NCBI RefSeq assembly: GCF_000285295.1
Contig: NZ_CADP01000028.1
Location: 1-35,000, forward strand
Length of the DNA: 35,000 nt
From: Komagataeibacter europaeus LMG 18890
Lineage (GTDB): Bacteria > Pseudomonadota > Alphaproteobacteria > Acetobacterales > Acetobacteraceae
Direction of reading: 5' to 3'
Notes under the pieces: generated by a model
What the model was told of the DNA's origin: nothing
The model's input: only the letters and a program-made list of their open reading frames with translations
The model's database searches: none
In this document: one piece after another, positions 1-35,000 of the stretch
How the letters are laid out: each line of letters begins with the position of its first letter
Position numbering within the stretch: position 1 is the stretch's first letter
Made by a program: the position numbers and the translations under genes

Positions 1-2
1 TG

Positions 3-353
3 GGCAATCTGGTCCGCTTTACGCTTATCCCCGGCCAGCATTACGACACGGTCGGGGTGGCGCCTCTCCTTGAACCGGCTGATTTTGAGGGACTTCTTGC
101 TGACAAGGCGTTCGATGTCCACTGGATCGTGGACACCATACGCGCGCAAGGGGCCCGCGTGGTCATTCCCCAGCGTCGGAACCGCCTCGACAGGCGACCC
201 TTCGATGGAGCCCTGTTCAAGGCACGCCATCTCATCGAGAACTTCTTCTGCAAGCTCAAGGAGTTCAAGCGCATCGCCATGCGAAGCGACAAGACCGACA
301 GATCATTCGCAGCGATGATTTATCTTACCGCCGCAATCATCAATTCGCGTTAA
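3..353 (+). CDS. IS5-family transposase, C-terminal part (5' end outside window)
   Basis: The frame is open from the first bases of the window and ends at TAA 351-353, so only the C-terminal ~116 residues are present. It shows the second conserved Asp context (LLADKAFD) and the R-x3-E-x6-K signature of IS4/IS5 DDE transposases (RHLIENFFCKLK), whose Glu is the last catalytic residue. This part of the catalytic core is intact. The left end, the first Asp and the terminal inverted repeats are outside the window or not recognisable, so I cannot say whether the element is complete. IS1031-like elements of this family are common in Komagataeibacter. The right boundary probably lies within the ~130 bp between the stop and the next gene. 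Confidence 0.85.
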   Translation, partial: GNLVRFTLIPGQHYDTVGVAPLLEPADFEGLLADKAFDVHWIVDTIRAQGARVVIPQRRNRLDRRPFDGALFKARHLIENFFCKLKEFKRIAMRSDKTDRSFAAMIYLTAAIINSR

Positions 354-436
354 TTCCCAACAGGCCCCAAAAAAGGCGACACCGGGAGATTTCTATTACT
401 TTCTGATCGACAGATGCATCCTGATGAACGGATTGC

Positions 437-485
437 GGGATAATGGCCTGGCGCCGGACCATTATCCCATGCCACTGGATGGCAT
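437..485. terminator. Stem-loops in the IS / TonB-receptor intergenic gap
   Basis: Two adjacent perfect inverted repeats are visible. GGGATAATGG (437-446) pairs with CCATTATCCC (459-468) around a 12-base loop. ATGCCA (469-474) pairs with TGGCAT (480-485) around a 5-base loop. They lie immediately downstream of the stop of the minus-strand TonB receptor and may end or stabilise its transcript. There is no clear T-run on the minus strand, so intrinsic termination is uncertain. Confidence 0.45.
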
Positions 486-2788
486 TATTTTCCAAACTTG
501 TAATGCAGTTCACACCCGACCCAGCGTGGCGTCTGGATGTACTGCGCACGGCTGTTGTCGTTGCCAGTAAAGGAATAGGTGTCGCCATGGTTGTTGGTCA
601 GGTTTTCAACATAGACCGAAGCCGACCACTTTTCTGTCTTGGGGCCAAAGGTCATGCGCAGGCCAAGTGAACTGATCTTGCTGATCTTGGCGTTCGGATC
701 GGACAGGGCCACCAGCATGTTGTCCTTCCAGCTGTAGCTGGCCTGAAGCGTCATGCGGTAGCGGTCCATGTTGATGTTGTAGCGTGCAACCGCATCCCAT
801 GAAAAACGCGGCGAGAAGGGCAGCGCCGAACCCGAAGGAATGCTCTGGTAAAGCGACAGGCCGCGTACATTGTCCACGGAGTCGATGATCTTGGCATCCA
901 GATAGGCAAATGATCCGCGCAGGTCCAGGTTGGGAATGGCGTTGTGCCATGTGCCCGAAATCTCGCCGCCACGGGTGCGTGCGCGCGGGATGCTGCCAAG
1001 GGTCAGGGCAGTGGTTTTGGGCATCTGTGCCAGCACCAGCGTCTGCCGGTTATGGTATTCATAATCGAACAGCGCGCCTTCAAGCTGCAGCCTGTTGTGC
1101 AGCAGGCTGGCCTTGATGCCCACTTCATACGCGATCAGGTTTTCAGGACGGACATAACCCAGCGACTGGGGCGCCGTGGAGGCGGCGGAGAAATATGATC
1201 CCGCCTTGTACCCATTGGAAATGGTGCCATACACGAACGTACCGGGCCGGATGCGGTAGCGCAGGCCCACGCGACCGGTATAGCGTTCATAGCTGTGGTC
1301 TTCGTTGATATAGGAAATGTTCTGGCCCGCACCGATCAGGCTGCCGGTTTCGTCAGTCGTGCCGCCCCGATAGGCGCGATCATCATAGGAAAAGCGGCCT
1401 GATGCAATGAAATCAAGGTTCTTGATGACGTTTGTCACGGTATTGACGTACACGCCGGTCGAGACATTCTGCTGGGTAAAATGCTGGGCGAAGGTTGCGG
1501 GTGGCGCGTCGAACGGGCTTACGCCGGCAGCGGCGAAATCGACATCTTCCTGATCGCTGTAGGTGCCCTTGATCTTGTCATAGGATTCATACACGCCCAC
1601 CGTCAGGTGCAGGCGTTTGGCGATATTGGTACGCAGGTGCATGTCGTGCATCTGGGCAATCGACTGGTCCTGCCAGTTGTTATCGCCGATATGCAGGGAT
1701 TCACCGTCATAGTTGTCGATAATGTTGCGACGGTAAAAATCAATGGCCGTGGTCGAGACGAACTGGCCAAAGCTGAAGTCACGGTTATAGGTAACCGACA
1801 CGCCCCCACCATCTTCCTGGCGGCGCACGTCCTGGTTTCCCACGTTTACCGCGTTGGCGGAGGCGTTCGGTCCCACGCCAATCGCACCCGTGGGCGTGCC
1901 ATACATGCTGTCCGCATTGGTGTCCTGTGGCGAACTGGGCGTGCCACGGTTGCGGGTATAATGCAGGTTCAGCAGCAGGGACGATTTGTCATCAATGACG
2001 AATTTGGTCAGGTTGCGCACTGCCAGAATGTCCTGCGCGCCATAACGTTCGTTGGTATGGATGTCATGCTGCCATCCATCGCCCTTGGTGTAGCTGAAGG
2101 CGGTACGGTTGAAGATCCGGTCCGTAATCGGCACGTTGACCGCGAATTTTCCGGTATTGGTGTTGTAGCTGCTGTAACCCCAGTCGGCATAACCGCCAAA
2201 TTTGTTGTCCGGCTTGACAGATTCGACATTCATCGACCCGCCGGTGGTGCTGCGCCCGTAATCGAAACCCTGCGGCCCCTTTTCCACGGCGATGTTCTGC
2301 ACATCGAGCATCTGTCCCGAATAGAATTCGGGATAGGGGGCGAAGACACCGTCAAGGTAGATGCCGATGCCGCCCATGTTGGTGCCGCTGTAGTCATCCA
2401 GCCCGACGCCACGGATGGAGAAAATGGGCGTGCTGCCCGATGTCGCGTTCACCGCCGTGACACCGGGCACGAAGGCTGCGATGTCCTTGGGGCTTTCCAG
2501 CCGTAGCTGGCGCAGTTCCGCGCCGCTTATGACATTCACCGTGCCCGGCTGGCTGTGATAGGCCTGCTGGCGCGTGCGGGAGACATGGATCGTTTCCGGC
2601 AATTGCGGGGCTGCGTGATGGACTGGCGCATGAACGGCGTGCGTGGTGGTTGTGGGCCGGTGCTGTCCCACCCCTGTCGTGGGGGCCGCATGTGCAAGGG
2701 TGGCACATGCGGTGGATGTCATGAGGAAACCAGCTATCCCGCCGCGCCGTGCATGGGGAAGGATACGGGCATGAGGGCACCATTTCAT
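485..2788 (-). CDS. TonB-dependent outer-membrane receptor
   Basis: A 767-residue outer-membrane beta-barrel receptor for active uptake of a ligand across the outer membrane, powered by TonB. The start at 2788 is chosen because AAAGGAA lies about 8 bases upstream; a longer frame to 2869 lacks this. The N-terminus is a basic, hydrophobic signal peptide ending AHA|AP. A His/Thr-rich linker follows, then a TonB-box-like ETIHVS. The plug domain contains NVISGAELR, IRGVGLDDY, YLDGVFAPYP and VEKGPQGFDYGRSTTGG, and the rest is a ~600-residue barrel rich in aromatic beta strands. The plug resembles siderophore-type receptors, but the ligand cannot be read from sequence. The next gene on the same strand is an amino-acid-type ABC importer, which could handle the same compound in the inner membrane. 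That link is inference only, since a promoter region of ~290 bp separates them. Confidence 0.92.
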   Translation of the reverse strand: MKWCPHARILPHARRGGIAGFLMTSTACATLAHAAPTTGVGQHRPTTTTHAVHAPVHHAAPQLPETIHVSRTRQQAYHSQPGTVNVISGAELRQLRLESPKDIAAFVPGVTAVNATSGSTPIFSIRGVGLDDYSGTNMGGIGIYLDGVFAPYPEFYSGQMLDVQNIAVEKGPQGFDYGRSTTGGSMNVESVKPDNKFGGYADWGYSSYNTNTGKFAVNVPITDRIFNRTAFSYTKGDGWQHDIHTNERYGAQDILAVRNLTKFVIDDKSSLLLNLHYTRNRGTPSSPQDTNADSMYGTPTGAIGVGPNASANAVNVGNQDVRRQEDGGGVSVTYNRDFSFGQFVSTTAIDFYRRNIIDNYDGESLHIGDNNWQDQSIAQMHDMHLRTNIAKRLHLTVGVYESYDKIKGTYSDQEDVDFAAAGVSPFDAPPATFAQHFTQQNVSTGVYVNTVTNVIKNLDFIASGRFSYDDRAYRGGTTDETGSLIGAGQNISYINEDHSYERYTGRVGLRYRIRPGTFVYGTISNGYKAGSYFSAASTAPQSLGYVRPENLIAYEVGIKASLLHNRLQLEGALFDYEYHNRQTLVLAQMPKTTALTLGSIPRARTRGGEISGTWHNAIPNLDLRGSFAYLDAKIIDSVDNVRGLSLYQSIPSGSALPFSPRFSWDAVARYNINMDRYRMTLQASYSWKDNMLVALSDPNAKISKISSLGLRMTFGPKTEKWSASVYVENLTNNHGDTYSFTGNDNSRAQYIQTPRWVGCELHYKFGK

Positions 2789-2878
2789 GACAGCGTTCCT
2801 TTTTCTTTGTCTTGTCCGGGTGATGTATCGTGCATCCGCAGGGTGCGGTGGGGATGGGAGTGAATACAAAAAGAAATG

Positions 2879-2894
2879 TTCGATATGTATCGAA
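2879..2894. promoter_or_regulatory. Palindrome upstream of the TonB receptor (candidate operator)
   Basis: TTCGATA-TG-TATCGAA is a perfect 7+2+7 dyad about 91 bp upstream of the receptor start, in the AT-rich 289-bp gap 2789-3077. That gap should hold the receptor promoter; a TATAAT lies on the minus strand near 2946-2951. I see no gene in the gap. The regulator is unknown, and the dyad does not look like a classical Fur box. Confidence 0.35.
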
Positions 2895-3077
2895 ACACCA
2901 TATCCTTATTTATTCCCATCCATGATATATATACTTGACAATTATTATAGAGCATGACCCACGGCTATGTCGTGAGTGTGAGGCCACGCCTTTTGTTATT
3001 CCTATTTAATAACGATTTTGGTCCCGGTTCGTTTGAAATATTGTAAATCTTACTTTGCAATATGCGAGGCATGCCAT

Positions 3078-3842
3078 TCAGTAGGAAATCATCTGGTCAA
3101 GGAAATCCCGCGCGCGCTGCGTCCTGGGGTTTGTGAAGAATTCGGCCGGGGGCGTGATTTCCAGAATACGGCCCTTGTCCATGAAGATGATGCGGTCGGC
3201 GATATGCCGCGCAAACCCCATTTCATGGGTGACGCACAGGGTGGTTATGCCCTGCTGCGCAAGGTCGTTCATGATCCCGACCACGCCCGAAATCGCTTCG
3301 GGGTCCAGGGCCGCGGTCGGTTCGTCAAACAGCATGACCTCGGGCTGCATGCACAATGCGCGCGCGATCGCCACGCGCTGCTGCTGCCCACCCGATAGCT
3401 GGATGGGGTATTTGTTGGCCTGCTCGGCGATATTGACCTGCCGCAGGAATCGCATGGCCATTTCCTCCGCATCGGCGCGCGGGGTTTTCTTGACCAGGCG
3501 GGGGGCCAGCGTGCAGTTGTCCAGTACGCTCAGATGCGGGAACAGATTGTAGTTCTGGAACACCAGACCGACTGTTGCACGCAGTTGCGTAAGGTCGGTC
3601 TGCGCATTGATGACCCGGCCATCAATGCTCAGGATGCCGCTGTCATGCGGTTCGATGCGGTTGAAGCAGCGGATCAGCGTTGACTTGCCCGAACCGGACG
3701 GTCCCAGCACGACAATCTTTTCCCCGCGCTGCACATCGAAGCTGATCCGGTCGAGTGCGATGAAATCCTTGTACAGCTTGCTCAGGTTACGTACCGAAAT
3801 CATGGCCGACGGGTCCGGCATGGTCTTGGGATCAGGATTCAT
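3078..3842 (-). CDS. Polar amino acid ABC transporter, ATP-binding protein (GlnQ/HisP type)
   Basis: A 254-residue cytoplasmic ATPase that drives import of an amino acid or related compound. All motifs are present in order: Walker A GPSGSGKST, Q-loop VFQNYNLFPH, signature LSGGQQQR, Walker B VMLFDEP and switch His in VTHEMGFA. Length and the FPHLSVLDN segment fit the GlnQ/HisP/ArtP family. The start at 3842 is preferred: it overlaps the end of the upstream binding-protein/permease gene by 11 bp, has AAGGCG upstream, and gives the usual family length. The frame can be extended to 3890. Overlap with the partner gene implies translational coupling. The substrate is not determined; the neighbouring deiminase and carbamoylase suggest a guanidino or ureido amino acid. 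Confidence 0.9.
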   Translation of the reverse strand: MNPDPKTMPDPSAMISVRNLSKLYKDFIALDRISFDVQRGEKIVVLGPSGSGKSTLIRCFNRIEPHDSGILSIDGRVINAQTDLTQLRATVGLVFQNYNLFPHLSVLDNCTLAPRLVKKTPRADAEEMAMRFLRQVNIAEQANKYPIQLSGGQQQRVAIARALCMQPEVMLFDEPTAALDPEAISGVVGIMNDLAQQGITTLCVTHEMGFARHIADRIIFMDKGRILEITPPAEFFTNPRTQRARDFLDQMISY

Positions 3843-5412
3843 TTGCGGTCGCCTTGTGACGGTCAGCCCATGCAAAACGGCGTTCAACACGTTTCTGCAG
3901 AAACAGGAAGAAGAAAACCATGGCGAGGTAATATACCAGCGCCGCAGCGTAATATTCCGTGAACTCGAACGTGCGCGCCACCTGGATCTGGGTCACCGCC
4001 AGCAGTTCCTGAAGCGAGATGACGGATGCCAGCGACGTGGTTTTCAGCAGGCTTATGAATTCATTGATGGTCGGCGGCAGCGCAATGCGCAGCGCCTGCG
4101 GGAAGATGACATGGCGGTACACCTGCCGCCGGGACATGGCCAGCGCGTCTCCAGCCAGTTCCTGTCCCTTGTCCACCGCGCCCAGGGCCGCGCGGTTGAT
4201 TTCGACCTGATAGGCGGATTCGTTGATCGACAGCGACAGCCATGTGGCCAGGAAGGGGGTAAACCATGCCTCGCGGAAGATCGGCAGGAACTGCGGCAGC
4301 GCATTCCATATGAACAGCAGCTGCAGCAGCGTCGGCGCACCACGGAATACCGATACATATCCCTTCAGCGCCATCTTGAGCAGCGAGTCCCGCCCGTTCA
4401 GCGCCAGCGCCATCGGGATCGAGATCATGATGGCGGTAAAATGCGACAGGACGGCAACCGCCAGCGTGATGAACGCGCCGCGCATGAAGGCGGCCGATGT
4501 CAGCGCGGAAAAGAACGTATCCCATCGGAACATCGGGGGGGCGGGCGTGTTGGCCAGCGCCTTGGCCGCATCAGGGGAAATGGCCCATTTCTTCTGGATT
4601 GCCGCCATCTGCCCGTTCTGGCCCATGGTGGCGATGGCCTGTTCCAGCAGTTCGCGGTCATGCGCGTTCTTGCGGATATACAGCGCGAAATGCCGGTATT
4701 CGGGATAGGGCGGCACCAGGATGACGCTGACCTTTCCGTGCAGCTGCTCCTGCCGGTAGTACAGCTCCACATCCTGGCTGGCGAAGGCGAAAACGCGACC
4801 GATCAGCACCTGCTGCACCACCTGGTCCTCGGTCGGGTACTGCTGGATGATGATGGGCGCGCGACCGGCTTTGGCCAGTGCCTCGTTTTCCTGCGCCAGA
4901 CGGGCGCTGTAGCTGGTGCCCGACTGCACGGCCACCGTCTTGCCCGACAGGTCGGCCATGCTGGACAGGCGGGGCGTGCCGGCGCGCGCCACGACCACCA
5001 GGGCGGTATCCTGATAGGATATGGCGTCAAAATTCTTCTCGCGCTCCGGCAGCTTGATGATGCCACTGGCCACCATCGAGCATCGCTGCGCCGCAAGGCT
5101 GGGGAACAGGCCGGTAAAGTCCATGGTCGTCACAACCATGGGCACATGCCAGTAATCCGCCAGCCGGTGGGCGATGTCCATGTCGATCCCGTCCACGGCG
5201 TTGACATCGGTGCCATTCACGAATGTCATCGGTGGCAGGGTGGGGTTGGTACAGACGGTCAGCGTACCGTCATGGATGAAGCCGGGCAGGTCGGGTTCTG
5301 CGGCCTGTGCGCTACCCGCAATGGCCAGCACCCCGGCAAGGGCCGCCGCCAGCGCACGGGGGCGGAAGCGGGAAGAACAGCGGCGCATGAACCGCGCCAT
5401 GGAATGGGTCAT
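3832..5412 (-). CDS. Fused substrate-binding protein / permease of an amino-acid ABC importer
   Basis: A 526-residue protein joining two normally separate subunits. Residues 1-37 are a signal sequence or membrane anchor (ending AQA|AE). Residues ~45-280 are a family 3 solute-binding domain: R124 in LPEREKNFDA fits the alpha-carboxylate-binding Arg, and D214 in ASQDVE fits the ligand amino-group Asp. Residues ~300-510 are a HisM/GlnP-type permease with several membrane segments and the EAA loop (GDALAMSRRQVYRHVIFPQA, ~421-440) that contacts the ATPase. GGAG lies 8 bases before the ATG. The ATPase gene follows with an 11-bp overlap, and the LysR gene lies 65 bp upstream on the same strand. Such fusions are known in the polar amino acid family (for example in lactic acid bacteria) but are uncommon in Proteobacteria. 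Tethering keeps the receptor at the transporter mouth. Confidence 0.9.
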   Translation of the reverse strand: MTHSMARFMRRCSSRFRPRALAAALAGVLAIAGSAQAAEPDLPGFIHDGTLTVCTNPTLPPMTFVNGTDVNAVDGIDMDIAHRLADYWHVPMVVTTMDFTGLFPSLAAQRCSMVASGIIKLPEREKNFDAISYQDTALVVVARAGTPRLSSMADLSGKTVAVQSGTSYSARLAQENEALAKAGRAPIIIQQYPTEDQVVQQVLIGRVFAFASQDVELYYRQEQLHGKVSVILVPPYPEYRHFALYIRKNAHDRELLEQAIATMGQNGQMAAIQKKWAISPDAAKALANTPAPPMFRWDTFFSALTSAAFMRGAFITLAVAVLSHFTAIMISIPMALALNGRDSLLKMALKGYVSVFRGAPTLLQLLFIWNALPQFLPIFREAWFTPFLATWLSLSINESAYQVEINRAALGAVDKGQELAGDALAMSRRQVYRHVIFPQALRIALPPTINEFISLLKTTSLASVISLQELLAVTQIQVARTFEFTEYYAAALVYYLAMVFFFLFLQKRVERRFAWADRHKATANES

Positions 5413-5477
5413 ATGGTGTGCTCCACGCGGGTATGGGGCAGGTGTCGGGGGTGGAAAACCATGAATTGGCGCCCGCG

Positions 5478-6458
5478 CTAGCAGGCTTCTTCCAGAATGC
5501 GGCGGAATATATCGACCATCAGCCCGGTTTCGGGTGATGGCCGGGCAATGAAGTAGAAGCCCGTAATCAGTTCCAGCCCCCCCAGCGTGATGCGGCGCAG
5601 CAGGCCATCCCGCAGCAGGGGCTGGGCAAAGGGGTCGGGCAGGAAACCGAGATAGCTGCCCGACAGGATCAGCAGCGCGCGCGAATCAACGTTTTCCGCG
5701 GCGGCGGCGAAGGTCAGGCGGGGGCGTATCCCCTCCCACATGGGCGACGACGCGGCGCCCGACACCGCGATCATGCGATGCTGGGACAGTACCTCGGGGG
5801 TGATTGCGTCCTCGGGCATGTTGAACAGTGGATGGCGCATGCCGCAGAACAGGTGCAGTGCCTCGCGGAACAGGGGGGTTGCGTGCATGTTGGGCAGGTG
5901 GCGCGGGTTCAGCATGATCCCGGCGGAAGCCTGTCCGTTCAGCACCGCGAATTCCACCTCCCGCGAGGACGCGGAACGGATATCAAGGAACACCCCCGGG
6001 TGGCGCGTGGTGAAGATTTCAATCGCGCGGACCAGAGCGGTTTCGCCATGGATCTGGATATTGTCGGGCACATACAGGCAGAACCGCCCCGATAGGGTGC
6101 CGCTGGCCTCGTTGATGCGCTGCTGGAAGCGCGCGATGTCGGAAAACAGGGTATTGGTGGCTTCCATCACCATCCGCCCTTCCGCCGTCAGCGCGAACCC
6201 GCTGCGCCCGCGCATGCACAGCCGCAGGCCAAGCCGGTTTTCCAGCGCCGAGATGTCGATGCTGATGGAAGACTTGCTTTTGCCCAGCGCCACTTCGGCG
6301 GCGGCGAAACCGCCATGTTCGGCCACCGTGCGGAACACACGCAGCAGGCGCAGGTCCACCTCGGCGATCTGGCCGTGAAAACCGGCGGCCTTGCGGTGTG
6401 GCGCCTTGCGGCGCGTGGGCGCGCTGTTGCCCGGACTTGATGTATGTTCTCGCGTCAT
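5478..6458 (-). CDS. LysR-family transcriptional regulator
   Basis: A 326-residue one-component regulator. The winged helix-turn-helix is at about residues 35-95 (VDLRLLRVFRTVAEHGGFAAAE, then SKSSISIDISALENRLG), followed by a periplasmic-binding-like effector domain. An N-terminal basic extension of ~30 residues precedes the HTH and is longer than usual. The start is uncertain: ATG at 6458 has a weak GGTGGA about 9 bases upstream, and GTG at 6473 is an alternative. The gene is transcribed away from the deiminase/M20 pair across a 417-bp gap and toward the ABC importer, the classical placement for a LysR activator of a divergent catabolic unit. The effector is unknown. Confidence 0.88.
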   Translation of the reverse strand: MTREHTSSPGNSAPTRRKAPHRKAAGFHGQIAEVDLRLLRVFRTVAEHGGFAAAEVALGKSKSSISIDISALENRLGLRLCMRGRSGFALTAEGRMVMEATNTLFSDIARFQQRINEASGTLSGRFCLYVPDNIQIHGETALVRAIEIFTTRHPGVFLDIRSASSREVEFAVLNGQASAGIMLNPRHLPNMHATPLFREALHLFCGMRHPLFNMPEDAITPEVLSQHRMIAVSGAASSPMWEGIRPRLTFAAAAENVDSRALLILSGSYLGFLPDPFAQPLLRDGLLRRITLGGLELITGFYFIARPSPETGLMVDIFRRILEEAC

Positions 6459-6875
6459 GCAGGACCGGTCCACCAGGTATCAGACATGGAACATGCCGTG
6501 CCGCCATGCTGGCAACCGGAATTATTCCTGTATAAGAACATAGGCAGGCATCTGTCGCTTCTCATTGTCGGAAATGGCCAATTCGTTGTCAGGTTTATCC
6601 ATAAACCGCAACGATGGGCAGGTGGAATGATTATGTGCGGTTGTCGGGTGGAAAAGCGTAATATGTTGATCTGGAAATGAAAAACGTCCGGCCTGCGCGG
6701 TTGCCGTATCCGCGCGCGCCTGATGGTAATGGTAACGGGGGCGGGCGTTGCATATGTCAAGATTAATGAAAATACAAAGTAAACTATGGACCATTGATAT
6801 TTGAACGTCCGTACCCACCGTTATCTTTCTGGAAATACCCTAGTGTATTCAGTTATGTGACAAGGATTAAAGGCA
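6459..6875. promoter_or_regulatory. Divergent intergenic control region between LysR gene and deiminase gene
   Basis: This 417-bp gap has no convincing gene. It contains a perfect 16-bp dyad GGTTTAT-CC-ATAAACC (6592-6607), a GCGCGG/CCGCGC hairpin near 6697-6717, and an AATAC-N6-GTATT dyad (6834-6849) about 27 bp before the deiminase start. AT-rich stretches near 6750-6800 could hold the plus-strand promoter. The dyads are the best candidates for the LysR binding sites. I looked for guanidine riboswitch architecture and could not recognise one. Confidence 0.5.
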
Positions 6876-7748
6876 ATGGTCGCGAACCGCTGGTTTATTG
6901 ACAGTGAAACCGGGGATCTGGCGGATGTGCTGCTATGTCCCCCTGACTATTATTCCTGGATTCCCAGTAATGATATCGCCATCCAGAGCATGGCCAACGG
7001 TGCGAAGATCGACCGCGCCGCGCTGAATGCCCAGTTCAGGGAACTTGTCGCCACGCTGGAAGGCGAACAGGTCAGCTGCCATTTCCTGACCCCGCACAAG
7101 GATATGCCGTACGAGGTGTACACCCGCGACAGTTCCCAGACCACGCCGTTCGGCACTGTCGTCACCAACCTCGCCCGTCCCGAGCGCACGGCGGAAATCA
7201 CGCCGATCCATGAATTCTACGGCAAGGATGAAATCTGGAAGACCTGCACGAAGGGCCATATCGAAGGCGGTGACATCCACATCATCCGTCCCGGCCTGCT
7301 GGCGGTTGGCGTCAGCGGTGGCCGCACGGACGAAGCAGGCGCCGCCGAGTTCATAAGCTGGTTCGAGGAAGCCGGCTGGACCTGCCGCATGATCCGCTTC
7401 CCCGAGCATTTCCTGCATCTGGACGTGATCTTCACCATGGTGGCGGAAGACTTGGCCATCGCCGCGGTGGACGTGATCGCGGATGAGGACCTGGACTGGT
7501 TCCGCGCGCAGGGCATCCGCCTGTTGCCGGTCAGCTACAAGGAAGCCATGCGGGACATGGGCTGCAACGTCCTGTCGCTGGGCCGCGAACGCGTGGTCAG
7601 CCCCCATCACTGCACGCGCATCAACCAGATGCTGCGCGCGGAAGGCCTGACGGTGCTGGACCCGGAACTCAACCAGTTCTCGCAGGGCGGCGGCAGCATC
7701 CACTGCATGACCATGCCGCTGCGCCGCAAGTCCCTCAGGAAGGACTGA
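6876..7748 (+). CDS. Dimethylarginine dimethylaminohydrolase / arginine-deiminase-fold enzyme
   Basis: A 290-residue member of the guanidino-modifying enzyme superfamily (PF02274-type fold), which attacks a guanidinium carbon with a Cys nucleophile to give a ureido product plus an amine. Visible motifs: RDSS (R84, D85), EGGD (E130-D133), R150 in GGRTD, HLD (H181) and GGGSIHC with catalytic C277 near the C-terminus. Length and motif spacing match DDAH-like enzymes (~250-290 aa) better than true ArcA (~400 aa). AAGGATTAAAGG precedes the ATG. The M20 carbamoylase-type gene follows after 168 bp on the same strand. Substrate is inferred only to be a guanidino acid; methylarginine, arginine and guanidino carboxylates are all possible. 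Confidence 0.85.
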   Translation: MVANRWFIDSETGDLADVLLCPPDYYSWIPSNDIAIQSMANGAKIDRAALNAQFRELVATLEGEQVSCHFLTPHKDMPYEVYTRDSSQTTPFGTVVTNLARPERTAEITPIHEFYGKDEIWKTCTKGHIEGGDIHIIRPGLLAVGVSGGRTDEAGAAEFISWFEEAGWTCRMIRFPEHFLHLDVIFTMVAEDLAIAAVDVIADEDLDWFRAQGIRLLPVSYKEAMRDMGCNVLSLGRERVVSPHHCTRINQMLRAEGLTVLDPELNQFSQGGGSIHCMTMPLRRKSLRKD

Positions 7749-7805
7749 CCCATCGCGCCAGCACAGACATGGCATGACCCTGCCTGTGCATGCCATGCGG
7801 CATGG

Positions 7806-7842
7806 CCCGCCCGGTCCCGTCGCATGGTCGGAACCGGGCGGG
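7806..7842. terminator. Intercistronic stem-loop between deiminase and M20 genes
   Basis: CCCGCCCGGT (7806-7815) and ACCGGGCGGG (7833-7842) are perfect 10-base inverted arms around a 17-base loop, within the 168-bp gap. No T-run follows. It may be a partial terminator or mRNA-stabilising hairpin that sets the expression ratio of the two enzymes. Confidence 0.4.
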
Positions 7843-7916
7843 GGCGCGCATCCTGACCTGCGGCACCCTTTGCCGATCCGCATCGTCTGGCGTCATTCAA
7901 CAGGGAGTACAGACCC

Positions 7917-9167
7917 ATGGGCATGGAAAACAGCATTTCGATCGATGGCGCGCAGCTATGGTCCGACCTGATGGAAACGGCACGTTTTGGCGCGACCGCA
8001 CGTGGCGGGCTGCATCGTCTGGCGCTTGGCGCGGATGACCTGAAGGTCCGCGAATGGTTTGCCGCCACGTGCCGGGCGCTGGGGTGTGAAGTCATCCATG
8101 ATTCCATGGGCAACCAGTTCGCGCGTCGTCCCGGCACGCAGCCCGGCCTGAAGCCGATCATGATGGGCAGCCATCTGGACACGCAGCCGACAGGTGGGCG
8201 TTTTGACGGTATTCTGGGCGTGCTGGGTGGTATCGCCGTGCTGCGCGCGCTGGAAAATGGCAAGGTCCAGACCCGTCACCCGATCGAGGTCGTCAACTGG
8301 ACGAATGAGGAAGGCGCGCGCTTTACCCCTCCTATGCTGGCATCCGGCGTATTTGCCGGGGTCTTTACCGAAGAATATGCCCGCCGCCGTCCCGATCGTG
8401 ACAACATCACCCTGGGTGATGCCCTGACGCAGGGTGGACAGGCGGGCGCGCAGCCCTGTGGCCAGCATCCCGCCGCCGCGTATTTCGAACTGCATATCGA
8501 ACAGGGGCCGGTGCTGGAGGCCGAAGAAAAGACGATTGGCGTGGTGCAGGGCATCCAGGGCATGCGCTGGTACGAAGTGCGCGTCATGGGCCGTGATTCC
8601 CACGCGGGCACAACCCCCATGACCATGCGCGCCGACGCCATGTGGGCCGCCGCCCGCATGATCGATGCGGTGCATGGCGTGGCGATGTCCCATAAGGATG
8701 GCCTGGGCACGGTCGGTATCGTTGATTGCCAGCCCGCCAGCAGCAATGTCATTCCCGGCAATGTCATGTTCACCGTTGACCTGCGCAATCCGTCCGACAC
8801 GGTTCTGGAGGCGATGGAGCAGGATTTCCGCGCCCGGATCGCGGCCCTGGCCGAGGATTGCGGGGTTGAGGCGATCGTGTCGCCGGTATGGAATTCAGCT
8901 GCCGTGCATTTTGATCCCACCTGCATCGCCTGCGTGCGTGAGGCGGCGGAGGAGGAACGCTATCCCATGCGTGATATCGTCTCCGGCGCCGGGCATGACG
9001 CCGCCTACATGGCGCAGGTGGCGCCGACGGCCATGGTGTTTATCCCGTGCCTGAACGGTATCAGCCATAACGAGGCCGAAAGCGCCGAACCGACGGACGC
9101 GACGGCGGGAGCCAATGTCCTGCTGCATGCCGTGCTGCTGGCCGATACCCGGATTGACGCGGCATAA
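7917..9167 (+). CDS. M20-family Zn-dependent hydrolase (N-carbamoyl amino acid / ureido amidohydrolase type)
   Basis: A 416-residue cytosolic metalloenzyme of the hydantoinase/carbamoylase branch (beta-ureidopropionase, L-carbamoylase HyuC/AmaB, allantoate amidohydrolase), which releases CO2 and NH3 from an N-carbamoyl group. Binuclear metal ligands are all present: H86 (GSHLDT), D97 (GRFDG), E131/E132 (NEEG), H193 (ELHIEQGP) and H384 (SHNEAE). The lid/dimerisation domain has the typical DSHAGTTPM. GGGAG lies upstream of the ATG at 7917; ATG 7923 is an alternative. Branch members cannot be separated by eye. No other purine or hydantoin gene is present, whereas a guanidino-to-ureido enzyme is directly upstream, so I favour a ureido acid made by that enzyme as substrate. 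Confidence 0.9.
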   Translation: MGMENSISIDGAQLWSDLMETARFGATARGGLHRLALGADDLKVREWFAATCRALGCEVIHDSMGNQFARRPGTQPGLKPIMMGSHLDTQPTGGRFDGILGVLGGIAVLRALENGKVQTRHPIEVVNWTNEEGARFTPPMLASGVFAGVFTEEYARRRPDRDNITLGDALTQGGQAGAQPCGQHPAAAYFELHIEQGPVLEAEEKTIGVVQGIQGMRWYEVRVMGRDSHAGTTPMTMRADAMWAAARMIDAVHGVAMSHKDGLGTVGIVDCQPASSNVIPGNVMFTVDLRNPSDTVLEAMEQDFRARIAALAEDCGVEAIVSPVWNSAAVHFDPTCIACVREAAEEERYPMRDIVSGAGHDAAYMAQVAPTAMVFIPCLNGISHNEAESAEPTDATAGANVLLHAVLLADTRIDAA

Positions 9168-9184
9168 GACCAGATGCGGCGGGG

Positions 9185-9949
9185 TTATTTCTTCAGCCGC
9201 ACCATGACCACCTTGGGGTGGTGGCCGACCCATTCGACATCGACAATACCGGAATCGGTGATCAGGTCGCTCAGGCGCGCATAGCCGAAATTGCGGGCAT
9301 TGAAATCCGACGCCTGCTTGGCCAGATGGGCGCCGACCGAGGCGAGGTTGGCCCATCCATCCTCGTTCGAGGACGCGTTGATGGCGTTGCGCAGCTTGTC
9401 CAGGTCCTGTTCATCGAGGGTCTGCACCGGCTGGCCGAAGGGCAGGCCACGGGACGTGGTCCGGTCTGTCTGGTGCCTGTGTGTCTCCACATCATGCGCG
9501 GCGTGGTGGCTGAGGACATCGAAATAGACGAATTTGTCGCATGCCGTAATGAAGGGGCGTGGTGTCTTGCGTTCCCCGAACCCGTAGACCGTCACCCCCT
9601 GTTCACGGATGCGGGCGGCAAGACGGGCGAAATCGCTATCACTCGATACAATGCAGAACCCCGCGAACCGCCCAGTATACAGCAGGTCCATCGCATCGAT
9701 GATCATTGCGCCATCGGTGGCGTTCTTCCCGGTTGTATAGGCAAATTGCTGCACGGGCTGGATTGCGTGTTCCAGCAGGCATTCCTTCCAGCCATTCAGG
9801 TTGGGCTTTGTCCAGTCGCCATAGATGCGCTTGACGCTGGCAACCCCGTAACTGGCGATTTCTTCCAGCAGGCCAATGATGACCCTGGGTGATGCATTAT
9901 CCCCGTCAATCAGTAGAGCGAGCGCCTTGTCAGGATTTGTCTGCATCAT
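9185..9949 (-). CDS. NYN-domain protein with C-terminal OST-HTH (LOTUS)-type domain
   Basis: A 254-residue LabA/DUF88-type protein. Residues ~8-145 are a PIN-like NYN nuclease domain with the acidic residues expected for metal binding: D15/D17 in LLIDGDNAS, the Asp in ATDGAMIIDAMD, and the SSDSDF loop. A polar His/Thr-rich linker follows. The C-terminal ~75 residues (LRNAINASSNEDGWANLASV, then FGYARLSDLI) match an OST-HTH fold, an RNA-binding module often paired with NYN domains. Likely role: RNA binding or cleavage; target unknown. A strong AGGGGG is next to two in-frame ATGs (9949 and 9946), and 9946 has the better spacing. It lies opposite to its neighbours and ends 17 bp from the M20 gene, so it is probably not part of the catabolic operon. 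Confidence 0.85.
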   Translation of the reverse strand: MMQTNPDKALALLIDGDNASPRVIIGLLEEIASYGVASVKRIYGDWTKPNLNGWKECLLEHAIQPVQQFAYTTGKNATDGAMIIDAMDLLYTGRFAGFCIVSSDSDFARLAARIREQGVTVYGFGERKTPRPFITACDKFVYFDVLSHHAAHDVETHRHQTDRTTSRGLPFGQPVQTLDEQDLDKLRNAINASSNEDGWANLASVGAHLAKQASDFNARNFGYARLSDLITDSGIVDVEWVGHHPKVVMVRLKK

Positions 9950-10062
9950 GTCCCCCTGGGATACCGTGTCCCATGGCCGTCAGATACAGGCCGCCGACCG
10001 ATCGGGCAAATGACGCGATACCGCTTTTTGCCTGGTCTGCCTTTGGTGCCGTGTGTGCCTAA

Positions 10063-10090
10063 GTGTACTTTGGAAAATTCCTATTTACAC
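10063..10090. promoter_or_regulatory. 28-bp compound dyad between NYN and TIM-barrel genes
   Basis: GTGTA (10063-10067), GGAA (10072-10075), TTCC (10078-10081) and TACAC (10086-10090) all share one symmetry centre, giving GTGTA-N4-GGAA-N2-TTCC-N4-TACAC. It lies in the AT-rich centre of the 276-bp divergent gap 9950-10225, about 113 bp from the NYN start and 135 bp from the TIM-barrel start. It looks like an operator for a dimeric regulator; none is encoded next to it. Confidence 0.4.
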
Positions 10091-10225
10091 ATATGACCGC
10101 AACGGTTGATCGTCGTTGCATAAACATATCATTCCGCGTCTATTGAGGGGGTAGCTGCATTACATGATCCGTGCCTCGATCCCGTTCGGCTTTTCCATCT
10201 GTTCCACGCCAGGGAGCGTCAACTG

Positions 10226-11089
10226 ATGCAACTGGATGTCTTCAAGACGCTGTGGGGCGATACCCGTCCATGGGACCAGCCCGTTGCCGATATGCGGGCG
10301 GCGGGTTTTGACGGGATCGAGGCACGTATCCCACCCACTGCGGCACAGGCGGCCGAATGCGCGCGGATCCTGCGCGGCGAAGGCGTGCCCTATATCGGCA
10401 TCGCCATGACCGGTGGTGGCGTGCTGCCCCGCCAGGCGGCCAGCGTGGATGACCATGTCACCGACCTGCGCGCCATACTGGAACGTGCGGTGCCCATGTC
10501 ACCCCGTTTCATCAACGTGCTGGGTGGCAATGACCGGTGGAATGCGGCCCAGCAGGTCGAATTCATTGCGCGGGCGCAGGATGTGGCACGCGATACCGGT
10601 TTGCTGTGCAGTTTCGAAACCCATCGCGCGCGCATCCTGTCCAGCCCGTGGATGACGCTGGAGGTCATCCGCCAGCATCCCGACGTGCTGTTCACGACCG
10701 ATATCAGCCACTGGGTCGTGACCTGCGAACGGCTGCTTGATGACCCGCTGGATGATTTCAGCGCCTTTGTCAGCCGGGTCCATCATGTGCAGGCCCGCGT
10801 GGGATATGACCAGGGACCGCAGGTGCCCCATCCGGCGGCCCCCGAATACCAGCCTGCCCTGCGGTTTCACCAGCAGTTCTGGGAAAAGGTCTGGCAGTCC
10901 CAGATGGCGCGGGGCTACACCACCACCACCCTGACCCCCGAATGCGGGCCGGATGGCTACCTGCACACGCTTCCCTTCACCAATGCGCCGGTGGCCGACC
11001 TGTGGGGGCTGAATGTGTGGATGGGGCAGACGGAACGCCAGCATTTTCTGGACTTCATATCGACCAGGCAACAGGATAACGCGTCATGA
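10226..11089 (+). CDS. Sugar phosphate isomerase/epimerase-like TIM-barrel protein
   Basis: A 287-residue xylose-isomerase-like TIM barrel (AP_endonuc_2 fold). The metal/active-site residues expected at barrel strand ends are visible: E131 and H133 in FETHRARI, D159 and H162 in TTDISHW, H186/H187 in [10 protein letters not shown], and E239 in [16 protein letters not shown] stands 9 bases before the ATG. The stop overlaps the ATG of the oxygenase gene as ATGA (11086-11089), so the two are translationally coupled. Family members act as isomerases, epimerases or dehydratases on keto-sugars, hydroxypyruvate or inosose; no specific substrate can be assigned. The context (oxygenase and class II aldolase-like protein) suggests a small oxidative carbohydrate or polyol-acid pathway. 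Confidence 0.85.
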
Positions 11090-12156
11090 CGTCTACCATA
11101 CAGGATACGGTAAAACCCGGTCACGTCGAGACCTTTACTTCCATTCCCGTTGTAAATATCGCGGGGCTGTACAGTCCTGACCTTGCCGCACGGCAGGCCG
11201 TGGCGGAGGAACTCGGGGCGGCGGCGCGCAATGTCGGCTTCCTTTATATCTCCGGCCATCAGGTGCCGGATGCCGAGATCGCGGGCGTGCGCAAGGCGGC
11301 GCGGGATTTCTTCGCGCTGCCTTACGAAGAAAAGATGAAATACTACATCGGCACGTCCGCCACGCATAAGGGCTACGTGCCGGAAGGCGAGGAAGTCTAT
11401 AGCAAGGGCCGTCCCGACCATAAGGAAGCCTTTGACATCGGGTTCGAGGTTCCGGCCGATAACCCGCTGGTCAAGGCGGGCACGCCGCTTCTGGGGCCGA
11501 ACAACTGGCCCACCGTGCCCGGTTTCCGTGCGGAAGCCGAGGCGTATTACAAATCTGTTTTCGCGCTGGGCCGCACGCTGTTCCGTGGCTTTGCCCTGGC
11601 GCTCGGGCTGCCGGAAACGTATTTCGATGACCACGCCAATTTCCCGCCGTCCAAACTGCGCATGATCCATTATCCGTATGATGCGGATGTAAAGGATGCG
11701 CCCGGGATTGGCGCGCATACCGATTATGAATGCTTTACCATCCTGCTGGCGGAGCAGCCGGGGCTGGAAGTCATGAACGGCAATGGCGACTGGATTGACG
11801 CGCCGCCGGTACCGGGCGCCTTTGTGGTCAATATTGGCGACATGCTGGAAGTCATGACCGCGGGGGCCTTTGTCGCGACGGCGCATCGTGTCCGCAGCGT
11901 CCCGGCGGAACGATATTCCTTTCCCCTGTTCTATGCCTGCGACTATCATACCAGGATTCAGCCGCTGCCAGCCTTCGCCAATGGTGCGCAGGATTATGAA
12001 ACCATTACCATCGGGGAACACATGTGGGCGCAGGCGCTGCAGACCTATCAGTACCTTGTCCGTCGCGTGGCGGACGGGACGCTGTCGCTGCCCACGGGCG
12101 CGCGCAAGGTGGCCACGTTCGGGCATTTCAAGCGCGCAAAAAACGATAAGGCCTGA
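11086..12156 (+). CDS. 2-oxoglutarate/Fe(II)-dependent oxygenase, isopenicillin N synthase family
   Basis: A 356-residue cytosolic dioxygenase. The N-terminal DIOX_N-type region ([23 protein letters not shown]) is followed by the double-stranded beta helix carrying the iron triad H211-x-D213 and H267, and the 2-oxoglutarate-binding R276-x-S278 pair. It would couple decarboxylation of 2-oxoglutarate to hydroxylation or desaturation of a small molecule. The start overlaps the stop of the TIM-barrel gene by 4 bp. Family members include plant-type hydroxylases, the ethylene-forming enzyme and homoarginine 6-hydroxylase. The last is a tempting link to the guanidino enzymes upstream, but sequence alone does not support assigning that substrate. 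Confidence 0.88.
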
Positions 12157-12188
12157 TCCCGCCACGGCGGCCAGGCATTTGCTACAGG

Positions 12189-12962
12189 ATGGGATTTTCC
12201 GACATCATGTCTACTGCACCGGCTACATCATCTGCCATGACAGAGCAGGCCCTGCGTGAGGATCTGGCAGCAGCCTATCGCCTGATCGCGCATTTCGGCA
12301 TGACCGACCTTGTCTATACGCACCTGTCCGTGCGTCTGCCGGGGCCAAATCATGCCTATCTGGTCAATCCCTACGGCCTTCTGTTCGAGGAAATTACCGC
12401 CAGCTCCCTGGTCGTGGTGGATGCGGACGGCCTGCCTAGGCAGGAAACGTCATGGCCGATCAACCCGGCGGGGTTTGTCATCCATTCCGCCATCCACCGC
12501 AGCAGGCCCGATGCCGCCTGCGTCATGCATACCCATACCATTCCCGGCATGGTGGTGGCGGCACAGGACCAGAATGTCCTGCCGCTGAACCAGATCAACA
12601 TGGAATTCTACGGCAGTGTCGCCTTTCATCCCTACGAGGGGATTGCGGCGGATGATAACCTGAGCGAGCGCGAGCGTCTGGTGCGCGACCTTGGTGACCG
12701 TAATGCGCTGATTCTGCAGAACCACGGACTGCTGACCGTCGGCACGACCGTCGCGCATACATTCTACCGCATGTATTATCTGAATCAGGCCTGCAGCATT
12801 CAGATCGCGGCGCAGGCGACGGGGGTGCCGCTGCACATTCCGTCCGAGACGCAGATCCTGCGCGCGAAAAAGCAGTTTGATGATGATCCCGATCAGGGCC
12901 GCCTGATCTGGCAGGCCCTGCGCCGCAAGCTCGATCGTGAACAGCCGGATTACAGAGACTGA
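12189..12962 (+). CDS. Class II aldolase/adducin-family protein (adducin-type)
   Basis: A 257-residue protein with the class II aldolase fold. Zn ligands H114 and H116 (CVMHTHT) and the third His H179 (LQNHGLL) are present. The catalytic Glu of fuculose-phosphate aldolase (SSEWRFH) is replaced by NPAGFVIH, so a Gly stands where Glu73 of FucA would be. This pattern, together with the EFYGSVAFH and GIAADDN region, is that of the adducin-like branch. A standard retro-aldol mechanism is therefore doubtful; decarboxylase, epimerase or unknown activity is possible. The start is uncertain: 12189, 12207 and 12237 are all in-frame ATGs and none has a strong ribosome site. It lies 32 bp after the oxygenase gene and probably in the same transcript. 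Confidence 0.85.
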   Translation: MGFSDIMSTAPATSSAMTEQALREDLAAAYRLIAHFGMTDLVYTHLSVRLPGPNHAYLVNPYGLLFEEITASSLVVVDADGLPRQETSWPINPAGFVIHSAIHRSRPDAACVMHTHTIPGMVVAAQDQNVLPLNQINMEFYGSVAFHPYEGIAADDNLSERERLVRDLGDRNALILQNHGLLTVGTTVAHTFYRMYYLNQACSIQIAAQATGVPLHIPSETQILRAKKQFDDDPDQGRLIWQALRRKLDREQPDYRD

Positions 12963-12987
12963 TACGGTCACAGGTCATGCGTTCTGG

Positions 12988-13022
12988 CAGGCCCGCAGGC
13001 AACATTCATGCCTGTGGGCCTG
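12988..13022 (+). terminator. Stem-loop after the class II aldolase gene
   Basis: CAGGCCCGCAGGCA (12988-13001) pairs with TGCCTGTGGGCCTG (13009-13022) over 14 base pairs including one G-T, with a 7-base loop, 26 bp after the stop. No T-run follows, but stability and position suggest the end of the TIM-barrel/oxygenase/aldolase transcript. The remainder of the 459-bp region 12963-13421 holds the tRNA gene and no recognisable protein gene. Confidence 0.55.
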
Positions 13023-13118
13023 TCTGCGTGACGTCCGTTTTCAGGGGGAATGAACAGGTCGCTTAAGTCAGCCTGCGAAACGGACATTCCGGCGCACGGT
13101 CATGATGTCCGTAGGATC

Positions 13119-13203
13119 TGCGAGCTGCGGGACTCGAACCCGCACGCCCTGTTGCGGGCGCAAGATTTTAAGTCTCGTGCGTCTACCATTCCGCCAAGCT
13201 CGC
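13119..13203 (-). tRNA. tRNA-Leu (anticodon TAA)
   Basis: Read on the minus strand, the gene folds as an 85-nt class II tRNA. The acceptor stem is GCGAGCT/AGCTCGC with discriminator A. The D arm contains GGTAGAC, the anticodon stem CGAGA/TCTTG carries loop CTTAAAA (anticodon TAA), and a long variable arm follows. The T arm is GCGGG-TTCGAGT-CCCGC. The 3' CCA is not encoded (the next bases are GAT). It decodes UUA and UUG leucine codons, which are rare in this GC-rich genome. Confidence 0.97.
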
Positions 13204-13377
13204 ATATGCGGACCTGTTTAGCATATGCAGGACGCAGGACAATCATCGGGCATGATTTTATCGAATTAAGTTGTCAGCGCCCTATTCATGGATCGCGGCA
13301 GCCTGGACCAGTTTACAAAGAACGGATCATGTAACGTGATGGGATCGGACTGGACCCTGCGCGGGCAGGATACCTGC

Positions 13378-13409
13378 CCTGCTGGCCCACCCTTGCGGCG
13401 GCCAGCAGG
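13378..13409 (-). terminator. Stem-loop after the efflux operon
   Basis: CCTGCTGGCC (13378-13387) and GGCCAGCAGG (13400-13409) are perfect 10-base arms about 12 bp beyond the stop of the NodT-type gene. A second hairpin, GGGCAGG-ATA-CCTGCCC (13363-13379), abuts it. Neither has a T-run. They likely mark the 3' end of the minus-strand efflux transcript. Confidence 0.5.
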
Positions 13410-13421
13410 ACAGCGGCTGTA

Positions 13422-14948
13422 TTACTGCTGGAAAGCGCGGGCCAGGATATTCTGCTTTTCCAGTGATACGGGCAGGGTGGTATTGGTCAGGGCAATCCCC
13501 TGCCAGCCTGCGCCCAGCGCCGTGTAAAGGTTGATGGCATCCTGCAGGCGTTCCAGCCGCGCCATGGCCTCGGCGTTCTGGGCATTCAGGGTCGTGCGTT
13601 CGGTTGTCAGCACTTCCAGGAACCCGACCAGGCCGGCGGCATACAGCTTGCGCGCGCGCTCACTGGCCAATGAGCTGTCTTCCGCAGCCTTGGCCAGCAG
13701 TTCGGTGTGTTCTTCATCATCATGCCATGCGGCCATCGCGTCCTCGACTTCCTTGAAGCCGTTGAGGACGGACTGGCGATAGGCAAGCCGGCTGGCTTCG
13801 GCCGCAGCCTGCGCCATGCGGATCTGGGAGGTATATTTCCCGCCATGCATCAGCGGCAGGGACGCCATCATCAGGAACTGCCAGCTCATGCCGCCCATCT
13901 GGAACACCTGATACAGGGCCGATGCATTGGGATTGAAGTTCAGCGGAATGGTGAAGTTCGGGTAAAGCTGGGCGACGGCCACGCCAATACGCGCCGTTGC
14001 TTCGGCATAGGTGCGTTCCGCCTTGCGGATATCGGGACGGTTGGCGATGACCATGGACGGCAGGGTGGACGGGAATTCCGGCACCGGCGGCAGCGGCCTG
14101 ACCACCTTCAGTTCCAGTTCCGATGTGCCGGGCATCTGCCCCATCAACACGTCAATCGCATGCGTGATCTGGGAAATATGGGTTTTCAGCGGTTCACGCG
14201 CTGCTGTCTGCGAATCCAGTTCCGCCTTGGCCTGCGCAATCTGCATGGTGTTACCCACGCCTTCCAGGTACAGGCGGTTGGTCAGGTCATAGGCGTCCTG
14301 TGCGACGTGGATGTTGTTGTTGGCGATTTCCAGCCGCAACTGCTGGTCGCGCAACATCATGTAGTCACCAGCCAGTTCGGACAGCATCATGACCATGACG
14401 GCGCGACGGTCCTCGATCGATTCCTCGACTGCGCGGTTCTCGGCTTCCACGCTGCGGCGGATGCGACCGAACACGTCAATCTGCCAGCTGGCGCTGAAAC
14501 CATAACCCAGATAGGCGGCCTGTGGCTGGTTTGCCGACCCGGCAGCTGTACCCGGACGCAGCGGCCAGTTGTCGATATTGATCGAATACCGGACATTACC
14601 GGCGGATGCCTGCGTATCCACCTGCGGATACCACTGCGATGCCTGCACGTCACGGATCGCGCGTTCGGCCATGATCCTCTGGCCCGCGACCTGCAGGTTG
14701 TAATTCCCTGTAATCGCCTTGTCGACCAGCTTGTCGAGTTCAGGATCCTTGAACAGGTGCCACCACTGTTTCAGTTCCTTGTTGGTTTCCTCGATTTCCT
14801 CGGGGGTGGCGGCGTGGTCATCCTCGGTAAACTTGGCCGGGGGTTTCATCCGGTCGGGCTGGTAGCGGGGGCCTACCGTACAACCGGCCAGGAAAATGGC
14901 CGATGTCAGGAACAGGCCGGTCCGGCGGGTAACTGCGTTGATGTTCAT
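13422..14948 (-). CDS. Efflux outer-membrane lipoprotein, NodT/OprM type
   Basis: A 508-residue TolC-like channel of the RND/EmrAB-type outer-membrane factor family. The signal peptide ends in a lipobox, LAGC with acylated C23, followed by the family hallmark TVGPRYQPD. The two long repeats (OEP domains) with alternating helical hairpins follow, for example NRLYLEGVGNTMQIAQAKAELDSQ and RKLYAAGLVGFLEVLTTERT. It would dock to the HlyD-type adaptor encoded 16 bp upstream to form a continuous exit duct. It is the last gene of the minus-strand operon DUF1656-HlyD-NodT. Substrate is unknown; related Aae systems export aromatic carboxylic acids. Confidence 0.93.
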   Translation of the reverse strand: MNINAVTRRTGLFLTSAIFLAGCTVGPRYQPDRMKPPAKFTEDDHAATPEEIEETNKELKQWWHLFKDPELDKLVDKAITGNYNLQVAGQRIMAERAIRDVQASQWYPQVDTQASAGNVRYSINIDNWPLRPGTAAGSANQPQAAYLGYGFSASWQIDVFGRIRRSVEAENRAVEESIEDRRAVMVMMLSELAGDYMMLRDQQLRLEIANNNIHVAQDAYDLTNRLYLEGVGNTMQIAQAKAELDSQTAAREPLKTHISQITHAIDVLMGQMPGTSELELKVVRPLPPVPEFPSTLPSMVIANRPDIRKAERTYAEATARIGVAVAQLYPNFTIPLNFNPNASALYQVFQMGGMSWQFLMMASLPLMHGGKYTSQIRMAQAAAEASRLAYRQSVLNGFKEVEDAMAAWHDDEEHTELLAKAAEDSSLASERARKLYAAGLVGFLEVLTTERTTLNAQNAEAMARLERLQDAINLYTALGAGWQGIALTNTTLPVSLEKQNILARAFQQ

Positions 14949-14964
14949 GATCGTGCCCGGCGCC

Positions 14965-15876
14965 TTACAGGTGGTCTTGCAGCCATGTCGTCAGACGGCC
15001 GCGTTGGGTACGGGACTGGGGACCGACGCTGATCGTGGCGGTCATGCCGGCCGCCAGTGTCACGCTGTCAGGCACATGGTCCAGGTGGATACGGACCGGG
15101 ATACGCTGCGCCAGCCGCACCCATGTGAAGATCGGGCTGACATCCTGCAGCCCGAGACCGTCGGGCCTGCCGTTCTGGTCATTGATACCGCGGGCGATAC
15201 TGACCACATGACCGGGCAGGATGTCCTTGTAACCCATCAGCTTGACACGCGCATCGTCACCCACATGCACGCCCCACATCTTCGTTTCCTCGAAATAGCC
15301 GTTGACCCAGTAGGAGTCGGCGTCAATCACCGCCAGCCGCGCATGGCCCGCCGTGACGTAGTCACCCACCCGCAGGTTGAGGTTGGTGATGTTGCCGTTG
15401 ACCGGGGAATACAGGATGGAGCGCTGCAGGTTCAGCTTGGCCAGGTCAAGGGCCGCGCGCGCCGCATCGACCGACGCGATCTGCGTCGCCACGTTCGAGT
15501 TGAAGACTTCCTGTTCTTCCGCCGACACGATACCGCCCAGTCCCATGCGGCGGCGTGCATCATTCTGCTTGAGCTTCAGGTCTTCCAGCGCCCCGTCCAG
15601 ACGGGCCTGCGCCTCGCGTATGGCCAGACGGAAACGGACGGGGTCAAGCACGAACAGGGGATCGCCCCGGTGCACGAACTGGTTGTCGACCACGGGCAGC
15701 TGCACCACGGTTCCCGACACTTCCGGCGCCACGTCCACGACATAGACGCGGACACGTCCGTCACGTGTCCAGGGGGCAATCATGTAGGTGTCCCATAAGG
15801 TGACGCCCATGACGATGGCCATCGTCACGACCGCCAGGGTCAGGACCACACGGATCAGGGTGCGCAGGAGGGGCAT
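14965..15876 (-). CDS. HlyD-family periplasmic adaptor, AaeA/EmrA-like
   Basis: A 303-residue membrane-fusion protein. One N-terminal membrane anchor (~residues 7-28, LIRVVLTLAVVTMAIVMGVTLW) is followed by the first lipoyl half (VDVAPEVSGTVVQLPVVDNQFVHRGDPLFVLDP). A helical hairpin (~70-140), the second lipoyl half (LYSPVNGNITNLNLRVGDYV) and a beta-barrel domain come next. The short hairpin and WTRDGRVRVYVVDVAPEVSG motif are typical of AaeA, the adaptor of the p-hydroxybenzoate efflux system. It lies between the DUF1656 gene (28 bp upstream) and the NodT gene (16 bp downstream). AaeA normally pairs with an AaeB/FUSC permease, which is absent here. Confidence 0.92.
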   Translation of the reverse strand: MPLLRTLIRVVLTLAVVTMAIVMGVTLWDTYMIAPWTRDGRVRVYVVDVAPEVSGTVVQLPVVDNQFVHRGDPLFVLDPVRFRLAIREAQARLDGALEDLKLKQNDARRRMGLGGIVSAEEQEVFNSNVATQIASVDAARAALDLAKLNLQRSILYSPVNGNITNLNLRVGDYVTAGHARLAVIDADSYWVNGYFEETKMWGVHVGDDARVKLMGYKDILPGHVVSIARGINDQNGRPDGLGLQDVSPIFTWVRLAQRIPVRIHLDHVPDSVTLAAGMTATISVGPQSRTQRGRLTTWLQDHL

Positions 15877-15904
15877 GGGGATTTCTCGAACCTTCTTGGG
15901 ACAG

Positions 15905-16099
15905 TCAGATGTACAGGATCATCAGGCAGAGGACGCAAGTGTATAGCGCAACCTCGAACAGGGCGAGATGCCAGAACCATTTCATTATGCCGCACCACCA
16001 TAACAGCGATCGCAGCAGCATGGTGACAGGCAGGGCAGCCACGGCATAGACGACAATCGGCGCCATGAAGACACCGAATAGGTTGAATTCGCTCAGCAT
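15905..16099 (-). CDS. DUF1656 family small membrane protein (AaeX-like)
   Basis: A 64-residue protein with two hydrophobic segments (~10-32 and ~41-63). It begins with the family-typical MLSEFNLFGVFMAPIVVYA. Small DUF1656 proteins are found next to AaeA/AaeB-type efflux genes; their role is unknown. The ATG at 16099 gives the usual size. The same frame runs further upstream as low-complexity translation that is not conserved-looking, and there is no strong ribosome site. It is the first gene of the efflux unit; the 226 bp upstream (16100-16325) separate it from the MarR gene and hold no recognisable coding sequence. Confidence 0.85.
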   Translation of the reverse strand: MLSEFNLFGVFMAPIVVYAVAALPVTMLLRSLLWWCGIMKWFWHLALFEVALYTCVLCLMILYI

Positions 16100-16325
16100 C
16101 AGGCGGTTCTCATTCCGAACGGTCCCGTTGAAGGAGGAGCAGGCACGGACAGGCCATGACGGACTGTATTCCTGCCCGTCGCTATCTGTAGCCGACCAGA
16201 CGCATGGAAGAAACCGGCAATGGAGACAAACTGCAAGGACGGGACATCCCGTCGTGGCATCGGGTGCCCCCATGCAGGCAGTGCCGGGGCAGGGGAACGC
16301 AATGGGATGGGCAGGGAAAGGGGGG

Positions 16326-16799
16326 TCATGCCTGTCCCCCGCCCGGGGTGCCGGTCCGGCTGCACAGATTGGCCTCGATCCGTTCAAAGACGGAATAGCA
16401 GGCCTGCAGTTCAGGGGTGGAAATGCCATGCAGCAGGCGGTTGGACACGGCTTCCACCGCATGGCGGACCTGACGTGCGGTGCGTTCGCCCTTTTCCGTC
16501 AGGCTGACCAGTTTTGAGCGTTTGTCGTCACGGTCGGGGGAACGGAACACCAGATCACGGCGTTCCAGTACATCAAGCAGGCGGGCAACGGACGGGGCTT
16601 CGATTTCAAGGGCGCGCACAAGGTCGGTCTGACGTACCGGCGGCGGCAACAGGCCAAGGTAGAGCACAGGCCGCCACGTCGCTTCTGTCAGGCCGTATTC
16701 CTGCAGGTCGCGGTCAACCTGCCTGCGCCACGCGGCGCCAAGCCGGGCGAGACGGCGACCAAACGACAGTTCCTTCTCGTTGCGCTCCAGATCGGGCAT
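16326..16799 (-). CDS. MarR-family transcriptional regulator
   Basis: A 157-residue dimeric winged-helix repressor. The DNA-binding region spans ~35-100, with recognition helix EAPSVARLLDVLERRDLV followed by the wing RSPDRDDKRSKLVSLTEKGE, the diagnostic MarR/SlyA signature. GGCGGA precedes the ATG at 16799. It is upstream of and co-oriented with the DUF1656/HlyD/NodT genes and probably represses them and itself; effectors of such regulators are often aromatic acids. A near-perfect dyad just upstream (16830-16856) is the likely autoregulatory operator. Confidence 0.92.
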   Translation of the reverse strand: MPDLERNEKELSFGRRLARLGAAWRRQVDRDLQEYGLTEATWRPVLYLGLLPPPVRQTDLVRALEIEAPSVARLLDVLERRDLVFRSPDRDDKRSKLVSLTEKGERTARQVRHAVEAVSNRLLHGISTPELQACYSVFERIEANLCSRTGTPGGGQA

Positions 16800-16829
16800 T
16801 CTGTTCCGCCAGCTGGGACATACAATTAT

Positions 16830-16856
16830 TAAGCATGCAAACCATTTGCGTGCTTA
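16830..16856. promoter_or_regulatory. Candidate MarR operator
   Basis: TAAGCATGCAAA (16830-16841) and TTTGCGTGCTTA (16845-16856) are 12-base arms with one mismatch and a 3-base spacer. The dyad is 31 bp upstream of the marR-type start and overlaps AT-rich promoter-like sequence (TAATAATTGTAT on the minus strand). Size and symmetry fit a MarR dimer. Confidence 0.6.
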
Positions 16857-16978
16857 GTATATCCGGAAGCTGCACGTTTCCAGAAAACGACAAAGTGAGC
16901 CAATGCAATTTCAGCATGGATACTATCTGGCAATGACGTGGATCATTGCCAGACTGCGTGGGCCGGTGGCCTGGGGGG

Positions 16979-17413
16979 TTATTTCCCGCGCCCCGTCATG
17001 GCCTTGAACAGGTTCCAAACCGCCCGGCCGGTATGGCGGGTCAGCGGACCGGCAACCGTGGTGGCCACGGCGGACAGGGCAACGGTCTGCCGCAGTTCGT
17101 TCAAGGCGTGTTCACGCGCGAATCGCACGCGGATTTCCTCCGGCGTCATGTAGGAGCGCCGCCCCATGACCAGCCCCATGATAACTACCAGAAGATCCGC
17201 CCCGAATACGGCCGCAGCCGAACCAAGGGCGCTGAAGCCCATTGTCTGGTAACAGAAGGCCCACAGCAGCCCATGGCCCGAGATGACTGCGAAAAAAGCA
17301 AAGATAGCCGCCACAACCAGGAATGCAGCCTGACGACCAAGACGGATCGCCATCAGCTTGCGTAGGGTCAGTTCCCCTTCAATGATGGTTTTACCGATTT
17401 CGCCTATTCTCAT
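16979..17413 (-). CDS. YqjE-like / phage-holin superfamily III-type membrane protein
   Basis: A 144-residue protein with two adjacent membrane segments (~28-52, AAFLVVAAIFAFFAVISG, and ~58-82, ALGSAAAVFGADLLVVIMG). They are flanked by a basic N-terminus (ELTLRKLMAIRLGRQ) and a charged C-terminal helix. This layout fits the YqjE/DUF1469 group. It lies 40 bp downstream of a DUF883 (YqjD/ElaB-like) gene, the same partnership as in the E. coli yqjD-yqjE operon. AGGAT lies about 11 bases before the ATG. YqjD-type proteins bind ribosomes at the inner membrane in stationary phase; the function of the YqjE partner is not established. Confidence 0.7.
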   Translation of the reverse strand: MRIGEIGKTIIEGELTLRKLMAIRLGRQAAFLVVAAIFAFFAVISGHGLLWAFCYQTMGFSALGSAAAVFGADLLVVIMGLVMGRRSYMTPEEIRVRFAREHALNELRQTVALSAVATTVAGPLTRHTGRAVWNLFKAMTGRGK

Positions 17414-17453
17414 GATGCTCGCGTATCCTCTGGTTGCAGCAGGCTAGAAAGCC

Positions 17454-17711
17454 TTATTTCGTTGCGCGGCCAAGAAAATAGCCGATCACCGAGAAAATGG
17501 CGATAGCCACAAGCGAACGAGCGCGTGAGCCACCCTTCTTGGGTGCGTGTTCCGCCAGGTTTTCGCGTGCCTGGCCCGCCAGATGCTCCGCCTTGCTGGC
17601 GACATCATGCAGGGCCTGCCTGCCGTGGGTATGCAGCAGGTTCTCGATGTGGCCCTTCAGGGCCTGCAGGTCTTCGTGGGTGACGTGCTTGATGGTTTCG
17701 GTCTTGCTCAT
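17454..17711 (-). CDS. DUF883 family protein (YqjD/ElaB-like, membrane-anchored)
   Basis: An 85-residue protein. The amphipathic helical region (~8-50, HVTHEDLQALKGHIENLLHT) is followed by a basic stretch (APKKGGSRARS) and one C-terminal membrane segment ending GYFLGRATK, the DUF883 layout. The start at 17711 is set by AAAGGAAAC with good spacing; the longer frame from 17744 lacks a site. It is the first gene of a two-gene unit with the YqjE-like gene. By analogy with E. coli ElaB/YqjD it may tether ribosomes to the membrane during stress or stationary phase. Confidence 0.85.
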   Translation of the reverse strand: MSKTETIKHVTHEDLQALKGHIENLLHTHGRQALHDVASKAEHLAGQARENLAEHAPKKGGSRARSLVAIAIFSVIGYFLGRATK

Positions 17712-17810
17712 GATCGTTTCCTTTGTGACGAGTGAAGCCAACAATCCTCTGGTAAGGAGGTAACCATTGCTTATAACGCGTTATCTCCCCAGTCAGGTTT
17801 CTGTTATCGC

Positions 17811-18926
17811 ATGTCTCCTTTCTCCATTCGGCTGGTTGTCAACGCGCTCCGGGCCTTTTCCGGTGCGCCGGGCCTGTCTTTTTCTGCCGCGGCGGGCACG
17901 TGCCTGACGGTTGTCAATGACAGGGCCGACTGCCTGTGCGTGCTGGCGGACATGCTGGCGGGCCATGCGCCCGCCTGGGGGGGGCAGGTCATGGTTGACG
18001 GGATTGACGTGACCGGCCTGCCGCCCGACCGGCGGCCATGCGCGCTGGTGGGATGGCGCGATCCGCTGTTCGCCCACATGACGGTTCAGGCCAACCTGGC
18101 CTTTGCGCTGCGCGCGCGGGGGGAGGAATCGCACGCCGTGGCGGCACGGGTGCGCGCCGTGCTGGCGCTGCTGGGGCTGGATGGGCTGGAACATGCCCGC
18201 CCCGCCACCCTTTCGCCCGAACAGGCGCTGCGTGTCATGATTGGCCGCGTCCTGGTGTTCGAACCGCCCGTCCTGGTGCTGGACGACCCGTTTACCCTCC
18301 TGCCGCCCGCGGGGCGCGTGGCCATGCGGCGTCTGGTCAGCCGGCTGGTGCGCGCGCGCGGCCTGTGCGTGGTGCTGCTGACGCGTGAGCGTGAGGATGC
18401 GCTGCTGCTGGGTGATGCCATCGCCTATATGGATGGCATGGAGATCGTGCAGCTTGGTACGGCGCTGGACCTGTTCGACCGTCCCGCGTGTGACCGGGTG
18501 GCGACCGGGTTTGGCCATGCCAACAGCCTGACAGCCCGCGTGGCCAGTGTCGATGATGACGTGGCCCTTGCCCACCTGCCCGGTGGCCTGCCGGTCGAAG
18601 CCATGGCGGCGCCGGGGGTGGAAGCGGACCAGCTGGCCACGCTGTGCATCCGGCCGGACCGGATCGCGGTCATGTTTCCCTCACGTCCCGGCATGGCGGG
18701 GGGCGCCGACCCCGACGGGCCGCCAGTGCTGGAGGCGACCCTGATGGACATGCGGCAGATGGGCGATCATGTGCTGCTGCGTTTCAGGCTGGCGAATGGG
18801 GAGGAACTGCTGGCGCGCCGTCCGCCCACCCCCGCCCTGCAGCGCGTGGCGGCAGGGCAGGTGGCCATGCTGGCGTGGCAGCCGGGGCAGGCAATTGCCT
18901 TTCCGTTCCGTGGTGAAATGGGGTAG
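17811..18926 (+). CDS. Catalytically degenerate PotA-like ABC ATPase with TOBE domain
   Basis: A 371-residue protein with PotA/CysA architecture: a nucleotide-binding domain (~1-235) and a C-terminal TOBE-type domain (~235-371, with GFGHANSL, CIRPDRIAV and MLAWQPGQAIAF). The landmarks align, but every catalytic motif is altered. The Walker A position reads VVNDRADCL (34-42) with no GK(S/T). The Q-loop is GWRDPLFAHMTV without Gln. The signature is LSPEQ (134-138) instead of LSGGQ. Walker B ends LDDP with Asp for the catalytic Glu, and the switch His is Arg (R192 in LLTRERED). It is first in an operon with a PotD-like protein and a short permease. The frame is intact with normal GC-rich codon use, so it is not an ordinary pseudogene; ATP hydrolysis is very unlikely. 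Confidence 0.85.
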   Translation: MSPFSIRLVVNALRAFSGAPGLSFSAAAGTCLTVVNDRADCLCVLADMLAGHAPAWGGQVMVDGIDVTGLPPDRRPCALVGWRDPLFAHMTVQANLAFALRARGEESHAVAARVRAVLALLGLDGLEHARPATLSPEQALRVMIGRVLVFEPPVLVLDDPFTLLPPAGRVAMRRLVSRLVRARGLCVVLLTREREDALLLGDAIAYMDGMEIVQLGTALDLFDRPACDRVATGFGHANSLTARVASVDDDVALAHLPGGLPVEAMAAPGVEADQLATLCIRPDRIAVMFPSRPGMAGGADPDGPPVLEATLMDMRQMGDHVLLRFRLANGEELLARRPPTPALQRVAAGQVAMLAWQPGQAIAFPFRGEMG

Positions 18927-18970
18927 CGTCCGGCATTCTTCGCCCCTGCCTGAAGGATTGTTTCCTGTCC

Positions 18971-19990
18971 GTGTTCCAGTCTGCGTCCCGTTCCCGCATC
19001 CGTATCGGCCTGTTCTGCCTGCTGGTGGCCCCCTCCGTCTGGTCCGCCCCGGCTATTGCTGCGACCCCCGTGCGGCACAAGGCTGCCCTTGTGGTCGCGA
19101 GTACAGAGTCGCAAATGACGCAGGCGCAGAATGCGGCCTTCCTCCAGCCTTTCGCGCGGGCGTCCCGCCAGCCGGTGGTGCGGCAGGCATGGAACGGCAC
19201 CCTGGCGGAACTGGACGGGCATGGGTTGCATGCGGGGCGCACGGGTACATGGTCACTGGTCTTTGCCGAGGACACCACCATCCGCGCCGCCTGCGTGCGC
19301 GAACTGGTCATTCACCTGGCTGGTAGCGCCACCAACCCCGACGGGTGCGGCGTGCCGGGCATGACAGCCCAGGTGGTGGTGGCATGGGACCAGACACGGC
19401 GCAGGCTTGCGCCACGCTGGGCCGATTTCTGGGATATCGTGCGTTTTCCCGGCAAGCGTGGTCTGCGGCGTGACCCGCGTACCACGCTGGAAATCGCGCT
19501 GATGGCCGATGGCGTGGCGCCGGGTGATGTCTATAACCAGCTTGCCACCCCGCAGGGTGTCGATCGCGCCTTTCGCAAGCTGAGCCAGCTTCGCCCCTAT
19601 ATCACGTGGTGGTCCACCCCGGCGGACGCCACCAGCATCCTTGAACGCGGGCAGGTGCTGATGGGCAGCGCGCCCGGTGACGCGGTGCGCAGCATTGCCA
19701 CACGCTACAGGGACAGGATCGGCATCAATACGGACATGGCGCTGTCCTATGGCCTGTCATGGGGTGTGGTGGCCGGACAGTCGGCTTTCCGGCTGGGGCA
19801 GGCGCGCAACCTGCTGCACTTTATCATCCAGCCCGACCAGCAGGCCGCGTTCCTTGCGCGCTATCCCGCCGCAACGCCGCCCGCATCCCTGCCTGCGTCC
19901 GTGGCGTTGCCGGTGGATGTGCAGTTCTGGCAGGCACACTATCCGGACCTGTCACGCCGCTTTGACACATGGTTGCGGGATGCGGGCTGA
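18971..19990 (+). CDS. Extracellular solute-binding protein, PotD/PotF-like (family 1)
   Basis: A 339-residue periplasmic protein. It begins with GTG at 18971 and has a signal peptide ending AIAA|TP. AAGGA is present but about 13 bases upstream. The segment APRWADFWDIVRFPGKRGLR, followed by TTLEIALMADGV and a later ITWWSTPADATSILERGQV, is the hallmark of polyamine/thiamine/iron-type binding proteins, where FPGKR leads to the ligand cleft. It lies 44 bp after the degenerate ATPase gene, and its TGA shares one base with the ATG of the short permease gene (TGATG). Whether it still binds a polyamine-like ligand cannot be judged; without a working ATPase it cannot feed a normal importer unless it borrows one. 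Confidence 0.85.
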   Translation: MFQSASRSRIRIGLFCLLVAPSVWSAPAIAATPVRHKAALVVASTESQMTQAQNAAFLQPFARASRQPVVRQAWNGTLAELDGHGLHAGRTGTWSLVFAEDTTIRAACVRELVIHLAGSATNPDGCGVPGMTAQVVVAWDQTRRRLAPRWADFWDIVRFPGKRGLRRDPRTTLEIALMADGVAPGDVYNQLATPQGVDRAFRKLSQLRPYITWWSTPADATSILERGQVLMGSAPGDAVRSIATRYRDRIGINTDMALSYGLSWGVVAGQSAFRLGQARNLLHFIIQPDQQAAFLARYPAATPPASLPASVALPVDVQFWQAHYPDLSRRFDTWLRDAG

Positions 19991-20454
19991 TGCTGCCTGA
20001 TCTTGCCGTCCGCCCGGCTGCAGTGATGGGGCTGGATGGAGCCTGTATCGCACTGGGTCTTGTGGTGGCATGCGGGCTGGTACTGGTAGTGCATGTGATG
20101 CTGTACCGGGCATGGCCCGCGTGGTGCGTGCTGCTGCGCGGGATGCTGCTTTGCCTGTTGTTGCCGGGACTGGGTCTGGCGGTATGGTGGCCATGCCTTA
20201 CGCATGGTGGCGGTGTGGCGGGATGTCTCATGCAGGGCCTGTGTATCGCGCCCGCCGCGATGTGGCCGCTGCTGCGGGTGCTGGACCGGATTCCGCCGGG
20301 CCTGTCACGCACGGCCGGCGGTCTGGGGGCGGACGCGAACATGCGTTTTCGGCTGCTCTGGCTGCCGCTGCTGGGCCTGCCGGTGGCTGGGGTGATGGCG
20401 TTTTCGTTCGGTATGATCGCGCTATGCGCCATGGCGGCAGTGGCCGCGCATTGA
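19990..20454 (+). CDS. Short PotB/PotC-like ABC permease remnant or minimal permease
   Basis: A 154-residue membrane protein, about half the usual 260-300. It has roughly four hydrophobic segments (~14-38, ~46-66, ~75-95, ~124-152). A recognisable EAA-type cytoplasmic loop, LSRTAGGLGADANMRF then RLLWLPLLG (~108-130), matches the canonical EAA---G-----F-----LP, with Glu replaced by Arg. The start at 19990 is translationally coupled to the upstream binding-protein stop. The N-terminal half of a normal permease is missing and no remnant is visible nearby. Codon usage is like its neighbours. It could be a relic, or one half of a reduced transmembrane domain. Confidence 0.7.
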   Translation: MLPDLAVRPAAVMGLDGACIALGLVVACGLVLVVHVMLYRAWPAWCVLLRGMLLCLLLPGLGLAVWWPCLTHGGGVAGCLMQGLCIAPAAMWPLLRVLDRIPPGLSRTAGGLGADANMRFRLLWLPLLGLPVAGVMAFSFGMIALCAMAAVAAH

Positions 20455-20489
20455 AGATTTTATGGATTTGACACGGCAGGACCACGACC

Positions 20490-20978
20490 ATGACAGATGA
20501 GACACCGCCATTTTGGGAAACGACACCCCTTGAGCAGATGTCTACCACGCAGTGGGAGTCGCTGTGCGATGGATGCGGCCGGTGCTGCCTGCACAAGCTG
20601 CGCGAGGACGAGACGGACGAAGTCCTGTTTACCGATGTCGCCTGTCGCCTGCTGGATACCACGTCCTGTTTGTGTACCGATTATGAACACCGCCAGCGCC
20701 GGGTGCAGGACTGTATCAGCCTGACGCCAGAAATGCTGGCGGATATCGACTGGCTGCCGCCAACCTGTGGGTATGTGCTGGTGCGTGATGGGGAGCCGTT
20801 GCCATGGTGGCACCCGCTGGTGTCCGGCACCCGTGACACGGTGCATGAGGCAGGCGTGTCCGTAAGCGGCAGGGTGATCAGTGAACGCAAGGCGGGCATG
20901 CTGGAGGACCATGTGGTTGACTGGCCGGGTGAAGCCCCGCGGGATGCATTCTGCCGCACGCGTCCGCCCCGGCGCTGA
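20490..20978 (+). CDS. YcgN/UPF0260-family cysteine cluster protein
   Basis: A 162-residue cytoplasmic protein. Its N-terminal half carries a metal- or Fe-S-type cysteine cluster: C26, C29, C32 and C33 in CDGCGRCC, then C52, C60, C62 and C75. The C-terminal half contains LPWWHPLVSG and a GEAP ending typical of UPF0260/YcgN. AGGA lies 9 bases before the ATG. It starts 35 bp after the short permease gene and may be cotranscribed, but it is a widely conserved proteobacterial gene found in many contexts. The biochemical function of the family is not established. Confidence 0.9.
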   Translation: MTDETPPFWETTPLEQMSTTQWESLCDGCGRCCLHKLREDETDEVLFTDVACRLLDTTSCLCTDYEHRQRRVQDCISLTPEMLADIDWLPPTCGYVLVRDGEPLPWWHPLVSGTRDTVHEAGVSVSGRVISERKAGMLEDHVVDWPGEAPRDAFCRTRPPRR

Positions 20979-20990
20979 TGAAAAAACAGT

Positions 20991-21066
20991 AAAGGTTTTC
21001 GGGTGCCGCTTTTTTTTAAAGACAGCGTTCCCTGAAGCTTTTTGAAAAAAGCTTCGCCAAGAACTT
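20991..21066. repeat. Nested-palindrome dispersed repeat, copy 1
   Basis: The element begins AAAGGTTTTCGGGTGCCGC and ends GCTTCGCCAAGAACTT. Its centre contains a degenerate GCCGC-T8 hairpin arm, then CAGCGTTCCCTGAAGC, then a perfect hairpin GAAGCTTTTT-GA-AAAAAGCTTC (21034-21055). The core TGAAGC, the GTGC-GC-poly(T) arm and the AAGTTCTTGG-type end (inverted at 21057-21066) are shared with the copy at 31054-31155. It lies in the 155-bp gap between the YcgN-like and YgjP-like genes. A CAGTCTT like that of copy 2 occurs further right near 21111. Confidence 0.75.
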
Positions 21067-21133
21067 CCTTATGAATTGAGCGGGACGGTTTCATGGGCAG
21101 GATTCTGAAACAGTCTTTAACGGCAGGGACGCG

Positions 21134-21838
21134 GTGACAGCCGGAACGGAGGTCGTGCCCATCGCGTCCGGGCAGGTCACGGTCTGCTGGCGGGCGTCGC
21201 GTCAGGCGCGGCGTATTTCCATGCGGATCGATCCACGTAGCGGGCATGTCGTCATTACCCTGCCGCGCGGCGCGCGGCGGACGGATGGGCTGGCGCTGCT
21301 GCGCGCGCATTCCGCATGGGTGGCGGCGGGGCTGTCACGCCTGCCGCCGCCTGTTGACCTGTGCCATGGCGGCCATGTCGTGCTGGATGGGCGGCGCCAT
21401 GAAATCCGCCACTGTCCCGACGCACGGCGTGGCGTATGGCTGGAAGACGGGGTGCTGCATGTCAGCGGTGCTGAAGAATTCGTCCCCCGCCGCGTCAGCG
21501 CCTACCTGCGCGCACAGGCGCAGGCCCGCCTGCCCGCCCGCCTGTGCGCACAGGCCGAATCCTGCGGCTTGAAACCGACACAGGTCAGGCTGCGCGATAC
21601 GAAAAGCCGGTGGGGCAGCTGTTCATCCGATGGGTCGATCATGCTGTGCTGGCGGCTGGTCATGGCGCCGCTGGAGGTGCAGCATTACATCATTGCCCAT
21701 GAACTCGCGCATCTGCAGCACATGAATCATGGGCCGGATTTCTGGTTGCTGGTGGACCGGCTGACCCCGCACAGGCGTCAGGCCGAAAAATGGCTGCATG
21801 ACCATGGCGCCAGCCTGCACCGGATCGCCCCGGTCTAA
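21134..21838 (+). CDS. YgjP-like (DUF45 / M48-type) metallopeptidase domain protein
   Basis: A 234-residue protein with the UPF0758-unrelated YgjP architecture. The N-terminal beta-rich region (ARRISMRIDPRSGHVVITLP) is typical of the family. Then come the conserved DTKSRWGSCSSDGSIMLCWRL (residues 155-174) and a gluzincin motif: H189, E190 and H193 in HELAHLQH, with H199 in NHGPDFW. It starts with GTG at 21134, with AGGGAC 5 bases upstream. These proteins are predicted Zn proteases, often located near restriction or housekeeping genes, and their substrates are unknown. The gene stands alone, and converges on the NAD kinase gene 28 bp beyond its stop. Confidence 0.9.
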   Translation: MTAGTEVVPIASGQVTVCWRASRQARRISMRIDPRSGHVVITLPRGARRTDGLALLRAHSAWVAAGLSRLPPPVDLCHGGHVVLDGRRHEIRHCPDARRGVWLEDGVLHVSGAEEFVPRRVSAYLRAQAQARLPARLCAQAESCGLKPTQVRLRDTKSRWGSCSSDGSIMLCWRLVMAPLEVQHYIIAHELAHLQHMNHGPDFWLLVDRLTPHRRQAEKWLHDHGASLHRIAPV

Positions 21839-21866
21839 AATCTTTCATTACTTTTCAAGAGATATC

Positions 21867-22670
21867 TTACGCGGTGAACTGTTCGGTTATGATCCGTTCC
21901 GACAGACTCTGCCCCGGATCGAACAGCACGGTGGTCTGCAGTTCCCGCGCTTCGCTGATTTCGACGGAAATGACATCGCGCACTTCGGTAAAGTCCGCCA
22001 CGGCGGCCACGGGGCGCTTGTCGGTTTCCAGAATGTCGAAACGCACCTGCGCGGTGGAAGGCAGCAGCGCGCCCCGCCACCGGCGCGGGCGAAACGCACT
22101 GATGGGCGTAAGCGGCAGCAGGTTGGCCGACAGCGGCACGATCGGCCCATGCGCGGACAGGTTGTAGGCGGTTGATCCCGCCGGTGTCGAAATCAGTACC
22201 CCATCACATATCAGTTCGGGCATGCGCACGCGTCCATCCACCTCGATGCGGATTTTCGCCGCCTGCCGTGTCTGGCGGAACAGGAATACATCATTCAGCG
22301 CAAGGGCATGGATGCATCTGCCCTCGATCGTCGTGGCCTTCATGCGCAGCGGGTGCAGGATGGCCGCCTGCGCCGTGGCAAGGCGGGCGGGCAGGTCATC
22401 GGGCACGGCGGGATTCATCAGGAACCCCACCGTCCCGCAGTTGACGCCATATACCGGCAGGCTGTGCCCCAGCGTCGTATGCAGCATTTCCAGCATGAAG
22501 CCATCGCCACCCAGGCAGACCAGCGCATCCGCTTCCTCCGGGGGGCATTGGCCGTACTGCCCGACCAGACGTTCCAGCCACAGCTGCGCGCTTTCGTTCG
22601 GGGCCGCGGCAAAGCTCAGCTTTGTTGGAAGGTACCCATCGGCCCAGCCCGGGTACGACATGTCATTCAT
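21867..22670 (-). CDS. nadK: NAD kinase
   Basis: A 267-residue cytosolic enzyme that phosphorylates NAD to NADP. Signatures are present in order: [13 protein letters not shown] (GGDG at 54-57), [13 protein letters not shown] (the NxGxxGFL motif), [26 protein letters not shown] (conserved nucleotide and metal-binding region), and a beta-rich C-terminal domain. Length matches short alphaproteobacterial NadK. The ATG overlaps the stop of the upstream nitrilase-family gene by 4 bp; no good ribosome site is seen, so it is probably translated by coupling. ATG 22661 is an alternative start. Confidence 0.94.
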
Positions 22671-23518
22671 GGGGTGTGGATGGACAGGCGGTGATGCGCC
22701 ATGACCGGCATGCGTTCGCGGATGCTGTCGGTTACCGTGCGCTCAAGGCGCGCGGTGCTCCACCCCGGTCCATCCGAAACCTGGGCCACGATGGTGCCCC
22801 ACGGGTCGATGATCATGGAATGGCCGTACGTGCGGCGCTTCTGGCCATTTCCATCCGTATGGGTGCCGGTGGTACCGCAGGCGACCATCCAGCACTGCGT
22901 TTCGATCGCGCGTGCGCGCAGCAGCGTTTCCCAATGCGCCAGCCCCGTTTCCACCGTAAAGGCGGCAGGCACCAGCAGCACGTTCGCCCCCCGCGCCCGT
23001 AGCGCATGGAACAGCGCGGGGAAGCGGATGTCGTAGCAGATGGCCAGCCCCGCCGTGAGGTCAGCAGAAAGCGGTGCCGTCACGATATCCGAACCGGGTT
23101 CGTATGTATCGCTTTCGCGGTAGCCTTCGCCCCCGGGCGTGGTGACATCAAACAGGTGGATCTTGCGATAGCGCGCGCGTTCACGTCCCCTTGCATCAAA
23201 CAGCAGCGCGGTATTGAACAGCCTGTCGCCATGCCGTTCCCCGATGGACCCGCCATGGACAATCACGCCATGTTCGCGTGCGATACCTGACAGGAACCGG
23301 TACAGCGGCCCGGCTTCCCCCGTGCCATCGGGGGCGGGCAGGGTTTCGGCCGCCGCGAACTTCATGTCCCGGGTGCCACCAAGGCAGCTCCACATTTCCG
23401 GCAGCATGACAAGGTCGGGCTTGTCCGCGGTGATGGCGGCGGTAATCAGTGCGCGGGCGTGTTCGATATTATCGGGCGCGGATGCGCCGGGCGCCATCTG
23501 GATGACAGTGGTGCGCAT
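22667..23518 (-). CDS. Carbon-nitrogen hydrolase (Nit/omega-amidase type)
   Basis: A 283-residue nitrilase-superfamily amidase with the Glu-Lys-Cys triad: E41 in LPEMW, K119 in RYRKIHLFD and C161 in ICYDIRFP. These motif contexts, especially the FDV after KIHL and CYDIRFP, match Nit1/Nit2 proteins (deaminated glutathione amidase / omega-amidase), which hydrolyse alpha-ketoglutaramate-like or deaminated glutathione amides as metabolite repair. GGAG is about 12 bases upstream of the ATG. It overlaps nadK by 4 bp (ATGA), forming a two-gene unit. A different amide substrate cannot be excluded. Confidence 0.92.
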
Positions 23519-23633
23519 CAGGATACGTACTCCGTGGGCATTGGCCCCCGACCATAGGACAGGCAGGCCCGCGCCCGCAACCGGTATGGCCTGATCGTGC
23601 GCCCTGTTAAAAGCCGTGGCAGCGCGATAAGAT

Positions 23634-24620
23634 GTGGCCGTACTTCATATTGAAAAATCAATGGCGCATTCCTCATCTTCCCGAACTGTCATCTTCGCCG
23701 CCCTTGGTGGCAACCTGCTGGTGGCGGCAACCAAATTTGCCGCCGCGTTCATGACCGGCAGCGCCTCCATGCTGAGCGAGGCCATCCACTCCCTGATCGA
23801 TACCGGCAACCAGGGGCTGCTGCTGGTCGGCATGCGGCGCGCGACGCGACCGGCCACGGCCATGCATCCGTTCGGCTACGGGCTGGAACTGTATTTCTGG
23901 ACCTTTGTGGTGGCGCTGCTGATCTTCGGGCTGGGGGCCGGTGTCTCCCTGTATGAAGGGATCATCCACATCATCCATCCGCAGCCCGTGGCGCATGTGC
24001 TGGTCAATTACGTCGTGCTGGTGGCCAGCATCGTGTTCGAGGGTTCGGTCTGGCTGATGGCGCTGCGGACCTTCCGCAAGGAAGGCAAGGGCCGTCGTGG
24101 CTGGGTCGAGGCCGTGCAGATGAGCAAGGACCCCACCGTGTTTACTGTCCTGTTCGAGGATACGGCGGCACTCAGCGGCCTTGGCGTGGCCCTTCTGGGC
24201 AACATCCTTGCCGAATGGCTGGAGATGCCGGTGCTGGATGGCGTGGCGTCCATCATCATCGCGTGCATCCTTGCGGTGACGGCGGCGTTCCTTGCGCGGG
24301 AATCACAGTCACTGCTGACTGGCGAAGGTGTCGCGCCGGAGGTGCTGGCCGCCCTGCGCCGCATGGCGCTGGCCGCCAGTGGGGTGGAGCGGCTGAATGA
24401 AATCCGCTCCCTGCATTTCGGCCCGCGTGACGTGCTGGTGGTGATCAGCCTTGATTTCCGCAACGACATGACGGCGGGACAGGTGGAAATCGTGGTCAGC
24501 GCGCTGGAACACCAGATCAAGCAGGCCTATCCCGAAGTGACCCGTGTTTTCATCGAGGCACAGGACAGCCGCACCCAGCCCCCGGGCACGGCCGCCAGCG
24601 GCAGCGTGCCTACGCCGTGA
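23634..24620 (+). CDS. Cation diffusion facilitator family transporter
   Basis: A 328-residue inner-membrane divalent metal/proton antiporter. Segments match the CDF/SLC30 fold. TM2 carries SEAIHSLIDTGNQ, with the metal-site Asp within HSLID. HPFGYGLELYFWTF is in TM3, and EDTAALSGLG is in TM5, where the ED-x-x-A form resembles the ZNT9-like subgroup. A cytoplasmic C-terminal domain with ferredoxin-like fold follows (~225-310). The start is uncertain: GTG 23634 gives the listed form, and ATG 23661 starts just before the conserved region; neither has a good ribosome site. Its 3' end overlaps the 3' end of serB by 11 bp (convergent). Metal preference (Zn, Fe, Co, Mn) is not readable. Confidence 0.9.
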   Translation: MAVLHIEKSMAHSSSSRTVIFAALGGNLLVAATKFAAAFMTGSASMLSEAIHSLIDTGNQGLLLVGMRRATRPATAMHPFGYGLELYFWTFVVALLIFGLGAGVSLYEGIIHIIHPQPVAHVLVNYVVLVASIVFEGSVWLMALRTFRKEGKGRRGWVEAVQMSKDPTVFTVLFEDTAALSGLGVALLGNILAEWLEMPVLDGVASIIIACILAVTAAFLARESQSLLTGEGVAPEVLAALRRMALAASGVERLNEIRSLHFGPRDVLVVISLDFRNDMTAGQVEIVVSALEHQIKQAYPEVTRVFIEAQDSRTQPPGTAASGSVPTP

Positions 24621-25518
24621 CGAATTCATCCGCTCGGTAACCCTGTGCGAACAGCAGGGTGCGCAGGGTGGTGTGATTGACCTGGCTGGTGATTTCGCGC
24701 CGGACAGCGGGCTTGGCATGGAAGGCGATGCCCGCACCGGCCACACGCAGCATGGCAAGGTCGTTTGCGCCATCGCCCGTCGCCATGGCGTCGTCCATGT
24801 CCAGACCACCTGCGGCCACCAGGCGGCGCAGGTGCGCAAGCTTGGCATCCGGGCCGAGGATGGGCTGCCCCACCGTGCCCGTCAGCATGCCGTCGGCATC
24901 CAGCAGGGTATTGGCGTGGTTTTCATCAAAGCCGCACAGGGCCGCCACCCTGCTGGTAAAGAACGTGAACCCGCCCGACACCAGTGCCGTGCGCGCACCG
25001 TTCGCACGCATGGTGCGCACCAGTTCCACGGCGCCGGTATTGAGCTTCACATCCTGCCACGCCCGTTCCAGCAGGCTGACCGGCAGGCCGCGCAGCAGGG
25101 CGACGCGCTCGCGCAGCGCGGATTCGAATTCGATTTCCCCGTTCATGGACCGCCGGGTGATGTCGGCAATCTTTTCTCCGATCCCGGCATGGGCCGCGAT
25201 GTCATCCAGCGTTTCGCAACTGACGATGGTGCTGTCCATGTCCGCCACTAGCAGGCGCTTGCGGCGGTTGTCGCGTGGCGTTACCAGCACGTCCATCCCA
25301 CGCCCGGCAAAGACGTCCCGCACGGCCCCGATATCCGGCTGCATCCATGTTGCGGGGGCAGTGCAGCCGATTTCGACCGCTTCCCCTTCCGACAGGGTGA
25401 CGGGAGCACCGCCGCGCACCAGGTCACGCGCGGTCTGGATATCAACCGGCGTGAGGGATGTGGCGTCACGGTTGGCCACCAGTACAAGGGTATGGGAGAA
25501 GGAAGAGGAATCAGCCAT
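24610..25518 (-). CDS. serB: Phosphoserine phosphatase SerB
   Basis: A 302-residue HAD-superfamily enzyme that removes phosphate from L-phosphoserine, the last step of serine synthesis. Residues ~1-85 are a weakly conserved ACT-like regulatory region. The catalytic domain has DMDSTIV (nucleophile D93, acid D95), SGGFTFF and GDGANDLAML, followed by AKPAVR. The start ATG at 25518 is used because it gives the normal size; the same frame is open far upstream antisense to miaA, but that is shadow coding. It is divergent from miaA across 30 bp and ends 11 bp inside the CDF gene. Confidence 0.95.
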   Translation of the reverse strand: MADSSSFSHTLVLVANRDATSLTPVDIQTARDLVRGGAPVTLSEGEAVEIGCTAPATWMQPDIGAVRDVFAGRGMDVLVTPRDNRRKRLLVADMDSTIVSCETLDDIAAHAGIGEKIADITRRSMNGEIEFESALRERVALLRGLPVSLLERAWQDVKLNTGAVELVRTMRANGARTALVSGGFTFFTSRVAALCGFDENHANTLLDADGMLTGTVGQPILGPDAKLAHLRRLVAAGGLDMDDAMATGDGANDLAMLRVAGAGIAFHAKPAVRREITSQVNHTTLRTLLFAQGYRADEFVTA

Positions 25519-25548
25519 GGGGTCCGGGTATATGACAGGTGAGAGACA

Positions 25549-26553
25549 ATGACACGCCCCCCTGCCGGGCGGGCGCGCATGGCGGTGATCGTGGCGGGTC
25601 CGACCTGTTCGGGCAAGTCCGCACTTGCGCTGGCCCTTGCACGGCAGGTGAACGGTACCATCATCAATACCGATTCGATGCAGGTATACCGTGACCTGCA
25701 TATCCTGACAGCCCGGCCTGACGCCACCGAGGAAGCCAGCGTGCCCCATGCGCTGTACGGCGTGCTGCCGGCAGCGGAACCCGGCAGTGTCGCATGGTGG
25801 CGCACGCAGGCCATCGCTGCGGCCCACGCCGCATGGGATGCGGGCCGGGTGCCGGTATTCTGTGGCGGCACGGGCATGTATTTCCGCGCGCTGACCGATG
25901 GCCTGGCGGATATTCCCCAGCCGCCCGACGCCATTCGTGCGCAGGCGCGTGACATGGTCGATCGCCTGGGACCGGAGGCCGTGCATGGGATGCTGCGCCA
26001 GCGCGACCCCGAAACCGCCGCCACCCTGCGCCCGACCGATGGCCAGCGCATCGCGCGCGCATGGGAAGTACACGCGGCCACCGGCCATGGGCTGGTCTGG
26101 TGGCGGCGTGAAGCGGTGCTGCCCCCGCTTGCCGCGCGTTTTGTCGCCATACGCCTGCATCCCCCGCGCGATGTGCTGCGCGCCGCCATCGCCCGCCGGT
26201 TCCAGGCCATGCTCGACCTTGGCGCGATGGATGAGGTCGCCCGCCTGCTGGCGCAGGACCTGCCCCCGGCCCTGCCTGCCATGCGTGCCCATGGCGTGCC
26301 CGAACTGGCCGCCGTGCTGCGGGGCGAAATGGATATGGCCACGGCCGTGCAGCAGGCCGTCCGCCTGACCGGGCAATACACGAAACGGCAGGCGACATGG
26401 TTCGCCCATCACGCGCTGGCGGCGGAGATGGACACGTTTTTATATGAAAAACGGTTTGAAAAATGCGAAACCGCGCAACAAATGGAAAGATGGAGCAATA
26501 AAATCATTTCTTTTGTTATTAACCGCATTGACGCGGGCCAAGGGTTTCCGTAA
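25549..26553 (+). CDS. miaA: tRNA dimethylallyltransferase MiaA
   Basis: A 334-residue enzyme that adds a dimethylallyl group to A37 of tRNAs reading UNN codons. P-loop AGPTCSGKSA (G17-S24), NTDSMQVYRDL (D42 contacts the tRNA base), FCGGTGMYFRAL and the C-terminal TKRQATWF are diagnostic. After TWFAHHA the protein continues for ~37 residues that are AT-rich and unlike the rest. Their codons are dense in Ile and Val (IISFVINRI), and their DNA probably doubles as promoter and leader for ilvB. GGTGAGAG precedes the ATG. It is divergent from serB by 30 bp and 72 bp upstream of ilvB. Confidence 0.95.
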   Translation: MTRPPAGRARMAVIVAGPTCSGKSALALALARQVNGTIINTDSMQVYRDLHILTARPDATEEASVPHALYGVLPAAEPGSVAWWRTQAIAAAHAAWDAGRVPVFCGGTGMYFRALTDGLADIPQPPDAIRAQARDMVDRLGPEAVHGMLRQRDPETAATLRPTDGQRIARAWEVHAATGHGLVWWRREAVLPPLAARFVAIRLHPPRDVLRAAIARRFQAMLDLGAMDEVARLLAQDLPPALPAMRAHGVPELAAVLRGEMDMATAVQQAVRLTGQYTKRQATWFAHHALAAEMDTFLYEKRFEKCETAQQMERWSNKIISFVINRIDAGQGFP

Positions 26554-26625
26554 ATCCGGCCCCGGGATTTCGCCTCCTGTAGCTGGCCGGATTGTTCCGG
26601 CGGCTTTGGGCGAAGGAGCAGGAAC
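26444..26625 (+). promoter_or_regulatory. Candidate leader/attenuator region of ilvB
   Basis: An AT-rich island (about 26440-26530) at the miaA 3' end is followed by competing RNA structures. The miaA frame reads IISFVINRI here. A second frame from ATG 26444 reads FLLLLTAL, with four consecutive Leu codons (CTT TTG TTA TTA, 26510-26521), and its TGA (26627-26629) overlaps the ilvB ATG. Downstream, AATCCGGCC (26553-26561) can pair with GGCCGGATT (26585-26593), which excludes the hairpin GCCGGA-TTGT-TCCGGC (26586-26601). TTCGCC (26569-26574) can pair with GGCGAA (26609-26614), next to the ribosome site GGAG. No strong T-run is seen, so control would more likely be translational or weakly terminating. 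Neither small frame has a clear ribosome site. Confidence 0.5.
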
Positions 26626-28446
26626 ATGAACGCAGCATCGCACCAGACAGACCTGAAGCATCACGCCACTGGCACGGACACGACCGTACTCAGCGGTGCG
26701 GAAGTGCTTCTGCGCGTATTGGTCGAACAGGGGGTCGAAGTCATTTTCGGCTATCCCGGCGGTGCGGTCCTGCCGATCTATGATGCGCTGTTCCGCCAGG
26801 ACGCAATTCGCCATGTGCTGGTCCGTCATGAACAGGCGGCCGTGCATGCGGCCGAAGCCTATGCCCGGTCCACCGGCAAGGTGGGCGTGGTGCTGGTGAC
26901 CAGTGGCCCCGGTGCGACCAACACCGTGACCGGCCTGCTGGACGCCATGCTGGATTCGATTCCGGTCGTGTGTTTTTCAGGTCAGGTGGGCGTGCCGCTG
27001 ATCGGCACCGACGCCTTTCAGGAAGCCGACACCACGGGCATCACCCGCCCGGCCATCAAGTACAACTATCTTGTCCGCCGGGCGGAGGAGGTGGCCCCCT
27101 GCGTGCATGAAGCCTTCCATATCGCGCGCAGCGGCCGCCCCGGCCCGGTGCTGGTCGACCTGCCCAAGAACATCATGGTCGGTCCCGCGCCCTACAGTGA
27201 CGCGCCGCGCGTGCCGCATCCGTCCTATCACCCGCAGACCGAGCCGGGGCGGGACGTGATCGCCCGTGCCGTGGCCGCCATGAAGGGCGCGCGCCGTCCG
27301 CTGTTCTATACCGGTGGCGGTATCATCAACGCCGGGCCCGAAGCCTCCACCGCCCTGCGCCGCCTGGTGGAAAAGACGGGCTTTCCCTGCACGTCCACGC
27401 TCATGGGGCTGGGGGCGATGCCTGCGGGCGACCGTCGCTTCCTGGGCATGCTGGGCATGCACGGCACGTACGAAGCCAACATGGCCACCCATGACTGTGA
27501 CGTGCTGATCGCGCTTGGCTCGCGCTTTGATGACCGCGTGACGGGGCGGCTGGATGCGTTCTCGCCCGGTTCGTTCAAGATCCATGCGGATATCGATCCC
27601 AGCCAGATCAACAAGATCGTGCGGGTGGATGTCGGCATCGTGGGTGACGCGCGGCGCGTGATCGAGATGATGCTGGAGGAATGGGACTGCACCTCCGCCA
27701 ATACCCGCCAGCCGATCGATGTCGCGCAGTGGTGGCACCAGATCAGTGAATGGCGGAAGATCGACAGCCTCGGCTTTTCGCAGGACATGGCGCCCGATGC
27801 GATCATCCGCCCGCAATACGCCATCCGCCGCCTGCATGAAATGGCGACCGCCACCGGGCGTGACACCTATGTCTCGACCGAGGTGGGCCAGCACCAGATG
27901 TGGGCCGCCCAGCATTTCGGCTTTGACAGGCCCAATCGCTGGCTGACTTCGGGCGGTCTGGGCACCATGGGCTATGGCCTGCCTGCTGCCGTTGGCGCGC
28001 AGGTCGCCCACCCTGATGCGCTGGTGATCGACATCGCGGGTGAGGCCTCGACGCTCATGAACATTCAGGAACTGTCCACCATCGCGCAGTACCGCCTGCC
28101 GGTTAAGGTGTTCATCCTGAACAACCAGTACATGGGCATGGTGCGCCAGTGGCAGGAACTGCTGCATGAATCACGGTATTCCGAAAGCTACAGTGCGGCG
28201 CTGCCGGACTTCGTGAAGCTTGCGGAAAGCTTCCACGGGCGCGGCCTGCGGGCGACCTGCGTGGGGGAACTGGATGGCGTGATTGCCGAAATGCTGGCCC
28301 ATCCGGGTCCGGTGGTGGCCGACATCTGTGTTGCGCAGGATGAAAACTGCTACCCCATGATCCCGTCGGGGGCAGCGCATAACCAGATGCTGCTCGGTCC
28401 CGATCAGGATGACGAGATCAGCGCCGAAGGCCGCATGCTGGTCTGA
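26626..28446 (+). CDS. ilvB: Acetolactate synthase, large (catalytic) subunit
   Basis: A 606-residue ThDP- and FAD-dependent enzyme that condenses two pyruvates (or pyruvate and 2-oxobutyrate), the first common step of Val, Leu and Ile synthesis. The ThDP-activating Glu is E69 in VRHEQAAVHAAEAYA. FAD and central-domain motifs (GVPLIGTDAFQEAD, MGLGAMP, GSRFDDRVTG) are present. The ThDP motif reads GEAS (G472-E473) to LNNQYMGMVRQWQ, with Glu in place of the usual Asp of GDG/GDA; this preserves charge, but I do not know how common it is. AGGAG stands 8 bases before the ATG. It is followed by the regulatory subunit and ilvC. The alternative symbol is ilvI. Confidence 0.96.
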   Translation: MNAASHQTDLKHHATGTDTTVLSGAEVLLRVLVEQGVEVIFGYPGGAVLPIYDALFRQDAIRHVLVRHEQAAVHAAEAYARSTGKVGVVLVTSGPGATNTVTGLLDAMLDSIPVVCFSGQVGVPLIGTDAFQEADTTGITRPAIKYNYLVRRAEEVAPCVHEAFHIARSGRPGPVLVDLPKNIMVGPAPYSDAPRVPHPSYHPQTEPGRDVIARAVAAMKGARRPLFYTGGGIINAGPEASTALRRLVEKTGFPCTSTLMGLGAMPAGDRRFLGMLGMHGTYEANMATHDCDVLIALGSRFDDRVTGRLDAFSPGSFKIHADIDPSQINKIVRVDVGIVGDARRVIEMMLEEWDCTSANTRQPIDVAQWWHQISEWRKIDSLGFSQDMAPDAIIRPQYAIRRLHEMATATGRDTYVSTEVGQHQMWAAQHFGFDRPNRWLTSGGLGTMGYGLPAAVGAQVAHPDALVIDIAGEASTLMNIQELSTIAQYRLPVKVFILNNQYMGMVRQWQELLHESRYSESYSAALPDFVKLAESFHGRGLRATCVGELDGVIAEMLAHPGPVVADICVAQDENCYPMIPSGAAHNQMLLGPDQDDEISAEGRMLV

Positions 28447-28458
28447 TCGCCCGTCTGT

Positions 28459-28523
28459 CCCGGCGGGTTTCACCTGCCGGGCGCCTCTGTCCTTTCCTGC
28501 CGGCATGCAGCCTGCATGCCGGC
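28459..28523 (+). promoter_or_regulatory. Two stem-loops between ilvB and ilvN
   Basis: CCCGGCGGG and CCTGCCGGG (within 28459-28482) form one hairpin with a single mismatch. GCCGGCATGCA (28499-28509) and TGCATGCCGGC (28513-28523) form a perfect 11-bp stem with a 3-base loop. They fill the 103-bp gap between the two subunit genes. Without a T-run they are more likely processing or stability elements than terminators, and could set the subunit ratio. Confidence 0.5.
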
Positions 28524-28549
28524 GTCTTCAGCAGTCAGGAAACACCATC

Positions 28550-29065
28550 ATGACCACGCAGCAGGAGAGCCCGGTCTCCGCGGTCATTTCCATTCAGGTC
28601 GAAAACGAAAGCGGTGCGCTGGCGCGTGTCATCGGCCTGTTTTCTGGTCGTGGATACAATATCGAAAGCCTGACCGTGGCCCCGGTTGATGAAACCGGCC
28701 GCCAGTCGCGCATCAATATCGTCACCACGGCGACCCCGCGTGTGCTGGAACAGATCCGCGCGCAGGTGGCGCGTCTGGTGCCGGTGTACCGGGTGTCGGT
28801 CATGACGGCGGCGGAACCCCACGTTGCGCGTGAAATGGCGCTGGTCAAGGTGATCGCCAGTGGCGAACGCCGCGCCGATGCCCTGCGCATCGCGCAGGCG
28901 TTCCGCGCCCATCCTGTTGATGCCTCGGCCACTTCGTTCGTCTTTGAACTGACGGGTGCGACCGACAAGCTCGATGCCTTTATCGACCTCATGCGTCCCC
29001 TTGGCCTGGCCGAGGTGTCGCGCACGGGTGTCGCCGCCATCGCCCGTGGCGCGGCAATCCTGTAA
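28550..29065 (+). CDS. ilvN: Acetolactate synthase, small (regulatory) subunit
   Basis: A 171-residue regulatory partner of IlvB that confers valine feedback inhibition and boosts activity. The N-terminal ACT domain (~9-85) contains ISIQVENESGALARVIGLFSGRGYNIESLTVAP, the valine-binding signature. The C-terminal domain (~90-165) contains REMALVKVIA and FELTGATDKLDAFIDLM. The start at 28550 with AGGA 10 bases upstream gives family length; an in-frame start at 28409 would lie inside ilvB. It lies 52 bp before ilvC and probably in the same transcript. The alternative symbol is ilvH. Confidence 0.95.
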   Translation: MTTQQESPVSAVISIQVENESGALARVIGLFSGRGYNIESLTVAPVDETGRQSRINIVTTATPRVLEQIRAQVARLVPVYRVSVMTAAEPHVAREMALVKVIASGERRADALRIAQAFRAHPVDASATSFVFELTGATDKLDAFIDLMRPLGLAEVSRTGVAAIARGAAIL

Positions 29066-29084
29066 GGGTCGCGTTTTTACCTGA

Positions 29085-30137
<1,053 letters not shown>

Positions 30138-30184
30138 TCATCGCACGACCGGGATCGGGGATGGCGCGCCATTCCTTTTTCCAG

Positions 30185-30219
30185 ACGCCAGCCGGGCTGT
30201 CCCGGCTGGCGTTTTTTTT
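30185..30219 (+). terminator. Rho-independent terminator of the ilvBNC operon
   Basis: ACGCCAGCCGGG (30185-30196) and CCCGGCTGGCGT (30201-30212) form a perfect 12-bp stem with tetraloop CTGT, followed directly by eight T residues (30212-30219), 48 bp after the ilvC stop. It is the clearest intrinsic terminator in the window. Confidence 0.95.
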
Positions 30220-30317
30220 ATGTCGGCTTTTCCTGCCGTTGCCAGCATTTGCCGTGACACGGACAGGGGCGTGGTGTCACCATGCGCGCCGGATATGAAC
30301 AGCAGGAGCACCGTACC

Positions 30318-31010
30318 GTGACGGATTACGTGATTCCCCCCTACACCCTTCCCGTTGTGCCAGTGGAGGGGCGTGCGGGTGTCTTTCCCGTCCGGCGGAT
30401 ATGGTGCGTGGGGCAGAACTACGCTGCCCATGCGCGCGAAATGGGCAGCAACCCCGAACGTTCCGAACCTTTCTTCTTTTCCAAGCCAGGTGATGCGGTG
30501 GTGCCGGGTGGCGGCCTGCTGCCGTTTCCGGTCAGTACGTCCGACCTGCATCATGAGGTGGAACTGGTGGCGGCCATCGGACGTGAGGGGGAGAACATCC
30601 CCGTGGAAAAGGCGCTGTCGCATATCTATGGCTATGCCGTGGGCCTGGACATGACCCGGCGTGACCTGCAGGCCGCCGCCAAGAAGGCGGGGCGGCCATG
30701 GTCACTGGCCAAGGGGTTTGACCAGTCCTGTCCCATTTCATCCATCGTTCCCGCATCGGTCTGTGGCCACCCCGAAGGGGGCGCCATTACGTTGAGCGTG
30801 AATGGTGAATCCAGGCAGAAGGGCGATCTGGTGGAAATGATCTGGTCCGTGGCCGAGATCATTTCCTGCCTGAGTCGCTTTGTCGCCCTTGCCCCCGGTG
30901 ACCTGATCATGACCGGCACCCCATCGGGGGTGGGACCGGTCCGGCGTGGCGATGTGCTGCATGCCACCTGTGCCGGTGTGGGTGAACTGAACGTCACCTA
31001 TACCGCCTGA
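30318..31010 (+). CDS. Fumarylacetoacetate hydrolase (FAH) family protein
   Basis: A 230-residue Mg-dependent enzyme with the FAHD1/maleylpyruvate hydrolase fold. It has WCVGQNYAAHAREMG and the metal-binding HHEVELVAAIG, with two Glu ligands expected in HxxELxxxIG-type motifs. GLDMTRRDLQ, KGFDQSCPIS and MTGTPSGVGPV follow. The GTG start at 30318 is preferred over ATG 30282 because AGGAG lies 8 bases upstream and it gives family length. Relatives hydrolyse fumarylpyruvate or decarboxylate oxaloacetate; no aromatic degradation genes are near, so the function is left open. It follows the ilv terminator and so is separately expressed. Confidence 0.9.
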   Translation: MTDYVIPPYTLPVVPVEGRAGVFPVRRIWCVGQNYAAHAREMGSNPERSEPFFFSKPGDAVVPGGGLLPFPVSTSDLHHEVELVAAIGREGENIPVEKALSHIYGYAVGLDMTRRDLQAAAKKAGRPWSLAKGFDQSCPISSIVPASVCGHPEGGAITLSVNGESRQKGDLVEMIWSVAEIISCLSRFVALAPGDLIMTGTPSGVGPVRRGDVLHATCAGVGELNVTYTA

Positions 31011-31053
31011 ATACCTGCGGCGCGGGCTGTCATGCCGTGCGCCAGCCATTGGG

Positions 31054-31155
31054 AGACTGTCTGGAAACAGAAAGTTCTTGGGTGCTGCCTTTTTTCAAAA
31101 AGGCGGCGTTACCTGAAGCCTTTTTACAATTTTCACGATGTTCCACAGACAGTCT
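31054..31155. repeat. Nested-palindrome dispersed repeat, copy 2 (MITE-like)
   Basis: Perfect 10-base terminal inverted repeats, AGACTGTCTG (31054-31063) and CAGACAGTCT (31146-31155), enclose AAAGTTCTTGGGTGC. A hairpin follows, GCTGCCTTTTT-TC-AAAAAGGCGGC (31084-31107, one G-T pair), then CCTGAAGCCTTTTT. The inner part matches copy 1 at 20991-21066. Here the GGCGGC hairpin is intact and the GAAGC hairpin is degenerate, whereas copy 1 shows the reverse. It fills most of the 179-bp gap between the FAH and aldo/keto reductase genes. The ~102-bp size, terminal repeats and lack of coding suggest a non-autonomous element. Confidence 0.75.
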
Positions 31156-31189
31156 TCCGGATCTCTTCATGAAGAAGGATTGAAAAGAC

Positions 31190-32254
31190 ATGCAATACCG
31201 TCAGCTTGGCCGCTCCGGCCTGCGGATTTCGGCATTTACGCTGGGGACGATGACATTTGGCGGCAAGGGTGACTTCGCCAAGACGGGAGATACCGACCTT
31301 GCCGGTGCGCGTCGGCAGATCGACCTGTGTGTTGATGCCGGGATCAACATGTTCGATACCGCCGACATCTATTCCACCGGCGTGTCGGAGGAAATCCTTG
31401 GCGCAGCACTCAAGGGCCGCAGCGACGACATCATGGTGACCACCAAGGCCCGTTTCTCCATGGGCAGGGGGGCCAATGACGCGGGTCTGTCACGCTATCA
31501 TCTGGTCAGCGCGTGCGAGGCCAGCCTGAAGCGGCTGGGACGTGACCATATCGATCTGTACTACCTGCATGAATGGGATGGCCAGACCCCGCTGGATGAA
31601 ACGCTGGAGGCGCTGGATACACTGACCCGGTCGGGCAAGATCCGTTATGCGGGGGTTTCCAACTTCTCGGCGTGGCACATCATGAAGGCGCTGGCCACGG
31701 CGGAACGCAACCGCCTGATCGCGCCGGTGGCGCAGCAGATCTATTATTCCCTGCAGGCGCGGGACGCGGAATACGAACTCCTGCCCGTGGCGGTGGACCA
31801 GGGGATCGGCGTGCAGGTCTGGAGTCCCATGGCGGGCGGCCTGTTGTCGGGCAAATACCGGCGCGGCAAGCCCCAGCCACAGGGAACACGGCAGATCGAG
31901 AACTGGGGCGAGCCCCCGGTCCATGATATCGAAAAGCTGTATGACGTGGTGGAAGTGCTGGTCAGCATTGCCGAATCACGCGGTATCTCGGCGGCACAGG
32001 TGGCGCTGGCATGGGTGGCGCAGCGTCCGGCGGTGACCTCCATCGTGATTGGCGCGCGGACCGAGGCGCAACTGATCGATAACCTCAAGGCCGCCGAACT
32101 GAGCCTGACAGCCGAGGAAATCAGCCGTCTGGATGACGCCAGCGCGCCGCCGCTGCTCTATCCGTTCTGGCATCAGGCCAGCACCGCGTCGGACCGACTT
32201 TCGGCCGCTGATCTGCTGCTGCTTGGCCCGACGGTCGCCAGGAAAGGCAAGTAG
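31190..32254 (+). CDS. Aldo/keto reductase
   Basis: A 354-residue NADPH-dependent oxidoreductase with a TIM-barrel fold. It begins MQYRQLGRSGLRISAFTLGT, typical of the YajO/YqkF/potassium-channel-beta-like AKR group. The catalytic tetrad is complete: D56 and Y61 in FDTADIYSTG, K86 in TTKARF and H127 in YYLHEWD. The cofactor-binding C-terminal stretch IVIGARTEAQLIDNLKAAEL is present. AAGGA lies about 10 bases before the ATG. It reduces aldehydes or ketones of undetermined identity; acetic acid bacteria carry several such enzymes. It stands alone between the repeat element and clpB. Confidence 0.93.
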   Translation: MQYRQLGRSGLRISAFTLGTMTFGGKGDFAKTGDTDLAGARRQIDLCVDAGINMFDTADIYSTGVSEEILGAALKGRSDDIMVTTKARFSMGRGANDAGLSRYHLVSACEASLKRLGRDHIDLYYLHEWDGQTPLDETLEALDTLTRSGKIRYAGVSNFSAWHIMKALATAERNRLIAPVAQQIYYSLQARDAEYELLPVAVDQGIGVQVWSPMAGGLLSGKYRRGKPQPQGTRQIENWGEPPVHDIEKLYDVVEVLVSIAESRGISAAQVALAWVAQRPAVTSIVIGARTEAQLIDNLKAAELSLTAEEISRLDDASAPPLLYPFWHQASTASDRLSAADLLLLGPTVARKGK

Positions 32255-32266
32255 GGCAGATGTTTC

Positions 32267-32294
32267 TTTCCCTGCCCCCGACAGGGCAGGGAAA
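32267..32294 (+). terminator. Stem-loop after aldo/keto reductase gene
   Basis: TTTCCCTGCCC (32267-32277) and GGGCAGGGAAA (32284-32294) are perfect 11-base arms with a 6-base loop, 12 bp after the stop. No T-run follows beyond the arm itself. It is a probable transcript end. The rest of the 337-bp gap 32255-32591 contains the clpB promoter and no recognisable gene. Confidence 0.6.
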
Positions 32295-32474
32295 CCTGTC
32301 GGTTGCATGCGGGATTGCCGCTGGGTGAATGGCCGGCCCGTTGATAAGACACGGCAATCTTGACATGGATCAAGGTTGCGAACCCGCAGGCAATGATCAG
32401 CTATCCCCCATGGAAATCCGGGCCGCCCAATGCGGTATGACAGGAAACAGGGGAAGGAAATCCACGCCCGATAT

Positions 32475-32503
32475 CTTGTAATAACATCCAGTTGATCCCA
32501 TCT
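32475..32503 (+). promoter_or_regulatory. Sigma-32 (RpoH)-type heat-shock promoter of clpB
   Basis: CTTGTAA (32475-32481), a 15-base spacer and CCCATCT (32497-32503) match the sigma-32 consensus CTTGAAA-N(11-16)-CCCATNT with one mismatch. Transcription would start near 32510, leaving an ~80-base leader before the clpB ATG. clpB is a standard RpoH regulon gene, which supports the call. Confidence 0.65.
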
Positions 32504-32591
32504 GGAATCCAGCGCCATGCCGTTGCCTGTTGAGGGACGGCGCAAAGGCATCACCTGTTATGTCGCCTGATTGAAAGGGACGAGGGAATAG

Positions 32592-35000
32592 ATGAATATC
32601 GAGAAATTTACAGAACGGTCGCGCGGCTTCCTGCAGGCAGCACAGACCATTGCCATGCGGGACTACAACCAGCAGTTGACGCCGGAGCACCTGCTCAAGG
32701 CCCTGCTGGATGATGATCAGGGGGCGGCTGCCGCCCTGATCCGCGCAGCCGGTGGGCAGGTTCCCGCCATTACGGCGGCGAATGAAGCGGCTCTTGCCAA
32801 GCTGCCCAAAGTACAGGGCGGTGGCGCGGGTCAGCCCAGTGCCACGGGCGAACTGGTGCGCGTACTGGATGCGGCCGAACAGGCAGCCCAGAAGGCGGGT
32901 GACGGATATGTGGCGCAGGACCGCCTGCTGGCCGCCATCGCCGCGTCCGAGACCCCGGCCGGTCAGGCCCTGCGTGCAGGGGGTGCGACGCCGCAGGCGC
33001 TGGAAAAAGCCATTGCCACCATCCGCAAGGGACGCACCGTGGATAGCGAAAACGCAGAAGCCAATTTTGACGCGCTGAAGAAATATGCCCGTGACGTGAC
33101 CGAGGTTGCGCTGCAGGGCAAGCTGGACCCCGTGATCGGTCGTGACGAGGAAATCCGCCGCGCCATTCAGGTCCTTGCCCGCCGCAGCAAGAACAACCCC
33201 GTCCTGATCGGTGAGCCGGGTGTGGGCAAGACCGCCATCGTCGAAGGGCTGGCGCAGCGTATCGTCAATGGTGATGTGCCCGAAGCGCTGAAGAACAAGA
33301 AGCTGCTCTCGCTCGACATGGGCGCGCTGGTCGCCGGTGCGAAGTTCCGTGGTGAGTTCGAGGAACGGCTGAAGGCGGTCCTGAAGGAAATCGAGTCGGC
33401 TGAAGGCCAGATCATCCTGTTCATCGACGAAATGCACACCCTTGTGGGTGCAGGCCGCAGTGATGGCGCGATGGATGCCTCCAACCTGATCAAGCCGGAA
33501 CTGGCCCGTGGCGTGCTGCATTGTATCGGCGCCACGACGCTGGATGAATACCGCAAGTATATCGAGAAGGATGCGGCCCTGGCCCGCCGGTTCCAGCCGG
33601 TCTATGTGGGTGAGCCGACGGTGGCCGACACCATCTCCATCCTGCGCGGGATCAAGGAAAAATACGAACTCCATCATGGTATCCGTATTTCCGATAACGC
33701 GCTGGTGGCGGCGGCGACGCTGTCCAACCGCTACATCACCGATCGCTTCCTGCCCGACAAGGCCATTGACCTTGTGGATGAGGCTGCAAGCCGTCTGCGT
33801 ATGCAGATCGACAGCAAGCCCGAGGAGCTTGATGAACTCGATCGTCGCCTGATCCAGCTCAAGATCGAACGCGAAGCCATCCGCAAGGAAGACGACGCGG
33901 CCAGCAAGGAACGTCTGGTCAAGCTGGAAGCCGAACTGTCGGAACTGCAGGAAAAGTCCGATGCCCTGACCGCTGCCTGGCATGCTGAAAAGGACCGCGT
34001 CAACGCGGTGCAGAAGCTGCAGGAAGACATGGACCAGGTCCGTTCGGATATCGAGATCGCCCAGCGCAAGGGGGATCTGGGCCGTGCATCGGAACTGATG
34101 TACAGCCGCCTGCCGCAGCTTCAGGCCCAGATTGCCAAGGCGCAGGAAGAAGCTGACCAGATCAGCAAGGGCGATGGCATGGTCAGCGATACCGTGACCG
34201 ATCAGGGCATTGCCGCTGTCGTGTCGCGCTGGACCGGCGTGCCGGTGGACCGGATGCTGGAAGGTGAACGCGCCAAGCTGCTGCGCATGGAAGACGAACT
34301 GCGCAAGAGCGTGGTGGGGCAGGAACCTGCCCTCAAGGCAGTGTCGAACGCCGTGCGCCGTGCCCGCGCCGGGCTGCAGGATCCCAACCGTCCCATCGGT
34401 TCGTTCCTGTTCCTTGGCCCGACGGGTGTGGGCAAGACGGAACTGTGCAAGGCGCTGGCCCGCTTCCTGTTCGATGACGAGAAGGCCCTGCTGCGTATCG
34501 ACATGAGTGAGTTCATGGAGAAGCACGCGGTTGCCCGTCTGGTCGGTGCCCCTCCCGGTTATGTCGGGTATGAGGAAGGTGGCGTACTGACCGAAGCGGT
34601 TCGCCGCAGGCCCTATCAGGTCATCCTGTTCGATGAGGTCGAGAAGGCGCATGAAGATGTCTTCAACATCCTGCTGCAGGTGCTTGATGATGGCCGCCTG
34701 ACGGATGGACAGGGACGCACGGTTGATTTCCGCAATACCCTGATCGTGCTGACCAGCAACCTCGGTTCTGACGTGCTGGCCCATCTGCCGGACGGGGAAT
34801 CGGTCGAAAGCGTGCGGCCCGAAGTCATGCAGGTCGTGCGCAATCACTTCCGGCCTGAGTTCCTCAACCGTCTGGATGAGATCATCCTGTTCTCCCGTCT
34901 GCAGAAGGCGGATATGGGCAAGATCGTGGAAATCCAGATCGGTCGTCTGCGCAAGCTGCTGGATGAGCGCAACATCCAGCTGCGCCTGGACAAGGGCGGC
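32592..35000 (+). CDS. clpB: ATP-dependent disaggregase ClpB (3' end outside window)
   Basis: The first 803 codons of a gene normally ~860-870 codons long; it runs off the window edge. It is a hexameric AAA+ chaperone that works with DnaK to dissolve protein aggregates. The N-domain (~1-145) begins [21 protein letters not shown]1 has Walker A GEPGVGKT, Walker [11 protein letters not shown] and [22 protein letters not shown]. The coiled-coil M domain (~400-530) includes [19 protein letters not shown]2 has Walker [10 protein letters not shown], Walker [12 protein letters not shown] and the pore loop [20 protein letters not shown] precedes the ATG. The presence of the M domain separates it from ClpA. 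Confidence 0.97.

Follow-up and report, generated by a model that had tools for sequence, protein, structure and literature searches.

A conserved ABC pseudo-ATPase encoded with a binding protein and a half-length permease in acetic acid bacteria

Introduction

ABC proteins with one degenerate ATP site include CFTR, TAP and RbsA-like proteins, in which one site or one half is active; pseudoenzymes are well known among kinases. To our knowledge, no binding-protein-dependent importer has been described that has a catalytically dead protein as its sole ATPase in many genera. In this study, we analysed a stretch of 35,000 nucleotides of Komagataeibacter europaeus LMG 18890 (contig NZ_CADP01000028.1, positions 1 to 35,000; hereafter the window), which carries an ATPase-like gene (A), a binding-protein gene (S) and a permease-like gene (P). 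The protein A resembles CFTR, TAP and RbsA-like proteins in keeping the NBD fold while having lost catalytic residues, and differs from them in that the only NBD of the A-S-P operon is degenerate throughout.

The spermidine/putrescine importer PotABCD, represented by E. coli PotABC (8zx1, 8y5f), contains the same kinds of genes. A is predicted to be a full PotA-like protein with NBD and TOBE domains, P resembles part of PotC, and S belongs to SBP_bac_8. However, A is without the motif set, a single permease of 154 residues takes the place of two full ones, and at other loci S is found in the absence of A and P. The A-S-P locus is thus missing the ATPase motifs and the two full permeases, both defining features of a Pot importer, although its parts look descended from such an importer.

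The S profile also aligns with binding proteins for opines, GABA and polyamines (4i1d, 3rpw, MotA 5l9g, the mannopine protein 5l9s, the GABA sensor 6dgv and 4eq7), from which S differs in having no working importer beside its gene. In other Acetobacteraceae, a relative of S precedes mlaEFD genes; that relative, too, stands away from a canonical Pot importer, but its neighbour is an MCE ABC system, whereas in the window's clade S is found with the pseudo-ATPase A and a short P. In Pseudomonas aeruginosa, binding proteins are encoded near sensor kinases (AgtS/AruS), and the study of that case reports that the interactions tested there were not found (PMC11113362). The two cases share the idea of a GABA-type binding protein in signalling, but no sensor kinase was seen beside A-S-P. 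Narrow term searches of open-access texts showed no pseudo-ATPase or inactive ABC importer among the listed papers looked at, and equally narrow searches showed no report of the A-S-P locus of acetic acid bacteria among those looked at. In the main text of two G. oxydans screens, the terms had no match in one and matched only an unrelated transporter and a reference in the other; a paper on Bombella intestini lists a polyamine ATP-binding protein, which could not be linked to the A-S-P locus.

Results and Discussion

Organization of the locus

A preliminary description of this DNA had proposed three consecutive plus-strand genes in the order ATPase, binding protein and permease, and the open reading frames and Pfam matches bear this out (Table 1). 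In A, ABC_tran (39.2 bits) and TOBE_2 (44.4 bits) each exceed the cut-off, and S matches SBP_bac_8 (75.8 bits); the match of P to BPD_transp_1 (only 13.6 bits) is below the cut-off of 26.4. The description had also claimed an absence of frameshifts and stops and a TGATG overlap, and we find that A, S and P are open, with no internal stops, and that the stop codon of S and the start codon of P share one base (TGATG). As in a Pot importer, a periplasmic binding protein is found in the operon, the N-terminus of S being signal-peptide-like by eye. A reading of H as phage holin-like was dropped, as H has no Pfam match.

Table 1. Coordinates of the A-S-P genes, their neighbours and the features discussed in the text (positions in the window).
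Feature	Position	Strand	Detail
H, small divergent upstream neighbour, marker of the syntenic locus	16979..17413	-	no Pfam match
A, pseudo-ATPase, Pot type, NBD + TOBE	17811..18926	+	371 aa
Walker A/P-loop place in A	17913..17939	+	residues 35-43, no Lys
Q-loop/coupling groove place in A	18045..18083	+	residues 79-91, LVGWRDPLFAHMT
ABC signature place in A	18204..18233	+	residues 132-141, ATLSPEQALR
Walker B place in A	18267..18290	+	residues 153-160, PVLVLDDP; Asp for catalytic Glu
Switch His place in A	18366..18389	+	residues 186-193; Arg for His
TOBE domain of A	18516..18905	+	residues 236-365
S, solute-binding protein, SBP_bac_8	18971..19990	+	339 aa, GTG start
P, truncated PotC-like permease	19990..20454	+	154 aa
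EAA/coupling-helix region of P	20290..20367	+	residues 101-126; best conserved part of P
Y1, CxxCxxCC (putative zinc/iron-chelating) protein, conserved downstream neighbour	20490..20978	+	Pfam
Y2, YgjP-like metallopeptidase-domain protein, conserved downstream neighbour	21134..21838	+	Pfam

The S profile aligns with nine solved binding-protein sequences over about 196-291 residues; among these are proteins whose names refer to mannopine, GABA sensing, agropine and polyamines. In the five alignments with solved proteins that were inspected, the W-FWD-PGkR and aDGV blocks of S can be recognized.

ATPase motifs of A

The architecture of A, an NBD followed by a TOBE domain, is that of a Pot importer ATPase according to both Pfam and the predicted structure, but the full motif set of such an ATPase (Walker A, Q-loop, LSGGQ, Walker B Glu and switch His) is absent. 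Alignment with a canonical relative places VVNDRADCL at Walker A, Trp at the Q-loop Gln, LSPEQ at the signature, LDDP at Walker B and Arg at the switch His, so that every one of the motif losses claimed in the preliminary description is confirmed. Many same-genus relatives have LED in place of the LDD of the window, and in these the Walker B Asp is therefore changed too.

The motifs were counted over the A rows of 71 loci that have Y1, a set that includes two loci with a split A and some close strains, and in which some genomes may repeat species (six known duplicates were dropped). Walker A Lys is found in none of the 71 (one has a gap, leaving 70 with a letter at this place), the Q-loop Gln in one (L116; one gap) and the switch His in one (L109). 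The first signature Gly and the catalytic Glu occur in 0/71, the signature Ser in 25/71 and the Walker B Asp in 39/71. No row keeps more than two of the seven canonical residues. An Arg after the signature is present in 71/71 rows; the tripeptide RDP is found at the Q-loop place in 49/71. A conserved non-ATPase state of A is well supported.

The AlphaFold2 model of A has a mean pLDDT of 92.1, and its best PDB match is PotA of E. coli PotABC (8zx1; TM 0.85, 24% identity). The predicted intactness of the NBD fold, the Walker B Asp retained in more than half of the rows and the invariant Arg after the signature would fit an A that still binds nucleotide in an unusual manner and drives weak transport. 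We give this explanation very little credence: the Walker A Lys is missing from all 70 rows that can be scored, the catalytic Glu is missing from all 71, and P has about half the length of a permease.

A short permease

The preliminary description had reported a permease of about 154 residues with an EAA-like loop in which Arg replaces Glu, and this is what we observe. P keeps the GLGA...LP core and, as in a Pot importer, has an EAA coupling loop; it is the sole permease beside S, where a Pot importer has two full-length ones. In 62 named relatives, P has 133-186 aa with script-chosen starts, and in L107 it has 109 aa. A P profile run against 299 family genomes gave 50 matches at E 5.5e-17 or better, followed by a gap until 2e-14, from which point onward longer open permease frames are found. 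The gap is not clean, as the short P of G019 (L051) scores 6e-9 and a match in G158 scores 6e-8. The recovery of longer permeases by the P profile supports a homology of P with ordinary permeases.

The AlphaFold2 model of P (pLDDT 84.8) has four long helices, with a short coupling helix (residues 103-111) before the last. Its best PDB match is PotC (8y5f), with a probability of 1.00 and an E value of only 0.05; no match reaches E 0.001, and the fold match alone is therefore weak.

Spread of the locus in acetic acid bacteria

A is present in all 18 same-genus relatives searched. In 17 of the 18, A, S and P are all present and open in the fetched stretch; in the other (G001), a contig end cuts A, and S and P were not visible. 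Gene order was scanned at the best 80 of 580 confirmed places of the S profile scan of named genomes, a set that leans to the closest relatives, and in 39 further family regions, a 100-base piece (L198) being set aside; 15 further regions from small-genome genera were added later. In these gene-order scans, H-A-S-P-Y1-Y2 is found in Komagataeibacter, Novacetimonas, Gluconacetobacter, Nguyenibacter, Acetobacter, Acidomonas, Asaia, Brytella, Gluconobacter, Lichenicoccus and further genera, and scanned loci without Y1 mostly hold other S relatives.

Among the best 80 of 580 places and the 39 regions, 76 loci have S and Y1 after six duplicates were dropped, and P is present in 72 of them. A is absent in five (L084, L185, L192, L193 and L195). 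The stretch of L084 begins near S at a contig edge, and the other four are without P as well as A. An open A of at least 330 aa is found in 69/71 loci with A, S and Y1, and pairwise identity to the A of the window falls as low as 34%; the remaining two (L134 and L139) have A in two frames. A search for the same substitutions and the same short permease across the Acetobacteraceae had been suggested as a check, and both are found in many genera.

Selection and the location of constraint

Pairwise dN/dS was estimated by the Nei-Gojobori method for 18 same-genus genomes including that of the window (153 pairs). The medians are 0.201 for A, 0.315 for S and 0.425 for P, and those of the neighbours Y1, Y2 and H are 0.086, 0.169 and 0.120. 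According to these medians, constraint is stronger on A than on S or P, but weaker than on Y1 and H. Fast evolution is evident in P, with pairwise values of up to 0.69 within the genus. A ratio near 1 had been named beforehand as the mark of decay; the medians of 0.20-0.43 are well below 1 and show purifying selection in the window's genus. With 69/71 A frames open, the locus does not look like a pseudogene, for which a dN/dS near 1 and broken frames would be expected, although a split A was noted at three loci. Strain-specific decay is ruled out by the occurrence of A in 18/18 same-genus relatives, the same loss of motifs and a dN/dS well below 1. Because the relatives share both the motif loss and the short P, and because dN/dS is well below 1, the data support genes that are kept and not in recent decay.

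Pooled dN/dS within A, which is noisy because the segments are short and dS is 0.5-1.0, is 0.097 in the groove, 0.156 from Walker B to the D-loop, 0.17 in TOBE, 0.203 in the signature, 0.231 in the P-loop and 0.234 in the whole NBD. The P-loop of A is not neutral in the window's genus.

Conservation was also compared between 48 pseudo-ATPases and canonical ATPases, of which only 11 rows were used. In the pseudo-ATPases, the groove has the highest mean conservation of any segment scored (0.698); the helix that follows the signature scores 0.686, the Walker B strand 0.657 and the signature itself 0.600. The P-loop scores 0.444, and only the linker 291-306 is lower (0.397); TOBE (0.637) is above the NBD (0.576). 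In the canonical rows, the P-loop is highest (0.939), with the signature at 0.926 and the groove at 0.883, and the two TOBE halves are lowest (0.595 and 0.602). Judged from these alignments, the change relative to canonical rows is that the P-loop passes from best to nearly worst conserved and that TOBE moves in rank from below the NBD to above it. Canonical rows likewise have a well-conserved groove; the conservation of the groove in A is therefore retention and not gain. Constraint in A extends beyond the groove and TOBE to other core segments, which is what a merely folded core would require.

In P, the conservation of the coupling region is 0.636, against 0.40-0.50 in the other helices. 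The survival of both faces of the predicted contact between A and P appears to be the best hint of function.

The main rival to a functional docking or sensing complex is a slow, non-adaptive erosion around a useful S, in which only S (perhaps with Y1 or Y2) matters and A and P are leftovers held open by translational coupling. We consider this unlikely, since dN/dS is lower in A than in S or P, A is open at 69/71 loci despite identities down to 34%, and the P-loop is relaxed, yet the groove, the coupling helix and TOBE are kept. Erosion would be consistent with P having the highest dN/dS of the three, with structural-core segments of A being kept as well as the groove, and with A being split at L134, L139 and L210. 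A two-frame A at these three loci, and a two-frame S at L134, L208 and L210, may reflect decay or assembly errors.

S without A and P in small-genome genera

S is present in all 19 loci examined from small-genome genera, although L208 and L210 have it split into two frames. Neither A nor P was detected at 17 of these 19 loci, the absence of A being judged within fetched stretches of about 9.5 kb; the other two, both of genus g71, have A and P, with a split A in one. When P was searched genome-wide at E 1e-6, there was no match in G074, G082, G102, G111, G141 or G142; G031 gave a single weak one (5.6e-7). The retention of S at 17/19 loci with A and P undetected is a further point in favour of the erosion explanation. 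Because A and P are absent at many loci, they are dispensable.

An RpoB tree was built for 30 genomes, 23 of which were scored for A and P together (16 with and 7 without). Inside the clade, those without form the groups G031 + G082 and G074, G102, G111, G142 (starred or well supported); G141, also without, lies outside the clade, and a minimum of three changes is needed. This distribution suggests at least two losses of A and P inside the clade.

The preliminary description had proposed a new non-transport role, such as a ligand sensor or a regulatory pseudo-ATPase working with another transporter, in place of recent decay. The kept state across genera supports the second part of that view, and the sensor or partner role may apply. 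Against a fully stable role stand the 17/19 small-genome loci at which A and P are undetected and the split A at L134, L139 and L210.

Seven of the small genomes (G088 included) have 5-10 permease-domain matches each, G141 has 18, and SBP_bac_8 has 0-2 matches in each small genome. From the permease-domain and SBP_bac_8 matches, no obvious partner importer for S was seen in them.

Relatives of S outside the clade

Canonical ATPases are found beside S relatives outside the clade at L158, L187 and L194, and at L200 by the canonical-row filter; a forward permease after S was not seen in the fetched stretches of L187 and L194. Half-degenerate ATPases occur at L132, L179 and L188, and degenerate ones at L175 and L201, an occurrence that is again compatible with erosion; a match to A lies at L179 and L200. 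In the ATPase tree, 17 rows including the outside-clade ATPases stand apart from the pseudo-ATPases (89/100, not starred). Because this tree is unrooted, the direction from canonical to degenerate is one that we infer. The S tree, a quick tree with long-branch warnings, served for orientation only.

In several Acetobacteraceae genera outside the clade, an S relative lies by eye directly upstream of a set of mlaE, mlaF, mlaD and a lipoprotein gene, and Pfam confirms this arrangement at two loci (L184 and L201). This arrangement raises the possibility that A and P are accessory to another active transporter, such that P or S would cooperate with an ATPase or permeases from another locus, an MCE/Mla system being one example. 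The genome of the window also contains further ABC ATPases, with 14 matches to permease domains and 8 to MCE domains. However, S does not adjoin MCE genes at the clade loci in the stretches scanned, A is without the signature Gly needed to complete the ATP site of a partner, and small genomes with S (G074, G142, G111, G102 and G031) have only 5-7 permease-domain and 0-2 SBP_bac_8 matches. An accessory function therefore seems quite improbable.

A proposed ATP-independent complex

The system probably does something other than pumping. Because the contact surfaces are retained and because A and P are absent jointly, we favour, tentatively and as somewhat short of an even chance, an ATP-independent docking or sensing complex around S that arose from a once-normal importer of the Pot/GABA type. 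The ancestor would have been an ordinary Pot/GABA/opine-type importer that relied on a binding protein. Before the diversification of the acetic-acid-bacteria clade, the residues for ATP binding and hydrolysis would have been lost from A, one permease would have been lost and the other shortened to about 150 residues; both the sequence of these events and their direction are what we infer. The parts kept are the TOBE domain of A and a docking surface to which A contributes its Q-loop groove and P its EAA coupling helix. In the proposed complex of A, P and S, the periplasmic ligand of S may be a small amine or a solute resembling an amino acid, and P may use its retained coupling helix to hold A at the membrane. 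The output would then come from the TOBE domain of A and not from the NBD, such that the complex would sense or regulate and would not pump.

A stricter form of this proposal is an ATP-free receptor consisting of S, a half permease that serves as a membrane dock only and a pseudo-ATPase with a working TOBE domain, with S able to act alone. We regard this form as possible but doubtful. If it is true, an ABC importer has become a receptor that works free of ATP in a bacterial family. The canonical, half-degenerate and fully degenerate relatives, together with genomes that have S without A and P, represent a natural series, and the family is therefore suited to asking what an ABC module does without ATP and what purpose the TOBE domain has. 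The hosts include tractable acetic acid bacteria.

Loci with an unusual gene order

In one species (L167), H, A and S are present, and P and Y1 were not detected by profile. A frame of 147 aa lies at the place of P, and its GLGA core is lost. An extra permease was considered for the gap between S and P in L114 and L118 and was rejected, there being no forward permease frame between the two genes (forward frames only). By eye, this gap holds an antisense gene.

Discussion

Among loci of other Acetobacteraceae, a relative of the SBP_bac_8 solute-binding protein (S) is followed immediately on its 3′ side by an mlaE(STAS)-mlaF-mlaD-type gene set (L173, L176, L177, L178, L180, L184, L188, L199 and L201). 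According to gene order, which was read by eye on stretches that are in some cases cut by contig ends, this arrangement is spread over several genera, and Pfam confirms the mla-type set at L184 and L201. The position of the S relative directly upstream of these genes suggests that an MCE lipid transport system may have recruited a Pot-type binding protein.

The syntenic locus of the small-genome genera retains S (L185, L192, L193, L195, L206-L208 and L211-L220), and neither the pseudo-ATPase (A) nor the truncated permease (P) was detected beside it within the fetched stretches; in genera g65 and g124, the downstream neighbours Y1 (CxxCxxCC protein) and Y2 (YgjP-like) were likewise undetected near S in these stretches.

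At L114 (7026-8452) and L118 (7050-8360), S and P lie approximately 1.3-1.4 kb apart. No forward permease was found in the forward frames of either gap, and P adjoins Y1. Either an insertion or a rearrangement would have split A-S from P-Y1-Y2. In one g71 genome (L210), A and S each occupy two frames, which represents either decay or an assembly error; both genes are intact in its sister, L209.

The window also contains an ABC system of the amino-acid type, distinct from A-S-P.

Amino-acid-type ABC system (3078-5412) and the genes that follow it in series, all named by eye
Feature	Position	Strand
ABC ATPase, motifs intact	3078-3890	-
Binding protein-permease fusion	3832-5412	-
LysR-like regulator		
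Arginine-deiminase-fold-like protein		
Amidase/hydantoinase-like protein
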